Assembly: GCA_002281575.1 (NCBI GenBank)
Contig: NCGN01000003.1
Coordinates: 124,001-188,000 of the forward strand
Direction: 5' to 3'
Length of the DNA stretch: 64,000 nucleotides
Source of the DNA: Sphingobacteriia bacterium 28-36-52
GTDB taxonomy: Bacteria > Bacteroidota > Bacteroidia > Chitinophagales > Chitinophagaceae
Numbering within the stretch: the stretch's first letter is position 1; each line of letters starts with the position of its first letter. The translations under genes and the position numbers were made by a program. This document shows positions 1 to 64,000 of the stretch, one piece after another. The notes below the pieces were generated by a model that was not told the DNA's origin, searched no databases, and saw only the letters and a list, made by a program, of their open reading frames with translations.

Positions 1-775
1 TCAGGTTAAAACGAGTTCCAATATCTTCTAAGCTAAGCGCTCTGTCTACGCCAATGCCAAAGAAAAAACAAAGTACTTTTTTTTGACGGTCTGTTAAAGT
101 ACCTAAACTTCTTTCTATTTCTACATGTAATGACTCATGATAAACCAACTTTTCATCGGTCTTTGCTTCATTGGTGTTTTCTAATAAATCTATCAAAGTA
201 AGATCTTCTCCACTGCTGATAGGCGAATCCATGCTCACATGTCTAAATCCTGCTTTCATGGTAGCAGTTACTTCGTCTATTGGCAGTTCTAAAAAATCAG
301 CCAGCTCTTGTGGATTTGGTTCCCTTTCGTATTCCTGTTCCAAATATTGATAAGCTTTACTAATGCGATTGGTTAAACCTACTTTATTTAATGGCAATCG
401 CACAATTCTACTTTGCTCGGCCAATGATTGAAGAATACTTTGTCTGATCCACCAAACGGCATAAGAAATAAATTTAAATCCTTTTGTTTCGTCAAAACGC
501 ATAGCGGCTTTAATTAACCCTAAATTTCCCTCATTAATTAAGTCGGATAAAGTAAGACCTTGGTTCTGGTATTGTTTAGCAACAGATACCACAAATCGAA
601 GATTTGCTTTAACAAGTCGATCCAATGCTTTTGTATCGCCTTCTTTAATTTTTAACGACAGTTGTACTTCTTCTTCTGGTTCAATTAAATCTACTTTACC
701 AATTTCTTGTAAATACTTTTCTAAACTCTGCGATTCACGATTGGTGATCGATTTGGTTATTTTGAGTTGGCGCAT
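1..775 (-). CDS. rpoD: RNA polymerase primary sigma factor RpoD/SigA (3' end cut by window)
   Basis: Principal sigma-70 factor, which directs RNA polymerase to housekeeping promoters. The reverse strand reads from an ATG at 775 with the N-terminus [14 protein letters not shown], typical of the short Bacteroidota sigma factor that lacks the long region 1.1 of proteobacterial RpoD. Region 2 is visible ([17 protein letters not shown], then [13 protein letters not shown]), followed by region 3 and the start of region 4 ([19 protein letters not shown]). About 258 residues are present; the C-terminal end of region 4.2 lies outside the window. An in-frame ATG at 781 would add two residues, but the MRQ start is the one usually conserved. 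Its recognition sequence in this phylum, TTG/TAnnTTTG, appears before several genes here. Confidence 0.95.
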
Positions 776-947
776 ACCCATAACAACTAGATTAAGATTG
801 GTAAATAATGAACTATCCTAATTTAACATTTTCCACAGTTTTGAAAAAATAAATTGATAAAACATTGATTTTTAATTTATTAAGTGAACTATTATTTACA
901 TATACAAGTTTTTATAGCATTAAAAAATGGATTTTTTAAAAAAACAT

Positions 948-977
948 TTGGGTAATAGGTATTATTTAATATCATTG
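948..977 (+). promoter_or_regulatory. Candidate Bacteroidota-type promoter for the START-like gene
   Basis: TTG at 948-950, a 19-bp spacer, then TATCATTG at 970-977, which matches the TAnnTTTG -7 element at all but one position. It lies 28 bp before the ATG at 1006. Motif match only. Confidence 0.45.
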
Positions 978-1005
978 CACATACCTAGATGGTAAAAGCG
1001 CAATA

Positions 1006-1389
1006 ATGAGTAAGAAGCAACTATTTACATTAGAATTCCCGGTTAGATGTTCCCCAGTTATATTATATGAGTTTTTAGCTACTCCTGCTGGCTTGCAAGA
1101 ATGGTTTGCAGACAAGGTAGATGAGTGGGAAAACGTATACAGTTTTTCATGGGATGGTGGGGTTCCAGAAAAAGCAGAAGTACTAGATAAAGAAGAAAAT
1201 AAATTCATTCGTTTCCGTTGGTTACACAGCGATAAGAATGAGTATTTTGAATTCAAAATAGAAAAAACGGAGATCTCTAACCAAACTATTTTGGTAGTAA
1301 AAGATTTTGCTGAGAAAAGTGAAATTAAAGACCAGAGCCAATTGTGGGGCTACCAAACTAAGGAGCTATTTCATAGACTGGGTTCTTAA
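1006..1389 (+). CDS. START-like / SRPBCC (AHSA1-type) domain protein
   Basis: Small cytoplasmic protein of 127 residues made of one helix-grip (SRPBCC, START-like) domain. The early segment SPVILYEFLATPAGLQEWFAD and the alternating WENVYSFSWDGG and FIRFRWLH strands fit the AHSA1/START-like fold, which has a hydrophobic ligand pocket. Single-domain members of this kind are widespread in Bacteroidota, usually without a known ligand. The ATG at 1006 directly precedes the conserved N-terminus. The gene converges with the next one and their stop codons overlap by 4 bp. Its likely terminator hairpin lies inside that neighbour's coding sequence (1449-1476). Fold fairly sure, function unknown. Confidence 0.8.
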   Translation: MSKKQLFTLEFPVRCSPVILYEFLATPAGLQEWFADKVDEWENVYSFSWDGGVPEKAEVLDKEENKFIRFRWLHSDKNEYFEFKIEKTEISNQTILVVKDFAEKSEIKDQSQLWGYQTKELFHRLGS

Positions 1390-2003
1390 TAATCGGTTAA
1401 GATGGTCAACATCTTTTTAAAATGATTCAACATATAAGATTCAATATCATCCCACTCTTCGAGTGGGATTTTTTTTGCCAACTTTAAAAAGGGTAACATG
1501 GTTACGCTATACCCATTCCAATCTTGAATAGGGGTGTAATTGTCTTTTTCAAAATGATGTTGCCAGGGGTCTTGGGCTATACCTATAAACCAGTCTTTTG
1601 TTTCAACCCCGTACTTTCCGTACAACTGAAAATAGCGATCAATAGAGGGACCATATTGTGCCAAAAATTTACCCTTCAATATTAGATGAATACTGCAATG
1701 ATTGCCCCACCAAAAAAAAGTGCGAACAGCAAAAATGTCGTCATCGGTAAAACACCTTGGAAAATCTAACATAAGATAAGGCAGCAATTGGTACTGCTCG
1801 CCTTTGGATATTTTAGGGGGTATATCAAATACCGGACTTTTTGCAAATGCATCGTGCTGCAGGTATTCTTGCCTATACCCATTGGCAAGGGAACTAAACA
1901 GGTCATTCACCTTCTGAATAATATGGTTCTTTGTTAAAATCCAGTCGGCATTATTAACCAGTTCCAGTTCCTTTGGCGAAAGTGTTACTTTTGCAGCGCT
2001 CAT
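1386..2003 (-). CDS. Conserved hypothetical protein, soluble, 205 aa
   Basis: I do not recognise a named domain. The protein is soluble, with no signal peptide or membrane segment, and rich in aromatic residues (RTFFWWGNHCSIH, AQDPWQHHFEKDNY, IQDWNGYS). Length and composition look like an intact cytoplasmic protein. It is divergent from lptG with only about 23 bp between the starts and convergent with the START-like gene, with a 4-bp stop overlap. Its C-terminal codons (KKIPLEEWDDIE) form the perfect hairpin that would terminate the opposing transcript. A real gene is likely from codon use and tight packing. Confidence 0.7.
   Translation of the reverse strand: MSAAKVTLSPKELELVNNADWILTKNHIIQKVNDLFSSLANGYRQEYLQHDAFAKSPVFDIPPKISKGEQYQLLPYLMLDFPRCFTDDDIFAVRTFFWWGNHCSIHLILKGKFLAQYGPSIDRYFQLYGKYGVETKDWFIGIAQDPWQHHFEKDNYTPIQDWNGYSVTMLPFLKLAKKIPLEEWDDIESYMLNHFKKMLTILTDY
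1449..1476 (+). terminator. Rho-independent terminator of the START-like gene, inside the antisense gene
   Basis: A perfect 9-bp stem, ATCCCACTC (1449-1457) and GAGTGGGAT (1461-1469), has a TTC loop and is followed by an unbroken T run to 1476. It works only for rightward transcription, because the other side has no T run. It is embedded in the C-terminal coding region of the leftward hypothetical gene. Confidence 0.8.
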
Positions 2004-2026
2004 ACAGCAATATTAAGACAGCTATT

Positions 2027-3457
2027 GTGATAAAAAAACTAGACATATTAATTATTCGATCATTTATTGGTCCTTTTATAGCTGCTTTTGCCATTTCGCT
2101 GTTTGTTTTAACCATGCAGTTTTTCTGGTTATATATAGATGACTTAGTGGGAAAAGGGTTAGACTTAATTACCGTTTTGAAACTGGTAGGCTTGGTGGCA
2201 TTATTTTGGGTACCTATGGCATTGCCCTTGGCTTTACTTTTTTCGTCTATCATGACTTTTGGAAATTTGGGAGAGAAATTTGAATTGGTTGCTATTAAAG
2301 CAGCAGGCATTTCTCTTATTCGATTCATGCGTCCATTGTTGGTGTTTACTTTTTTTGTTTGTGGTATTGCCTTTTTATTTGCGAATAATATTATACCCGT
2401 TACCCAATTAAAATTATCTGCACTTAAATATGATATCATCGTTTCTAAGCCATCCATTGACATTAAGGAAGGAATTTTTTACGATAAGATAGATGGCTTT
2501 ATCATTAAGCTTGGAAAAAAAGAAAAGAACGACAGCATTATACACGATGTGGTCATCTTTGAAAAAGGTTATTATTTGCAAGACAATATCATGGTGGCAG
2601 AAAGCGGTGTGATGCGTGTTTCTAAAGACAAACAATTTTTAGAGTTTATTTTAAAAAATGGTTGGAGGTATCAAGAGAAAGGACCAAGAGGTGTTATAGA
2701 AACAGAGTTTACCAGAATGGGATTTAAGGAATATAAAAAAGTATTTGACCTAAAGAGTTTTCAAATGAATAAAACAGAAGACTCTGCATTTTATGACCCA
2801 AAAATGTTAAGTGTAAGACAACTCAATTTGGCCATTGACTCCTTAGATCATATAGATACTTTTTATGCAAAAAAAGCAAAGCTAGAAGTTAGTCCATATT
2901 TGCGATTTACTCGATATGCAGATACAGGCTGGAGTAAAATTTTGAAGCCTTTACCAAAAGTTAAACCAGCTAAGATTTTTCCCGATAGCATTGACCAACA
3001 ATTGATAGACGCAGCAGCCAATCAACTCGCAACTGTAAAAGGCTCGGTGGCAGTAATGGCAGAAGACTATAAAGCCAAATATTTGTCTATGCAATTGCAT
3101 GAAATTGAATGGCACAAGAAATTCACTTTATCTGTTGCTTGTTTGGTCATGTTTTTAATTGGCGCACCGTTGGGTTCTATTATTCGTAAAGGGGGATTGG
3201 GAACACCAATGGTTTTTGCCATTGTGTTCTTTGTGTTATTTCACTTACTCAATACGTTTGGAGAAAAGTTTGTTCGATCTGGTCAAACCAATGCCCTTAT
3301 AGGCATGTGGCTAAGTACATTTATTTTAGTTCCCATCAGTGCTTTTTTAATTTACAAAGCCATGCACGACTCTCAACTATTTAACCAAGAGTTCTACTAT
3401 CGCAATTTTAAAGGGCTACGTAAATTTTTAGCTACCTTTAATAAAACAAAAAATTAA
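2027..3457 (+). CDS. LptF/LptG (YjgP/YjgQ) family lipopolysaccharide export permease
   Basis: Inner-membrane permease of the Lpt ABC system, which extracts lipopolysaccharide from the inner membrane and passes it to the periplasmic bridge. It has about 476 residues. The N-terminal half has the family's membrane segments (IIRSFIGPFIAAFAISLFVL, then FWVPMALPLALLFSSIMTFG). A long periplasmic domain follows (about residues 115-360), then C-terminal membrane helices (SVACLVMFLIGAPLGSIIRKG and two more). I chose the GTG at 2027 (MIKKLDILIIRSF) because it gives the usual family N-terminus. An upstream ATG at 1973 would overlap the divergent gene and add an atypical extension. sod follows 5 bp after the stop. 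F and G cannot be told apart by eye. Confidence 0.9.
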   Translation: MIKKLDILIIRSFIGPFIAAFAISLFVLTMQFFWLYIDDLVGKGLDLITVLKLVGLVALFWVPMALPLALLFSSIMTFGNLGEKFELVAIKAAGISLIRFMRPLLVFTFFVCGIAFLFANNIIPVTQLKLSALKYDIIVSKPSIDIKEGIFYDKIDGFIIKLGKKEKNDSIIHDVVIFEKGYYLQDNIMVAESGVMRVSKDKQFLEFILKNGWRYQEKGPRGVIETEFTRMGFKEYKKVFDLKSFQMNKTEDSAFYDPKMLSVRQLNLAIDSLDHIDTFYAKKAKLEVSPYLRFTRYADTGWSKILKPLPKVKPAKIFPDSIDQQLIDAAANQLATVKGSVAVMAEDYKAKYLSMQLHEIEWHKKFTLSVACLVMFLIGAPLGSIIRKGGLGTPMVFAIVFFVLFHLLNTFGEKFVRSGQTNALIGMWLSTFILVPISAFLIYKAMHDSQLFNQEFYYRNFKGLRKFLATFNKTKN

Positions 3458-3462
3458 TTAAC

Positions 3463-4176
3463 ATGCGTAAATATAATAGAAGATTGTTCTTAACGAACAG
3501 TGGTAAAGCAACGGTAGCAGCAGGTATTGGCATGAGCATTCTGCCTAATATAGTTTTAGCAGCTGAAAACAATAGTTTTACGCAGCAAGCATTACCTTAT
3601 GCTTATAATGCATTGGAGCCTTTTATAGACGCCACTACAATGGAAATTCATTACAGTAAACATGCAGCTGCTTATGCAAAAAATTTAACCGACGCATGTG
3701 TAGCTGAAAAAGTAAATACAGCAACGATATCAATAGAAACATTGATGCAAAATATTAGTAAGTATTCTAGCAAAATGCGCAACAATGGTGGTGGGCACTT
3801 TAACCATGAATTTTTCTGGAAATGCATGAAGCCTGGAACAAGCAGTATGCCAACAGGAAAAATTTTATCGGCCATCAACCAATCTTTTGGTTCAGTAGAA
3901 GCATTTAAGACACAATTTTCAGACGCCGCAAAAAATAGGTTTGGTAGTGGTTGGGCATGGTTGGTTCAAACTGCAGATGGTAAATTAATTTGTGGCTCTA
4001 CCCCCAATCAAGACAACCCATTGATGGATATTAGCGACTTAAAAGGAAAGCCATTATTGGCTTTGGATGTTTGGGAACATGCTTATTATTTGAAGTACCA
4101 AAATAAGCGTCCTGATTATATCAACAACTGGTTCAATTTAGTAGACTGGAGCTTTGTAGAGAAACAGCTAATTTAA
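3463..4176 (+). CDS. sodA: Superoxide dismutase (Mn/Fe family) with Tat-type signal
   Basis: Converts superoxide to hydrogen peroxide and oxygen. The metal ligands of the Fe/Mn family are H63 (EIHYSKH), H115 (GHFNHEFFW), and D202 and H206 (LDVWEHAYYLKY). The Gln in STPNQDNPLM points to a Mn-type or cambialistic active site. The unusual part is the extension of about 35 residues: NRRLFLT at residues 5-11 matches the twin-arginine motif, followed by a weakly hydrophobic stretch and VLAAENN as a possible cleavage site. Export of the folded, metal-loaded enzyme by Tat is inferred; a tatA gene lies at 63296. lptF/G ends 5 bp upstream and an OsmC gene follows, so envelope and oxidative-stress functions are grouped. 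Confidence 0.95.
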   Translation: MRKYNRRLFLTNSGKATVAAGIGMSILPNIVLAAENNSFTQQALPYAYNALEPFIDATTMEIHYSKHAAAYAKNLTDACVAEKVNTATISIETLMQNISKYSSKMRNNGGGHFNHEFFWKCMKPGTSSMPTGKILSAINQSFGSVEAFKTQFSDAAKNRFGSGWAWLVQTADGKLICGSTPNQDNPLMDISDLKGKPLLALDVWEHAYYLKYQNKRPDYINNWFNLVDWSFVEKQLI

Positions 4177-4227
4177 ATTGGGTTGCACTCAATAAGATTG
4201 AATAAAAGAATATTGAAAATAAATAGT

Positions 4228-4638
4228 ATGAAAGTAAGTTTAAATTGGAAAGAAGCCTTGGCATTTGATGCATCTGGTGAAGACGGTCATGTGGTAAGAA
4301 TTGATACATCGGTAGAAAATGGTGGATTAAATAGTGGTATGAATCCAAAGCGTTTGTTATTGGCATCACTTTGTGGTTGCAGTGCCATTGATGTGATAGA
4401 TATATTAAACAAAATGAAAGTTGAGTTTAGTAAACTAGAAGTTACTGCTGAAGCAGATCAAACGGAAGAGCATCCAAAAACATTTACGCATATTGATTTG
4501 GTATATCATTGCGATGTTAAACCAGCAGATGAAGACAAGTTGAAGCGAGCTGTTTCTTTATCGATGGATAAGTATTGCGGCATATCTGCTATGTTGGCTA
4601 AGCACTGCCCCATCAATTATAGTACGCAATTAATTTAG
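4228..4638 (+). CDS. OsmC/Ohr family protein
   Basis: Thiol-dependent peroxide reductase fold of 136 residues. The two family cysteines are in LLLASLCGCSAIDV and MDKYCGIS/AKHCPINY; in characterised members such cysteines reduce organic hydroperoxides. I use the ATG at 4228 (MKVSLNWKEALAF), which fits the family N-terminus; a TTG at 4183 would add an unrelated 15 residues. It follows sod by about 50 bp, so co-transcription in an oxidative-stress unit is plausible. The stop overlaps the stop of the convergent glycosyltransferase gene by 4 bp. Substrate is unknown; this group is often annotated only as OsmC family. Confidence 0.85.
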   Translation: MKVSLNWKEALAFDASGEDGHVVRIDTSVENGGLNSGMNPKRLLLASLCGCSAIDVIDILNKMKVEFSKLEVTAEADQTEEHPKTFTHIDLVYHCDVKPADEDKLKRAVSLSMDKYCGISAMLAKHCPINYSTQLI

Positions 4639-5663
4639 CTTAGTTTTTCTACCCATTTGCGAATCACTTTGTACGCAATCAGGTATTTAATAAAAAGGAG
4701 CATACTGTATTTAAATGATATCCAGTTGATGTCTAAAACCAGCGCACCCCAAGCCTGCTTTAGTGCAGCTTCTGTATCGTTTAATTCGTGGTAAATTTTA
4801 TGAGATAGTTGTGCAAAGTGTTGAGAGAAATATTTTTTAGACATTGCATTTACCTCGTCTCTAACATCTAAGGGTAAATACGCTCTAATAATACCAATTA
4901 CTTTAGTTACGTCTTCAATATTCTTTCCAGACTTTAATGCTTCTGAGTAGAGTGCTTTGCCGTGAATTCTAAAATTGGCCAATACCTTGGGCACATATGC
5001 CAGCTCTGCATGGGCAGCAATTCTTACGGTCATTTCCCAAAACTCTCCATGTTCTGCCCCAAAATAACTACCCAATTTTTCGTATGTAGTTCTTTTAATA
5101 ACCATTGCAGATGGTTCCGTATTTTGCCTGAGTGCAACAGCTTTAACCCAGTTTTTTAGTAAGCCCCTCTCCTTAGCCAAAGGTTGGTGTTTCCAGATTG
5201 GTGTACCTCTTTCATTAATGTATTGGAATTCGGTAAACGCTGCGCCTACTCTTGGGAACTCATTAAATAAAGACAAAATTTCATCGTAAAAACCGGGCAT
5301 TACATAATTGTCTCCGTATAAAAGATGTACATACTTTCCTCTTGAAAGCTTAATACAGGTTTCTAAATTCCTCAACCTTCCTACTTTACTGGGCTGTCTA
5401 AAATACCCTATCCTACCTTTTCCAGTGTCTTTAACCAATTGTTCTACATCTCCATCTGTACTTGCATCGTCTACCACCAACATTTGCATAATACCAATAC
5501 CTTGATCTAACTCTAAAATGGATAATAAAGTGGTGTTTAAGTAAGTGAAAGTATTGTCAACAGCAATAATTACCGACCAAACGGGTTGATCGGTTTCATC
5601 GTGCAGTGGTGCAATTAGCGGCGGCCTAGAAGGTATTCTCTCTCGTTGTTCTGGTTTACGCAT
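4635..5663 (-). CDS. Glycosyltransferase family 2
   Basis: 342-residue GT-A fold glycosyltransferase that moves a sugar from a nucleotide donor to an unknown acceptor. It opens the domain with WSVIIAVDNTFTYL, then LVVDDASTDG (nucleotide-binding aspartates) and SRGKYVHLLYGDNYVMPGF, where GDN occupies the place of the metal-binding DxD. The last ~100 residues form a helical tail with a hydrophobic SMLLFIKYLIAYKVI stretch that may contact the membrane. It is a single gene, divergent from the cation transporter and convergent with the OsmC gene. No polysaccharide cluster is nearby, so the product cannot be guessed. Confidence 0.88.
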   Translation of the reverse strand: MRKPEQRERIPSRPPLIAPLHDETDQPVWSVIIAVDNTFTYLNTTLLSILELDQGIGIMQMLVVDDASTDGDVEQLVKDTGKGRIGYFRQPSKVGRLRNLETCIKLSRGKYVHLLYGDNYVMPGFYDEILSLFNEFPRVGAAFTEFQYINERGTPIWKHQPLAKERGLLKNWVKAVALRQNTEPSAMVIKRTTYEKLGSYFGAEHGEFWEMTVRIAAHAELAYVPKVLANFRIHGKALYSEALKSGKNIEDVTKVIGIIRAYLPLDVRDEVNAMSKKYFSQHFAQLSHKIYHELNDTEAALKQAWGALVLDINWISFKYSMLLFIKYLIAYKVIRKWVEKLS

Positions 5664-5751
5664 TTCGGGGGTTAATGTTCCAAATAAATTACCCTAATTT
5701 GGATGATAAAAATAAAGCAAATTTGTTTAACACCCACTAAATAAGGCGCTT

Positions 5752-6747
5752 ATGTACCAAAGTAAACAGAATTTTGTGGTTCAAAAGTGGGTTACAGCCC
5801 TAAGTGTGGTCTTATTTGTGCTTAAAATCACTGCTTATTATTTAACCAATTCATTAGCCATTCTTTCAGATGCATTGGAAAGCATTGTTAATATAGTAGC
5901 TGGTTTTATTGGATTATACAGCTTATATGTTGCCTCCAAACCACGCGACGAAGACCATCCGTATGGACATGGAAAAGCCGCATTTATTTCCGCAGCTGCT
6001 GAAGGCAGCCTAATTATTGCAGCAGGCATTTTAATTATTTATGAGACAGTTGTAAATATGCTGGCCAACCATACGGTACAACAATTGGATCATGGAATGT
6101 GGCTGGTAGGGGCTACAGCAGTGCTCAATTATATTGCTGGCGCAATTTGTATTAGGATTGGTAAACAGAACAAATCATTGGCATTAGAGAGCAGTGGCAA
6201 GCACTTGCAAATTGATACTTTTTCTACAGTTGGTGTTCTATTGGCTATTGCACTCATGTATCTAACCCATCTATATTGGATTGATAAACTAATCGCATTT
6301 ATTTTAAGTGGCTGGATCATGTACAATGGGTATACCATTTTACGCAAATCGCTTGCAGGTATAATGGATGAAGCAGATGAACAAATGCTGAATGAATTTA
6401 TTCAGGTTTTAGAAACACATAAAAAGCCCAATTGGATAGACTTACACAATCTTAGGGTAATCAAATACGGAGATTTATTGCATATTGATTGTCATTTAAC
6501 CTTACCCTGGTATTTGAATATTCACGAAGCCCATTTAGAGATAGACGAATTATCCAATTTAATTAAGACCAATTTTGGAGATGCCATTGAATTATTTGTT
6601 CATACAGATGGTTGCTTACATTTCAGTTGCGCTATATGCACCAAAAAAGACTGCACTGTAAGAACCCAACCATTTCAAAAACAATTGAATTGGACCATCC
6701 TGAATGTGGTCTCTAATCAAAAACACAGTCTTGCCAAGCAGGTTTAA
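5752..6747 (+). CDS. Cation diffusion facilitator (CDF) family transporter
   Basis: Inner-membrane metal/proton antiporter that exports divalent cations such as zinc, iron or manganese. Helix II carries LSDALESIVNIVAGF, followed by the loop motif HPYGHGKA. Helix V carries the second metal pair, GKHLQIDTFSTVG (H...D). The C-terminal cytoplasmic domain has the expected HNLRVIKYGDLLHIDCHL segment. At about residues 290-315 it ends in a cysteine-rich tail, GCLHFSCAICTKKDCTVR, with four cysteines that could bind metal; similar tails occur in other Bacteroidota CDFs. Metal specificity is not readable. The M20 peptidase follows 33 bp later. Confidence 0.92.
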   Translation: MYQSKQNFVVQKWVTALSVVLFVLKITAYYLTNSLAILSDALESIVNIVAGFIGLYSLYVASKPRDEDHPYGHGKAAFISAAAEGSLIIAAGILIIYETVVNMLANHTVQQLDHGMWLVGATAVLNYIAGAICIRIGKQNKSLALESSGKHLQIDTFSTVGVLLAIALMYLTHLYWIDKLIAFILSGWIMYNGYTILRKSLAGIMDEADEQMLNEFIQVLETHKKPNWIDLHNLRVIKYGDLLHIDCHLTLPWYLNIHEAHLEIDELSNLIKTNFGDAIELFVHTDGCLHFSCAICTKKDCTVRTQPFQKQLNWTILNVVSNQKHSLAKQV

Positions 6748-6780
6748 AATAGGTAACTTGCAGGCTCAAATAATACCATT

Positions 6781-8151
6781 ATGGACAGTTGGAAACAATA
6801 CCAAGAAGCACACAAAGAACAATTTTTAGCAGAATTAATTGATTTATTAAAAATCCCTAGTATAAGTGCCCGTACTGAAAATAAATCGGACATGTTGCAT
6901 TGTGCAGAAGTAGTAAAACAAAGTCTAGTAGAAGCTGGTGCCGATACTGTAACTATTTATCCAACGAAAGGCCATCCAATTGTTTACGCAGAAAAAATAG
7001 TTGATGCAAGTAAACCAACTGTATTGGTGTATGGTCATTATGATGTGCAACCAGCAGATCCGTTAGAGCTTTGGCATAGTGGGCCCTTTGAACCTGTAAT
7101 AAAAGATGGAAAAATTTATGCTCGTGGATCGGCCGATGACAAGGGACAATTTTATATGCATGTAAAAGCATTGGAAACATTTACAAAAACCAATTCGTTT
7201 TGTACCAATATAAAATTTTTGATTGAAGGTGAAGAGGAAATTGGGAGCCCTAATTTGGCTGAGTTTGTAAAAGCAAATAAGGAACTACTAAAAGCCGATG
7301 TCATCTTAATTTCAGATACTTCAATGTTGAGTATGGATAATCCTTCCATCGACATAGGTGTACGTGGGTTAAGTTATATAGAAGTTGAAATTACCGCAGC
7401 CAATAGAGATTTACACAGTGGTGTTTATGGAGGAGCAGTAGCTAATCCAATTACCATTTTAGCGCAAATGATTGCTTCTTGTCACGATGAAAATAACCAT
7501 ATAACCATTCCTGGTTTTTATGATGATGTGGTAGAAGCAACACCAGCAGAAAGAGAAAAAATGGCCAAAGCCCCATTTGACGAATCAGCCTATAAAGCAG
7601 ATTTGGGCATTAGTGAATTATGGGGAGAAAAAGGATTCACCACCAATGAAAGAACCGGCATTCGCCCAACACTCGAAGTGAATGGAATTTGGGGAGGTTA
7701 TACAGGAGAGGGTGCAAAAACCGTTTTGCCTTCTAAAGCAACTGCAAAAATTTCATGCAGATTGGTACCCAATCAATCATCTGAAGTAATCACCAAAAAA
7801 GTATTGGACTATTTTCACAGTATTGCACCAGCAGGTGTTACTGTAAAAGCAGCTGAACACCATGGAGGTGAGCCATATATGACTCCTATTGATTCAATTG
7901 AATACAAAGCTGCTGCCAAAGCGGTAGAAACTTGTTTTGGAAAAGAACCAATTCCTGTTAGAGGAGGAGGAAGTATTCCTATTTGTGCATTGTTTGAAAA
8001 AGAATTGGGATTGAAAATTGTATTCTTAGGGTTTGGATTAGACAGCGATAACTTACATAGCCCCAACGAAAAATACAATTTGGAGAACTATTACAAGGGC
8101 ATTGAAACCATCCCTTATTTCCATAAATACTTTGCAGAAATGAAAGCTTAA
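6781..8151 (+). CDS. M20 family metallodipeptidase
   Basis: Cytosolic di-zinc exopeptidase of 456 residues, close to the usual length for PepV/CNDP-like M20 dipeptidases. Metal and catalytic motifs appear in order: VYGHYDVQPADP (H and D), ARGSADDKGQ (bridging Asp), IEGEEEIGSP (catalytic Glu and metal Glu), LISDTSM and, near the end, DSNDLHSPNEKY-like DNLHSPNEKY (last His). The lid or dimerisation domain lies between, at about residues 205-370 (DLHSGVYGGAVANP, GEGAKTVLPSKA). It likely hydrolyses dipeptides. The S4-domain gene starts 2 bp after the stop, so the two are probably one transcript. Confidence 0.93.
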   Translation: MDSWKQYQEAHKEQFLAELIDLLKIPSISARTENKSDMLHCAEVVKQSLVEAGADTVTIYPTKGHPIVYAEKIVDASKPTVLVYGHYDVQPADPLELWHSGPFEPVIKDGKIYARGSADDKGQFYMHVKALETFTKTNSFCTNIKFLIEGEEEIGSPNLAEFVKANKELLKADVILISDTSMLSMDNPSIDIGVRGLSYIEVEITAANRDLHSGVYGGAVANPITILAQMIASCHDENNHITIPGFYDDVVEATPAEREKMAKAPFDESAYKADLGISELWGEKGFTTNERTGIRPTLEVNGIWGGYTGEGAKTVLPSKATAKISCRLVPNQSSEVITKKVLDYFHSIAPAGVTVKAAEHHGGEPYMTPIDSIEYKAAAKAVETCFGKEPIPVRGGGSIPICALFEKELGLKIVFLGFGLDSDNLHSPNEKYNLENYYKGIETIPYFHKYFAEMKA

Positions 8152-8153
8152 AT

Positions 8154-8540
8154 ATGGCGGCTGAAAAAGAAAAATTACGGATTGATAAATACCTCTGGAG
8201 TATACGGCTTTTTAAAACAAGAAGCCAGGCTGGTGATGCATGCAGCAAGGGCAAAGTAAAATACCATGGAGATTCGGTAAAATCATCTAGGGTAGTAGCC
8301 ATTGGAGATGAATACGAAGTAAAAACAGAGGCCAAAAAATGGGTAATTAAAGTAACAGGATTATTAAATACCAGAGCAGCTTATCCTGAAGCAATAAAAC
8401 ATTATATAGATATTACGCCTGCTGAAGAGTTAGATAGAATCAAATTTGAAGCTGCTAGTTTTCATACAGGTAAGCGATTAAGTAAAGTGGGAAGGCCTAC
8501 CAAAAGAGATCGTAGAGATTTAGGAGAATTTATGGATTAA
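8154..8540 (+). CDS. S4 RNA-binding domain protein (Hsp15/HslR-like)
   Basis: 128 residues with an N-terminal S4 RNA-binding domain: RIDKYLWSIRLFKTRSQAGD, ACSKGKVKYHG and VAIGDEYEV. HslR in E. coli binds stalled 50S subunits that carry nascent chains; the same job here is an inference. The basic C-terminal tail (KVGRPTKRDRRDLGEF) is usual for the group. It sits between a dipeptidase gene and trmD in a tight rightward run, consistent with a ribosome-related role. Confidence 0.88.
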   Translation: MAAEKEKLRIDKYLWSIRLFKTRSQAGDACSKGKVKYHGDSVKSSRVVAIGDEYEVKTEAKKWVIKVTGLLNTRAAYPEAIKHYIDITPAEELDRIKFEAASFHTGKRLSKVGRPTKRDRRDLGEFMD

Positions 8541-8561
8541 TTGATCCTATAATAATTGACT

Positions 8562-9245
8562 ATGCTAACTATAGACATCATTACCGTAGTGCCCGATTTG
8601 TTAGAAGGGCCCTTTAGTCATAGCATTATGAAAAGAGCGCAAGACAAAGGATTGCTCACTGTTCGTACGCATAATTTGCGCAAATGGGCCATTAATAAAC
8701 ATGCACAGGTAGATGATTATCCGTTTGGTGGTGGAGCTGGTATGGTATTAATGTGCGAGCCATTGGCCAATGCAATTGAAGAACTGCAACTCAACAATAC
8801 TTATGATGCCATCATTTATATGACACCAGACGGTAAAACATTTGACCAACCCATGGCCAATCAATTGTCTATGTTGCAAAATCTCTTAATTATTTGTGGT
8901 CATTATAAAGGAATTGACCAAAGAATAAGAGACCAATATATTACGATGGAAATTTCAATTGGAGACTATGTACTAAGCGGAGGTGAATTAGCTGCAGCTG
9001 TAGTAGTAGACGCAATAGGAAGATTGATACCTGGCGTTTTAAGTGATGAAACATCGGCCCTAACCGATTCCTTTCAAGACAATTTATTAGCTCCTCCGGT
9101 ATATACCCGACCAGCCGATTTCAGGGGAATGAAAGTGCCTGAGATTTTGTTACAAGGTGACCCTAAAAAAGTAGAAGACTGGCGTTTTGAGCAATCTGTA
9201 GAAAGAACCAAAACAAGAAGACCCGATCTTTTTAAAGAAGATTAA
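8562..9245 (+). CDS. trmD: tRNA (guanosine(37)-N1)-methyltransferase TrmD
   Basis: SPOUT-class methylase that makes m1G37 in tRNAs, which prevents +1 frameshifting; it uses S-adenosylmethionine and acts as a dimer. Motifs: [19 protein letters not shown] at the N-terminus, [13 protein letters not shown], the trefoil-knot segments [21 protein letters not shown] and [15 protein letters not shown], then [20 protein letters not shown] in the C-terminal domain. The start is the ATG at 8562; the TTG six bases earlier is unlikely. 227 residues is normal. It lies 21 bp after the S4 gene. In many bacteria rplS is beside trmD; here rplS is 54 kb away. Confidence 0.97.
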
Positions 9246-9342
9246 TTGGGCGCTTATCCGTTCATTCTGCCACTAAGCATATTAATTAGGGCTTGCTAGT
9301 ATAATTTATACCAAATTTGCAGCGGCTAAAATAGACCATTCC

Positions 9343-11574
9343 ATGCCGTTTAAGTTTATGAGAGTTTTCTTCCTTTTTATATTTGCTGCTTATATATCCC
9401 AATTAACTGCCCAAGTGCGGAATGGAGAAACTTTTCAAAAAGATTACCAAATCAAGATTGCCAAATCTACCACGCCCATTAAAATAGATGGATTATTTGA
9501 CGAAGAAGTATGGAGCCGAGCACAAAAAGTAAGCTCCTTTTGGGAAAAATATCCAGACGATAAAAAAAAGGCCAAACACGCTACCGAAGTTCAAACCGCA
9601 TACGACGATAAGTTTTTATATGTAGCATATACGGCGTTTGATTCAGGAAAAGTATTTATTCAAAGTTTGAAGAGGGATATTGGCCATGATGGAAACGATT
9701 GTGTAGCACTGGTAATTGATCCGGTAAATACCAGAAACAATGGGTTCTTTTTTGTAGTAAATGCTTACAATGCACAAAGCGAAGACCAATTAAATTCTTC
9801 TGGAAATGGTGTATCGTTTAGTTGGGACCAAACTTGGTTTTCTGAAACTAAAAGATATGGAGATAGGTGGACTGCTGAAATTGCCATACCCTTCAAATCA
9901 ATTCGTTACCCTGAAGATAAAAAATCATGGGGAATCAATTTTGTGAGAGTAGATACTAAAACGAATGAATACTCTACTTGGACCAATGTGCCTGTTAATT
10001 TTCCTTCGCATGATGTAGGATATACTGGATCCTTGATTTGGGAAGACACGCCGCCAAAGCCCGGTGCCAATACAGTTTTTGTACCATATGTAACAACAGA
10101 AGTAACTGAAAATAGATTGAATGGTGATCCTATCAACGCCAAGCCTAATGCAGGTTTTGACGCAAAGATTGGATTAACTTCTTCGCTTAATTTAGACTTA
10201 ACAGTTAATCCTGACTTTTCACAAATTGAAGTAGACAGACAAGTAACCAACTTAACTCGATTCAATATATTTTTTCCAGAGAGAAGAACTTTCTTTTTAG
10301 AAAATGCTGATTTGTTTTCAGGTTTTGGAATTGATCCAATAAGACCTTTTTATTCTAGAAGAATTGGACTAGATAAAAACGGAAATAAAATACCTATTTT
10401 ATTTGGCGCAAGGGTTACAGGAAATATTGCAAAGAAGACGCGCATCGGATTTATGAATATGCAAACAGGCAGACAAGGAGATTATGCTCCAGAAAACTAT
10501 ACTGCATTTTCAGTTGATCAAAGAGTTTTTAATCGATCTGTAATTAAAGGGTATTTTTTAAACCGTACCAATTTTATGACTGAGGCAGAAAAAGCTGCCA
10601 ATCCTTTAGAAGCATATAGTAGAAATGCTGGAATAGAATATAATTATTCCGATTTAGAAGGGAAATGGGGGGCATGGGCCACCTACCATCATTCCTTTAA
10701 ACCCAATATCAATAAAAACAACGCTTTTTATAATTTTGGATTCAACTACAACAGCCGCAATGTAAGTTTTGTACAAGACCTTTCTAATTTAGGTACCAAC
10801 TACTATGCTGATATGGGATTCATTGAAAGGATAGAAAATTACGATGCATCAAGGGATACGGTGATTAGGGTTGGATTTAAGCATTCCTATACAAGTGCCC
10901 AGTACAAAATAATTCCAACAAAAGGAAAGCTAATTGGAATAAGATTTGAATTAGAAAACTATATCGTTTTTAATCAAGATAATAGTTTTAATGAACGCAA
11001 TACTAGCTTTAGCAACAATATAGAATTTAGAAATACGGCTAGAATTAGTTATGGCATTAATGATTCAGAAGTAGATCTACTCTTTCCTATTTCGTTTACA
11101 GATGCAACACCATTACCTGTTGCGAAATACAAATACAGAAACCTAGAAGTAAATTATCGTTCAGATTTTAGAAGACCATTTAGCTTTAGAGTGAGTGGTG
11201 GAACAGGCGGTTTTTACAATGGAACCAATCGCAGTTTATCGGCAGGCATCACATTTAGAAAATTACCCAATACTAATTTAGACCTCAACTTTCAATACAA
11301 TAAACTGGAATTTCCAGGCACTTATGGATCTACTGAATTATTCTTGATTTCTCAAAGAACAGAAATTAATTTCTCTACCAAATTATTTTGGACAACATTT
11401 TTCCAATATAATACACAAAGAAATAATATGAATATCAACAGTAGATTGCAATATCGATTTAAGCCAATGAGCGATCTATTTCTAGTTTATACAGACAATT
11501 ATTTTACATCGCCATTGTTTAAAAGTAGAAATAGAGCGCTCGTATTCAAGTTGAACTATTGGCTTAATTTATAA
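9343..11574 (+). CDS. Secreted CBM9-like / DUF5916 outer-membrane protein
   Basis: 743 residues with a signal peptide (MRVFFLFIFAAYISQLTAQ; the ATG at 9358 may be the true start). The first part, about residues 35-235, is a carbohydrate-binding-module-9-like sandwich (TPIKIDGLFDEEVW, YVAYTAFDSGKVF, WTAEIAIPFKSIRYP). The rest is the DUF5916 region (LNLDLTVNPDFSQIEVDRQ, FFPERRTFFLENADLF), then many amphipathic strands typical of a beta-barrel, ending in LVFKLNYWLNL with the terminal aromatic/hydrophobic residue of outer-membrane proteins. Common in Bacteroidota; function unknown. It is convergent with the BNR-repeat gene, 5 bp between stops. Confidence 0.88.
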   Translation: MPFKFMRVFFLFIFAAYISQLTAQVRNGETFQKDYQIKIAKSTTPIKIDGLFDEEVWSRAQKVSSFWEKYPDDKKKAKHATEVQTAYDDKFLYVAYTAFDSGKVFIQSLKRDIGHDGNDCVALVIDPVNTRNNGFFFVVNAYNAQSEDQLNSSGNGVSFSWDQTWFSETKRYGDRWTAEIAIPFKSIRYPEDKKSWGINFVRVDTKTNEYSTWTNVPVNFPSHDVGYTGSLIWEDTPPKPGANTVFVPYVTTEVTENRLNGDPINAKPNAGFDAKIGLTSSLNLDLTVNPDFSQIEVDRQVTNLTRFNIFFPERRTFFLENADLFSGFGIDPIRPFYSRRIGLDKNGNKIPILFGARVTGNIAKKTRIGFMNMQTGRQGDYAPENYTAFSVDQRVFNRSVIKGYFLNRTNFMTEAEKAANPLEAYSRNAGIEYNYSDLEGKWGAWATYHHSFKPNINKNNAFYNFGFNYNSRNVSFVQDLSNLGTNYYADMGFIERIENYDASRDTVIRVGFKHSYTSAQYKIIPTKGKLIGIRFELENYIVFNQDNSFNERNTSFSNNIEFRNTARISYGINDSEVDLLFPISFTDATPLPVAKYKYRNLEVNYRSDFRRPFSFRVSGGTGGFYNGTNRSLSAGITFRKLPNTNLDLNFQYNKLEFPGTYGSTELFLISQRTEINFSTKLFWTTFFQYNTQRNNMNINSRLQYRFKPMSDLFLVYTDNYFTSPLFKSRNRALVFKLNYWLNL

Positions 11575-11579
11575 ACAGT

Positions 11580-14500
11580 TTATTTAATACCAATTACTGG
11601 TACCTGTTTATCGTTAATCATTTTATTAAGTTTTTTAATATCAGTATCCATTATTTTTTGAAGTTTAACCAATTGCGCATTTGCTTGACCGCTCAAATCG
11701 GCAAAGGCTTCACGAACTTGCTTGCTTGGGGCATTTTGACCACTTGAAGCTACTCCATATAAACCCGCAATTTTATCGTTCAAGCGAATAGGAAAGTTTA
11801 AAACATCTTGTCCGCTTTTTGCTTTGGTTTGATACAATGCTTCTTCAATTGCTGTTAACTGTTTATTAATGCTATCTGCATATTGCTTCAAGTCTTTATT
11901 AGACTTTGCATCAACTCTTGCATTCAACTCGGTAATTTGAGTTCTAATAGTTCGGATATTTTTAATGGCTTTTTGAACTTCACTAAATTTATCACGAACA
12001 GATAATAAGAATGAAACTTGTGAATCATAATCTGCTTCAGTTGCTTGATATACTGGGTTCGGTTTTATAACGAAAGCAATTTCTGTTGAATCGTTTCCGT
12101 ATTTCAGTTTTGCAGTGTATTTACCTGGCGCAGCTTTGGCAGAGCCAATACCGCCATTCCATAAAATCATGCCATCTGCTCTTTCAGCTGGAGGATAATT
12201 TTGATCCCAAACAAATTGATTAACCCCTTCGGTAATTTCAATTTTATCTTCCGGCACTTTAGTAAAGCTGCTGAAAGTCTTAATTAGTTTCCCCTTTTTA
12301 TCCATAACAGTGATGGCCAATTTTGCACTATCGGTAACCCCTTTTAAGTAAAAGTTGATTACTGTTCCTTGTGGAGGATTCGCACCTGCATTGGGTTCTG
12401 CTGCTGCAGCACCACGTCTTCTTCTTCCACCACCTTCTGTTCTGTATGAATCGTTAACAGTAAATACGTGTAAATTCTTCTCTAAAATAGCAACTGCTTT
12501 CTGTTGAATAATGGTAAGGTCATCTATCACCCAGAAAGAGCGACCTTGCGTAGCAACAATCAAATCATTGTCTTTTAATGCAATATCAGTAATAGGTACA
12601 ATTGGAAGATTTAATTGGAATGGCTTCCAGCTAGCTCCATCATTGTAACTAATATACATACCAAATTCTGTACCTGCATACAATAAACCCTGGACTTTTC
12701 TGTCGGCTCTGATTGCACGAGTAAAATGCATATTATTAATACCAGTTGTTATTTTAGTCCAAGTTTTACCATAGTCAGTTGTCTTAAATAAATAAGGTGT
12801 GTAATCGTCCGACTTATATTTTGTTCCAGCAAAAAATGCTGTTCCTTTTCTAAAAGGATCTGTTTCAATACAATTCCACATCATCCATTTTCCAGCTTCA
12901 GCAGGTGTAACATTACTCCAGTTTTTGCCACCATCTTGGCTTATATGAATTAAACCATCATCGCTACCAGTCCAGAGTACATCTTTCTCTAAAGCAGATT
13001 CAGTTGCAGCAAAAATGGTAGAATAATATTCAACAGAAGTATTGTCTTTGGTAATAGGACCTCCACTAGGACCTTGCTTAGATTTGTCGTTGGTAGTTAG
13101 GTCGGGACTAATCATTTCCCAACTTTGTCCTTCGTTTTCTGTTGCAAATAAATGATTTCCTGCAGTGTATAAACGCTTTGGATTATGAGGCGAAAAGAAA
13201 ATAGGGAAGTTCCACTGGAATCGGTATTTCAATACATCGGCACCCGCACCCATCGGATTATCGGGCCAAACATTAATGGCCCTGTTTTCACCTGTTCTAT
13301 GATCTAATCTAGATAAATATCCGCCATAATTACCACCGTAAACTATTTCAGGATTCAATGGATCTGCAACCACATGACCACTTTCGGAACCAGCAGTTAC
13401 ATCCCAGTCGCGTGAAGTAATTCCAGCTCCTGTTGTTCTACTTTTAATACGAACAGTAGAATTGTCTTGTTGTGCGCCTAAAATTCTATAAGGTACTGCA
13501 TTGTCTGTAGTAACACGATAGAATTGGCCCGTAGGTTGATTATCCATTGTGCTCCAATTATTTCCACCATCAAAGCTTACTTGTGCACCACCATCATCCG
13601 CAACAATCATTCGCTTCCCATCTTCAGGGTCTATCCACAAATCATGGTGATCTCCATGTGGGGTATTAATGGATTGAAAGGTTCTACCACCATCGGTACT
13701 CTTCATGAAATTTACATTGGGACAATAAACCAGGTTTTCATTTTTAGGATCTACATATACTTTGGTATAATACCATGCACGCTGACGAATATTATTATCG
13801 TTACTGGTTAAAGACCAGGTTTCACCTGCATCTTCACTCTTATATAATCCACCATTGCTGTTTTCTATAATGGCATACACTTTCTCAGGATTAGAAGGAG
13901 CAACTGCAACACCTACAATACCCCATAAGCCCTTCGGCATTCCCTTTTTATTAATTAAAGGAACCCATGTTTCTCCACCGTCTGTACTCTTGTACAAGCC
14001 ACTGCCTTCTCCACCGCTTTCCATACTATATGGGGTTCTAATAACCCTCCACATACCTGCATAAAACACATCTGGATTACCCGGCTCCATTACTAAATCA
14101 GAAGCACCTGTTTGGTTATTAATGTATAAAGTTCTTTTCCATGTTTTTCCACCATCGGTTGTTTTATATACGCCTCTTTCTTCATTAGGTCCAAACAAAT
14201 GGCCTACCACTGCAGCCCAAACAGTATTGGGATCGCGAGGATGAATCACCAAACGAATGATATGTCTGCCATCATTTAAACCAATATTTTTCCAGGTTCT
14301 TCCAGCATCTGCACTTCGCCAAACACCACCCAATCCTTCCGCCACATTACCTCGCATGGTATTTTCGCCCTCGCCTACATAAATAATGGATTCATCACTT
14401 GGCGCAACAGCTACTGCACCCATAGTGCCTCCAAAATATTTATCAGATATATTCTTCCAGTTACTACCCCCATCAGTGGTTTTCCATACACCCCCACCTG

Positions 14501-14720
14501 TACCACCAAAATAAAATGTGGTTCTGTTTTTGTAACTACCAGCAACTGCAGCACTTCTTCCTCCTCTATATGGTCCAATTGAACGATATTTTACTTTGGA
14601 TAGTAACTGATCTGACTGGTCTTCTTTAAGAGCAGCTACCTGCTTTACTCTTTCCTTTTTTTGTGCCTGCATGGTTAGGCAGGAAAGTGATAAGACTAGA
14701 ATTAAAATAATTTTTCTCAT
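11580..14720 (-). CDS. Secreted VPS10/sortilin-like BNR-repeat (glycosyl hydrolase-like) protein
   Basis: Large exported protein of 1046 residues with signal peptide MRKIILILVLSLSCLTMQAQ. Residues about 50-740 form beta-propellers with many Asp-box/BNR repeats (WKTTDGGSNWKNIS, YKTTDGGKTWKR, YKSEDAGETWS, HISQDGGKNWSN, FKTTDYGKTWTK). Annotators call this family glycosyl hydrolase or sortilin-like, but no catalytic residues of a known hydrolase can be assigned. A low-complexity patch GGGRRRRGAAAAEPN (~760) links to a C-terminal beta domain and a helical segment with Lys-rich repeats. No type IX sorting domain is obvious. Orphan gene between two opposite-strand genes. Confidence 0.88.
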   Translation of the reverse strand: MRKIILILVLSLSCLTMQAQKKERVKQVAALKEDQSDQLLSKVKYRSIGPYRGGRSAAVAGSYKNRTTFYFGGTGGGVWKTTDGGSNWKNISDKYFGGTMGAVAVAPSDESIIYVGEGENTMRGNVAEGLGGVWRSADAGRTWKNIGLNDGRHIIRLVIHPRDPNTVWAAVVGHLFGPNEERGVYKTTDGGKTWKRTLYINNQTGASDLVMEPGNPDVFYAGMWRVIRTPYSMESGGEGSGLYKSTDGGETWVPLINKKGMPKGLWGIVGVAVAPSNPEKVYAIIENSNGGLYKSEDAGETWSLTSNDNNIRQRAWYYTKVYVDPKNENLVYCPNVNFMKSTDGGRTFQSINTPHGDHHDLWIDPEDGKRMIVADDGGAQVSFDGGNNWSTMDNQPTGQFYRVTTDNAVPYRILGAQQDNSTVRIKSRTTGAGITSRDWDVTAGSESGHVVADPLNPEIVYGGNYGGYLSRLDHRTGENRAINVWPDNPMGAGADVLKYRFQWNFPIFFSPHNPKRLYTAGNHLFATENEGQSWEMISPDLTTNDKSKQGPSGGPITKDNTSVEYYSTIFAATESALEKDVLWTGSDDGLIHISQDGGKNWSNVTPAEAGKWMMWNCIETDPFRKGTAFFAGTKYKSDDYTPYLFKTTDYGKTWTKITTGINNMHFTRAIRADRKVQGLLYAGTEFGMYISYNDGASWKPFQLNLPIVPITDIALKDNDLIVATQGRSFWVIDDLTIIQQKAVAILEKNLHVFTVNDSYRTEGGGRRRRGAAAAEPNAGANPPQGTVINFYLKGVTDSAKLAITVMDKKGKLIKTFSSFTKVPEDKIEITEGVNQFVWDQNYPPAERADGMILWNGGIGSAKAAPGKYTAKLKYGNDSTEIAFVIKPNPVYQATEADYDSQVSFLLSVRDKFSEVQKAIKNIRTIRTQITELNARVDAKSNKDLKQYADSINKQLTAIEEALYQTKAKSGQDVLNFPIRLNDKIAGLYGVASSGQNAPSKQVREAFADLSGQANAQLVKLQKIMDTDIKKLNKMINDKQVPVIGIK

Positions 14721-14778
14721 TGCGTAATATTAAGACGGTTAAATTAATGTAAATTCATAAGAATCTAATAACCTGAGC

Positions 14779-16119
14779 ATGCCATCAAGTGAAAATTTTA
14801 CTGGTGATGAGTTCAAAAAGCTCTCCCAGCATTTACCCGACCTGATCTTTCAGTTTACTAGAAGACCAGATGGTAGTTATTATGTGCCCGTTGCATCTAA
14901 AGGCATTGAGAATATTTTTGGCTGTAAACCAGAAGATGTTCAAGAAAGTTTTGAGCCGATTGTTAAAGTCATTCACCCAGATGATCAACTGAAAATATTG
15001 GAAGCCATAGAAAAATCTGCTAATGATTTGAGTGACTTTGCAATGGAAGCTAGAATCTGTATCCCAGGAAGACCAATGCAATGGATATTTACAAGGTCAA
15101 CACCCGAAAAACATTCAGATGGCACAATAACTTGGTATGGATTTAGTGCCAATATAACGAAACAAAAATTAGACTTTGAAAAAATAGCTGCTCTTTTTAA
15201 AAAACAGGATGCCATTTTGAAAGCCATTCCCGATTTAATTTTTGAAGTAGGTCAAGATAGAACCATCCATGACTATCATTCTCCTGTAAATGATTTATTA
15301 GCTGCGCCTCCAGCATTATTTATAGGGAAGAAATACAATGAAATAATTGCCAATGATGCTTCAGAGGTATTAGACAACGCAATTATAGAAACAAATGAAA
15401 AAGGATATTCTATTGGACATCAATACTCTCTAGATCTTTCAAAAGGTTTAATGTGGTTTGAACTTTCCGTTGCGCCAATACAGGAAGAATTTAACAACGA
15501 AAGACGATATATTGTTTTATCAAAAAATATTACAGAAAGAAAAAAGAAAGAAGATCAATTACAACAATTAAATCATGCTGTAGAACAGAGTACTTCAAGT
15601 ATAGTTATCACCAATTTAGAAGGCAATCTTGAATACGTTAACCATCAGTTTCTTAAAACAACCGATTATACTTATGAAGAAGTAATAGGTAACAATCCGC
15701 GCATGCTTAATTCAGGATATACTAAAAAAGAGGATTATAAAGATATGTGGGATACCATCAAATCAGGAGGAACTTGGCATGGTGAGTTTTTAAACAAAAA
15801 GAAAAATGGACATCTATTTTGGGAGGAAGTAACTATTTCGCCAGTAAGAAACGATAAGGGACAAATCATTAATTTCCTAGCAATTAAAAATGATATTACT
15901 AAACAGAAAAAAACTTCAGAAAAATTAAGAAAAATAGCTTGGGATCAAAGTCACCAAGTAAGAGGCCCTTTAACAGATATTTTAGGCATCATCAATGTAA
16001 TTAAGTTAGATATCAGCATTCAAGAAAAAGTAGAATTACTCAGTCACCTTGAAAAAGCGGCCAACCAATTAGACCTTGCCATTCATAAAGTGATTGATGA
16101 AACAAAAAAACCATTATAA
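14779..16119 (+). CDS. PAS-domain signalling protein with HisKA-like helix but no kinase ATPase domain
   Basis: 446 residues with three PAS domains: about 8-125 (LPDLIFQFTRRPDG), 140-255 (AIPDLIFEVGQDR) and 265-385 (STSSIVITNLEGNLEYVNHQF, ending in a PAC motif FLAIKNDITKQ). The last 70 residues resemble a dimerisation/phosphoacceptor helix pair with H392 in WDQSHQVRGPL, but the protein stops before any HATPase domain. It has no membrane segment, so it would sense a cytosolic signal. The stop is clean and the adenine deaminase gene begins 14 bp later, so this looks like a natural architecture rather than a frameshift. Partner kinase or response regulator unknown. Confidence 0.85.
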   Translation: MPSSENFTGDEFKKLSQHLPDLIFQFTRRPDGSYYVPVASKGIENIFGCKPEDVQESFEPIVKVIHPDDQLKILEAIEKSANDLSDFAMEARICIPGRPMQWIFTRSTPEKHSDGTITWYGFSANITKQKLDFEKIAALFKKQDAILKAIPDLIFEVGQDRTIHDYHSPVNDLLAAPPALFIGKKYNEIIANDASEVLDNAIIETNEKGYSIGHQYSLDLSKGLMWFELSVAPIQEEFNNERRYIVLSKNITERKKKEDQLQQLNHAVEQSTSSIVITNLEGNLEYVNHQFLKTTDYTYEEVIGNNPRMLNSGYTKKEDYKDMWDTIKSGGTWHGEFLNKKKNGHLFWEEVTISPVRNDKGQIINFLAIKNDITKQKKTSEKLRKIAWDQSHQVRGPLTDILGIINVIKLDISIQEKVELLSHLEKAANQLDLAIHKVIDETKKPL

Positions 16120-16133
16120 CTATTTAATATACC

Positions 16134-17843
16134 ATGCCATTCAACCTCTCGGTTCAATTAGTAGACATATACCTACGTAAAATATATCCTGCAAAAGTTT
16201 CAATACAAAACAATCGAATCATTTCCATTGAACCCATTGATGCATCAATGATTACAACAGATGGTTTTTTAATGCCCGGTTTTGTAGACAGTCATGTTCA
16301 TATTGAAAGCAGTATGCTAATACCCAGTGAATTTGCTCGTATTGCGGTATTACATGGAACAGTCGGCACTGTAAGTGATCCGCATGAAATTGCCAATGTG
16401 TGCGGTTTAGAAGGGGTACAATTCATGATCAATAATGGCAAGCAAGTTCCTTTCAAATTTAATTTTGGTGCACCCAGTTGTGTACCTGCTACCAAATTTG
16501 AAACTGCTGGTGCATCATTAGATAGCAAAGACATTGAAGCATTGCTTGCTTTAGATGATATCAAGTACTTAAGTGAAATGATGAATTTCCCCGGCGTGCT
16601 GCACAATGACCCCGAAGTCATGAAAAAAATTGCAGCAGCACACCGGGCCGGTAAGCCCGTTGATGGCCATGCCCCCGGCCTTACCGGTGTATTGGCAAAA
16701 CAATATATAGAAGCTGGAATATCTACCGACCATGAATGCTTTACCCTTGAAGAAGCGGTAGATAAATTATCGTTGGGAATGAAAATCATTATTCGAGAAG
16801 GAAGTGCCGCCAAGAATTTTGAAGCATTAGCCGAATTAATAGACGATCATCCTAATTCGATTATGCTCTGCAGCGATGATAAACATCCAGATAGTTTAGT
16901 AGAAGGACATATCAATCAACTGTGTGCAAGAGCAGTAGCCAAAGGGTTAGATGTATTTAAAGTGTTGAAAGCAGCCTGTATTAATCCTGTTAAACATTAC
17001 GGATTAAATATTGGCACCCTGCGTGTGGGAGACCCCGCCGATTTTATTATTGTAGAAGACTTAACGCATTTCAACGTATTGCAAACCTATATTGATGGGC
17101 AAGCATTATTATCAACTGATATTGATTTTGATTCAGTAATGTCCACACCATCAGCGCCATCGGCTTCAAACGCAACAGCCTCTCGAAAAAAATCGTTGAT
17201 TCAATCTGTACTTGCAACCCCCATCAATCAATTTACCTGTGCCCCAGTAAATGAAGGTGATTTAGCCGTACCTATTGCATCCTACCCCAATCAAGATGGA
17301 TTAATTCCAGTTATTGAAGCTTTAGACGGTCAATTAATCACAAATAAATTGTACTTACCGGGTATCCAATCAAATGATTGCTGGGTCAGCAATACAGCAG
17401 ATGATATGTTGAAAATGGTAGTAGTGAACAGGTACCATATGGCGCCGGTTGCAAAATCATTTATTAAAAATTTTGGCTTCCGTACCGGCGCCATTGCCTC
17501 CACTGTAGCACACGATAGTCACAATATAGTAGCAGTAGGTGCAACAGATGCAGCAATAGCAACAGCTATTAATGCAGTTATTGCAGCCGAAGGAGGTATT
17601 AGCTGTGTAGATGGTAATAATCAAACCTTAGTATTACCCTTGCCAGTTGCAGGATTAATGAGTACCGAAGATGGATTTGTTGTTGCACAACAATACACTG
17701 CAATAGACGCCATGGCCAAAAGTTTGGGAAGTTCATTAAGTGCCCCATTTATGACATTGAGTTTTATGGCACTCTTGGTAATACCCCATTTAAAATTGAG
17801 CGATAAAGGAATATTCGACGGAGACCGCTTTGCTTTCCTATAA
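16134..17843 (+). CDS. ade: Adenine deaminase
   Basis: Amidohydrolase-fold enzyme that converts adenine to hypoxanthine and ammonia for purine salvage. 569 residues is the usual length. Metal-site motifs are PGFVDSHVHIESSML (HxH), DPHEIANVCG, DGHAPGL, STDHECFTLEEA and LCSDDKHPDSL. The C-terminal adenine-deaminase domain (about 370-569) contains RTGAIASTVAHDSHNIV and the closing LKLSDKGIFDGDRF. It lies between the PAS gene and upp; ade and upp are both nucleobase salvage functions and could be co-transcribed. Confidence 0.95.
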   Translation: MPFNLSVQLVDIYLRKIYPAKVSIQNNRIISIEPIDASMITTDGFLMPGFVDSHVHIESSMLIPSEFARIAVLHGTVGTVSDPHEIANVCGLEGVQFMINNGKQVPFKFNFGAPSCVPATKFETAGASLDSKDIEALLALDDIKYLSEMMNFPGVLHNDPEVMKKIAAAHRAGKPVDGHAPGLTGVLAKQYIEAGISTDHECFTLEEAVDKLSLGMKIIIREGSAAKNFEALAELIDDHPNSIMLCSDDKHPDSLVEGHINQLCARAVAKGLDVFKVLKAACINPVKHYGLNIGTLRVGDPADFIIVEDLTHFNVLQTYIDGQALLSTDIDFDSVMSTPSAPSASNATASRKKSLIQSVLATPINQFTCAPVNEGDLAVPIASYPNQDGLIPVIEALDGQLITNKLYLPGIQSNDCWVSNTADDMLKMVVVNRYHMAPVAKSFIKNFGFRTGAIASTVAHDSHNIVAVGATDAAIATAINAVIAAEGGISCVDGNNQTLVLPLPVAGLMSTEDGFVVAQQYTAIDAMAKSLGSSLSAPFMTLSFMALLVIPHLKLSDKGIFDGDRFAFL

Positions 17844-17904
17844 AGCGCAACCCCTGCAATAATCAACCATGAAAACTCGTATTTTCGCAACTCAATACGA
17901 GCTA

Positions 17905-18558
17905 ATGGTTATTAATTTAAGTGAGCAGCACAGCCTGCTAAGCAATTGGGTATCTGAGTTAAGAAATGTAGAGATCCAAGGAGATCGTATGCGTTTCAGA
18001 AGAAATTTAGAGCGCATTGCAGAAGTAGCTGCTTTTGAAATAAGCAAGCAATTGCCTTGGGAAACCAAAGAAATACCTACCCCATTAGGAACCCATGAAA
18101 GCCAGGTATTGAAAGAGCAACCAGTATTAGCAACTATTTTAAGAGCTGGATTGCCCATGCATACAGGCATGTTAAATTATTTTGACAAAGCCGACAATGC
18201 ATTCGTTTCTGCCTATAGAAAACACCATCGCGATGGTAGTTTCGAAATCAGCATGGAATACATGAGCTGCCCCGATTTAAATGATAGAGTAGTGATTATT
18301 TCAGACCCCATGTTGGCAACAGGTGCATCTGTAGTAAAAACCATTCAGCATATGAAAGCAGAGGGCAACCCTGCCGCATTTCACGTAGTTGTAGCCATTG
18401 CATGTTCTGTAGGTATTGAGTATTTAGAAAGAGAATGTGGAGATGATATCACTATTTGGTGTGGCGATATAGACGAAGAATTAACTGCAAAATCATATAT
18501 CGTTCCAGGATTGGGCGATGCGGGCGACTTAGCATTTGGTGCTAAGCTGCAAGCATAG
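17905..18558 (+). CDS. upp: Uracil phosphoribosyltransferase
   Basis: Makes UMP from uracil and PRPP. Motifs: ILRAGLPMHTGML (substrate loop), the PRPP-binding loop VVIISDPMLATGASV, and the uracil-binding C-terminus YIVPGLGDAGDLAFG. I prefer the ATG at 17905 (MVINLSEQHSLL), which begins where the family normally begins. An ATG at 17869 would add MKTRIFATQYEL. Between the two ATGs, TATTTTCG at 17880-17887 is close to a -7 element, which would agree with the shorter start. 217 residues from that start. Follows adenine deaminase by about 60 bp. Confidence 0.95.
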   Translation: MVINLSEQHSLLSNWVSELRNVEIQGDRMRFRRNLERIAEVAAFEISKQLPWETKEIPTPLGTHESQVLKEQPVLATILRAGLPMHTGMLNYFDKADNAFVSAYRKHHRDGSFEISMEYMSCPDLNDRVVIISDPMLATGASVVKTIQHMKAEGNPAAFHVVVAIACSVGIEYLERECGDDITIWCGDIDEELTAKSYIVPGLGDAGDLAFGAKLQA

Positions 18559-18591
18559 AAAAAATGGTATCTTTAAGACCAAGTTAGGAGT

Positions 18592-19596
18592 ATGCGAAGG
18601 ATATTGCTTATGTGGATGGGGCTGGTCGTAGCTGTGGTTGTTACTGCACAGGATCCACATTTCTCGCAGTTTTTCTCGTCGCCACTTACTTTAAACCCTG
18701 CATTCACGGGTAAATTCTTTGGAACTTATAGAATAGCTGGTAATTATAGAAACCAGTGGCCTACCATCAACAATGCGTTTACTTCTGCAACCGCATCTGT
18801 AGACTTTCAACTAATGCAAAACAAAATGTCTCAAGGAGACAGCTGGGGTGTTGGATTTATGGGGTTTAACGACAACAGCAGCAATGGTGCAGTCCAATTT
18901 AATTACGGAACATTTTCAACAGCGTATCATAAAAGTTTAGACGAAGATGGCATGCACCAAATAGGCTTGGGCGTACAAGCTACTTATGCCAATATGTTGA
19001 TTAATACCAGCAGCCTTAATTTTGAAGATCAGTTAACCTCCGCGGGATTTACCGGATTAACTTCTGAAATTTTTAACTCGAGTACATTAAAATCGAGCTA
19101 TGTAGATTTAAATGCTGGCTTATTGTACAATGGTAGTACCAATGATCGAAACAATTTTTATTTTGGTGTAAGCATGTATCATATCAACCGACCTAAACAA
19201 TCTTTTACAGGAGCAGAATATATATTGAAACCAAGAACCAATATACATGCAGGCGCCTATTTTCCTTTGGGAGCAACAACTACATTGCATTTAAGTGGAT
19301 CACAAAGTTTTCAAGCACAAGTAAGTCAAACTATTTTGGGAGGCGCACTAGAATTAAATGCAACCCCAGATGAACCCAATGCTACCAGCCTTTATTTTGG
19401 TGCATGGATGCGATTAAGAGACGCCATCATTCCTTATGTAGGTATAGAATTCAATGGCATTAGAATTGGTGCTAGTTACGACTATAATGCTTCTTCATTA
19501 AGAACCGCATCAATGAATAGAGGTGGAATTGAAGTGTCATTAATTTATATCAGAAGACCCAATACAGACAGACCTTTGAACTGTCCTAAGTTTTAG
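18592..19596 (+). CDS. Type IX secretion system PorP/SprF family outer-membrane protein
   Basis: 334 residues with signal peptide MRRILLMWMGLVVAVVVTAQ and the family opening DPHFSQFFSSPLTLNPAFTGKF, followed by beta-barrel strands and the C-terminal GIRIGASYDYNASSL and GGIEVSLIYI segments. PorP/SprF proteins anchor proteins at the cell surface or act with type IX substrates such as gliding adhesins. This copy stands alone; the porKLMN core genes are not in the window, so it is likely one of several paralogs paired with a surface protein elsewhere. Exact partner not visible. Confidence 0.9.
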   Translation: MRRILLMWMGLVVAVVVTAQDPHFSQFFSSPLTLNPAFTGKFFGTYRIAGNYRNQWPTINNAFTSATASVDFQLMQNKMSQGDSWGVGFMGFNDNSSNGAVQFNYGTFSTAYHKSLDEDGMHQIGLGVQATYANMLINTSSLNFEDQLTSAGFTGLTSEIFNSSTLKSSYVDLNAGLLYNGSTNDRNNFYFGVSMYHINRPKQSFTGAEYILKPRTNIHAGAYFPLGATTTLHLSGSQSFQAQVSQTILGGALELNATPDEPNATSLYFGAWMRLRDAIIPYVGIEFNGIRIGASYDYNASSLRTASMNRGGIEVSLIYIRRPNTDRPLNCPKF

Positions 19597-19608
19597 GCAG
19601 CTATTTGT

Positions 19609-19616
19609 TATCTTTG
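19609..19616 (+). promoter_or_regulatory. Candidate -7 promoter element (TATCTTTG)
   Basis: Full match to the Bacteroidota TAnnTTTG element, 16 bp before the TTG start of the EI24 gene. No convincing TTG element at the right distance upstream. Confidence 0.35.
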
Positions 19617-19632
19617 GCAAAACACCCCCTGA

Positions 19633-20421
19633 TTGCTCAAAGAAATTATTATATCTATACAAGCTTACGGTGCAGCACATCAATTTATTAAAGCCAATAA
19701 ATTGTGGAAATGGATTATTGTGCCAGGCATTCTGTACATGTTGTTATTCATAACAGGCATGTATTTTTTTAGCCAGAGTGCCAACAATGCCATTGAATGG
19801 ATTGCGCTAAGAACAGGCTTAAAAGGCTGGCTAGACACTTTAGACAATGGTTTTTTGGGATTCCTATTTACATTCGGAACCACTTTGTTATGGATCCTAT
19901 TAATGTTGTTTTATTTTTCCTTATTTAAATATTTATTTCTAATTATTGGCTCTCCGGTATTTGCTTACTTAAGTGAAAAAACAGAAGCCATTATAGAAAA
20001 AAAAGATTTCCCTTTTAATAAACAACAGTTTATTAAAGACATCATACGAGGAATCAAACTTTCTGTACGAAATAGTCTATGGCAAACCGTTTATTTACTC
20101 AGCATTATATTTTTAAGCTTAATACCTTTAGTAGGTTGGTTTACGCCATTTTTAGCGCTGATACTAGAAAGTTATTATTATGGATTCTCCATGTTAGACT
20201 ACAGCATGGAAAGACATAAAAAATCTGAGGGAGAAAGCATTGCATTTGTGAGTGCGCACAAAGGATTGGCCATGGGAAATGGAATCGTGTTTTATCTATT
20301 TCATTTTTTACCAGTTATCGGTTGGATCTTAGCCCCCTCCTATGCAGTCATTGCTGCTACTTTAAGCATATACCCTTTAAAAAAAGAGGCCATTGAACAA
20401 TCCATCGCAAAAAACGGGTAA
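19633..20421 (+). CDS. EI24 domain (CysZ-like) membrane protein
   Basis: 262-residue inner-membrane protein of the EI24/CysZ fold. It has hydrophobic segments at about residues 28-48, 80-105, 150-175 and 210-245, and typical motifs such as SPVFAYLSEKTEAI and GWFTPFLALILESYYYGFSMLDY. CysZ in E. coli imports sulfate; whether this protein carries sulfate is unknown. The start is a TTG at 19633 (MLKEIIISIQAYGAA), supported by the promoter element just upstream and the lack of a nearby ATG. It overlaps the following methyltransferase gene by 29 bp, which suggests translational coupling. Confidence 0.85.
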   Translation: MLKEIIISIQAYGAAHQFIKANKLWKWIIVPGILYMLLFITGMYFFSQSANNAIEWIALRTGLKGWLDTLDNGFLGFLFTFGTTLLWILLMLFYFSLFKYLFLIIGSPVFAYLSEKTEAIIEKKDFPFNKQQFIKDIIRGIKLSVRNSLWQTVYLLSIIFLSLIPLVGWFTPFLALILESYYYGFSMLDYSMERHKKSEGESIAFVSAHKGLAMGNGIVFYLFHFLPVIGWILAPSYAVIAATLSIYPLKKEAIEQSIAKNG

Positions 20422-21109
20422 AGTTATTTTAATCCCAACGGTATTGCATGAAGAAGCATTGCATACCATACCAGCCTATATTACTGAAGCTATAAAAGCG
20501 TGCAGCGTATTTTTTGTAGAAAACGAAAAAACAACGCGAAGATTTTTTAAAAAACTTTGGAAAGAAATGGTCATTGATAATTATCAATGGCATACCATAC
20601 ATAAAGCGGAAACCGCTGTTACCAAAGCATTCATAGATGCATTAGAGAAAGGACATACCATTGGTATCGTAAGTGAAGCTGGCTGCCCAGGCATTGCAGA
20701 TCCAGGACAAATATTGGTGGAAGCTGCACAGCTAAAAGGATTTAAAGTAACTCCATTAGTAGGACCCAGCTCCATTTTATTGGCTTTAATGGCCAGTGGA
20801 ATGAATGGACAGTGTTTTCAATTCAATGGATATTTACCCATCGACTCATTAGAGAAAAAGAAAAAAATAAAAGCCATAGAAGAAGATTCATTGCGCAATC
20901 AATGCACCCATATTTTTATTGAAACGCCTTATAGAAACAATCAATTGTTGGGCGATCTTTTACAAAGTTGCAAACCAGATACACGTATTTGTATCGCCAG
21001 AAATATTACTGCCCCCGACGAGTGGATTGTAACTAAGCCCGTAAAAGATTGGGCAAAAAAAATACCGGAACTCCATAAAATTCCGGTAATATTTTTATTA
21101 CAAGCTTGA
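20393..21109 (+). CDS. RsmI-like SAM-dependent methyltransferase (tetrapyrrole methylase fold)
   Basis: 238 residues of the tetrapyrrole-methylase fold found in RsmI, which 2'-O-methylates C1402 of 16S rRNA. Family pieces seen: GIVSEAGCPGIADPGQILVE, VTPLVGPSSILLALMASG, FNGYLPIDSLEKKK and FIETPYRNNQLL. It differs from canonical RsmI at the N-terminus, where the usual glycine-rich GNLxDIT segment is replaced by PTVLHEEALHTIP, and it is ~40 residues shorter. It may be a divergent RsmI or a paralog with another target. TTG start inside the EI24 gene. A hairpin in its last codons may terminate the transcript. Confidence 0.82.
   Translation: MNNPSQKTGKVILIPTVLHEEALHTIPAYITEAIKACSVFFVENEKTTRRFFKKLWKEMVIDNYQWHTIHKAETAVTKAFIDALEKGHTIGIVSEAGCPGIADPGQILVEAAQLKGFKVTPLVGPSSILLALMASGMNGQCFQFNGYLPIDSLEKKKKIKAIEEDSLRNQCTHIFIETPYRNNQLLGDLLQSCKPDTRICIARNITAPDEWIVTKPVKDWAKKIPELHKIPVIFLLQA
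21063..21095 (+). terminator. Probable terminator hairpin in the 3' end of the RsmI-like gene
   Basis: TACCGGAA (21063-21070) pairs perfectly with TTCCGGTA (21081-21088) across a 10-nt loop, followed by a T-rich tract (ATATTTTTATT). It lies in the last codons of the gene, ahead of a convergent gene. Confidence 0.45.
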
Positions 21110-21143
21110 TCAAATTAATTGGATTATTTAGACCATTGGGTAA

Positions 21144-21542
21144 TTAATTATTCTTGGGTGCAATAATGGTTTCATTACCCAGGCCCCTAACTTCTAAAAT
21201 ACTGTCAACAATATATTTTTCTACTCCACGCCAAGGCAATGCACCTAAGTAGCGTTTATAATGCACGTTAATTTCTCTGCCAGAATTTTGATTTAAAACT
21301 GTTGCTACCTTATCATCTTCTACACTAAATTCAAATTCAATACTCTGTACATTGGCTTTAAACCCACTCTGTATTAAATTGCCTTCATAGGTTTTAAAAA
21401 CAAATCCTTTTTCTTGAAAGGTATTCAGTATTCCTGCTTTGGTGCCTTCTGAGTACACAAAATAAAAACGCCAATAAATAAATGCGGCTAGCAACAAAAT
21501 GATAATGGTGGCAGCACTCCAAGCAAATTTTTTCATAGTCAT
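21144..21542 (-). CDS. Small membrane-anchored protein, unknown function
   Basis: About 132 residues with one N-terminal membrane helix (FAWSAATIIILLLAAFIYWRF) and a soluble domain of ~100 residues (EGTKAGILNTFQEKGFVFKTYEGNL, GREINVHYKRYL, PWRGVEKYIVDSI). Similar short proteins in Chitinophagaceae have been labelled 6-phosphogluconate dehydrogenase, but no dehydrogenase domain is present. I use the Met at 21542; the longer frame to 21566 would overlap the upstream peptidase gene by 23 bp. It is probably translated with the M28 peptidase. Its domain faces the periplasm by the positive-inside rule. Confidence 0.75.
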   Translation of the reverse strand: MTMKKFAWSAATIIILLLAAFIYWRFYFVYSEGTKAGILNTFQEKGFVFKTYEGNLIQSGFKANVQSIEFEFSVEDDKVATVLNQNSGREINVHYKRYLGALPWRGVEKYIVDSILEVRGLGNETIIAPKNN

Positions 21543-21543
21543 A

Positions 21544-22914
21544 TTATAGTCCGTATTGGTCAACAAGGTAAATAAGTGCGGCCATATTTACGGCACCCAA
21601 ATTCAACTCTCTTTTATTCACGTTTTCGAACACATCGGAACGAGCATGGTGAATATCAAAATAGCGTTGGCTATCGGGCATTAAACCAGCAATTGGTGTT
21701 CCAAAAGTTCTATTGAGTGGGCCAATATCAGCGCCACCGCCACCTGCTTGTAAAAAGTCGGTGCCATACGGTTTCAACAAAGGCAGCCAAGTTTGTATTT
21801 TGCCTAATTGTGTTGCAGAAGCAGTAAAGCCGAAACCTCTTGGCGTAAATCCACCAGCATCAGATTCCAAAGCAAACACATGCTTCTCGTTATTTTTCTT
21901 TGCTTCTTCTGCATATTTATTTCCACCACGCATTCCATTTTCTTCGTTGGCAAATAACACAAAGCGAAGGGTTCTTTTGGGTTTATAACCCAATGTTTTT
22001 AAGGCACGCATAATTTCGATGGTTTGTACAATACCCGCACCATCATCGTGTGCGCCTTCGTTTACATCCCAGCTATCTAAATGACCTCCTACCGTAATAT
22101 ATTCATTCGGAAATTCGGTGCCAGTTAATTCTGCCACAACCGAATGACCTACTACGTCAGGACCAAAAGAACCATTGGTAGTCATTGAAACTTTGATGCT
22201 GTTACTTCTGGTATTAGCCCAAATATAATCAGCGTCTTCATTGCCCAAAGCAATGGCTGGTATTTTAGGATAAGCTTCATCATAACCAGTGGTTCCTGTA
22301 TGCGGATTATTATCGGTGGCTTCTGTTAAAGAACGAATCATTACGCCTACCGCACCGTATTTTGCCGCACGGCTAGGACCAGATCTTCTATATTGACCTG
22401 CTTCGCCATATGATTTAAATGTTTGGATATTGGTAGGATTGAATTTGTTATTGAAGTATACAATCTTCCCCTTTAACTGGTCTTTCTTGGCTTCCATTTC
22501 GTCAAAGTCTTGTACGGCAACCACTTCAGCCACCAATGGTTTACCACCAGTTCCCAATGAATTACCCAAGGCCAATACATCTAAAGTTCGGTTGGTTTTT
22601 TTACCGTTCTGCAACACAACAGCAGCTAGGTCTTTGCCTCCCCTTTTCCAGTTCGGCATCATGCATTCTTGTAGGAATACTTTGTCTGCACCCAATTTTT
22701 TTAGGGATGCTTCACCCCAAGCAACAGCTTTATTGTATTGTTCAGAGCCAGCTAATCTGCCTCCAATCCCCTTTGTTAATTCGCGCAACAAGTCGTGGGC
22801 TTTGCCGTTGCGCATAATTTCATCACTTATTTTCTTGATGTAAACCGAGTCCGCATTGCTTTGAGCGGAAACCAACATTGGAATAAATGCGGCTAGAATA
22901 AATAATTGCTTCAT
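21544..22914 (-). CDS. Secreted M28 family zinc peptidase with PA domain
   Basis: 456 residues with signal peptide MKQLFILAAFIPMLVSAQ. A protease-associated insert at about residues 120-235 (QLKGKIVYFNNKF, SGPSRAAKYGAVGVMIRS) precedes the M28 catalytic region. Zinc ligands and catalytic residues are seen in GGHLDSWDVNEGAHDDGAG, FANEENGMRGG, ALESDAGG and DIHHARSDV. Such enzymes are aminopeptidases or carboxypeptidases (PGCP-like) acting in the periplasm or outside the cell. The next leftward gene starts 2 bp past the stop, so they form a two-gene unit. Confidence 0.92.
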   Translation of the reverse strand: MKQLFILAAFIPMLVSAQSNADSVYIKKISDEIMRNGKAHDLLRELTKGIGGRLAGSEQYNKAVAWGEASLKKLGADKVFLQECMMPNWKRGGKDLAAVVLQNGKKTNRTLDVLALGNSLGTGGKPLVAEVVAVQDFDEMEAKKDQLKGKIVYFNNKFNPTNIQTFKSYGEAGQYRRSGPSRAAKYGAVGVMIRSLTEATDNNPHTGTTGYDEAYPKIPAIALGNEDADYIWANTRSNSIKVSMTTNGSFGPDVVGHSVVAELTGTEFPNEYITVGGHLDSWDVNEGAHDDGAGIVQTIEIMRALKTLGYKPKRTLRFVLFANEENGMRGGNKYAEEAKKNNEKHVFALESDAGGFTPRGFGFTASATQLGKIQTWLPLLKPYGTDFLQAGGGGADIGPLNRTFGTPIAGLMPDSQRYFDIHHARSDVFENVNKRELNLGAVNMAALIYLVDQYGL

Positions 22915-23013
22915 TGGCTAAAGTTAACGATTTGATTGATTTGTTATGCTTTGATGAGCGGAATGAACAAAAGCAAAAAAAAGCCGTTCTTTACATAGAA
23001 TAATTAAGCTATT

Positions 23014-24156
23014 ATGCGAATAGGTATTGTGTGTTATCCCACTTTTGGCGGATCAGGTGTATTGGCCACTGAATTAGGTAAAGCCCTGGCCGATGAAGGC
23101 CATCAGGTCCATTTTATTACTTATCAGCAACCTGTAAGACTGAATGTATTTAATACCAATATATTCTACCATGAAGTAAGGGTGCCTACCTATCCTTTGT
23201 TTGATTATCCCCCTTATGAAGTAGCATTGGCCAGCACCATGGTAGATGTAATCATGAATTACGATTTAGACTTATTGCATGTACACTATGCCATTCCACA
23301 TGCATCTGCTGCTTACATGGCACGTCAAATTGTTCAGAAAAAAACAGGCAGACATGTTCCTTTTATTACCACCTTACACGGTACCGATATAACATTGGTT
23401 GGAAAAGACAAAACCTACGAACCAGTAGTTACATTCTCCATCAATGAAAGTGATGCCATTACTGCAGTATCCAAAAACTTACGCGACGAAACCTATCATT
23501 CTTTTTCAATAGAAAAAGAAATTGAAGTGATTTACAACTTTGTAGACGTAAGTAGATTCAATAAAAAACCCATTGATGCATTTAGAAAAGTAATTGCACC
23601 GAATGGAGAAAAGATTTTGATGCACGCCAGTAATTTTAGAAAAGTAAAAAGAGTTACCGACGTCATTCAAGTTTTTGCATCCGTACAAAAAGAAGTGCCT
23701 TCTAAATTATTGATGGTAGGTGATGGCCCTGAAAGACCTGCCTGTGAAGAGTTGGCAAGAGAATTAGGGGTAGAACACGATGTGCGCTTTTTAGGAAAAC
23801 AAGAACAAATAGAAGATATATTGGCAGTAAGTGATGTATTCTTACTTCCTTCCGAATACGAAAGTTTTGGGTTAGCTGCATTGGAAGCAATGGCAGCCAG
23901 AACAGTGGTAATCAGCACCAATGCTGGGGGACTAGGCGAAATTAATATTCAAGAAAAAACAGGATTCATGGCCAATGTAGGTGATACCGCAGCCATGAGC
24001 AGTTTTGCCATTGAACTATTAAAAGATGAACCTAGATTAGCAGAAATGAAAGAAGCCGCTTACGAGCAAGCATCATTGTTTGATATCAAAAATATTATTC
24101 CTATTTACGAAAAACTATACGGCCGTTTTTGTAGGATGGATCAGTCTGAAGCGTGA
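23014..24156 (+). CDS. bshA: N-acetyl-alpha-D-glucosaminyl L-malate synthase BshA
   Basis: First enzyme of bacillithiol synthesis; a GT-B (GT4) glycosyltransferase that joins GlcNAc from UDP-GlcNAc to L-malate. The family signature is strong: RIGIVCYPTFGGSGVLATEL at the start, HVHYAIPHASAAYMAR, TTLHGTDITLVG, and the donor-site motif PSEYESFGLAALEAMA near residue 285. 380 residues is normal. The rest of the bacillithiol pathway is not in the window. Its presence says that the cell likely uses bacillithiol as its low-molecular-weight thiol, as other Bacteroidota do. Convergent with the Ada gene, 8 bp apart. Confidence 0.95.
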   Translation: MRIGIVCYPTFGGSGVLATELGKALADEGHQVHFITYQQPVRLNVFNTNIFYHEVRVPTYPLFDYPPYEVALASTMVDVIMNYDLDLLHVHYAIPHASAAYMARQIVQKKTGRHVPFITTLHGTDITLVGKDKTYEPVVTFSINESDAITAVSKNLRDETYHSFSIEKEIEVIYNFVDVSRFNKKPIDAFRKVIAPNGEKILMHASNFRKVKRVTDVIQVFASVQKEVPSKLLMVGDGPERPACEELARELGVEHDVRFLGKQEQIEDILAVSDVFLLPSEYESFGLAALEAMAARTVVISTNAGGLGEINIQEKTGFMANVGDTAAMSSFAIELLKDEPRLAEMKEAAYEQASLFDIKNIIPIYEKLYGRFCRMDQSEA

Positions 24157-24164
24157 GAAAAATT

Positions 24165-25211
24165 TTAGTTTGAATTGTTTTTTTCTTCCAATTCTAATAA
24201 ATATTTTTTTCGCCATAGTCCGCCACCATAACCAGTCAATTGTCCGTCTGAACCAATGACACGGTGACAAGGTATTAAAATTGATATCCTATTCATGCCA
24301 TTCGCATTGGCAACAGCTCTTACACTTTCTGGACTGCCAATCGCAATTGCTTGGTCCTTGTAAGATTTCGTTTGCCCATAAGCTATTTGTTGTAATGCAT
24401 TCCAAACTTTATTTTGAAAATCAGAACCAGGTGTATGCAGCGGAACTGAAAATGTTTTTCTTTTCCCATTAAAGTACTCTATTAATTCAAGCTTTAACCT
24501 GTCAAAATGCTTATTGTTGCCTTGAATGATTGTTGCATTTAAAAGCTTAGCAATTGACTTTAATTCTGTTTCCAACATTTTTCTATCTGCAAATTCTAAT
24601 AGACAAATTCCTTGAATTGTTGCACAAACAAGCATCGTTCCTAATGGTGTTTCAATTCGTGTGAAGTCGATTATAGTTTGATGCTTTCCATTCTTTGGTG
24701 AAACACCAAATATATTTTTAAAACTATCTGCAAATCCACTCAATGATTCAAAACCAGCATCATATGCAGTATGAGTAATACTATCGCCACTTTGTATTTT
24801 TTTAAAAGCAGCATTTATTCTAAATAATCTTTGATATGCCTGAAAAGTAATTCCGTGATTCTTTAAAAACCACCTTCTTATTTGGCTGGGTTCAATACCT
24901 TTTTGCTTAAGATCATAGTCTTTAAATTTAATAGTTGGATTTTCTGAAAATTCTTTAACGATATGCTGAAATTCAACTGGCATCTCGTTAATTGTATTTA
25001 AAGGATTACAAACCTTGCAAGCCCTGTATCCTTTAAGAATGCACTCTTTTGAAGTTTTCAAAAATTCTACATTTTCCAATTTGGGTTTTCGGGCAGTGCA
25101 AGATGGCCGGCAAAAAATTCCAGTGGTTTTAACCGCCGTAAAAAATAATCCTTCAAACCGCGTATCTTTTTCAAGAATCGCTTTGTACATGATGTCAATC
25201 GTCAAGTTCAT
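24165..25211 (-). CDS. ada: Ada-like bifunctional DNA repair methyltransferase / AraC regulator
   Basis: Three parts in 348 residues. First, an Ada N-terminal metal-binding domain with four cysteines (FCRPSCTAR, YRACKVCNP) that takes methyl groups from phosphotriesters. Second, an AraC-type helix-turn-helix (about 95-180; IRRWFLKNHGITFQAYQRLFR). Third, an O6-methylguanine methyltransferase domain with the acceptor cysteine in LIPCHRVIGSDGQLTGYGGG. All key residues are intact, so a methylation-inducible repair regulator is expected. The Met at 25190 (MYKAILEKDTRF) is an alternative start. Two ORF-poor strands separate it from the SulP gene. Confidence 0.93.
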   Translation of the reverse strand: MNLTIDIMYKAILEKDTRFEGLFFTAVKTTGIFCRPSCTARKPKLENVEFLKTSKECILKGYRACKVCNPLNTINEMPVEFQHIVKEFSENPTIKFKDYDLKQKGIEPSQIRRWFLKNHGITFQAYQRLFRINAAFKKIQSGDSITHTAYDAGFESLSGFADSFKNIFGVSPKNGKHQTIIDFTRIETPLGTMLVCATIQGICLLEFADRKMLETELKSIAKLLNATIIQGNNKHFDRLKLELIEYFNGKRKTFSVPLHTPGSDFQNKVWNALQQIAYGQTKSYKDQAIAIGSPESVRAVANANGMNRISILIPCHRVIGSDGQLTGYGGGLWRKKYLLELEEKNNSN

Positions 25212-25431
25212 CGTTAAAATAAGTTGTCAAGATGCTTTAATTACAAAGATACTTTGGGATACTGGGGTTGTACAACCGAAAAATTGACAACTATTTTATT
25301 TTCCGCAAATATGCGTTGAATATTGCAATTATTCTCCGCAAGTTCTATTCCTCTTCAGGTATTGATAACGCAACCACAGACATGGAAAAAGCAATAACCG
25401 TCCCAAGTGGTATTCCCTTTTCTACCAATAC

Positions 25432-25463
25432 TTGCATGATAGGTAACAGAATTGATACATTTG
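25432..25463 (+). promoter_or_regulatory. Bacteroidota-type promoter of the SulP gene
   Basis: TTG at 25432-25434, a 21-bp spacer, and a full TAnnTTTG match TACATTTG at 25456-25463, 20 bp before the ATG at 25484. Spacing and both elements fit the phylum consensus. Confidence 0.6.
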
Positions 25464-25483
25464 CAGCATACTAAGCGAAATAA

Positions 25484-27016
25484 ATGAAAAGCTATATACA
25501 ATTATTCAACTTTAAGCAATCCGTTGATTATAAAACAGAAGTACTTTCAGGACTTACCGTAGCCTTAGCATTGGTTCCAGAAGCAGTTGCCTTTGCCCTG
25601 ATAGCTGGTTTGTCGCCCTTGACAGGTTTATACGCAGCATTTATGATGGGATTAGTGACTGCTGTTTTAGGGGGCCGCCCAGGCATGATTTCAGGTGCTA
25701 CTGGTGCTGTTGCTGTAGTTATAGTAACACTGGTAAAATCACATGGGGTAGAGTATATTTTTGCTACAGTTATTTTGGCTGGTTTAATTCAACTATTGGC
25801 AGGATTTTTACGATTAGGGAAATTAATCAGACTAGTACCCCACCCTGTTATTTTTGGTTTTGTAAATGGGCTTGCCATAATTATTTTTATGTCTCAACTG
25901 GCCCAATTTAAAGACGATTCAGGAAATTGGCTTACAGGAAAAAGTTTATACTATTTTTCGGGGATGGTACTTCTAACAATGGTTATCATTTTTGGATTAC
26001 CAAAACTAACTAAAGCAATACCAGCTTCACTAACAGCAATTTTGGCGATATTTGGATTGGTTACCATCTTACAAATTGACACAAAAACAGTAGGCGATAT
26101 CGCTTCCATCAAAGGAGGATTTCCTCCATTTCATATTCCATCCATTCCACTAAGCTGGGAAACCCTTAGTATTATTTTTCCTTATGCAGCTATTGTTGCT
26201 GGCGTTGGACTAATTGAAAGTTTATTAACCCTAAATATTGTAGATGAAATTACCGAAACCAGGGGAAGAGGAAACAAAGAAGCGGTTGCACAAGGAGTTG
26301 CCAATATTTTGTCGGGCTTTTTTTCTGGAATGGGTGGATGTGCCATGATTGGCCAAAGCTTAATTAATGTATCAAATGGAGCAAGAGCCCGCTTATCAGG
26401 CATTGTTGCTGCAGTTATGTTATTGGTCTTTGTAATGTTTGGATCTGCTTTAATTGAAAAAGTTCCTATGGCTGCGCTCACAGGATTAATGATCATGGTG
26501 TCAATAGGAACTTTTGAGTGGGCAAGTTTAAAAACTTTCACCAAAATGCCTAAGTCTGATGTATTTGTAATGGTTATGGTAACACTAGTAACTGTTTTCC
26601 TACACAACTTGGCTCTAGCTGTTATTGTTGGAGTAATCATTGCGGCATTGGTATTTGCATGGGACAACGCAAAAAGAATTCGGGCAAGAAAGTTTACAGA
26701 CGAACACGGAATTAAACATTATGAAATTTTTGGACCATTATTTTTTGGATCCGTTACCGCTTTTAATGAGAAGTTTGATATAATGAACGATCCAACTGAA
26801 GTAATCATCGACTTTGCTGAAAGCCGAGTGGTAGACATGTCTGCAATTGAAGCCCTCAATAAAATCACCGAACGTTATAGAAAAGCGGGGAAGAAAATAC
26901 ACCTGAAACACCTTAGTGCAGATTGTAAAAAACTACTAAACAATGCAGATGATTTAATTGACGTAAATGTTTGGGAAGACCCAACTTACAAAGTAGCAAT
27001 TGATTTTACACAATAG
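25484..27016 (+). CDS. SulP family inorganic anion transporter with STAS domain
   Basis: 510-residue inner-membrane transporter (SLC26/SulP). The membrane part, residues ~15-400, starts with the family's LSGLTVALALVPEAVAFALIAG and PLTGLYAAFMMG, and includes IISGATGAVAVVI-type GMISGATGAVAVV and the FSGMGGCAMIGQSLINVSNG stretch. The C-terminal cytosolic STAS domain (about 415-505) has VIIDFAESRVVDMSAIEALNKI. The substrate may be sulfate or bicarbonate and cannot be decided here. The 3' end overlaps the convergent aminotransferase gene by 11 bp; its own promoter lies directly upstream. Confidence 0.93.
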   Translation: MKSYIQLFNFKQSVDYKTEVLSGLTVALALVPEAVAFALIAGLSPLTGLYAAFMMGLVTAVLGGRPGMISGATGAVAVVIVTLVKSHGVEYIFATVILAGLIQLLAGFLRLGKLIRLVPHPVIFGFVNGLAIIIFMSQLAQFKDDSGNWLTGKSLYYFSGMVLLTMVIIFGLPKLTKAIPASLTAILAIFGLVTILQIDTKTVGDIASIKGGFPPFHIPSIPLSWETLSIIFPYAAIVAGVGLIESLLTLNIVDEITETRGRGNKEAVAQGVANILSGFFSGMGGCAMIGQSLINVSNGARARLSGIVAAVMLLVFVMFGSALIEKVPMAALTGLMIMVSIGTFEWASLKTFTKMPKSDVFVMVMVTLVTVFLHNLALAVIVGVIIAALVFAWDNAKRIRARKFTDEHGIKHYEIFGPLFFGSVTAFNEKFDIMNDPTEVIIDFAESRVVDMSAIEALNKITERYRKAGKKIHLKHLSADCKKLLNNADDLIDVNVWEDPTYKVAIDFTQ

Positions 27017-28211
27017 TATTTAATTGTGTAACAGCTTCAATACTATTCAACACAATATCACATAACAAGTGCAATTCCACTTCTGTAATAATTAATGGCG
27101 GTGCTATTCTAATTCTATCAGGGGCAAATAAAAACCAATCGGTGACCAATCCATTTTGTACACAGGCATGTGCAATGGCTTGTGCTTGTTCATTGGTAGC
27201 AAATTGTACACTCATCCATAATCCATAACAATTCACTGAAATAATTGAAGGATGTTGCAAACGTGTTTTTAAAATAGCTGCTTTGCTCGGAATATACTTG
27301 ATCCAATTGGGGTTTGTAATCAATTCTTCAAAAGCCGCTTTACCTGCCGCGCAGGAGACGGGGTGTCCGCCAAATGTAGTAATATGTCCTAAAACGGGGG
27401 CATAGGTTAAGGTGTTCATGAGTCGTTGATCGGCAATAAATGCACCCAGTGGCATCCCTCCGCCCAAGGCCTTACCCAATAATAAAATATCTGGCACAAT
27501 ACCATATTGTTCAAAAGCCCATAGGGTTCCTGTTCTTCCAAAGCCCGCTTGTATTTCGTCTAATATCAACAACACGCAATGTTGATCGCATTTTTTTCTC
27601 AATGCTTTCATCCATGTTTCGGAGGGAGCAGTTACGCCGCTTTCGGCTTGAACCGTTTCAATGATCACGCAGGCTGTTGTTGAGTCGATGGCTTCAATCA
27701 ACTCATCAGAAGCATAATCATAATGATACACATCGGGCAACAAGGGCCTGAATGCATTTCGAAAATATTCATCACCCATTACACTGAGTGCACCTTGGGT
27801 ACTACCGTGATAAGAATTATTGGCAGCAATTATTTTGGTACGATTCGTAATTCGCTTGGCCAATTTCATGGCGCCTTCTGTGGCTTCTGCGCCACTATTG
27901 GTAAAGTACACACAGTTTAATGAAGGCGGTAAGTATTGAGTGAGCAGCTTTGCATAAGCTACTTGTGGTTGTTCAATAAACTCTCCATATACAATCACAT
28001 GCATATAAGCAGCCGCTTGTTCTTGAACTGCTTTTACAACCGCTTTGTTGCCATGTCCTATATTACACACACTAAAACCAGCAATACCATCAATGTATTT
28101 TTTACCATCGGTGTCGGTTAACCAAACACCTTGCGCACTGGCCATTTCAATGCCAATAGGCTTAGGAGAAGTTTGGGCCACATGGTCTAAAAATAATTGG
28201 CGATTGTTCAT
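27006..28211 (-). CDS. Class III (acetylornithine-type) PLP aminotransferase
   Basis: 401-residue fold-type I PLP enzyme. Visible motifs: TDGKKYIDGIAGFSVCNIGH at the N-terminus, YFTNSGAEATEGAMKLAKR (phosphate binding), VIIETVQAESG, LLILDEIQAGFGRTGTLWAFE (the Asp that holds the pyridine ring), and LLGKALGGGMPLGAF with the Schiff-base lysine. It is nearest to the acetylornithine/ornithine or 4-aminobutyrate aminotransferase group. No arginine-biosynthesis gene is adjacent, so the substrate is open. It is divergent from the carbonic anhydrase gene and overlaps the SulP stop. Confidence 0.9.
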   Translation of the reverse strand: MNNRQLFLDHVAQTSPKPIGIEMASAQGVWLTDTDGKKYIDGIAGFSVCNIGHGNKAVVKAVQEQAAAYMHVIVYGEFIEQPQVAYAKLLTQYLPPSLNCVYFTNSGAEATEGAMKLAKRITNRTKIIAANNSYHGSTQGALSVMGDEYFRNAFRPLLPDVYHYDYASDELIEAIDSTTACVIIETVQAESGVTAPSETWMKALRKKCDQHCVLLILDEIQAGFGRTGTLWAFEQYGIVPDILLLGKALGGGMPLGAFIADQRLMNTLTYAPVLGHITTFGGHPVSCAAGKAAFEELITNPNWIKYIPSKAAILKTRLQHPSIISVNCYGLWMSVQFATNEQAQAIAHACVQNGLVTDWFLFAPDRIRIAPPLIITEVELHLLCDIVLNSIEAVTQLNTIV

Positions 28212-28270
28212 TTGAACCCAAACTTATAATAAGATTGCCGATTATTAATATCTTCATTGCAAATTTAGAT

Positions 28271-28813
28271 ATGGCAACTATTTTACCCGTACTTGGCAAA
28301 CACCCTCAAATGGGTGCTGATTGTTTTATTGCACCCAATGCAACCATTGTGGGAGATGTGGTAATGGGCGATGAATGCAGTGTATGGTTTAACGCCGTAA
28401 TTAGAGGAGATGTGCATTATATTAAAATTGGCAATAAAGTAAATATTCAAGATGGTGCCATCATTCATTGCACGTACCAAAAAAATCCAACTGAAATTGG
28501 GAACAGGGTTTCTATTGGTCACAATGCCATGGTGCATGGATGTACCATTCACGATGATGTATTGATTGGCATGGGTTCTATTGTAATGGACCGTTGTATT
28601 GTACAGTCTAATTCAATTATTGCAGCTGGTGCGGTTTTATTAGAAGGTACCGTTGTTGAATCAGGAACTATCTATGCTGGGGTACCTGCCAAAAAAGTAA
28701 AAGACTTATCACCCGATATGGTGCATGGCGAAATTGACAGAATAGCCAATAACTATGTTAAATATGCTTCTTGGTTTAAAGACTATAACCACAATAATTT
28801 TTTAAAACAATAA
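28271..28813 (+). CDS. Gamma-class carbonic anhydrase family protein
   Basis: 180-residue left-handed parallel beta-helix protein with hexapeptide repeats (FIAPNATIVGDVVMGDECSV, NSIIAAGAVLLEG). Zinc-ligand positions of the gamma class are seen in NIQDGAIIHCT and SIGHNAMVHGCTI. The start is the ATG at 28271 (MATILPVLGKHP); a TTG at 28235 gives an odd extension. Trimeric enzymes of this group hydrate CO2 or act as acyltransferase-like scaffolds, and activity is often unproven. Convergent with rsgA. Confidence 0.9.
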   Translation: MATILPVLGKHPQMGADCFIAPNATIVGDVVMGDECSVWFNAVIRGDVHYIKIGNKVNIQDGAIIHCTYQKNPTEIGNRVSIGHNAMVHGCTIHDDVLIGMGSIVMDRCIVQSNSIIAAGAVLLEGTVVESGTIYAGVPAKKVKDLSPDMVHGEIDRIANNYVKYASWFKDYNHNNFLKQ

Positions 28814-28847
28814 ATAGGGACTAATGAAAAGGAAAGTCGTTTGACTA

Positions 28848-29774
28848 CTAAAACTTTCGGTCTTCCATGGTGTCTAAAATGGTTAAGTAACTCACATAGC
28901 GATCTTCAGAAACAGATCCAATTCCTACTTGTTTTTTTACCGCACATCCTGGTTCGTTAATATGCATGCAATTGTTAAACTGACAATCGTTAAGCAATGC
29001 ACGCATCTCCGGAAAATAATGAGAGAGCTCTGATTTGCTCACGTCTACAATCCCCAACTCCCTTACCCCTGGCGTATCAATGATATGGGTTTGTTCGTCT
29101 ATATCAAACATTTCCGCAAATGTGGTGGTATGCAAACCTTTTCCACTCCAATCGCTCACTTCCTGCGTTCTTAAATTAAACTGGGGGAATAAATGATTAA
29201 TAAAAGTTGATTTCCCTACGCCACTATGCCCACTTAATAAAGTAATCTTATTAGTCAACAAGGCTTTTACTTCTTCCAATCCTTGATTGTTCTCGATACT
29301 AGTTAGCAATACTTGGTATCCTGCATTGGTATAAATGTCTTTCAATTCTTGAAATTTCTCCATTTCTTTAGCTCTGTATAAATCTGCTTTATTAAAAACA
29401 ATAATGGCAGGTATATGATAGGCTTCACATGAAATTAAAAATCGATCTATGAAACCTTGAGATGTTTTAGGGTCGCGAAGTGTTGCAAATAATAAACTTT
29501 GATCTAGATTGGATGCAATAATATGATGCATCCGTTTATTATGCGGAGACACCCTTGCCACATAATTGCGCCGATCATGTATTTGATTAATAATAGCCGA
29601 TTCTTCTTGTACATCTTCAATTTCCATTTCAACTTCGTCTCCTACGGCTATAGGGTTGGTAGAAGTATGCCCATCTATTTTAAAAATTCCTTTTGCACGG
29701 GCATTATAGAATTGTCCATTGGCTGCTTTTGCAACATACCAGCTACCAGTTGATTTGTATATTTTGGCCTTCAC
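28848..29774 (-). CDS. rsgA: Ribosome small subunit-dependent GTPase A
   Basis: Circularly permuted GTPase that checks and releases factors during late 30S maturation. Order of motifs: an N-terminal OB domain (YNARAKGIFKI, VAVGDEVEMEI-type IAVGDEVEMEI), G4 IVFNKADLY, then G1 GHSGVGKSTFINHL, G3 DTPGVRELG, and a C-terminal zinc knuckle with C-N-N-C, H and C (CQFNNCMHINEPGC). The start is a GTG at 29774 (MKAKIYKSTGSWY), because that gives the standard N-terminus; the longer TTG start adds CTASIFVA. About 308 residues, normal length. Confidence 0.94.
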   Translation of the reverse strand: MKAKIYKSTGSWYVAKAANGQFYNARAKGIFKIDGHTSTNPIAVGDEVEMEIEDVQEESAIINQIHDRRNYVARVSPHNKRMHHIIASNLDQSLLFATLRDPKTSQGFIDRFLISCEAYHIPAIIVFNKADLYRAKEMEKFQELKDIYTNAGYQVLLTSIENNQGLEEVKALLTNKITLLSGHSGVGKSTFINHLFPQFNLRTQEVSDWSGKGLHTTTFAEMFDIDEQTHIIDTPGVRELGIVDVSKSELSHYFPEMRALLNDCQFNNCMHINEPGCAVKKQVGIGSVSEDRYVSYLTILDTMEDRKF

Positions 29775-29874
29775 AGCCACGAAGATACTAGCAGTGCACA
29801 CAATTTTTGCGAAATATTAACCCAAATAAAGACCTTGAGTGCTTAACAGAACCCATTCTAGGGATTAAAATGAA

Positions 29875-29882
29875 TATCTTTG
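29875..29882 (+). promoter_or_regulatory. TATCTTTG promoter element directly before ubiE
   Basis: Exact TAnnTTTG match ending 4 bp before the ATG of ubiE. A transcript from it would begin at or next to the start codon, so it would be almost leaderless. Confidence 0.4.
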
Positions 29883-29886
29883 GCCC

Positions 29887-30630
29887 ATGGCAAAATTTGC
29901 GCACGATGATGTAGTGCCTTTTAAAGAGAGTGAGCTGGCAAAGAAAGACCAGGTAGCCGATATGTTTAATAATATTGCCTATCGCTACGATTTCTTAAAC
30001 CGTTTTTTGAGTGTAGGTATTGATGTGGGTTGGCGTAAAACGGCCATCAAAGAACTCAAAAGCATTGCTCCTAAAAAAATATTAGATGTTGCAACCGGCA
30101 CGGCCGATGTAGCATTATTAACCGAGCAGTTATTAAAACCAACAGAAATTGTGGGGATTGATATTTCGGATGGTATGCTTGGTTTTGGAAGAGAAAAAAT
30201 TAAAGCAAAAGGGTTAGAAAATATCATCACTTTGTTAAATGGAGACAGTGAAAATATTCGTTTTAACAACGACTATTTTGATGCCATTACGGTTGCATTT
30301 GGGGTGAGAAATTTTCAAGACTTAAGCAAAGGTTTAAAAGAAATGCATAGGGTGTTGAAACCAGGAGGAAAAGTAGTGATTCTAGAATTTTCTAAACCCA
30401 ACTCTATTGGCTTCAAACAATTGTATCAATTTTACATGAATTATATCACTCCTTCTATTGGTAAACTTTTTTCTAAAAACAAAGATGCCTACCAATACCT
30501 CAACGACAGTGTTCAGGCATTTCCGGAAGGAGCTCAATTTTTAAATATACTGAATGACGCAGGCTTTACCCAAACCTATTTGAAGAAACTAAGTTTCGGA
30601 ATATGCACTATTTACTGCGGAAGCAAATAG
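29887..30630 (+). CDS. ubiE: Demethylmenaquinone methyltransferase (UbiE/MenG)
   Basis: Last step of menaquinone synthesis: SAM-dependent C-methylation of demethylmenaquinone. Class I methyltransferase of 247 residues with VADMFNNIAYRYDFLNRFLS, SAM loop ILDVATGTADVALL, FDAITVAFGVRNFQDL and VLKPGGKVVILEFSKP, all typical. The MAKFAHDD start is the usual one in this phylum. It overlaps porT by 28 bp, an arrangement that recurs in Bacteroidota, so the two are likely coupled in translation. Confidence 0.95.
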   Translation: MAKFAHDDVVPFKESELAKKDQVADMFNNIAYRYDFLNRFLSVGIDVGWRKTAIKELKSIAPKKILDVATGTADVALLTEQLLKPTEIVGIDISDGMLGFGREKIKAKGLENIITLLNGDSENIRFNNDYFDAITVAFGVRNFQDLSKGLKEMHRVLKPGGKVVILEFSKPNSIGFKQLYQFYMNYITPSIGKLFSKNKDAYQYLNDSVQAFPEGAQFLNILNDAGFTQTYLKKLSFGICTIYCGSK

Positions 30631-31325
30631 TCTTACTGGTATTGGGCCTACTGGGTCTTTTGCAGTATAGCTATGCTCAAAAACAACTCTACCGGATGAA
30701 CCGGGAAGATCAACTCTATTATTTTGGTATAACCCTGGGTTATAACAGTTCCTATTTACAGGTAAATAAATCCAATTTGTTTACCCAGTCGGATAGTATT
30801 TTACTGGCCGAACCTGGCTCTAGCGGTGGTATTACCATGGGCTTGATGGCCACCGGAAGACTGGGTGAACACTTTCAAGTAAGGGCCAATCCGCAATTAG
30901 TGATTGGCGGTGCTAGAAGTATTTCTTACCAATTGGGAAGCACTCGTTTGGGAGAAGGTAATACACAAATTCAACGATTGCCTTCTACATTGGTCAGCTT
31001 TCCCTTTCAATTGAAATTCAATTCGGATAGAATAGGAAATTTTAGGACTTATATCATGGGTGGAGTAAAATATGATATAGACCTCTCCTCTAATTCTACC
31101 GCTAGAAATGCAGACGATATCATTAAGCTAAAGAGAAATGATTTTGGTGTTGAAGCAGGTATTGGATTTAATTTTTACTTGCCCTTTGTAACCCTCTCTC
31201 CTGAAATAAAAATAAGCTATGGCTTATCTAACCTGCATCAAACCGATGCAGCACTTAAATATTCGAATGTTTTAGACAAAATACAGTCTAGAATGATTGT
31301 TTTTTCTTTACACATTGAAGATTAA
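30603..31325 (+). CDS. porT: Type IX secretion protein PorT
   Basis: 240-residue outer-membrane beta-barrel of the PorT family, required for type IX secretion and gliding in other Bacteroidota. A signal peptide (IVLLVLGLLGLLQYSYAQ) is followed by amphipathic strands (YYFGITLGYNSSYLQV, FQVRANPQLVIGG, DFGVEAGIGFNFYLPFV, PEIKISYGLSNL). The call rests on the barrel pattern plus its place overlapping ubiE, the classic neighbour of porT. Together with the PorP/SprF gene at 18592 it indicates that the organism has type IX secretion. Confidence 0.85.
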   Translation: MHYLLRKQIVLLVLGLLGLLQYSYAQKQLYRMNREDQLYYFGITLGYNSSYLQVNKSNLFTQSDSILLAEPGSSGGITMGLMATGRLGEHFQVRANPQLVIGGARSISYQLGSTRLGEGNTQIQRLPSTLVSFPFQLKFNSDRIGNFRTYIMGGVKYDIDLSSNSTARNADDIIKLKRNDFGVEAGIGFNFYLPFVTLSPEIKISYGLSNLHQTDAALKYSNVLDKIQSRMIVFSLHIED

Positions 31326-31357
31326 GGTTATCTGCTGCAGATTAAATAAATTGCAGC

Positions 31358-32701
31358 ATGCAACATACTATTATCAAAAACACTAGCATTGTTAACGAGG
31401 GCATTGTTATACAAGGTGATTTATTAATTAGCAACGATAGAATTGAAAAAATTGGCGGTAATATTGATATTAAAGCCAGAGCAACCGAAATTGACGGAAC
31501 AGGTTTACATCTGTTACCAGGTGTAATAGACGATCAAGTACATTTTAGAGAACCAGGTCTTACGCATAAAGCCAATATATATACAGAAGCAAAAGCTGCA
31601 GTGGCAGGTGGCACTACTTCTTTTATGGAAATGCCCAATACTTCTCCAGCTGCATTAACAGTAGAATTATTAGAACAGAAATACAGCCGAGCTGCCGAAT
31701 CATCTTTAGCGAATTACTCTTTTTTCATGGGTACTTCTAATGATAATTTAGAAGAAATTTTAAAAATAAACAAAAAGAAAAACCAGGTTTGTGGAGTAAA
31801 AATATTCATGGGTTCTTCTACCGGAAATTTATTAGTGAACAATACCTTGCAGTTAGAGAAAGTATTTGCTGGCACGGAATTATTAATTGCAACCCATTGT
31901 GAAGAAGAGTCGTTGATTAAAGAAAACCTAGCTAATTTAAAATCAACTGGTAAAAAACTAACTGCTGCAGATCATCCCATCATTCGCAATGATGAAGTTT
32001 GTTTTGAATCTTCTTTTAAAGCCATTCAATTTGCCAAAAGAAACAATAGTCGTTTACATATTCTACATATTAGTACAGAACGCGAATTGCAATTGTTTAC
32101 CAATATGATTCCTTTGAAAGACAAAAGAATCACAGCAGAAGTTTGTGTGCACCATTTGCATTTTACTGCGGAAGATTACGACAGATTAGGTAATCAAATC
32201 AAATGCAATCCGGCTATTAAAGCACCAGCTAATAAAGAAGCATTGTGGAAAGCATTACTAGACGACCGATTAGACATTATTGCCACCGATCATGCCCCGC
32301 ATACCTGGGAAGAAAAACAAGAAGTTTATGAACATGCGCATGCAGGTTTGCCATTGGTGCAACATTCTTTACAATTGATGTTGCATTATGTAAAAGAGGG
32401 TAGAATTAGTTTACCCAAAGTAGTAGAGAAAATGAGCCATGCAGTAGCAGATTGTTTTCAAATTCATGAACGTGGGTATATTAGAGAAGGCTATATGGCC
32501 GATTTGGTGATGGTGAATTTGAACAAACCTTATACCATTGGCAAAGAGAATATTTTATATAAATGTGGTTGGAGCCCAATGGAGGGGATGACCATGCCAG
32601 CCAGCATAGAAAAAACTTTTGTAAACGGGCATATGGTTTATGGAAATGGGGTGTTTGATGAATCTAAGTGGGGAGCAAGGATGGAATTCAGAAGAGATTA
32701 A
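31358..32701 (+). CDS. pyrC: Dihydroorotase (class I type)
   Basis: Amidohydrolase that closes carbamoyl-aspartate to dihydroorotate in pyrimidine synthesis; 447 residues. Motifs: LLPGVIDDQVHFREPGLTHK, GGTTSFMEMPNT, KIFMGSSTGNLL (position of the carboxylated Lys), ATHCEEESL, LHILHIST and ATDHAPHTWEEK. The first histidine of the usual HxH metal site is Gln here (DDQVHF). The same change is common in Bacteroidota dihydroorotases as I recall, so activity is still expected. No other pyr gene is adjacent. Confidence 0.92.
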   Translation: MQHTIIKNTSIVNEGIVIQGDLLISNDRIEKIGGNIDIKARATEIDGTGLHLLPGVIDDQVHFREPGLTHKANIYTEAKAAVAGGTTSFMEMPNTSPAALTVELLEQKYSRAAESSLANYSFFMGTSNDNLEEILKINKKKNQVCGVKIFMGSSTGNLLVNNTLQLEKVFAGTELLIATHCEEESLIKENLANLKSTGKKLTAADHPIIRNDEVCFESSFKAIQFAKRNNSRLHILHISTERELQLFTNMIPLKDKRITAEVCVHHLHFTAEDYDRLGNQIKCNPAIKAPANKEALWKALLDDRLDIIATDHAPHTWEEKQEVYEHAHAGLPLVQHSLQLMLHYVKEGRISLPKVVEKMSHAVADCFQIHERGYIREGYMADLVMVNLNKPYTIGKENILYKCGWSPMEGMTMPASIEKTFVNGHMVYGNGVFDESKWGARMEFRRD

Positions 32702-32725
32702 ACCAGCTATAACTACCAGCAGCCT

Positions 32726-34039
32726 ATGCAAGTTGATAAAGTTACCTTACACGATCTGTCTGTATTTCATTCAGAGGAATATCAATCGGTTTTTCACCAT
32801 GTTAACTTAACCCTTACCAATGGAGGCCGAGAATACTTGCGTTATTTACTAGCCCACCCACTAGATAGTGTTAAAGCCATAGAACAAACCCAATTGACTA
32901 TTCAACAGTTGGGTAATATAGTGGATCAATACCCCATCAGCCCTTCTAATGGAACCGTATTGGTAATGGAAAAATTTTACGAGTCTCCCATTAATAATTA
33001 TCCGTCCGATATAGGAGTAGTTAATGCGTACATCTATAAATTATTAAACCTTGCTGATTATTCCTTATCCAAGTTTACGGTTGAACATGCGCTTGATTTT
33101 GTACAAGGGATGGATAAAATTTCGCAGTTAATCCGTTTTGAAAACGGATCGGTTTTGCTTAATCAAACTGCCGAGCGCATTCAACAATTGCTGAACAAGG
33201 AAACGGTGCAAGAAATGATTCAGGCAAATAAGAAAAGCCTATTTCCTGTAACTATTCTAAAGTTTGCACAGTTTTTAAGAACCCGATATAAAAATGCCAC
33301 CGAAGAACTGATTGAGATTCACAGCAAGTTAGATGCTTATTTGAGTTTAGCGAAAGCTGCCCATAAATTTCATTTTACCTATCCAACCGTTGTTGAAACC
33401 AATGAGCCCTGTATTGAAGCAGAAGGCTTGTATCATTTTTTACTAGAAGTACCGGTTGCCTATGAAGTACAACTGAATCAGTCTGCTAATTTTATTTTCT
33501 TGACTGGAGCGAATATGGCGGGTAAAAGTACTTTTATTAAAGCTGCAGGATTGGCTGCTTATATGGCCCATATAGGAATGGGGGTGCCTGCAAAAAAAAT
33601 GAAAATCAGTAGACTGGATGGAATTCTGAGCAATATTCAGGTGTCAGACAATATCATGAAGGGTGAAAGTTTTTTCTTCAATGAAGTTCAAAGAATTAAA
33701 AAAACCATCGAAAGAATCAGTGATGGTAAAAAATGGTTGATTTTAATTGACGAATTATTTAAAGGAACCAACCAAGAAGATGCAGTAAAATGCAGCACGG
33801 TGGTTATTGAGGGTTTGCGAAAATTACCCAATGCATTGTTCATACTATCCACGCATTTATATGAAATAGGCCATAATCTCAAACACCATCCCAATATACA
33901 GTTTCGCTATTTTGAAACTGCTGTTAACAACGACCAATTGGAGTTTAGCTATCAATTAAAAGAAGGAATCAGCAATGACCGTCTAGGTTACCTTATTTTA
34001 AAAAGAGAAGGGGTGGTATCAATGTTAGAAAATTTATAG
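32726..34039 (+). CDS. Short MutS-family ATPase lacking the mismatch-binding domain
   Basis: 437 residues that keep only the lever/clamp-like helical part and the C-terminal ABC-type ATPase of MutS. Walker A is LTGANMAGKSTFIKAAG (about 260-275), Walker B is LILIDELFKGTNQED, and the signature and H-loop regions follow (ILSTHLYEIGHNL). The N-terminal mismatch-recognition domain with its Phe-x-Glu motif is absent, and there is no Smr nuclease domain as in MutS2. The group is common in Bacteroidota without a proven function. A second, diverged copy lies 2.7 kb downstream at 36697. Confidence 0.88.
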   Translation: MQVDKVTLHDLSVFHSEEYQSVFHHVNLTLTNGGREYLRYLLAHPLDSVKAIEQTQLTIQQLGNIVDQYPISPSNGTVLVMEKFYESPINNYPSDIGVVNAYIYKLLNLADYSLSKFTVEHALDFVQGMDKISQLIRFENGSVLLNQTAERIQQLLNKETVQEMIQANKKSLFPVTILKFAQFLRTRYKNATEELIEIHSKLDAYLSLAKAAHKFHFTYPTVVETNEPCIEAEGLYHFLLEVPVAYEVQLNQSANFIFLTGANMAGKSTFIKAAGLAAYMAHIGMGVPAKKMKISRLDGILSNIQVSDNIMKGESFFFNEVQRIKKTIERISDGKKWLILIDELFKGTNQEDAVKCSTVVIEGLRKLPNALFILSTHLYEIGHNLKHHPNIQFRYFETAVNNDQLEFSYQLKEGISNDRLGYLILKREGVVSMLENL

Positions 34040-34064
34040 TACCTTGACTATAAATTAATACAGC

Positions 34065-35216
34065 ATGAAATTCCTTGTAAGATTTGTAGGCATTTCAATG
34101 ATTATAGTTGCCCTATACAATATATGGGTTGTTATTGATGTGCCACCTACTTATCAAGTATTAGCCACCAGTGCTGTTGAAGCCAATAGTATTGTAAGTG
34201 CAGGTGTTGATTCGGGCAAAGGAAATTTATTGGGTATTCAACCTGCATTAAAGCCCATTCATTACGCTAATAAAGTTACCCTAAGAGATAATTTACGCAG
34301 CTACATGCAAGCTGCTCGAGCTAGAGGCCTAATTACCCCTAAAACTATTGTGGTATTCCCTGAATACATTGGTAGTTGGTTGGTTGCCATGGAGCAGAAA
34401 AGCAGTGTATATGAAAAATCGAATTTAACCGATGCAATGACTGCGGTGATTACCGCCAACTTATTCAAGTTTTTGGTAGCATACGTTACTGTTCCTGATG
34501 GAGTTACCGAAAAAGACAAGTATGCTGCATTTGCCATGAAAGCCAAACAGATTGCGGAAACTTATGATGAAATTTTTAGTGAATTAGCTGCTGAGTTTAA
34601 AGTAACCATTGTTGCTGGTTCTATTGTATTACCCGAGCCTTCCATTAATGAGATGGGTAAACTTAAAATTGAAAGAGGCAAATTATACAATACCAGTTTA
34701 GTGTACAATCCTCAAGGAAAAATACAAGGACCATTGGTAAAGAAAATATTCCCAATTGATGAGGAAGCTGGTTTTACTGCTAGTGGCGATGTTGCACAAG
34801 TACCTGTTTTCAATACCCCTTCTGGAAAATTGGCCGTATTAATTTGTGCGGATAGTTGGTATCCTGCTGCATACGCTAAATTAGGAACCGATGTTAACAT
34901 GATTGCTGTTCCTTCTTTGGGTGCAGTTGATTCAGTTTGGAATGCACCTTGGAATGGCTATAATGGATTTAAAGCGCCCAATGATGTAGACACTGCCGAT
35001 TACAAAAAAATAACCGAAGGAGAAGCATGGCAAAAATATTCAATGGGGCCAAGATCGGTGAATGCAGGCATTGCCTATGGCATGAATGTATTTTTTACTG
35101 GAAATATGTGGGGCAAGCAAGCAGAAGGAAGAGTAATTATTTTAGATAAAAACGATTTGTCCGTTTTACCTCCAACTACCACTTCTGGTAGAATAGTTAA
35201 TCAGTGGCTACAATAA
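34065..35216 (+). CDS. Membrane-anchored carbon-nitrogen hydrolase (nitrilase superfamily)
   Basis: 383 residues with an N-terminal membrane helix (FVGISMIIVALYNIWVVI), then a nitrilase-fold domain. The catalytic triad can be read as Glu in VVFPEYIGSW, Lys in GPLVKKIFPIDEE and Cys in AVLICADSWYPAAY. It hydrolyses an amide or nitrile of unknown structure, with the active domain likely outside the inner membrane. It starts 25 bp after the MutS-like gene and ends 4 bp before the amine oxidase gene. A joint role with the oxidase in amine or amide catabolism is inferred from position only. Confidence 0.85.
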   Translation: MKFLVRFVGISMIIVALYNIWVVIDVPPTYQVLATSAVEANSIVSAGVDSGKGNLLGIQPALKPIHYANKVTLRDNLRSYMQAARARGLITPKTIVVFPEYIGSWLVAMEQKSSVYEKSNLTDAMTAVITANLFKFLVAYVTVPDGVTEKDKYAAFAMKAKQIAETYDEIFSELAAEFKVTIVAGSIVLPEPSINEMGKLKIERGKLYNTSLVYNPQGKIQGPLVKKIFPIDEEAGFTASGDVAQVPVFNTPSGKLAVLICADSWYPAAYAKLGTDVNMIAVPSLGAVDSVWNAPWNGYNGFKAPNDVDTADYKKITEGEAWQKYSMGPRSVNAGIAYGMNVFFTGNMWGKQAEGRVIILDKNDLSVLPPTTTSGRIVNQWLQ

Positions 35217-35220
35217 TTTT

Positions 35221-36555
35221 ATGCAGTACGACGCCATTGTGGTAGGTGCTGGTTATGCAGGATTAGCTGCTGGCTTGGCTTTACAAAAAGCAGGAAAAAA
35301 CATATTGGTAGTTGAAGCCCGCAATAGGTGTGGTGGCAGAGTTTTAACCGAATATTTTAGTGAACAAGATTATACCGATTTTGGCGGCCAGTGGATAGGC
35401 CCTGGGCATGAAAGAATGTATCAACTGGCCGCCGAGTTTGGCGTTGAAACTTTTCATACTTATGATAGTGGAAAAAGCACCCTGCTCTTCAACAACAAAT
35501 TAAAACACTATAAAGGTTTAATACCACCTCTCCCTTTATTTGCATTATTGAGTTTAGATAGAGCGCTAAGCAAAATTAATAAGCTGGCCAAAACCATTGA
35601 TCTTGAGCATCCATATCAATCTGATAATGCCGCTAAATGGGATGCTATGAGTTTACAAGATTGGATGAATATGCAAATGAAAAATGAAACAGCTAGAAAA
35701 ATGTTTGCGATAGCAGCAGAAGCTGTTTTTGCTACCGATGCTTCTACTATTTCTTTTTTACACGCATTGTTTTACATCAAGAGTAATACCAATTTTGATT
35801 TCTTAATGAATGTAGACAAGGGTGCACAACAAGATCGATTCAAAGGAGGAGCACAAAGTATTTGTTTTAAAATGGCAGCAGCATTGGGTGATAGCATACA
35901 CTATGAAAAAGTAGTTACCCATATTCACCAAGACGAACATATTGTAACCATCAGTGGCCAAGGATTTAGTTATACTGCAGCGCATTGTATTGTAGCAATA
36001 CCCCCTGCGGTATCCACTGAAATCAATTATACACCAGCCATTCCTGAAACACAATGGCAATTAATGAAAGCCAGTTTTATGGGTACGGTGGTAAAATGCT
36101 ATGCCGTGTATCCGAGCCCATTTTGGAGAAAACAATTTAAAAATGGATTGGTAGCAGCCCCAGACGAACTAACCAGTGTAGTATTTGACAACTCACCATT
36201 CAATGGCAGCAAAGGAATTTTGATGGGATTCAGTTTAGCAGAAAAAGCCAAGCAGTTAATGCAGCATGAAGAAGCAAGCAGAAAAGAAATCGTGAAAGCT
36301 GGTTTTATAAAAATGTTTGGGCCAGAAGCAGCCAATATAGAATACTATACCGATAAAAGTTTTACCGAAGAACCATTTACAAAGGGCTGTTATGCGGGTA
36401 TGTTTCCACCAGGCGTAATTACCCAATTGCAAACCTCACTAGCCACTCCATTCCAACGCATTCATTGGGCAGGCACCGAAACAAGTACACAATTCAACGG
36501 TTATATGGAAGGAGCTGTTAGAAGTGGGGAAAGGGCGGCGAGAGAGATTTTGTAA
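35221..36555 (+). CDS. Flavin monoamine oxidase family protein
   Basis: 444-residue FAD-dependent amine oxidase. The Rossmann motif is AIVVGAGYAGLAAGLALQKAG followed by VVEARNRCGGRV and DFGGQWIGPGHERM. The C-terminal FAD signature is IHWAGTETSTQFNGYMEGAVRSG. It oxidises an amine (monoamine or polyamine) to an imine and produces H2O2. No signal peptide. It starts 4 bp after the nitrilase gene, so it is in the same operon. It is the last gene before the AT-rich island. Confidence 0.9.
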   Translation: MQYDAIVVGAGYAGLAAGLALQKAGKNILVVEARNRCGGRVLTEYFSEQDYTDFGGQWIGPGHERMYQLAAEFGVETFHTYDSGKSTLLFNNKLKHYKGLIPPLPLFALLSLDRALSKINKLAKTIDLEHPYQSDNAAKWDAMSLQDWMNMQMKNETARKMFAIAAEAVFATDASTISFLHALFYIKSNTNFDFLMNVDKGAQQDRFKGGAQSICFKMAAALGDSIHYEKVVTHIHQDEHIVTISGQGFSYTAAHCIVAIPPAVSTEINYTPAIPETQWQLMKASFMGTVVKCYAVYPSPFWRKQFKNGLVAAPDELTSVVFDNSPFNGSKGILMGFSLAEKAKQLMQHEEASRKEIVKAGFIKMFGPEAANIEYYTDKSFTEEPFTKGCYAGMFPPGVITQLQTSLATPFQRIHWAGTETSTQFNGYMEGAVRSGERAAREIL

Positions 36556-36696
36556 CTTTAGATTTAGGGTTTTGTAAACCCAAATAATGGGCATTCAAAA
36601 CAATCATAAAAGGGTTTTTTTGGTAAATAATATAAAGTTGCCTAAATTATATTGTTATTAAGTAAATTACATAAATTTTTTAAAAAATAGCCTTTT

Positions 36697-37995
36697 GTGC
36701 ATAATAGACTTGTTGCTGATTTAAATTTTTTATCTACTACTGGTGATGGAATTTTAGACAAGTTCGATTTTACAAAAAATGATGATTCGCGGAGAACCCT
36801 AAAAAACATAATAATAGGAGAAGCTCTTACTCTTGAAAGAATTATCGAACTACAATCCATATTTAAATATTTACTTGCTAATTTTTCAGTTCATGAAAAA
36901 TTTTACTTAAGTAATTCAGATAATTATTATTTGAAAGAATATCTAGGTGTTGAGACAAAAGTATTAAACAACAAAAAAGGTGGAAAAATCATACTGTCTA
37001 TTCAATTTTGGTTTAACAAACCTCAAGACTATCATAAAATTTTATCTGGCATTAAGCATTTCGTTATTATTTTTTTTGAAAAGTGGAATATTATTAAGCA
37101 ACTCCCAATCAAATCAATGCCAAAAACAATACGTGAAATTTATGAAAGAGTTCAAGACGTTGCCAATTACTTTTCTCTTTCAAAAGAGATATCAAATAAG
37201 ATTGTATCAGACAATATTTCCAATTTAGAGCTATTAAAGTTGGATCAAAAAATTAGAATTGAAAATTCAGAAAAGATTAAAGAGTTACTTTTTGACTTTT
37301 ACAATTTAGAAGCTTATCTATCGATAATAAAAGCTGTTAGAAAGTATAATTATATTTTTCCTGATTTTATTGAGGGCAGCGATCTTGAAATAGAAGAAAT
37401 GTATCATCCGCTTGTTTCTGATTGTGTTACTAATAATTTCAAGTACGAGTCTGGCTTAAATTTAACTTTTTTGACTGGGCCTAATATGTCGGGGAAATCG
37501 ACATTGTTGCGCACACTTGGTCTTATTGTTTACTTAGGGCATCGAGGATTACCTGTTCCGGCTCAAAGAGTTTTGATGCCATATTATGAGGGCATCTTTA
37601 TATATCTAAATGTTACAGATGATGTTATAAGCGGTGATAGTTATTTTCTTGTTGAGGTTAAAAATGTAGTTGAGCTTTTGAATGAGTTAAAGCAGGGTAA
37701 ACGTTGCTTCGCTATATTTGATGAATTGTTCCGAGGAACGAATTATTCAGATGCAATAGAGTGTTCGAAAACACTTTGTTTTGAATTAGCGCCATATAAA
37801 TCATCTTGTTTTGTTGTATCAACGCATTTGTCAGAATTATTTAAAAATTATCGCCTACCTGAGATGAGTTTCCTACAATTGTCATCACGTCTAGAAAATG
37901 AAACGCCTGTATTTTTATATAAATTGAAAACGGGAATGTCCAAAGTGCATATAGGAAAGATTTTACTTGATAAATATTTAAAAAATATAATATAA
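36697..37995 (+). CDS. Divergent short MutS-family ATPase in AT-rich island
   Basis: 432 residues. Walker A TGPNMSGKSTLLR at residues 260-272, Walker B FAIFDELFRGTNYSDA near 340, then VVSTHLSELF; all ATPase elements are intact. The N-terminal part is helical and Lys-rich, and the mismatch-binding and Smr domains are absent. It is related to the copy at 32726 but clearly divergent, and its codons are much more AT-rich than those of the neighbours to the left. The start is a GTG at 36697, fixed by an in-frame stop 9 bp upstream. The lipoprotein gene with the fulvocin-like tail follows 39 bp later, so the two may be one transfer unit. Role unknown. Confidence 0.82.
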   Translation: MHNRLVADLNFLSTTGDGILDKFDFTKNDDSRRTLKNIIIGEALTLERIIELQSIFKYLLANFSVHEKFYLSNSDNYYLKEYLGVETKVLNNKKGGKIILSIQFWFNKPQDYHKILSGIKHFVIIFFEKWNIIKQLPIKSMPKTIREIYERVQDVANYFSLSKEISNKIVSDNISNLELLKLDQKIRIENSEKIKELLFDFYNLEAYLSIIKAVRKYNYIFPDFIEGSDLEIEEMYHPLVSDCVTNNFKYESGLNLTFLTGPNMSGKSTLLRTLGLIVYLGHRGLPVPAQRVLMPYYEGIFIYLNVTDDVISGDSYFLVEVKNVVELLNELKQGKRCFAIFDELFRGTNYSDAIECSKTLCFELAPYKSSCFVVSTHLSELFKNYRLPEMSFLQLSSRLENETPVFLYKLKTGMSKVHIGKILLDKYLKNII

Positions 37996-38034
37996 ATAAT
38001 TGAAAAAATTATGTATATTCAAGAAAAACTATTT

Positions 38035-38700
38035 ATGGAACAAAAATCTTCTAAATCTGCTTTTACCTTTTTGTTTTTATTTCTATCTTCTCTTTTAATC
38101 CTATCATGTAAGAAAGAAACAAAAAGTTTTAGCTGTAATCCTGAAATAGATAAATATGTTAAGGCAAATGCTGTAATGGTTAGCACTTTTGATAGGGCAA
38201 CTTTAGGTCAAATGCGTGCTGATACAGCTGTGGCAATTCTCCATTTTTTAAGCGGTGACCAAAAGTATAAATTGTGGAAAGAAAAGTTTGAACTTGAAAT
38301 GAAATCTCTTTCACCAATAGAACGTGAATACTATTCAAAGCTTACAAGCAAACACAGCGCTTTAATATTCACAAATGAAAAAGAGCGTCAAAAATTTGAA
38401 AATTTTGCAATTTTGTGGGCAGAGGAAGTCAAGGAAGCTTTGAAGTGGTCTGATGAAAAAATATTTTATTTGACTAATGTATTAGCAACAGAAAGCGAAA
38501 TAAAGCAAAAAAAGTCTCAAGATGGAACAATAAAAGTTAATAATGTGGGAGAGGTAGGGCTTGATGGTGCCACTTGTTATTGTTATTATAGTATAAGTTG
38601 TGATTTGGGAAAATTATGTATAGAAAAGGAATGTGGAACGAACTATAAAACTGACTGTGGTATCGGTGGTTCATCAGCTTGTATTGGAAGATGTGAGTAG
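38035..38700 (+). CDS. Lipoprotein with C-terminal eight-cysteine fulvocin-C-like domain
   Basis: 221 residues. A lipoprotein signal peptide ends in LLILSC (Cys25). A helical middle follows (about 30-155; MRADTAVAILHFLSGDQKYKLWKE region, acidic and Lys-rich). The final 41 residues are packed with eight cysteines (181-220): CYCYYSISC, LGKLC, KEC, TDC, GSSAC, GRC. Number and order of cysteines resemble the myxobacterial bacteriocin fulvocin C as I remember it; Bacteroidota homologs are named fulvocin C-related. Whether the tail is cleaved and toxic is unknown. No exporter or immunity gene is recognisable. An ATG at 38011 would lengthen the signal by 8 residues. Confidence 0.8.
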   Translation: MEQKSSKSAFTFLFLFLSSLLILSCKKETKSFSCNPEIDKYVKANAVMVSTFDRATLGQMRADTAVAILHFLSGDQKYKLWKEKFELEMKSLSPIEREYYSKLTSKHSALIFTNEKERQKFENFAILWAEEVKEALKWSDEKIFYLTNVLATESEIKQKKSQDGTIKVNNVGEVGLDGATCYCYYSISCDLGKLCIEKECGTNYKTDCGIGGSSACIGRCE

Positions 38701-38745
38701 CTTATTGTCTTGACAAAAGAAATCAGAATATTTAAATTATTTCTA

Positions 38746-39138
38746 ATGATGAAAACTTTAATTAAAATGTTTATAATTATTGTTACTGTTAATTGTTCTA
38801 GTTGTTCAAACAAAGCTGAAATTCATTTCGATAATATCGATCTTGGTAAAATTGAAATTAAAGATACTGTCTACGGGGAAGCAAAAATTCAGAATATAGG
38901 GAATAAGCCTTTAAAAATTAATAGAGTAGTCGCTTCGTGTAATTGTACTACAACAGGATATGATACTACTCTAATTGCTAAAGGAGACTTCGTTGTAATT
39001 AAATATAAAATATCTTTAAAAGACACAGGTTATTTCTCAAAAAAAGTTACATTTAGTGCAAATACAAAGGATCAATTTCATTCATTTACAATATCTGGGG
39101 TAGCATTTGAAAATACTCTTAAAAACATTGATCAATAA
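38746..39138 (+). CDS. DUF1573-domain exported protein
   Basis: About 130 residues: a hydrophobic leader (MMKTLIKMFIIIVTVNCSSC), possibly lipid-modified at one of its cysteines, then a single Ig-like DUF1573 domain. Family features are IDLGKIEIKDTVYGEAKIQN, NIGNKPLKINRVVASCNCTT and the FSANTKDQFHSFTISG strand. DUF1573 proteins are periplasmic and frequent in Bacteroidota; some sit beside peptide-export genes. A TTG at 38710 would start earlier, but the Met pair at 38746/38749 fits the signal better. It is 45 bp after the fulvocin-like gene on the same strand, so co-expression is likely. Confidence 0.8.
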   Translation: MMKTLIKMFIIIVTVNCSSCSNKAEIHFDNIDLGKIEIKDTVYGEAKIQNIGNKPLKINRVVASCNCTTTGYDTTLIAKGDFVVIKYKISLKDTGYFSKKVTFSANTKDQFHSFTISGVAFENTLKNIDQ

Positions 39139-39872
39139 CTGTAAAAATGCACTGTATTATCATAATAAAAAAAATCGAAAATTTAGTGATTTGAATATCA
39201 GAAATTTTTATCTAGAATTCAGTCATTTTATAAGGTTCCTTTTCCATCCAGTTGGTATTTTGTTATACAAAGATTCAAGAGGTCTATGTTTATTATATTA
39301 TCCACTTTTTGTGACCTTCGCTCGAAAAAACCGACTATTGTAAAAAAATAAAAACTGGACAATTATTCATAATCTAAGTTCAAGTAATAACTGCACTTTT
39401 TTATTATTGCACTTGACTATAGTTTAGGTAATTAAATTATCTTATTGGTCTATTATTCAATAATTGTTCTACTCTTTTAATTTGATATGAAGGCTTCCCA
39501 TTTTCAGTACGCATTAAAAAGACATTTAGATAAAGATAGTGTTGAATTTATGTTGACTATGATTAAGATGAACTAATAAAGTATACAAAACTATTTTGCT
39601 GTCTGCATAAACTTATCAACAGCTAAATACTCCTATCATATTAATTCTCAAATACGATAGGTGCAACCTGCAATTTCTGAACCAATTTGGCCTCGATTAT
39701 GATTGGTATTTTAAGGTGCCTATTTAATTGAGAAAATAGCTTTTATGGTTGCTTCTCGAAATATATTTTCGCTTCCTTTGCGTGATTATAGAGATAGTCG
39801 AATTGGTCTGGATGCAGTAAGTGAAATTGGAATTAATGTAAGCAAGCTTCAAAATTCATTTTTGAGCAGATC
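39139..39872 (+). other. AT-rich stretch without a credible gene, possible gene remnants
   Basis: About 730 bp, strongly AT-rich. The open frames in it are short and of biased AT-driven composition (39107-39343, 39745-39951). A 29-codon frame at 39487-39576 (MKASHFQYALKRHLDKDSVE...) and an unstarted frame ending near 39727 (FLNQFGLDYDWYFKVPI) look more protein-like, so decayed genes are possible. No RNA gene, terminal repeat or integrase fragment was recognised. Confidence 0.4.
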
Positions 39873-41435
39873 TTATTTTCTTTTCGATTTCGTTTTTTCT
39901 CCCCACCCTTCTTTATCTAAGCACCTATATCGAACTGCTTCGGCAAAATGATCAAAACTAATTTGTTCGCTGCCTGCTAAATCTGCAATGGTTCTACTGA
40001 CTTTTAAAATTCGATCATAAGCCCTTGCACTAAGATGATTGCTTTTCATGGTGCTTTCTAACTCATGAGTATTTGCATGATCTATTTTACAGTATTTCCT
40101 CAATTGCTGTGTGGTCATTTGTGCATTGGTATAAATACCAGATTTCCCTTTGTACCGTTCTGCTTGAATGGCTCTTGCAGTGATGACTCTTTCGCGAATA
40201 ATGGATGAATCTTCTTCCAATGTATCCTTAGTCATATCATTAAATTCAATTGCCCCTACAGTGATATGCAAATCAATTCGATCCAATAAAGGGCCAGACA
40301 CTTTGTTTAAATAACGATTCACTTGACCCGATTCACAAGTGCATTCTTTTTGACCATGGTTATAATACCCACAGGGGCATGGATTCATTGAAGCCACTAA
40401 CATAAAGCTGGCAGGAAATTCTTGTGACACCCTGGTTCTGGCAATACTGATGGTTCGTTCCTCTAATGGTTGTCTTAGCACTTCTAATACGGATCGATTA
40501 AACTCGGGCAATTCGTCTAAAAAAAGTACGCCATGGTGTGCCAAGGAAATCTCGCCAGGCTGCGGGTTTGATCCACCCCCTACCATGGCAATATGTGAAA
40601 GCGTATGATGCGGCGAACGAAAAGGTCGCTGGCTAATTAATGCTGCGTTGTGTTGAAGCTTACCTGCCACACTATAAATTTTCGTGGTCTCTAATGCTTC
40701 TGCCAAACTCAATGGCGGCAAGATGGAAGGCAACCTTTTAGCCAACATGGTTTTACCTGCACCTGGCGGACCGATTAAAATAATATTATGTCCACCTGCT
40801 GCTGCAATTTCCATTGCTCGCTTTGCGGTAGCTTGTCCTTTTACTTCATTAAAGTTGGTATTGAATAAAAATCGGTCATTAAAAAAATGATCTCGAATAT
40901 CCATTTCTTCTTGCTTCAATATTTTCTCGTAAGAAAAAAACTCCACCAATTCTTTCAACGAATTCACGCCATATACTTCTATACCATTCACCATACTGGC
41001 TTCCTTCGCATTTACTTTAGGAACTATCAATCCCCTGAATCCTTCTTTGCGTGCTTGTATGGCAATGGGTAATGCACCTTTGATGCCGTTGACTGTTCCA
41101 TCTAAACCCAACTCACCCATGACCACAAATTCTTTTAGTTTTTCTGCATGGTCCAATTGTTCACTCGCGCCTAATATGCCTAATGCAATAGGCAAGTCTA
41201 AAGCAGAACCCGATTTGCGAATATCTGCAGGTGCAAGGTTCACTATTACTTTGGTTCTTGGCATATGAAAGCCCATATTCTTAATGGCGCTTTCAGTACG
41301 GTGCAAACTCTCCCTCACGGCACTATCGGGCAAACCCACTACTGCATATCCTTGGCCCATACTTACATTCACTTCTATACTAATGGTGATGGCATCTACC
41401 CCTTGCACCGAACTACCAAATGCTTTAACAAACAT
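39873..41435 (-). CDS. comM: YifB/ComM family Mg-chelatase-like AAA+ ATPase
   Basis: 520-residue hexameric helicase-like ATPase; ComM aids branch migration during natural transformation. The N-terminal lobe (VDAITISIEVNVSMGQGYAVVG region) precedes the AAA+ core: Walker A GPPGAGKTMLAKRLPSIL, FRSPHHTLSHIAMVGGG, Walker B GVLFLDELPEF. A four-cysteine zinc site follows (NPCPCGYYN, ECTCESGQ), then LDRIDLHITV. All sites look intact. Whether the cell is naturally competent is unknown, since many non-competent bacteria keep this gene. It forms the right border of the AT-rich island. Confidence 0.93.
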   Translation of the reverse strand: MFVKAFGSSVQGVDAITISIEVNVSMGQGYAVVGLPDSAVRESLHRTESAIKNMGFHMPRTKVIVNLAPADIRKSGSALDLPIALGILGASEQLDHAEKLKEFVVMGELGLDGTVNGIKGALPIAIQARKEGFRGLIVPKVNAKEASMVNGIEVYGVNSLKELVEFFSYEKILKQEEMDIRDHFFNDRFLFNTNFNEVKGQATAKRAMEIAAAGGHNIILIGPPGAGKTMLAKRLPSILPPLSLAEALETTKIYSVAGKLQHNAALISQRPFRSPHHTLSHIAMVGGGSNPQPGEISLAHHGVLFLDELPEFNRSVLEVLRQPLEERTISIARTRVSQEFPASFMLVASMNPCPCGYYNHGQKECTCESGQVNRYLNKVSGPLLDRIDLHITVGAIEFNDMTKDTLEEDSSIIRERVITARAIQAERYKGKSGIYTNAQMTTQQLRKYCKIDHANTHELESTMKSNHLSARAYDRILKVSRTIADLAGSEQISFDHFAEAVRYRCLDKEGWGEKTKSKRK

Positions 41436-41508
41436 GTTCTTGTTTTAATAACACAAAATCAGCATTTGAGCTGGTATAATTATTCGTGTTTATACCTAAC
41501 TTTCGCCC

Positions 41509-43359
41509 ATGAAAAAACGGTGGCTATTCTTCATTTTTTTAATTGCAATGGTGCAAGCAAGTGCACAATGGAAACCTTTTCGTTTTGCATTTATCTCAGA
41601 CACACATATTGGGTCTCCTAACGGAAGTGCTGAAGAAGATTTACGCAGAACGGTAGCTGATATCAATAGCATGAATGATATCGCATTTGTAGTGCTCACT
41701 GGAGATATTACCGAATTAGGAACGGATGCAGAAATTAAATTAGCCAAAGAAATACTAGCTGAATTAAAAGTCCCTTATTATATCATAGCGGGCAATCATG
41801 ATACAGGTTGGAGTGAGAGTGGTGGAGTGAGTTTTGGAAAAATTTTCGGCTATGATAAATTCAGTTTTAATTTCAATGGCATTCAATTTATTGGTTGCGC
41901 TTCGGGTCCTTATGTTAGAATGAGTGATGGTCATATTCCGCGTGATGCAGTGAATTGGTTAGACCTAGAATTAAAAAAATTGCTACCCAATCAACCCGTT
42001 GTTTTTTTAAATCATTATCCGTTGGATAAAGATTTAGACAACTGGTATGAAGCAGTAGATCGTTTAAAGAACCATCGCACATTGGCCGTATTAAATGGAC
42101 ATTGGCATACCAATAGAAGAATGCAGTATGAAGATTTACCAGCAGTAGTAGGCAGGTCTAATCTCAGGGCCAAAGCGGCTTATGGCGGATACAATTTGGT
42201 AGACGTACGATTAGACTCTATGATTTTTGCAGAACGCACACCTGGTATTGAAACTAAAAAAGCATGGACAGGCATAGACTTAAGCAAGAATGATTATAGC
42301 CCCAACAAAAAATTTTATCGCCCTGATTATTCCATGAACGATAGCTTTCCATCCGTAAAAGCACGTTGGGTATATGCCTCTGATGCCAATGTAATTTCAA
42401 CACCTGCTGTAACTAGCAGCTTAGTCATTTTTGGAAATAGTTTGGGCAGTATTGATGCCATTTCAAAATCAACCGGAAAAAAGAAATGGTCCTATCAAAC
42501 AAAGGGTGCTATTTATTCAAGCCCTGCCATAGCACAAAATAAAATAGTAGTTGCTTCAGGTGATGGCAGTATCTATTGTTTAAATAGCAATAATGGAAAA
42601 CTCATTTGGCAATTCAAAGCGGAAGCTGCTGTTTTAGGCTCTCCACTCATTCATGACAACAAAGTATATATAGGTGGAAGTGATCATCATTTTAGGTGCA
42701 TCGACCTTGCCACTGGCAAACAGCGTTGGAGTTTTGGGGAGTTAGACGGACCAGTGGTAAGCGCCCCTGTATTCAGTAATGGTAAAATTATTTTTGGTTC
42801 TTGGGATCGTCACTTATATGCCTTAGATGCTTATACAGGTAGCCTTTCATGGAAATGGAACAATGGTTCAATGGTGCGGAATTTTGCACCCGCTTCTTGT
42901 ATTCCTGTGGTGCAAGATGATATTGTATATATAGTTGCTCCCGATCGTTTTTTAACTGCTATCGATTTAAACAATGGCCATACTTTATGGAGAACCAAGG
43001 AAGTAAGTGTACGAGAATCAATTGGTATTTCTGCTGATGGAAAATGGTTGTATTGTAAAACCATGTCGGATGGATTTGCGGTATTCCCAACTGGAAGAAC
43101 ATTGCAAACATTGGCTTGGAAAAAAGATTTTGGAATTGGATATGAGCATGTACCTAATATGCCCATTGAAAAAGATGGTAAAGTTTATTTTGGCACCAAG
43201 AATGGCATCGTGTATGGAATAGATCCTTATACCCGAGAGAAATTATGGCGTTACCGAATTGATAACTCTATGGTAAATACCATCAACCTTAGCAATGCCA
43301 ATGAATTAGTAGCAGCTACAATGGATGGTAAAGTTACCTTACTCGATTTAAAATATTAA
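41509..43359 (+). CDS. Secreted metallophosphoesterase fused to PQQ-type beta-propeller
   Basis: 616 residues with signal peptide KRWLFFIFLIAMVQASAQ. Residues ~25-250 are a calcineurin-like phosphoesterase with all metal motifs (FISDTHIG, LTGDITELG, AGNHDTGW, LNHYPLD, NGHWHTN). Residues ~290-616 form an outer propeller of PQQ/BamB-like repeats (GSIDAISKSTGKKKWSYQT, GSIYCLNSNNGKLIWQF, LYALDAYTGSLSWKW, YGIDPYTREKLWRY). The propeller probably serves as a binding platform rather than a PQQ enzyme. Substrate unknown. Its stop overlaps the stop of the CoA-binding gene by 4 bp. Confidence 0.9.
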   Translation: MKKRWLFFIFLIAMVQASAQWKPFRFAFISDTHIGSPNGSAEEDLRRTVADINSMNDIAFVVLTGDITELGTDAEIKLAKEILAELKVPYYIIAGNHDTGWSESGGVSFGKIFGYDKFSFNFNGIQFIGCASGPYVRMSDGHIPRDAVNWLDLELKKLLPNQPVVFLNHYPLDKDLDNWYEAVDRLKNHRTLAVLNGHWHTNRRMQYEDLPAVVGRSNLRAKAAYGGYNLVDVRLDSMIFAERTPGIETKKAWTGIDLSKNDYSPNKKFYRPDYSMNDSFPSVKARWVYASDANVISTPAVTSSLVIFGNSLGSIDAISKSTGKKKWSYQTKGAIYSSPAIAQNKIVVASGDGSIYCLNSNNGKLIWQFKAEAAVLGSPLIHDNKVYIGGSDHHFRCIDLATGKQRWSFGELDGPVVSAPVFSNGKIIFGSWDRHLYALDAYTGSLSWKWNNGSMVRNFAPASCIPVVQDDIVYIVAPDRFLTAIDLNNGHTLWRTKEVSVRESIGISADGKWLYCKTMSDGFAVFPTGRTLQTLAWKKDFGIGYEHVPNMPIEKDGKVYFGTKNGIVYGIDPYTREKLWRYRIDNSMVNTINLSNANELVAATMDGKVTLLDLKY

Positions 43360-43715
43360 TACTGACCCGTATTCAACATCACCAATGTGCATGCTTCTAT
43401 AGCAGCAATACCGTTTTGTTGAGCAAGCTCTTCGAGTTCCTCGTTTTCGGTACCTGGATTAAAAATAATTCGCTTGGGATGGAGCGACAAAATAAAATCG
43501 TAATAGGCTTTTTGAGCAGTAGGGTTCAAGTATAAAGTAACCGTATCAATATCATTGACTACCGGTGTCTCTGTTTCAATTTGCACTCCTGCAACCACAG
43601 CGGATTTTCTTCCCACAGCCACTACTTCATGCCCATGTTTACGCAAACGCGTAACTGCTTCAAAACTATACCTGGCGGGGTTTTCAGACGCACCAAGGAC
43701 CAATGTTTTTTTCAT
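43356..43715 (-). CDS. CoA-binding domain protein (YccU-like)
   Basis: 119-residue single Rossmann domain of the CoA-binding family: TLVLGASENPARYSFEAVTRL at the N-terminus binds the nucleotide, then HEVVAVGRKSAVVAG, VTLYLNPTAQKAY and IIFNPGTENEELEELA. These proteins resemble the CoA-binding part of succinyl-CoA synthetase but have no catalytic domain. The start codon overlaps the stop of the CDGSH gene by one base, so the pair is translated together. Confidence 0.88.
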   Translation of the reverse strand: MKKTLVLGASENPARYSFEAVTRLRKHGHEVVAVGRKSAVVAGVQIETETPVVNDIDTVTLYLNPTAQKAYYDFILSLHPKRIIFNPGTENEELEELAQQNGIAAIEACTLVMLNTGQY

Positions 43716-43924
43716 TATTCGTTCTCCTTAATCAACTGCTTATGCGAAGCATCGCAATAAGGTTTATTCTTAGACATGCCGCAACCACAAAGCGATACTT
43801 TCTCTTTTACATCCACTGTACCATCAGGCTTGTGAATATAAGATTTAGAAGTAATTACAATGGGGCCCAATGGCTTAATCAAAATATCTACACCGTCTTT
43901 TACAATTGCTTGTTCTTGTTCCAT
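43715..43924 (-). CDS. CDGSH iron-sulfur domain protein
   Basis: 69-residue protein with one CDGSH [2Fe-2S] motif: C-G-C-GMSKNKPY-C-DAS-H, the three cysteines and one histidine that hold the cluster. Such small proteins are redox or iron-sulfur transfer proteins. A preceding beta segment (DGVDILIKPLGPIVITS) belongs to the fold. It is the first gene of a two-gene unit with the CoA-binding gene, and it lies just downstream of the TonB receptor on the same strand (20 bp... the receptor starts to the right). Link to iron supply is plausible but unproven. Confidence 0.9.
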   Translation of the reverse strand: MEQEQAIVKDGVDILIKPLGPIVITSKSYIHKPDGTVDVKEKVSLCGCGMSKNKPYCDASHKQLIKENE

Positions 43925-43944
43925 GCAATAAAGATACGAAGGCT

Positions 43945-46038
43945 TTATTTGATGGTATAACGTATTCCTAAAAAACCTCGAATGCCTTGGTTGGGCGCAA
44001 ACATATAAGTAGGATCAAAGCTGAGTGCGTAGGGGTTGTCTGGGGTTGATTGCACTTGCCCATCGGGTTGGAACTGCACAGATTTATCAAATGGATCATT
44101 GGCCCTTGCAATCAAGAATGGGCTATACCGAGTGGGTAAAAAGTTCAAGAGATTTTTTACACCACCATACAATTCAAATCCATGCCAATAATGAAAAGTA
44201 AACTGTACATTTTGCAAACTATACCAGGGGGAGTAAGGCTGCCGTGGATCGAGCGGGCCTAACAATGGCAAACGCATGGGGCTGTAAACATTGCCTGTAT
44301 AATCAATGTCTAAGTGAATAGAAGGTATGCGATAAGACAAAGACCAGGTACCAGAAAAACGCTCTGTTAAAATTTGCTGTTCTTTTTGTTGGTTATTGTG
44401 CAAAGCAACATCCATATAAGTTGCACCAATATTTAATTTGATTCCATTGTTCAATGCAATATCTGCATTGGCAGAAACACCTTTACTTATGGCATGACCA
44501 TTTAAGTTGGAGTAAATAATTTGATTGGGATCTGTTTCAAAATCACCTACAATTCGATTGTTAAAATACGTATAGAACGCAGTAAAATCAAGGGTTGTGG
44601 CAGCTGTGCCCTTTCCATAGATTTTATGGATATAATTTAAATTGATATTAAATGATTGTTCTGGTTTGAGTTGTTCAGTCAATACTACTTTTCTAGCACC
44701 TGATAATGCCGCATGGTCTTCTGTAAATAAATTCACTACTCTAAATCCGGTTCCCATATTCAATCGAAGGAACTGTTGGTTATTAATCGTGTACTTATAA
44801 GCGATGCGCGGCGTGAAAATATTTCCATGCGCCGAATTATAATCGTAGCGAAGTCCTACTAATAATTTGTGTTGTTGATTAAAACTAATTTCATCTTGCG
44901 CAAAAATGCCTGGCAAAATAATTCGCTGCGGCGCTGTTCCCATTTTTGCTCGATCTGTTGAACCTGTTGCAGGGGTATTGTCATTGTAATAGGTATATCG
45001 CAATGCAGTACCTAATAAGAAATCGTGTTTGCCGATTGCTTTATCCCAGACCATTTGTGCAAAGCCTACTTGTTGTTTGGCCATGTACAAAGTATTGCCA
45101 TACATGCTGTTTTGGTGATGGTGATTCAACGAAAAAGCAAGACTAATTTTTTCAGTAGTAGGTAACTGATAATTGCCTAATAATTCAACACGGTTGGTAT
45201 AAATACTTTCTCCGTAAACAGCATCTGTTCCTCTGAAACCCTTGTTCCAATTCATTTGCCCGCCCCAACGGTCTTCATAAAAATATCTAGCAGCTAGATT
45301 CAAGGTTCTGTTTTGCTTTTGTTGAATAGACCATTTTTGGAAAACAGAAACGCGTTGCTGTAAAGTCAAATCGGTAAATCCATCTTTATTATTATCGATG
45401 GGATTACTGTAATTGAAATAATTAATGCCTGTTAACACAGTGGCTTTGCTCCCCACATTATTAGTAAAACCTAAATCGGTATTGACTTCCCCCCAGGTGG
45501 TAGCCATCATATCTGCAGATATATGAGGTGCTGTTCCTGTCTTTTTAGTAATCACATTAATTAATCCGCCAATGGCTTCACTCCCATACAAAGTAGATGC
45601 TGGGCCTTTTACTATTTCTATTCTTTCTACCATGGAAGCAGGTATACCCGATAAACCATAAACGGTAGATAAACTACTTACTATGGGCATTCCATCAATT
45701 AATACCATGGTATAAGCACCAGGTAGTCCATTGATTCTGATTTCGCCTGTATTACAAATATTACAATTGCTTTGCGGCCTTACTCCATTCACATGGAGTA
45801 GCCCTTCAAAAATATGAAAGGCAGGATTCTTCTTTAAGAAAGCAGCTGAATATACTTCAACAGGAACTGGGCTTTCCACTCTTTTCACTTCTTTTAAAGT
45901 GCCTGTAACTACTACTTCAGCCAACTCTGCTTGCATGGGTTTGAGCAAGCGAGAAGTATCGGTAGGCAGCTGTGCCAAAGTGCTAAAGCTGTTGCCTATT
46001 ACCAATGATATGACCGATATAATTGCCGAAAATTTCAT
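43945..46038 (-). CDS. TonB-dependent outer-membrane receptor
   Basis: 697 residues: signal peptide (SVISLVIGNSFSTLAQ), a plug domain (EVVVTGTLKEVKRVESPVPVEVY, PGAYTMVLIDGMPIVS, VERIEIVKGPASTLYGSEAIG) and a 22-strand barrel ending in IRGFLGIRYTIK. An early pair of cysteines, NCNICNTGEIRINGLPG, is characteristic of one Bacteroidota subgroup. It is divergent from a DtxR-family metal regulator with a palindromic operator between them, so uptake of iron or manganese complexes is the likely function. The CDGSH gene follows 20 bp downstream. Ligand unknown. Confidence 0.92.
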   Translation of the reverse strand: MKFSAIISVISLVIGNSFSTLAQLPTDTSRLLKPMQAELAEVVVTGTLKEVKRVESPVPVEVYSAAFLKKNPAFHIFEGLLHVNGVRPQSNCNICNTGEIRINGLPGAYTMVLIDGMPIVSSLSTVYGLSGIPASMVERIEIVKGPASTLYGSEAIGGLINVITKKTGTAPHISADMMATTWGEVNTDLGFTNNVGSKATVLTGINYFNYSNPIDNNKDGFTDLTLQQRVSVFQKWSIQQKQNRTLNLAARYFYEDRWGGQMNWNKGFRGTDAVYGESIYTNRVELLGNYQLPTTEKISLAFSLNHHHQNSMYGNTLYMAKQQVGFAQMVWDKAIGKHDFLLGTALRYTYYNDNTPATGSTDRAKMGTAPQRIILPGIFAQDEISFNQQHKLLVGLRYDYNSAHGNIFTPRIAYKYTINNQQFLRLNMGTGFRVVNLFTEDHAALSGARKVVLTEQLKPEQSFNINLNYIHKIYGKGTAATTLDFTAFYTYFNNRIVGDFETDPNQIIYSNLNGHAISKGVSANADIALNNGIKLNIGATYMDVALHNNQQKEQQILTERFSGTWSLSYRIPSIHLDIDYTGNVYSPMRLPLLGPLDPRQPYSPWYSLQNVQFTFHYWHGFELYGGVKNLLNFLPTRYSPFLIARANDPFDKSVQFQPDGQVQSTPDNPYALSFDPTYMFAPNQGIRGFLGIRYTIK

Positions 46039-46060
46039 CTTTCTGAACGTAAAAGTATAA

Positions 46061-46080
46061 TTGTTAGACTAGCCTAACAA
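46061..46080. promoter_or_regulatory. Palindromic DtxR/MntR-type operator
   Basis: TTGTTAGACTAGCCTAACAA has 7-bp perfect inverted arms (TTGTTAG/CTAACAA) around a 6-bp centre, and its core resembles the DtxR/IdeR box (TTAGGnTAGnCTAACC). It sits 22 bp before the TonB receptor start and 32 bp before the regulator start, in the position to repress both. Confidence 0.7.
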
Positions 46081-46112
46081 ATTTTATTTAGATTTTCACT
46101 TATTTTTAGGGC

Positions 46113-46796
46113 ATGCAAGTACTTTCTTATACGGAGGAGAATTACCTAAAGGGGATTTTTAAGTTGACCATTGAAATGGCAGATAAAGTAGAAGCTGGCA
46201 CCAACGAAATTGCAACCCACTTAGGCGTAAAGCCCGCTACGGTAAACGATATGCTGAAGAAACTGAAGGATAAAAAGCTTATTCATTACGAACGATATGG
46301 TAAATCTTCTTTAACCAAAGAGGGTAAAAAAAGAGCTATTGAGATTGTAAGAAAGCACCGATTATGGGAAACTTTTTTACACGAGAAGTTAGCATTTAAC
46401 TGGGACGAAGTGCATGAAGTTGCAGAGCAGTTAGAACATATACAAAGCAAAAAATTAATTGATAAATTAGATCAGTTTCTAAACTATCCATCAGCAGATC
46501 CACATGGTGATCTTATTCCCAATGCAAAGGGCGAGCTCAGTATTCTTCCCCGTAAAACCTTAATAGAAGAATTAGTAGGGCATCAATGTAAAATGGTAGG
46601 TGTAAAAGATAATTCAGCAGAATTCTTAAAATACGTAGATAAATTAGGCCTATCTATTAACCAACCCATCAAGGTAAAAGCAAAACAAGCTTACGATAAT
46701 CAAATTGATATTGAAGTAAATGGCAAGAAGCACAGTATCAGCCCCAAGTTTGCCGAGCAGATCATTATTGTATGCCCAACTTGTAATAAAAAATAA
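46113..46796 (+). CDS. DtxR/MntR-family metal-dependent transcriptional regulator
   Basis: 227 residues: N-terminal winged helix (SYTEENYLKGIFKLTIE, TNEIATHLGVKPATVNDMLKKLKDK), a metal-binding/dimerisation domain (RKHRLWETFLHEKLAFNWDEVHEVAEQLEHIQS with the H and E ligands, DPHGDLIP), and a C-terminal FeoA/SH3-like domain (KVKAKQAYDNQIDIEVNG). In this family bound Fe2+ or Mn2+ turns on DNA binding. The palindrome at 46061-46080 is its probable site, which would make it autoregulatory and a repressor of the TonB receptor. Confidence 0.92.
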   Translation: MQVLSYTEENYLKGIFKLTIEMADKVEAGTNEIATHLGVKPATVNDMLKKLKDKKLIHYERYGKSSLTKEGKKRAIEIVRKHRLWETFLHEKLAFNWDEVHEVAEQLEHIQSKKLIDKLDQFLNYPSADPHGDLIPNAKGELSILPRKTLIEELVGHQCKMVGVKDNSAEFLKYVDKLGLSINQPIKVKAKQAYDNQIDIEVNGKKHSISPKFAEQIIIVCPTCNKK

Positions 46797-46808
46797 ATAA
46801 AGAAAACC

Positions 46809-48215
46809 TTAATCGATATTTACTTCGCCCTGTTTCATTTTATTCAATACTGTTTCAAATGCTGCAGTAGAAAAACGCATAGTAGATCTTAGTTTAATGG
46901 CTTTTTCTTCCCAATTAATGGCTTCCACTTTATTGCCTGTTCTATATAGTAACCTTGCATAAGTATCTATCAATTCTGCTGATTCAAAAAACTCTAATCC
47001 TCGTTTAGCTAATAATAAGGCCTTACTTAAGTATGCAGGATTTTTAGAAAAAGTATATACATCCCATGCGCCTTCATTCAACGCATTGGCATAAAATTGT
47101 CCTCGGGGTGTAAATTGTATCATATTACGTTGTACGCCTTGAACAGGATGGTTTTTATTTAATTTAATACGAATGCTATCGGGAATTTGAGCAAAAATTT
47201 CAGGAGGAATTCCCGAACCAGCAGTTTTGAGCAACTTTATTTGCGCCAATGAATCTTCTTTTCGAATATCTTCAGGCTTTATATTCATAAAGTAGCGTTC
47301 ATAAAAAGAAAATACATTACGCATATAATTAACAGTATCATTAACGCCTTTATAATAGGTAAGCATTAGCTGCATATTGGCTTTAGGCCCTTCTTCAGGT
47401 TTATCGGTAGTAAAAGTATTTTGTCTAAATGCAGCAACTTGATAGGCAAAAGGGAGGTTTTTATCTTCAATTGCTTTATTGATAGACTTAAAGGTAATTC
47501 TACTATTAATGACCTGACGTTCTCTCAAAGGCATATTATACCAAGCTATCATGTAATTATCTTTTTGCTTTTCTACAAATTTTTGTGCTATAGAACCAAC
47601 AATAGGTGCGCATCTCAAAACATATTGAAGAAAAGTAATAGCAGTTGCTGAATCATCAGGTGCTTTTTGTGTGAGTTCGTCAATAAGATCGGGATGTGGT
47701 TCAAACCCAATCTTTAATACTTTGTCTACAAGCTTACGAATCACTACAAAATCACCAACTTTGTTATAGTAATTTTGTTTCAATTCTTTAAACGAACCAG
47801 TATTTGAACGCATTTCTGCAATAGCACGTTGAATACCTTGAATATAGGGATACGCCAATGTAGAGCTTGAAGGTAATATTTGTAAAATGTTCAACTGTGC
47901 ATCAAACCAAATAATACCAAAAAAATCTTTAGGTACTGTATAAATAGAATTTGCTACATTAAACTCAACTGGAAAACGAGGTTGCCGAATTAAAATACAA
48001 TTGCTATCTATACTATTTTTTGCAGCCACCAATCCTGCTTCGGCAACGTCATTACACTGAACGCATTTTTCCGATGTAATTACCAGCATTACTAATTTCT
48101 TTTCCTTATCAGCTTTTTTAGCAGCTTCTTCAAAAGTAAGTGTAGAAAAATGAGGCTGTGCAAATACACCAACTGAGCATAATGCCAAAAGGATAAAGAA
48201 ATAAGACTTTAACAT
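46809..48215 (-). CDS. Secreted thioredoxin-fold protein
   Basis: 468 residues with signal peptide SYFFILLALCSVGVFAQ. The first ~140 residues have a thioredoxin-like fold with a CxxC pair (VITSEKCVQCNDVAEAG). The remaining ~320 residues are helical and look like TPR-type repeats (KNPAYLSKALLLAKRGLEFF, LIDTYARLLYRTGNKVEAINWEEKAI). A periplasmic thiol-disulfide or sensing role is a guess from the fold. It is the last gene of a leftward run that begins at dnaB, 30 bp after dnaX. Confidence 0.75.
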   Translation of the reverse strand: MLKSYFFILLALCSVGVFAQPHFSTLTFEEAAKKADKEKKLVMLVITSEKCVQCNDVAEAGLVAAKNSIDSNCILIRQPRFPVEFNVANSIYTVPKDFFGIIWFDAQLNILQILPSSSTLAYPYIQGIQRAIAEMRSNTGSFKELKQNYYNKVGDFVVIRKLVDKVLKIGFEPHPDLIDELTQKAPDDSATAITFLQYVLRCAPIVGSIAQKFVEKQKDNYMIAWYNMPLRERQVINSRITFKSINKAIEDKNLPFAYQVAAFRQNTFTTDKPEEGPKANMQLMLTYYKGVNDTVNYMRNVFSFYERYFMNIKPEDIRKEDSLAQIKLLKTAGSGIPPEIFAQIPDSIRIKLNKNHPVQGVQRNMIQFTPRGQFYANALNEGAWDVYTFSKNPAYLSKALLLAKRGLEFFESAELIDTYARLLYRTGNKVEAINWEEKAIKLRSTMRFSTAAFETVLNKMKQGEVNID

Positions 48216-48245
48216 AGATTGATTATTGGAACATAAATATAAGGA

Positions 48246-50054
48246 TCAATAATCAATCTCCAATCGCAGCTTATCGCGCAGTTCTCTTACCAATGGATAC
48301 TGTTCAGCAATCCGTTCAAATTTTTGTTTGCTGTTTAATCGCATATGCAATGGCACGTCTTCCTTCTCTCCCTCTTCTACTAAAATGGTAAAATTAATGG
48401 CCCTGTTATTGAACTGGGTTTGTAATTGATCTATCAAAACCATTTTTTCACTTTCAATAAATTTCTGTGCAGTAACAGCTGAAACGCGAACGGTAAAATG
48501 GATATCGCTTTCTATTTCTAGGCTGGCAATTCTAAATGTGCCTACTGCTGAATGTTTTAATTGTTGTTCTAATTGAACTATATAAGCATCCCAAAAAGCA
48601 CGCAGGCTTTCCTCGGTTAATGGCATTGCTTCTTTAACTTCCTCAATTTCATAATTACTGCCCGCTTTCTCTTTAAGTGCTTCTAATAAAGATTTCTTTG
48701 GCCCAGTTTTAATTGTACCAACAGGTGCAGGTGTGGGTGCAGCGGTTTGCGCAACAAACAGTTTGGCTTCTGGAGTGCTGCTAGACAAATGGGCGGCAGA
48801 AGGCTGAGTTGGATTGCTGCTTGGCTTCACAGCAGCTTGCCCAGGTAATGTAGGCGGAGCTGGTGGCGCCAGCGACTGAATCATTTTTGTTTTAAAAGCA
48901 ATAGGTCCGTCAACTCGTTTTTTTTTAACAACCGTTCCCTTGTCGGTGGTGAGTTCAATGGCTTGTTGCAAAAAACTGAGCTTAATTAATGCAAGCTCAA
49001 CATGTAATCGCTTATTGCGTGCCATTTTATAATTGACTTCAGTGTCGTTTAAAATATTTAAAGCACTTAACAAATAGCTTAACGAAGTTTGCTGCGCAAC
49101 TTGAATATATTTTGCTTGCATTCCTTCTACCACTTCTAATAAAGAAGCCGACTTAGCATCTTTACATACAAGCAGATTACGAATAAATTCCGCAAAACCA
49201 TTCAATACCAAGTCACCTTCGAATCCTTTGCGGTTAATTTGATCAAATAGCAGCATTGCTCCTGCCATATCCTGCTTTTGCATACAATCTAGCAGTTGAA
49301 AAAAATAATCCTCATCTAAAATATTTAAATGCTCTAGTGTATTTTGATAAGTTACCGTTCCATTGGTAAAGCTGACAATTTTATCAAGAATACTCAAAGA
49401 GTCTCGCATACAGCCCTCACTCTTTTGGGCAATAACTTGCAGGGCAGCTTTCTCTGCATTAATTTTTTCTTTGTCTACAATTTCTTGTAAGTGTTCAACA
49501 GTATCGTTGTTGGTAATTCTTTTAAAATCAAAAATTTGACACCTACTTAAAATGGTCGGTAAAATTTTATGTTTCTCTGTAGTTGCTAAAATAAAAATGG
49601 CATAAGGAGGTGGTTCTTCTAATGTTTTCAAAAATGCATTGAATGCACTTGAACTGAGCATATGAACCTCATCTACTATATATACTTTGTATTTTCCTGC
49701 TTGTGGCGCAAATCTCACTTGTTCTACCAATGCGCGAATATCATCCACCGAGTTATTACTGGCCGCATCTAATTCATGAATATTCATGGAAGTACCTGCA
49801 TCAAAAGAAACACAACTATTACAAGTATTGCAGGCTTCGCCGTCTGCAGTTTGATTAGTACAGTTAATGGTTTTAGCCAAGATACGGGCACAGGTTGTTT
49901 TACCCACCCCTCTTGGTCCGCAAAATAAAAATGCATGCGCCAACTGATTATTGCGAATAGCATTCTTTAGTGTAGTGGTAATATGTTGTTGACCCACTAC
50001 TGTATTAAAGTTTTGGGGACGATACTTACGTGCTGATACTATAAAATTATCCAT
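48246..50054 (-). CDS. dnaX: DNA polymerase III subunit gamma/tau
   Basis: Clamp-loader ATPase of the replisome, 602 residues. Walker A is FCGPRGVGKTTCARIL, the zinc site is CTNQTADGEACNTCNSC, Walker B is VYIVDEVHMLS, and the sensor is ATTEKHKILPTILSRCQIF. Domain III follows, then a Pro/Ala-rich linker (~390-460) and a tau-like C-terminal domain. No A-run suggesting programmed frameshifting stood out. It is on the same strand as dnaB, downstream of the candidate origin. Confidence 0.95.
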   Translation of the reverse strand: MDNFIVSARKYRPQNFNTVVGQQHITTTLKNAIRNNQLAHAFLFCGPRGVGKTTCARILAKTINCTNQTADGEACNTCNSCVSFDAGTSMNIHELDAASNNSVDDIRALVEQVRFAPQAGKYKVYIVDEVHMLSSSAFNAFLKTLEEPPPYAIFILATTEKHKILPTILSRCQIFDFKRITNNDTVEHLQEIVDKEKINAEKAALQVIAQKSEGCMRDSLSILDKIVSFTNGTVTYQNTLEHLNILDEDYFFQLLDCMQKQDMAGAMLLFDQINRKGFEGDLVLNGFAEFIRNLLVCKDAKSASLLEVVEGMQAKYIQVAQQTSLSYLLSALNILNDTEVNYKMARNKRLHVELALIKLSFLQQAIELTTDKGTVVKKKRVDGPIAFKTKMIQSLAPPAPPTLPGQAAVKPSSNPTQPSAAHLSSSTPEAKLFVAQTAAPTPAPVGTIKTGPKKSLLEALKEKAGSNYEIEEVKEAMPLTEESLRAFWDAYIVQLEQQLKHSAVGTFRIASLEIESDIHFTVRVSAVTAQKFIESEKMVLIDQLQTQFNNRAINFTILVEEGEKEDVPLHMRLNSKQKFERIAEQYPLVRELRDKLRLEIDY

Positions 50055-50074
50055 AGAAATTGCTGCAATATAGC

Positions 50075-51247
50075 TTATTTATAATCCATCTCAGGATGCC
50101 TTTCAAAAGGATATTTTTCGTTGAATATATAACGGAAAGTAACCATTCTTCGGCTCTGCGTTCCTCCAAGGCTTTTGTAAATATTCACCATTTTAGGGTT
50201 CCAATCTCCCGCCCAACCCATTTCATATTGTTCATACCAACCTTTGCCTTGTAGATGTAACCCTGCTGCATAGATTAAGTAACTGTCTACCCCCAATGCT
50301 TGGTATTTTGGCACAACCCCAAAAGCCAATCCGGTTAATCGTTTATTGGTGCCCCTCCACTTCATCCATAATAATTGCAATTTTTGGAAGAGTCCAAACT
50401 GTCCATTGAAATGTTTGAAATATTGATTTAAATCGGGAATATTAATGAACATGGCAATGGGCTCCTCTTTATAATAAGCAAACCAAACTACTCGCTCATC
50501 CATGATGGGCTTCATTTTATTGAATAGCTTCATTACCTGTTCCTTGGTAATTTCTTTTGCCTCCCCATGTTGTGCCCATGCTGCATTGTAAACAGTTGCA
50601 AAATCACCTGCATATTTATTTAGTTCACTCAGCTTTACATGCTTGGCAGAATAATCTGGCTTAGCATTAAACTTAGCATACCGTTCTGGAAATTTTTCAG
50701 GCAATGGATCGTCTACATTCATGTAGTAGTAATACTGATTGTAGTAATTCTTAAAACCATACCCTTCAAACAACGCTTCATAGTAGGATGGATTAAATGA
50801 CATCCCATACATGGGTTCTTTATTAAACCCCTCCACCATTAAGCCCCACCATTTATCTCGATCACCAAAATTAATAGGACCATCCATGGCTTCCATACCC
50901 ATTGAGCTTAACCACTCTTTGGCTGTATCAAACAATAAATTAGCAGTTGCTTGATCATTGATGCTATCAAAGAATCCAACTCCACCTGTTTTAAAATCAG
51001 TTCCTTTATTAAGGTATTTGTCATTGGTAAAAGCTGCAATTCTACCAACCAGCTCTCCATTATCTGTATAGGCAACCCAACGCTTAGCTTGCCCCCATTT
51101 AAAATTTTTATTTTTTGAAGGATCAAACACTTCATTCACTTCATTGTCTAAAGCACGGATATAGCAAGGATTCTCTCCATTCATGATTGCATTAACTGCC
51201 AAAAAATCTTTGACTAGTTCTGCTTCGTTTACTTCTACTATTTGCAT
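50075..51247 (-). CDS. GNAT-like conserved protein
   Basis: About 390 residues with an acyltransferase-like (GNAT) pattern: AKRWVAYTDNGELVGRIAAFTND, GGVGFFDSINDQATANLLFDTAKEWL, ESFFEGYGF-type YYEALFEGYGFKNYY, and a second half with EPIAMFINIPDLNQ and GLAFGVVPKYQALGVDSYL. Such paired-GNAT proteins are common in Bacteroidota and often unnamed. The start is the Met at 51247 (MQIVEVNEAELV); the longer frame would run into the L,D-transpeptidase gene. It starts 10 bp after that gene's stop. Substrate unknown. Confidence 0.8.
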   Translation of the reverse strand: MQIVEVNEAELVKDFLAVNAIMNGENPCYIRALDNEVNEVFDPSKNKNFKWGQAKRWVAYTDNGELVGRIAAFTNDKYLNKGTDFKTGGVGFFDSINDQATANLLFDTAKEWLSSMGMEAMDGPINFGDRDKWWGLMVEGFNKEPMYGMSFNPSYYEALFEGYGFKNYYNQYYYYMNVDDPLPEKFPERYAKFNAKPDYSAKHVKLSELNKYAGDFATVYNAAWAQHGEAKEITKEQVMKLFNKMKPIMDERVVWFAYYKEEPIAMFINIPDLNQYFKHFNGQFGLFQKLQLLWMKWRGTNKRLTGLAFGVVPKYQALGVDSYLIYAAGLHLQGKGWYEQYEMGWAGDWNPKMVNIYKSLGGTQSRRMVTFRYIFNEKYPFERHPEMDYK

Positions 51248-51257
51248 ACCCTTCTCT

Positions 51258-52856
51258 TTACTTTTGAAATAATTTTTCAGCCATTTTTTGATCGTGTTTG
51301 TAAATATCTCTTCTAAAATGCAACTCACCCGATTGATCTACCCATGCAGTAAAATACACCAGAAAAACGGGGATTTTCTTTTTTAAGGTAACCCATTTTT
51401 CTTTTTCTAAATACATTAAACTATCAATGTATTTACTAGTATAATTAGGTTGGTCACGCAACAAAAATTCAGCAAATTTCTTTGGTTCTGCTATCCTAAT
51501 ACAGCCATGACTCAATCCCCGATTAGTTTGAGTAAACAAATTTCTATTAGGTGTATCGTGTAAATAAATACTGAAATTATTAGGGAATAAAAACTTTACT
51601 CTACCCAAAGCATTATTAGGACCCGGCTTTTGTCTTACTTGAGGAAGCTTTCCATTGGCATTGGTAATTTCCATATTGTGTTTGGCTATATAGCCAGGGT
51701 TTCTTCTGATGGCAGGTAAAATTTCGTTGCGAACAATGCTCTCTGGAACATTCCAGTAAGGACTAAATACTACATACTGTAAGTTGCCATTAAAGATGAC
51801 CGTATTGTTAGCGGAAGAACCTACAATCACATTCATCTGCAAAGCAATTTTACTTTTTTCAAAAACCCTCAACTTAAACTCAGGAATATTGACCAGTACA
51901 AAAGTGCTGTCTTGTTGTGGAGGCATCCACCTGGCTCTCTCCATATTAATGAGTAATTGTTCTACTCGTTTCTTTAGAGGGATATTTAAATCGGCTATTA
52001 CTTTATTTCCAATAATGCCATCTACTTCAATGCCATGTCGTTCCTGAAATTTTTTAACAGCCAATACCATGGTGGTATCATATATATTATTGTTGGTGAG
52101 AGGGTCTGTTTGCAAAAAAGTTAATCGCTTTTTGATGCGTCCAATTAGTTCACTAGTATCACCACTTCTCAATGATTTTTTTAAATTAGGCAAAGAATCG
52201 AGGACTTCTTTTTTTTGCATATCCAATAAACGATACAACCATTGCTCCATTCTAGGATATTGCAAACTCACCGGTGCATAATTAATGGGTGTGCTCGATT
52301 TCTTTTCTATTACAGAATCAAGTAGTGCATGAAGATTCACTTTTTTTCGAGGAATATACCATCCTAAATCTGCTAAATTAATGTCGGCTCCCTTGTATAC
52401 TTTGGCTGCATATTTAAAAAATTGTGCAGTAAAAAGTAGTTCTGTATTTAGAACGTCTTTATTTTCTCTAATGGCATTTGCAGGCTTGTTTGCATAAACC
52501 TGATACAGCTGTTGAAACTGTTTATTAAATAAACTGCTATCCAACAAACGCGTAATATGATCGTTTTGCAAATTATAAAAATGGTGTGCCTGCTCAGATA
52601 GTCCAGTAGAATCGAACCAAGCGTATTCAAAGTTTCGATCGGTATAAAAATCAACCAACTGTTGCTCAAATTCTTTCACCCAACTATTCGTAGAAATAAA
52701 TTGGACCAAAGAAATGCTATCTAAAAAAAGTGGATTATAGGAAGTAGCTAGAGTAATGGTACTATCTCTTGTAATTTTTTTCTTTGCTGAACCCGAATTA
52801 CAAGAAAAAGAAATAAATACCAGAATACCCAAATAACATACCAACTGATTACGCAT
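51258..52856 (-). CDS. L,D-transpeptidase (YkuD/YcbB-like), lipoprotein
   Basis: Cross-links peptidoglycan stem peptides (3-3 links) or attaches proteins to them. 532 residues: lipobox FISFSC, an N-terminal helical scaffold, a peptidoglycan-binding motif (TMVLAVKKFQERHGIEVDGIIG, ~280-310), and the YkuD catalytic domain with SIYLHDTPN and the active Cys in LSHGCIRIAEP. The catalytic residues are intact. The start is the Met at 52856 (MRNQLVCYLG); 52871 would add five residues. It lies between the GNAT-like gene and rsmE in a leftward run. Confidence 0.9.
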   Translation of the reverse strand: MRNQLVCYLGILVFISFSCNSGSAKKKITRDSTITLATSYNPLFLDSISLVQFISTNSWVKEFEQQLVDFYTDRNFEYAWFDSTGLSEQAHHFYNLQNDHITRLLDSSLFNKQFQQLYQVYANKPANAIRENKDVLNTELLFTAQFFKYAAKVYKGADINLADLGWYIPRKKVNLHALLDSVIEKKSSTPINYAPVSLQYPRMEQWLYRLLDMQKKEVLDSLPNLKKSLRSGDTSELIGRIKKRLTFLQTDPLTNNNIYDTTMVLAVKKFQERHGIEVDGIIGNKVIADLNIPLKKRVEQLLINMERARWMPPQQDSTFVLVNIPEFKLRVFEKSKIALQMNVIVGSSANNTVIFNGNLQYVVFSPYWNVPESIVRNEILPAIRRNPGYIAKHNMEITNANGKLPQVRQKPGPNNALGRVKFLFPNNFSIYLHDTPNRNLFTQTNRGLSHGCIRIAEPKKFAEFLLRDQPNYTSKYIDSLMYLEKEKWVTLKKKIPVFLVYFTAWVDQSGELHFRRDIYKHDQKMAEKLFQK

Positions 52857-52883
52857 GCTGCTAAGGTACAAATTGTAAGAGGA

Positions 52884-53585
52884 TTATCTATGTTGTAAAA
52901 GCACAGCAGCTGCAATTCCAGCAGTTTCAGTTCTGAGTCGAGTATTTCCTAAACCAATCATGGTAGCCCCAACTTTAGCGGCCATTTCAATTTCGCTTAG
53001 GGTAAAATCTCCCTCTGGACCAATGAGTAACAAAGTATTTACAGACTGGTCAATCGATTGAATGGCTTTTTTCTCGCCAGGCTCACAATGTGCTAAAAGT
53101 AGTTGGCCATTCAGTGGTTGTTGAATCAGCTGTTTAAACTGTATAGGGTCGTGTAATACAGGCTTATACGTTTGTTGACTTTGCAACATAGCAGATACCA
53201 AAATTTGTTCCCAACGTTCTTTTTTAAAATGGGTTCGCTCAGTTCTGTCTGCAATTAAAGGATAGAATGCACTAATACCAATTTCTGTGGCTTTCTCTAG
53301 AAACCATTCCATTCTAGCTGCATTTTTTACAAAAGAAATAGCAATACTGTTTTGAGGATTGGGTGAAGGCATTTGTTCAAAAGCAGACAATTGAACAACC
53401 GTCTTTTTTTTATCAGCAGTAACTATTTCACCTAAACATTTTAAACCAAGACCATTGGTTAATGCAATGGTAGTTCCTGTTTTCATTCTCAAAACAATAC
53501 TACAGTGCTTACTAGACTCCTCAGAAAGCGTGAACAAACCTGGGTTTGGTGGCAATAGTGCTTCGTAAAAAAAAGGAATAGACAT
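52884..53585 (-). CDS. rsmE: 16S rRNA (uracil(1498)-N3)-methyltransferase
   Basis: SPOUT methylase of about 233 residues that makes m3U1498 in 16S rRNA. Motifs: N-terminal PUA-like FTLSEESSKHCSIVLRMKTG, ISFVKNAARMEWFLEKATEIG, LLIGPEGDFTLSEIEMA and the knot signature LGNTRLRTETAGIAA. The start is the Met at 53585 (MSIPFFYEALLP), 10 bp after the dnaB stop; a longer start would overlap dnaB. Confidence 0.94.
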   Translation of the reverse strand: MSIPFFYEALLPPNPGLFTLSEESSKHCSIVLRMKTGTTIALTNGLGLKCLGEIVTADKKKTVVQLSAFEQMPSPNPQNSIAISFVKNAARMEWFLEKATEIGISAFYPLIADRTERTHFKKERWEQILVSAMLQSQQTYKPVLHDPIQFKQLIQQPLNGQLLLAHCEPGEKKAIQSIDQSVNTLLLIGPEGDFTLSEIEMAAKVGATMIGLGNTRLRTETAGIAAAVLLQHR

Positions 53586-53595
53586 AAGGATTTTA

Positions 53596-55158
53596 CTAGA
53601 AAGGTTGATCATTGTCTATGCCTTCATCAAAATCAGCAGAGTTATTCATCTTACTTCCTTTTTGAATAAAGAATGCTGTTTCTCCATTTCCCTGAGAGGC
53701 GGCAGTTGGGCCTACTGATTTCCAATTACTAGGACCAGATTCTGCTTCCATATCTTCAAATTTCTGAATCTCTAATTTCGCACGAAGTTTAATGGTTTCC
53801 AAAGAACCATTTCTATGCTTGGCAATTCGAATATGGGTTTCACCGCTTATGCTTTCGCCCATTTCATTATTGTTTACTTCATAATATTCAGGACGATAAA
53901 TAAACATTACCATATCCGCATCTTGTTCAATGGCTCCCGATTCACGAAGGTCACTCAACTGAGGCATTTTACTTTCCTTTCTGGTTTCGACAGCACGGCT
54001 TAACTGACTCAGTGCAATAATAGGCACTTTCAATTCCTTGGCCAGCGATTTTAAATTACGAGAGATATTACTGATTTCTTGCTCACGATTGCCTCCTCTA
54101 TCGTTACTTCCACTCATCAATTGCAAATAGTCAATAATGATAATACCCACATTGTGCTTGTTCACCATTCTACGGGCTTTTGCACGAAACTCAAAGATAT
54201 TTAAGGCAGCCGTATCATCAATATACAAAGGTGCATTCTCTAATTTCTTAATCCCTTTACTATGCAATTGCTGGTACTCATAGTCTTCCAATTTACCACG
54301 ACTAATTTTTTCCATTTTGATTTCACTTTCCGCACTTAAAATACGCTGCACCAATTGCGCAGCACTCATTTCAAGGGAGAAGAAACCAACTCCTACAGGT
54401 TTAGTTGGATGCAAAGCAGCATTACGAGCGAGGTTCAGGGCAAAAGCTGTTTTACCTACTGATGGACGCGCAGCCAAAATAATTAAATCGGTAGGCTGCC
54501 AACCATAGGTTACTCTATCTAATGAAGCAAAGCCACTTGGCACACCAGAAATTTCGTCTGTTTTAGTTCTGAGTTCATCAATACGAGTAATGGCTTCAAT
54601 TAAAACCCCACCAATGTCTTCAAAGTTTTTCTTTAAATAGTTATTGGTGATATTGAACATCTTGGTTTCTGATTCATCTAATAAATCAAAAACATCTGTA
54701 CCTTCTTCATAAGCATCTCCAATAATTTCACCACTAATTTTAATCAATTCACGTTGAATAAATTTTTGCAGTACTATACGAGCATGGGCATCAATATTCG
54801 CAGTAGAAACTACTGAGTTGGTGAGCTTGGTAACAAAATAAGGCCCCCCAATCAAATCTAATTTTTCCTGCATTTTCAATTCTTCCACCACCGTCAAAAT
54901 ATCTATTGGTATAGATTTTTGTTGCAGGCTTTGCATAGCCAAGAAAATATATTGGTGTGCGTCTACATAAAAACACTCAGGCTTAATAATTTCCGATACC
55001 GTATCAAAAGCACTTTTCTCTAACATCAATGCACCCAAAATAGCTTCCTCTAATTCCTTTGCTTGAGGGGGTACTTTACCATATACCATAGTGCTTAGAT
55101 CTATAGCTGGCTTTCTTCTTTTTCTGTCTTTATTTAAACTAGTAATCTCCATGCTCAA
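53596..55158 (-). CDS. dnaB: Replicative DNA helicase DnaB
   Basis: Hexameric 5'-3' helicase that opens the replication fork. 520 residues: N-terminal domain (PQAKELEEAILGALMLEKSAF, SLQQKSIPIDILTVVEEL), linker helix, and RecA-like domain with Walker A ILAARPSVGKTAFALN, Walker B IIIIDYLQLMSG and the ALSQLSRAVE and DLRESGAIEQDADMV motifs. No intein. The C-terminal ~40 residues are low-complexity with a FDEGIDNDQPF end. It is the first gene of the leftward run, and its upstream gap holds the DnaA-box-like array. Confidence 0.96.
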   Translation of the reverse strand: MSMEITSLNKDRKRRKPAIDLSTMVYGKVPPQAKELEEAILGALMLEKSAFDTVSEIIKPECFYVDAHQYIFLAMQSLQQKSIPIDILTVVEELKMQEKLDLIGGPYFVTKLTNSVVSTANIDAHARIVLQKFIQRELIKISGEIIGDAYEEGTDVFDLLDESETKMFNITNNYLKKNFEDIGGVLIEAITRIDELRTKTDEISGVPSGFASLDRVTYGWQPTDLIILAARPSVGKTAFALNLARNAALHPTKPVGVGFFSLEMSAAQLVQRILSAESEIKMEKISRGKLEDYEYQQLHSKGIKKLENAPLYIDDTAALNIFEFRAKARRMVNKHNVGIIIIDYLQLMSGSNDRGGNREQEISNISRNLKSLAKELKVPIIALSQLSRAVETRKESKMPQLSDLRESGAIEQDADMVMFIYRPEYYEVNNNEMGESISGETHIRIAKHRNGSLETIKLRAKLEIQKFEDMEAESGPSNWKSVGPTAASQGNGETAFFIQKGSKMNNSADFDEGIDNDQPF

Positions 55159-55503
55159 TTTTGCTTATTCTTTTAAAAACTCCAGATGATTCCTCCAAAC
55201 CAGTGTTACCGAATTGTTAACAGCTGAGTAAGGGGGAGCGAATATAATGGTATGGAATTGGTACTGGAAATTTTTTTGGGCTCTATTTATTCCACAGCTA
55301 ATTCCCTGCTTATCCACAGCAATTACCCGTCTATTCACACAAAGTACTAAGCTTATCCCCCATTTTCAAAAGTTTTCCTCTATTATTTGGAGAAATTAAC
55401 ATTCCTTGGTTAACAAAGAAAATTCAGAAAAATAGGGCTGGTTTCAAGGGAATAAACTAAGTATAAAGACAAATGGCTAAAACTTAGTCTACCTTTATAA
55501 CCT
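55159..55503. other. Intergenic region with DnaA-box-like array; candidate oriC
   Basis: 345 bp between divergent dnaB and the hemerythrin fusion. One exact DnaA box, TTATCCACA (55310-55318), is flanked by TATTCCACA (55288-55296), CTATTCACA (55331-55339) and TTATCCCCC (55353-55361), all in the same orientation and 21-22 bp apart, that is two helical turns. An AT-rich tract (about 55362-55420) follows. Gene orientation turns from leftward to rightward here. Alternatively the array regulates dnaB. Confidence 0.5.
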
Positions 55504-56283
55504 ATGATACAAGTATACAATTACGATACAGTAAGTGAAGCCTTAAACGACTTAGCAAAGCGGGGCTTTACACACGACTTCAATATACATGAAGATGCAG
55601 ATTGTTTAATATGCACCAATACAATGACACAGCTATCTCCCGAAGAGTTTGAAATTGTAGAAACCTATCGTTTTGAAGGAGATACTGATCCTGCAGACGA
55701 AATGATTGTATTTGCCATTTCTTCTATAAAGCACAACTTGAAAGGAACGCTATTAAATGCATATGGCATATATGCGGATGGGGCTACTTCCAAAATTGTA
55801 GCTAAGCTAGAAAAAAATGCATCTCCTGCAAAACCAATTAATCGTGCCGAATATTTAAAAAAATTAAGCCGTGAACACCACCATGGATTACTACTGGCCT
55901 GGAAAATAAAGACAGGTTTTTCTAAAAAAATACCAGCTGAACGTATAAAAAAATATACTGATTGGTTTTATACAGCACATTTGAAACGACATTTTCAAGA
56001 GGAAGAAAAGTACGTATTTCCCATATTAGGTAATGACAATATTTTAATACAAAAAGCAATTCAAGAACATCAACAACTTGCTCAACTTTTTAACGAAACA
56101 GATAATTTAGAAATGGCATTAAAACAAATAGCCATTGATTTGGTAAACCATATTCGATTTGAAGAGCGGATTCTTTTTAATCAAATTCAAGCAAAAGCAA
56201 CACCAGAACAAATTACCATGACAGAAGCATTACATACGAGTGAATCCTTTATTGACAATACAACCGATCCATTTTGGAACTAA
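55504..56283 (+). CDS. Fusion of a small Bacteroidota domain with a hemerythrin HHE domain
   Basis: 259 residues. Residues 1-105 (SEALNDLAKRGFTHDFNIHE, PEEFEIVETYRFEGDTDP, GTLLNAYGIYADG) match the ~100-aa proteins often mislabelled phosphoribosylpyrophosphate synthetase in this phylum; they have no synthetase active site. Residues 115-245 are a hemerythrin-like four-helix domain with di-iron ligands: H125-127, H159/H163 and E166-168 (HLKRHFQEEEKYVF), H189, H216 and E220. Such domains bind O2 or NO, or sense iron. It overlaps the NDH-2-like gene by 10 bp, so a common redox role is likely. A TACCTTTA element ends 6 bp before the ATG. Confidence 0.8.
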   Translation: MIQVYNYDTVSEALNDLAKRGFTHDFNIHEDADCLICTNTMTQLSPEEFEIVETYRFEGDTDPADEMIVFAISSIKHNLKGTLLNAYGIYADGATSKIVAKLEKNASPAKPINRAEYLKKLSREHHHGLLLAWKIKTGFSKKIPAERIKKYTDWFYTAHLKRHFQEEEKYVFPILGNDNILIQKAIQEHQQLAQLFNETDNLEMALKQIAIDLVNHIRFEERILFNQIQAKATPEQITMTEALHTSESFIDNTTDPFWN

Positions 56284-57530
56284 ATACAAAAAAGAAAATC
56301 ATTGTTGTGGGGGGTGGTTTTGCAGGAGTACAACTCATTAAAAATTTAGATAAGAAGCTATTTGATATATTATTAATTGATAAAATTAATCACCATCAAT
56401 TTCAACCACTATTTTATCAGGTAGCAGCTTCCCAGTTAGAACCAGCAAGCATTTCCTTCCCTTTAAGAAATATTTTTAAATACAAGAAAAACCTTCAAAT
56501 CCGTTTAGCAGAACTACTTTCAATAAATAGTTCAGCTAATACAATTGAAACTTCAATTGGGGTATTCCATTATGATTTTTTAGTACTTGCAGTTGGCTGT
56601 ACCACCAACTTTTTCGGGAACGAAACAATAAGGCAGCACAGTTTTACTTTGAAAACAACTAATGATGCAATAGAAATTCGAAATCATATCCTTCAAACCT
56701 TTGAAGACATTATTTCTGCAGAAGAAAAAGACAAAGCTGCTTTATTAAATTTAACCATTGTAGGCGCAGGGCCAACAGGTGTAGAGTTGGCAGGGGCTTT
56801 TGCCGAAATCAAAAAAAATATTCTACCTAAAGATTATCCAGGAATCAACTTTGCGCAATTCAATATCAATTTAATTGAGGGCAGCAAGCATACTTTAAAT
56901 AGTATGAGTGATTTAGCCAAAAAGACTTCTAGAATGTATTTAGAAGAAATGGGCGTACATATTACTACAGAAACATTTGTCAAAAATTATGATGGGCATA
57001 CGCTTGAATTAAGTAATGGGAATACCCTACAATCAAAAACAGTTATTTGGGCAGCAGGGGTGATTGGCAATAAAATAATTGGACTGACCTCAACAGCCAT
57101 GAAACCAGGAAATAGAATAGCGGTTAACAGAACCAACTTAGTTGAAGGATGTCAAAATATTTATGCAATTGGAGATATTGCTTTAATGGCGACTCCCAAG
57201 TATCCAAAGGGTCACCCACAACTAGCCAATGTAGCGATCAATCAAGCAAAGAACTTGGCAAAAAATCTGAAGCGCCAAGCGAATAATACTCCTCAAAAAG
57301 AATTTGAGTATACAGACCTCGGATCTATGGCCACCATTGGTCGGAACAAAGCAGTAGTAGATTTACCCTTTTACCATTTCAAAGGATATTTTGCTTGGTT
57401 AGTTTGGATGTTCTTACACTTGATGCTCATTTTAAGCGTAAGAAACAAACTCATCATTTTTATTAATTGGGTTTGGGCTTATTTTACCAAAGACACATCC
57501 CTTAGGTTGATTTTAAAACAAAAAAAATAA
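56274..57530 (+). CDS. NDH-2-like NAD(P)/FAD-dependent oxidoreductase
   Basis: 418 residues of the type II NADH:quinone oxidoreductase fold, with two dinucleotide sites: IIVVGGGFAGVQLIKNL (FAD) and TIVGAGPTGVELAGAFAE (NADH), then NIYAIGDIALM. Quinone-site signature FYQVAASQLEPASISFPLRNIF is present. Near the C-terminus a hydrophobic stretch (YFAWLVWMFLHLMLILSV) may attach it to the membrane. It likely passes electrons from NADH to menaquinone without pumping protons. The start is a TTG inside the hemerythrin gene (overlap 10 bp), which indicates coupling. Confidence 0.9.
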   Translation: MELNTKKKIIVVGGGFAGVQLIKNLDKKLFDILLIDKINHHQFQPLFYQVAASQLEPASISFPLRNIFKYKKNLQIRLAELLSINSSANTIETSIGVFHYDFLVLAVGCTTNFFGNETIRQHSFTLKTTNDAIEIRNHILQTFEDIISAEEKDKAALLNLTIVGAGPTGVELAGAFAEIKKNILPKDYPGINFAQFNINLIEGSKHTLNSMSDLAKKTSRMYLEEMGVHITTETFVKNYDGHTLELSNGNTLQSKTVIWAAGVIGNKIIGLTSTAMKPGNRIAVNRTNLVEGCQNIYAIGDIALMATPKYPKGHPQLANVAINQAKNLAKNLKRQANNTPQKEFEYTDLGSMATIGRNKAVVDLPFYHFKGYFAWLVWMFLHLMLILSVRNKLIIFINWVWAYFTKDTSLRLILKQKK

Positions 57531-57552
57531 AGAGGAAGTTTCTTATTTTTTT
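57526..57552 (+). terminator. Possible terminator after the NDH-2-like gene
   Basis: A short, bulged stem (AATAAAGA near the stop codon against TCTTATT) is followed by a T run to 57552. Convergent genes meet here. The stem is weak and AT-rich. Confidence 0.3.
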
Positions 57553-57953
57553 CGCTTTTGGTTAATTGTAAACTGCGGAGTTAGCGGGTTAACATTGACT
57601 AATTGAAGCGATTTAACCATATGCAAAGTGCCATTTTTATACTTTAAAAAATGAGGTGTTTTTAAGTGCAATTCATATGCGGCTTTACTGGCATATACTT
57701 CCAAAATAGTAAAATGAGTGGGTCGCGAAACTTCAGACATTGGATAAATGGTTAGCACCCCTGGTTCTTTTTTTAGTGCTTGCTCCACGCCTTCTTTTAA
57801 AAAAGATTTGTACTCAGTTAAATAAGCAGAATCAACTTCCAATACTGCTAGTCTAGTGATGGTTTCTTTAGATTGAGCATTTGCTTGTTGAAAAGCTAGT
57901 AATATGATAAGCACTAGGAGAATTGATTTAAAAAAAGTGTTTACCTGCTTCAT
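57543..57953 (-). CDS. Exported antibiotic-biosynthesis-monooxygenase-fold protein
   Basis: About 136 residues with signal peptide (TFFKSILLVLIILLAFQQANAQ) and one ABM-type ferredoxin-like domain: ITRLAVLEVDSAYLTEYKSFL, KKEPGVLTIYPMSE, THFTILEVYASKAAYELHLKTPHFLKY. In relatives such domains oxidise quinols or heme-like compounds, or only bind them. Export to the periplasm is less usual. The start is the Met at 57953 (MKQVNTFFKS), because it gives a good signal peptide. Confidence 0.8.
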   Translation of the reverse strand: MKQVNTFFKSILLVLIILLAFQQANAQSKETITRLAVLEVDSAYLTEYKSFLKEGVEQALKKEPGVLTIYPMSEVSRPTHFTILEVYASKAAYELHLKTPHFLKYKNGTLHMVKSLQLVNVNPLTPQFTINQKRKK

Positions 57954-58056
57954 TTTGAAATGATTGATGATTTTGCAAAAATCGTACATAAAGCCCAATC
58001 TCGCTCACTTACGCCGAATACCTTAAATTCGCATTTTTAACCATCGTCGCTATACT

Positions 58057-60471
58057 ATGACTATCAGTTACAATTGGCTTTGTGAATATTTACCAGATGC
58101 AATAGAACCTGCTCAATTGTCTAAAATCCTTACTTCTATTGGTTTAGAAGTAGAGAGTTTGGAGCAATATGAGAAAATTAAGGGCGGATTAGCGGGCGTG
58201 GTAATTGGAGAGGTATTGACTTGTGAGCAGCACCCCAATGCAGATAAACTAAAGTTGACTACTATCAATATTGGTAAAGAAGTACCATTGAAAGTAGTTT
58301 GTGGCGCTGCCAATGTAGCAGCATTGCAAAAAGTAGCTGTGGCAACGGTGGGAGCAACCATCTATCCAATGACAGGCGAACCCATGACCATGAAAGCCGC
58401 TAAAATTAGGGGCGAAGAAAGCCAGGGGATGATATGCGCAGAAGATGAATTGGGATTGGGTTACAGCCACGATGGTATTATGGTATTGCCGAACCACTTA
58501 ACACCAGGCACCCCTGCTGCAGAATACTTTAAACCTTATTCAGATTATATTTTTGAAATTGGACTTACGCCTAATCGAATGGATGCCATGAGTCATTTAG
58601 GCGTTGCCCGTGATGTGGCTGCTTACTTAACGCACCATCAAAAAGAAACCCGCGTTAAGCAACCTTATGCCAATGGATTTAAAGCCGATAACAACGACGC
58701 TCCTATAAAAGTAACTGTAGAAAATTCAACTGATTGTCCAAGATATGCAGGAGTAACTATTTCAGGTGTTACCGTTGCTCCTTCCCCTGAATGGCTGGTG
58801 AATAAGTTGACTGCTATTGGGGTAAGAAGCATTAATAATATTGTAGACGTTACCAATTATATTTTACACGAAACAGGCCAACCCTTACACGCTTTCGATT
58901 TGAAAGCCATTACTGGTAATGAAATCATTGTAAAGAATGTGGCAACAGGAACTAAATTCATTACACTAGACGATAAAGAAAGAAGTTTACACGCAGAAGA
59001 TTTGATGATTTGCAATGCCAGCGAAAGCATGTGTATTGCAGGTGTTTTTGGGGGAAGCAAGAGTGGTGTAAACAATGAAACCACTGCCATCTTCTTAGAA
59101 AGTGCCTGTTTTCATTCAACCACTATTCGCAAAACTTCTATGCGTCATGGGTTAAGAACCGATGCTGCTACTCGTTTTGAGAAGGGGATTGATATTTCAA
59201 ACACAGCCAATGTGCTAAAGCGCGCTGCATTGCTAATAAAAGAAGTAGCAGGCGGAACTATTTCTTGTGATTTAATTGATGTGTACCCGAATCCTAAACC
59301 AAAGACCACGGTAACCATTAAAAATCATTACCTGAAAAAATTAAGTGGGAAGAATTACCATGCCGATAAAGTAAAGCGCATTTTAACTTCATTGGGTTTT
59401 GAAATAGCCAAAGAAGGATTAGACGAGCTAATGGTTGAAGTACCTTATAGCAAGCCAGACATCAGCATTCCAGCCGATTTAGTGGAAGAAATTTTACGCA
59501 TTGATGGTTTAGACAATGTAGAAATTCCAACCATGATCAGCATCAGCCCTTCTGTAGAAAAACTAGGCATCAAAGAAAACTTAAAAGAAAAAATTGCTCA
59601 TTTCTTAGTTGGTAAAGGGTATACAGAAATATTAACCAATTCAATTACGAATAGTAAATATTTTGACGAAGCTCATTCGGGCAATGTGGTTAAAATGATG
59701 AATAATTTGAGTGCAGAATTAGACGTGATGCGCCCATCTATGTTAGAGAGTGGATTAGAAACTATTGCTTACAATGTGAATAGAAGAAATACCAATTTGC
59801 AATTATTTGAATTTGGTAAAACCTATTTAGTAGACGGCGAAGGCTTTAAGGAAGAAGAGCATTTTTGCATTTTTGCAACAGGCAATAGTGCAGAACAAGG
59901 TTGGAGAAATAAAACAACTCCTATAGATTTTTATAGCATGAAAGGACTGGCTACTGCTGTATTACAGTGGTGTGGCTTACAACATATTAGCATGGAAGAA
60001 TCAGCTGAAACAGCCGACACCGTTGCTATATACGCGAACAAGCAATTACTAGGCACCTTACAGATGGTAGGCAAAAACAAATTGAATCAGTTTGATTTAA
60101 AGCAGCCTGTTTATGTGCTTGATTTTCCTTTCGCCAATTTGGTAAAAGCGGTACAGAAAATAAAAGTGGTGTACAAAGAAGTCAATAAGTTTCCAGCTGT
60201 ACAACGAGACTTAGCATTGGTAGTAAACAAACAAACTCGATTCGAGCAAATTGAAAAAGCAGTGCAAGGGCTTAAAATAAACAAGCTGCAACAAATGAAC
60301 TTGTTTGATGTGTTTGAAAGTGATAAACTCGGTGCCGATAAAAAATCAATGGCGGTGAATTTCACTTTTTCCGACGATACCAAAACACTCACTGATAATG
60401 AGATTGATTCAATGATGAATAAATTGATCAAGTGTTTTGAAAAGGAAATTAATGCTGAAATAAGAAAATAA
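58057..60471 (+). CDS. pheT: Phenylalanine--tRNA ligase beta subunit
   Basis: 804 residues of the alpha2-beta2 enzyme that charges tRNA-Phe. Order: N-terminal MTISYNWLCEYLP, tRNA-binding OB domain (~40-155; LTCEQHPNADKLKLTTINIG), B3/B4 editing region (VARDVAAYL, ITLDDKERSL, CIAGVFGG), B5 (~405-475, KPDISIPADLVEEILRIDG), the synthetase-like core and the C-terminal anticodon-binding FDX-ACB domain (VYKEVNKFPAVQRDLALV). Normal length. pheS is not adjacent, as is usual in this phylum. Confidence 0.97.
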   Translation: MTISYNWLCEYLPDAIEPAQLSKILTSIGLEVESLEQYEKIKGGLAGVVIGEVLTCEQHPNADKLKLTTINIGKEVPLKVVCGAANVAALQKVAVATVGATIYPMTGEPMTMKAAKIRGEESQGMICAEDELGLGYSHDGIMVLPNHLTPGTPAAEYFKPYSDYIFEIGLTPNRMDAMSHLGVARDVAAYLTHHQKETRVKQPYANGFKADNNDAPIKVTVENSTDCPRYAGVTISGVTVAPSPEWLVNKLTAIGVRSINNIVDVTNYILHETGQPLHAFDLKAITGNEIIVKNVATGTKFITLDDKERSLHAEDLMICNASESMCIAGVFGGSKSGVNNETTAIFLESACFHSTTIRKTSMRHGLRTDAATRFEKGIDISNTANVLKRAALLIKEVAGGTISCDLIDVYPNPKPKTTVTIKNHYLKKLSGKNYHADKVKRILTSLGFEIAKEGLDELMVEVPYSKPDISIPADLVEEILRIDGLDNVEIPTMISISPSVEKLGIKENLKEKIAHFLVGKGYTEILTNSITNSKYFDEAHSGNVVKMMNNLSAELDVMRPSMLESGLETIAYNVNRRNTNLQLFEFGKTYLVDGEGFKEEEHFCIFATGNSAEQGWRNKTTPIDFYSMKGLATAVLQWCGLQHISMEESAETADTVAIYANKQLLGTLQMVGKNKLNQFDLKQPVYVLDFPFANLVKAVQKIKVVYKEVNKFPAVQRDLALVVNKQTRFEQIEKAVQGLKINKLQQMNLFDVFESDKLGADKKSMAVNFTFSDDTKTLTDNEIDSMMNKLIKCFEKEINAEIRK

Positions 60472-60487
60472 CGCCTAATTTTCTACT

Positions 60488-60775
60488 ATGGCTCTGTTGA
60501 ATGAACATATAACTGAATTGCAAGAAAAACTGCAAGTATTGTTGAAAGCTTATCGCCAGGTTCAAAAAGAGAACCAGCGATTAGAAAAAGAGTTGAGCAA
60601 TATTCAACAGTTGCAGGCGAGTAATACAGCTGCTTTAAGTGTATTGGAACAAAAATTGGCAGCGGCCAGAATGAGTTCAGGCAGCTGGGATCACGAAGAA
60701 AAACTCAAATTGCAAAAACAAATAGATACCTACCTTAAAGAAATAGATAAATGCCTGGCGTTGCTGCACGCTTAA
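60488..60775 (+). CDS. Small coiled-coil protein upstream of zapA
   Basis: 95 residues, nearly all heptad-repeat coiled coil (EHITELQEKLQVLLKAYRQV, ENQRLEKELSNIQQLQ), with a short GSWDHEEKLKLQKQ break. I recognise no family for certain. Size, coiled coil and place 4 bp before zapA are like ZapB- or FtsL-type division partners, but this is inference. It follows pheT by 16 bp. Confidence 0.75.
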   Translation: MALLNEHITELQEKLQVLLKAYRQVQKENQRLEKELSNIQQLQASNTAALSVLEQKLAAARMSSGSWDHEEKLKLQKQIDTYLKEIDKCLALLHA

Positions 60776-60779
60776 TACC

Positions 60780-61076
60780 ATGTCTGAATTAATACCCGTA
60801 AATATTGTTGTTGCCGACCGGAACTACCGATTAAAAATTGAATCGGGAGACGAAGAAATGGTGCGCAAGACAGCCCAAACCATTAACGAAAAAATAGCCC
60901 AATTCAAATCTGATTTTGCGGGCAAAGACACCCAAGACTACTTGGCCATGGTATTGCTTTGGTTTGCCACCGAGCAAAAAGACAATGCTAAACTGGCTTT
61001 ACTGGCCGATGAAACTTCCAAACAGATTAAAGAACTGGCTCAATCCATCGATAAAGCATTGGAAGAGAATAGCTAA
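60780..61076 (+). CDS. zapA: Cell division protein ZapA
   Basis: 98 residues of the ZapA family: VNIVVADRNYRLKIESGDEEMVRKTAQTINEK-like N-terminal domain (VNIVVADRNYRLKI, then VRKTAQTINEKIAQF) followed by the C-terminal coiled coil. ZapA binds FtsZ and bundles protofilaments at the Z-ring. It sits 4 bp after the coiled-coil gene, and pheT-coiled coil-zapA-rny run in one direction. Confidence 0.9.
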   Translation: MSELIPVNIVVADRNYRLKIESGDEEMVRKTAQTINEKIAQFKSDFAGKDTQDYLAMVLLWFATEQKDNAKLALLADETSKQIKELAQSIDKALEENS

Positions 61077-61203
61077 TTTATTGCTGTACTCAAAAATCTC
61101 CTATCTTCTTGTTATCTTCGTAGCAAGTCAATTACTTATTATATATAAATGAGATTTGATCTGCTAAATAGAATTGTGAACGTTTTAAACCCTTGCCAAG
61201 AAC

Positions 61204-62769
61204 ATGGATCCAATAATTATTTCCATCATATCAGCTGTAGTAGCCCTAGTAGCGGGTGTTGTAGCGGGTAAAGTCATTTTTGCAAAAAACACCCAAAAAC
61301 AAGTAGAAGACGCCGAATTACAGGCGCAAACCATTTTAAAAGAAGCTGAACTAAGAGCAGAAACCATTAAAAAGGAGAAGCAATTAGAAGCAAAAGAAAG
61401 GTTTGTACAATTAAAATCGGAGTATGAGCGCGATGTGAATGAACGCAATCGCAAGATTGGGGAAATAGAAAATCGCATCAAACAAAAAGAGATTACCATC
61501 AACCAAAAGGAAGCCAGCATTGAAAAGCAGGTGAAAGAAAACGATGCTATCAAGGAAAATTTGAACCGTCAGATTGAGTTGGTAAATATCAAAAGAACAG
61601 AATTAGAGAAGCACCAAGAAGAGCATATCCGCCGATTAGAAAAAGTAGCTGGCTTAACTGCTGAAGACGCTAAAGCCCAGTTAATTGAAAGCTTGAAGCA
61701 GGAAGCGCACACACAGGCATTGTCATTGCAACAAGAAATTATTGAAGACGCTAAGCAAAAGGCCAATAAAGAAGCCCGTAAGATTGTTATTCAGTCTATA
61801 CAGCGAACTGCTGCGGAGCATACTATTGAGAATACCGTTACCGTATTCAACTTAGAAACCGACGAAATAAAAGGTCAAATCATTGGTAGAGAAGGTCGTA
61901 ATATCCGTGCCATTGAAGCCGCTACTGGAGTTGATTTAATTGTGGATGATACGCCGGAAGCTATTATCCTCAGCAGTTTTGATCCACTTAGAAGAGAAAT
62001 TGCCCGCTTGAGTTTACAGCGATTGGTATCCGATGGACGTATTCACCCAGCACGTATTGAAGAAGTGGTAGAAAAAACCCGTCGTCAATTAGAAGACCAG
62101 GTAATGGAAATTGGAGAGCGCACCGTAATAGAAATGGGCATCCATGGATTACACAAAGAGTTAATTAGAATTGTAGGTAAAATGCGTTTCCGTTCTTCTT
62201 ACGGCCAAAACCTATTGATGCATAGTCGTGAAACAGCCAATTTATGTGGGATTATGGCCTCCGAGTTAGGTATGAACCCTAAACTGGCTAAGAGAGCGGG
62301 ATTATTGCACGATATAGGCAAGGTTCCGGATGAAGAAACCGAATTGAGCCACGCCTTATTAGGGGCTAAATTGGCCGAAAAATATGGCGAAAACCCTGCG
62401 GTAGTAAACGCAATTGGGGCTCACCACGACGAAATGGAAATGTTGTACGTGATTTCTCCTATTGTTCAGGCTTGTGACGCCATCAGCGGTGCAAGACCAG
62501 GTGCTAGAAGGGAAATTATGCAGCAATACTTGCAAAGAATTAAAGATTTAGAGAACCTGGCTTTGGCTTACCAAGGGGTAGAGAAAGCCTATGCAATTCA
62601 AGCAGGACGTGAGTTACGCGTGATTGTAGAGGCAGATAAAGTAAGCGATGTAGACAGCGATAAACTCAGTTTTGAAATAGCACAAAAAATACAAACAGAA
62701 ATGACCTATCCAGGTCAAATTAGGGTGACGGTAATTAGGGAAAAGAGGGCTGTAAACGTAGCTCGATAG
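61204..62769 (+). CDS. rny: Ribonuclease Y
   Basis: Membrane-anchored endoribonuclease that starts mRNA decay. 521 residues: N-terminal helix ([21 protein letters not shown]), a long coiled coil (~30-200), a KH domain ([21 protein letters not shown], ~218-275) and an HD domain with the metal pair in [12 protein letters not shown]. All elements present at normal length. A near-consensus TATCTTCG element lies about 85 bp upstream, so a short 5' leader is possible. Confidence 0.97.
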
Positions 62770-62784
62770 AAAATTCATGAAAAT

Positions 62785-62816
62785 TTGCATTTTTTAAAAT
62801 ATTCCCATTACCTTTG
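62785..62816 (+). promoter_or_regulatory. Bacteroidota-type promoter of rplS
   Basis: TTG at 62785-62787, 21-bp spacer, and TACCTTTG (full TAnnTTTG match) at 62809-62816, 22 bp before the rplS ATG. Confidence 0.65.
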
Positions 62817-62838
62817 CCGTCCGATAAAAATAAATGTT

Positions 62839-63189
62839 ATGCAGGCAGCAGTACAGTTTGTTCACGAACAATTGACCACGAAAAGAGAATTACCTAGCTT
62901 CAAAGCTGGTGATAATATTACCGTTAACTATAAGATTGTAGAGGGTGGTAAAGAGCGTATCCAGTCTTTCCGCGGAGATGTTATTAAACTACAAGGTGTA
63001 GGAGCTACTGCTTCATTTACCGTACGTAAAATCTCTGATGGTGTAGGTGTTGAGCGTTTGTTCCCCATCCAATCTCCAAATATTGAGTCAGTTATCTTGA
63101 ACAAAAAAGGTAAAGTACGTCGTGCTAAGTTGTTTTACCTACGTGAAAGAAGCGGTAAAAGTGCTCGTATTAAAGAAAAACGTTTCTAG
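62839..63189 (+). CDS. rplS: 50S ribosomal protein L19
   Basis: 116 residues at the 30S-50S interface. Family signatures: FKAGDNITVNYKIVEGGKERIQ, FRGDVIKLQG, FTVRKISDGVGVERLFPIQSP, VRRAKLFYLRERSGKSARIKE. The ATG at 62839 gives the standard length; an upstream ATG-like start at 62785 would overlap the promoter. It has its own promoter and terminator, so it is a single-gene unit, and is separate from trmD, its neighbour in many bacteria. Confidence 0.97.
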   Translation: MQAAVQFVHEQLTTKRELPSFKAGDNITVNYKIVEGGKERIQSFRGDVIKLQGVGATASFTVRKISDGVGVERLFPIQSPNIESVILNKKGKVRRAKLFYLRERSGKSARIKEKRF

Positions 63190-63208
63190 TAGAACGATAA
63201 ATTATATA

Positions 63209-63242
63209 AAAAAGCGTCCCGAATCATCGAGGCGCTTTTTTT
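63209..63242 (+). terminator. Rho-independent terminator of rplS
   Basis: AAAAAGCG (63209-63216) pairs with CGCTTTTT (63233-63240) and the T run continues to 63242. It begins 20 bp after the rplS stop codon. Confidence 0.85.
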
Positions 63243-63295
63243 ATTGGGTTTGTGGTACAGTTTTGCCTTAACTTTACGGCATTAAATAATATACT

Positions 63296-63484
63296 ATGGG
63301 AAGTTTAGGTTTTCAGGAATTACTGATCATTGGTATCGTAGTCCTAGTTTTATTTGGTGGAAGAAAAATTCCTGAGTTCATGAGAGGTCTTGGTAAAGGT
63401 ATCCGTGAATTTAACGACGCCAAGAATAACGTGAAGAAAGAATTAGAAGAAGGCATTAAAGAAAAAGACAGCACAACCGCGTAA
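63296..63484 (+). CDS. tatA: Twin-arginine translocase subunit TatA/TatE
   Basis: 62 residues: one N-terminal membrane helix ([19 protein letters not shown]), the hinge [18 protein letters not shown] typical of TatA, and a charged amphipathic tail. It forms the pore that carries folded proteins across the inner membrane. Its stop overlaps the gatA start by one base (TAATG). The superoxide dismutase at 3463 is a possible substrate. Confidence 0.93.
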
Positions 63485-64000
63485 TGTTTGGTTTTACTAC
63501 AATCAAAGCATTTCATACAGCATTGCAAAACGGCCAAACCACTTGTGTGGAGGCCGTTCTTTTTTATACTAAGGCCATCGCTGAAAATGCCCACTTAAAT
63601 GCGTTTTTAGAAGTTTACGAAACCGAAGCAGTAGAAAGAGCAAAGCAGTTAGATGCAGCAGCAGCCAATGGTATGCTGACAGGTCCATTACACGGTGTAG
63701 TAGTGGGGCTAAAAGATGTGATTGCCCATAAAGGCCATACGCTTACTGCCAGCTCAAAAATGTTGGGCAATTTTGAGTCCGTTTACAACGCTACAGTTAC
63801 CGAAAAATTATTAGCCGCCGGAGCCATTATTATTGGTCGTCAAAACTGTGATGAATTTGCCATGGGCAGCAGCAATGAAAATTCTGCATTTGGCCCTGTT
63901 CGCAATGCAGCTGATACCAATAAAGTTTCAGGAGGCTCTTCAGGGGGATCTGCAGTTGCTGTGCAAGCAGGACTCTGCATGATTAGCCTGGGAAGCGATA
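63484..64000 (+). CDS. gatA: Asp/Glu-tRNA amidotransferase subunit A (cut by window end)
   Basis: First ~172 residues of the amidase subunit that makes Gln-tRNA(Gln) or Asn-tRNA(Asn). Motifs: the catalytic Lys in VVVGLKDVI, IIGRQNCDEFAMGSSNENSA, and the Ser-rich amidase signature NKVSGGSSGGSAVAV with the cis-Ser/Ser pair. The ATG at 63484 overlaps the tatA stop. The remaining two thirds lie outside the window. Confidence 0.95.
   Translation, partial: MFGFTTIKAFHTALQNGQTTCVEAVLFYTKAIAENAHLNAFLEVYETEAVERAKQLDAAAANGMLTGPLHGVVVGLKDVIAHKGHTLTASSKMLGNFESVYNATVTEKLLAAGAIIIGRQNCDEFAMGSSNENSAFGPVRNAADTNKVSGGSSGGSAVAVQAGLCMISLGSD

Follow-up and report, generated by a model that had tools for sequence, protein, structure and literature searches.

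At positions 38035–38700 of the forward strand, the stretch of DNA analysed here (the window, 64,000 nucleotides from Sphingobacteriia bacterium 28-36-52) carries an open reading frame for a 221-residue lipoprotein with eight cysteines crowded at its C-terminus. An earlier note on this DNA, made from the letters alone, compared this tail with fulvocin C, a myxobacterial bacteriocin, and proposed a long leader or carrier from which it is released as a peptide that may act on competitors. This raises the question whether the protein indeed belongs with fulvocin C, how the latter is itself produced, and which function may be expected for the product of this gene.

Layout of the protein and its family

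The signal peptide (38035–38109) ends with a lipobox, ILSC, as is expected of an exported precursor in this family, and Cys25 (38107–38109) is the residue predicted to be lipidated. An in-frame ATG at 38011 would permit a longer version with eight additional residues (229 aa). Cysteines occupy positions 25, 34, 181, 183, 189, 195, 200, 208, 216 and 220; the last eight follow the spacing C-x-C-x5-C-x5-C-x4-C-x7-C-x7-C-x3-C exactly as claimed before, and the lipoprotein signal claimed with it was also found in place. The tenth cysteine, Cys34, lies soon after the lipid anchor and was absent from the earlier description. By eye, its stretch SCNPEIDKYVKANA looks like ECAEARAWVEANA near the start of myxobacterial leaders, but multiple alignment puts Cys25 rather than Cys34 at this site, so that any equivalence is tentative. 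Besides Cys34, the leader region (residues 26–178; 38110–38568), supported by the family match without the tail and by a leave-one-out profile, contains the family motif K..LW..K at residues 77–84. The helical character that had been ascribed to these approximately 150 residues is weakly suggested, since AlphaFold2 run on the single sequence without alignment gave a mean pLDDT of 37, too poor to test the disulfides as well. Among solved structures there was no meaningful match for the protein.

The NCBIfam model NF033852 (“bacteriocin fulvocin C-related protein”, fulvocin_rel), for which the curated cut-off is 35 bits, recognised the protein with 66.5 bits (E 4.7e-18), the match spanning residues 67–221 and profile positions 3–150 of 150; Pfam has no family for it. 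After removal of the tail, residues 1–180 scored 34.6 bits (E 3.1e-8, positions 3–99), and the tail by itself 14.6 bits. A profile built from 37 relatives, with the window protein left out, scored the full protein at 68.1 bits. It gave the leader or middle part 31.9 bits, a value that none of 997 shuffles reached, and the tail 13.4 bits, which 13 of 1000 cysteine-fixed shuffles equalled or exceeded. Seven cysteines of the tail occur in every one of the 38 members aligned, and the eighth in 35; Gly209 is found in all 38 and Trp81 is near-invariant. All eight cysteines of the ordered family pattern, ending with CG-x(n)-C-x-G-x-C, are present in the window protein, which lacks the family's common G before CG and W after CG.

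Pairwise identity to every relative is low (about 17–29%), and a direct alignment of the tail with fulvocin C remains at background, as would be expected if this were an unrelated lipoprotein that shows the cysteine pattern by chance. The probability of that is negligible in view of the score on an independent curated model, the leave-one-out result, in which the leader by itself beats all shuffles, and the invariance of seven cysteines; profile scores rule it out. Membership is firm because of these scores and the conserved cysteines, mainly those of the leader and the cysteine frame, respectively, and we regard the protein, with confidence close to certainty, as a divergent member of NF033852. 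Thus the fulvocin C-related assignment of the earlier note was borne out. Both points on which it had been made to depend turned in its favour, as the similarity extends beyond cysteine content into the leader and the cysteines are kept in homologs; the suggested HMM comparison of the tail gave a clear answer for the whole protein and a weak one for the tail alone. Since the family is already named, the main point of that note describes nothing of a new kind.

The family is rare, patchy and strain-specific. The genome of the window has one copy, and genes of NF033852 were registered in 4 of 101 close relatives, in 12 of 299 genomes sampled from the order and in 4 of 394 sampled from the phylum. 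A single-protein pattern scan of genome contigs revealed no close relatives of the window protein, plasmid and phage records contained no match to it, and viral contigs, scanned with an alignment of fulvocin C and the tail of another Bacteroidota member (L024), gave no confirmed case.

The precursor of fulvocin C

Fulvocin C is a small bacteriocin with four disulfides, which was purified and known as a free peptide decades ago; its primary structure, from Myxococcus fulvus, was reportedly established by Tsai and Hirsch in 1981, a study cited in PMC8708641. To our knowledge, no other member of the family has been tested for killing. The sequence used here for the mature peptide begins with ANC. 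It matches the last part of the NF033852 profile (positions 108–148, E 1.1e-6), and scanning of genome contigs independently led to Myxococcus sp. CA023, where the match is 90%. This copy (L046:8001–8127) is a frameshift-broken relic; intact relatives exist, and genes scoring 105–125 bits are present in 14 of 145 Myxococcales genomes. Intact myxobacterial precursors comprise approximately 215 residues, are secreted and have the same leader as the family of the window protein. In one of them, L068, the signal and leader are followed by ANCSCSTASDYC...CNGDCLY, a tail with an identity of about 75% to the mature peptide (z = 12 when compared with cysteine-fixed shuffles), and the junction between D and ANCSC falls at the place where fulvocin C starts with ANC. 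Since this leader is joined to a fulvocin C-like C-terminus, the gene comparison shows that fulvocin C forms the C-terminal end of a secreted precursor built like the window protein, from which it is cut, and that its known start gives the site of processing. No description of this layout was found in the literature searched, which covered few subscription papers; together with the recurrent redox partner considered below it appears to be new.

By analogy with L068 and fulvocin C, the peptide of the window protein would comprise residues 179–221 (38569–38697; ATCYCYYSISC...CIGRCE), i.e. 43 amino acids with a mass of about 4575 Da given four disulfides and a slightly acidic predicted pI of 5.1. 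Fulvocin C has its eight cysteines in the same order and, judging from L068 and other Myxococcales loci, a homologous precursor layout. Nothing except the cysteines is shared by the two peptides when they are aligned directly (z 0.5 over cysteine-fixed shuffles), and the link of the window tail to fulvocin C runs through the family, not through direct likeness. The idea of a leader with a released tail gains real support from the precursor layout and the fulvocin C-like C-terminus of L068, and release itself is predicted by analogy.

Unlike the window protein, most members from myxobacteria begin with a plain Sec signal that lacks a lipobox; one myxobacterial protein (L069) looks lipidated. 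As the lipobox is found in many Bacteroidota members, the lipoprotein form, previously thought unusual for a bacteriocin, is usual for this branch and no oddity of the window protein. In pairs of myxobacterial genes both leader and tail are mostly under purifying selection (dN below dS in most pairs); in some pairs the tail changes faster than the leader, and no sign of diversifying selection on it was seen in these pairs. Downstream of its fulvocin C-type gene, L068 has a ceramidase-like gene (PF04734; 7603–8910), and L070 and L046 look alike in this respect by eye.

Probable redox companions and the inserted cassette

Starting 45 bp 3′ of the fulvocin C-related gene, the window encodes on the same strand a lipoprotein-like DUF1573 protein with an SCNC (CxC) motif (38746–39138, also open from a TTG at 38710; PF07610, 62.6 bits). 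DUF1573 is the next downstream gene in three loci (the window, L023 and L024), whereas usually in Bacteroidota, namely in 14 loci, this place on the same strand is taken by a gene for a membrane thioredoxin-fold protein (L022, L027, L028, L030, L031, L033, L035, L036 and L084–L089, with L090 weakly). Locus L027 has both, the thioredoxin-fold gene being first and DUF1573 second. The companion profiles were built partly from the loci counted; thioredoxin-fold genes of L086, L088 and L089, which were outside the training set, matched with E from 1e-16 to 1e-19, that of L085 rests on a Pfam match, and L035 supports the count more weakly because it has just a fragment of the family gene. Thus membrane-anchored proteins of TlpA/DsbE/ResA type and DUF1573 are recurrent downstream companions in Bacteroidota; next to the window gene DUF1573 stands alone, in place of the thioredoxin-fold protein. 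The myxobacterial loci listed show no linkage of either redox gene to the family gene.

In selenoprotein forms of DUF1573, UGC occurs at the motif that reads SCNC in the window protein (PMC9312934; PMC13188914), which suggests redox use of the motif and such a role for it here. The DUF1573 protein is, consequently, a probable thiol-redox companion of the precursor, and the recurrence of such neighbours suggests that they serve as dedicated disulfide partners in Bacteroidota. Neither thioredoxin-fold proteins nor DUF1573 were found linked to fulvocin-type precursors in the literature searched. In two of the Bacteroidota loci the family gene is adjoined by a tiny ABC system of an approximately 100-residue membrane protein and an approximately 215-residue ATPase (L022:7162–8057 and L023:972–1930).

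The gene and its DUF1573 neighbour are two of three in an AT-rich insertion of 3.3 kb (36556–39872), flanked by an amine oxidase gene and a convergent YifB/ComM-like gene. Its GC content is 0.29 versus 0.373 ± 0.013 in other 3.3-kb stretches of the window. In a sister genome (G016, L115) the site is empty, the amine oxidase and YifB-like genes being convergent and about 20 bp apart. Both the composition and the empty site indicate that the fulvocin C-related gene sits on recently inserted DNA. In another sister genome (G036, L114) the same site accommodates a different AT-rich cargo of two genes, and therefore looks like a hotspot for cargo; this pair (L114:5192–6555) encodes a 256-residue lipoprotein ending with GGACAQ and a 192-residue secreted protein, with no NCBIfam match for either. 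In a further genome (G030) the family gene is elsewhere and other genes are near YifB. The first gene of the insertion, AT-rich and directly upstream of the lipoprotein gene, encodes a divergent MutS domain V ATPase (36697–37995, forward strand; PF00488, 96.6 bits), for which the best relatives in the genomes searched are 28–36% identical; no close relative that could point to a donor was found among them. A usual-type MutS domain V gene is present in the window as well, at 32726–34039. The edges of the insertion have no convincing direct repeats, Rfam gave no matches within it, and a search there for relics of ABC or thioredoxin-fold companions revealed DUF1573 only; a match to the ABC ATPase of L034 falls inside the MutS-like gene.

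Proposed function and competing readings

Based on these data one can assume the following order of events, which, being in part an extension from fulvocin C, we favour with modest confidence. The precursor would be exported by the Sec system and anchored as a lipoprotein via Cys25, the conserved leader of about 150 residues bringing the eight-cysteine tail through the envelope. There the tail may acquire four disulfides, assisted by a thiol-redox protein of the envelope, for which the DUF1573 product is the probable candidate in this case. A protease would then cut just N-terminal to residue 179, and the 43-residue peptide thus released may, in the manner of fulvocin C, target competing bacteria. 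The cassette of three genes itself was presumably gained by horizontal acquisition. An antibacterial function as such, which is assigned by analogy, seems somewhat probable. The slightly acidic pI predicted for the tail, unlike that of many membrane-active bacteriocins, counts against this explanation, and so do the likeness to fulvocin C in cysteines only, the low family score of the tail by itself and the lack of any sign of diversifying selection on the tail in the myxobacterial pairs. In addition, no gene next to that of the window protein could be recognised as a dedicated protease, exporter or immunity gene.

It may be that the tail is never released and the protein stays anchored, its disulfide-rich domain either acting on contact as a tethered toxin or having a structural or binding task at the cell surface. 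The anchor may matter for such a function, being common in Bacteroidota members and mostly missing from myxobacterial ones; the leader, recognisable by its own profile score and with dN well below dS in myxobacterial genes, is conserved like a working domain, and the window gene has no linked protease gene. However, mature fulvocin C was described as a free peptide, and its start fits the junction in a homologous precursor, and since the myxobacterial protein L069 seems lipidated too, the anchor by itself cannot separate the two functions; we consider a permanently tethered tail rather unlikely. Repeated linkage to genes of thiol-redox proteins, conservation of the CxC and CxGxC motifs, the additional Cys34 and a patchy distribution without a recognised immunity gene can also be reconciled with a non-antibacterial role, either as a redox or metal-binding partner in the envelope or as the precursor of a signal peptide, with thioredoxin-fold protein or DUF1573 as reductant or regulator. 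Against this, the family profile ties the protein to a purified bacteriocin, its cassette-like, strain-specific presence suits competition genes more than housekeeping ones, and eight cysteines with variable spacing suit a disulfide scaffold more than a metal site, so that such a role appears improbable as well.

In the literature searched the fulvocin family is mentioned in passing, with no studied mechanism. The comparison supplies it with a precursor and a predicted site of processing, and in Bacteroidota with a predicted redox partner as well, so that maturation and killing can be tested directly. As a family member the window protein is ordinary; the findings on precursor and redox partner are of moderate interest. 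If the partner link holds, DUF1573 acquires an assayable role. A broader and distinctly speculative generalisation is that lipid-anchored, disulfide-rich killing peptides are widespread but sporadic in Bacteroidota, each with its own thioredoxin-fold or DUF1573 partner in the envelope that oxidises or holds the tail, and travel between strains on small cassettes; in that event these peptides would give DUF1573 a first function, namely that of their disulfide factor.

Two loci deviate from the common arrangement. In L033 (8535–10096) two tandem fulvocin-related genes precede one thioredoxin-fold gene, and in both the final cysteine is shifted from its usual place in the family. In L090 a 105-residue protein (6072–6389) has an eight-cysteine fulvocin-like tail and shares its start with an unrelated neighbour (4793–5188), which makes it an apparent case of leader swap.
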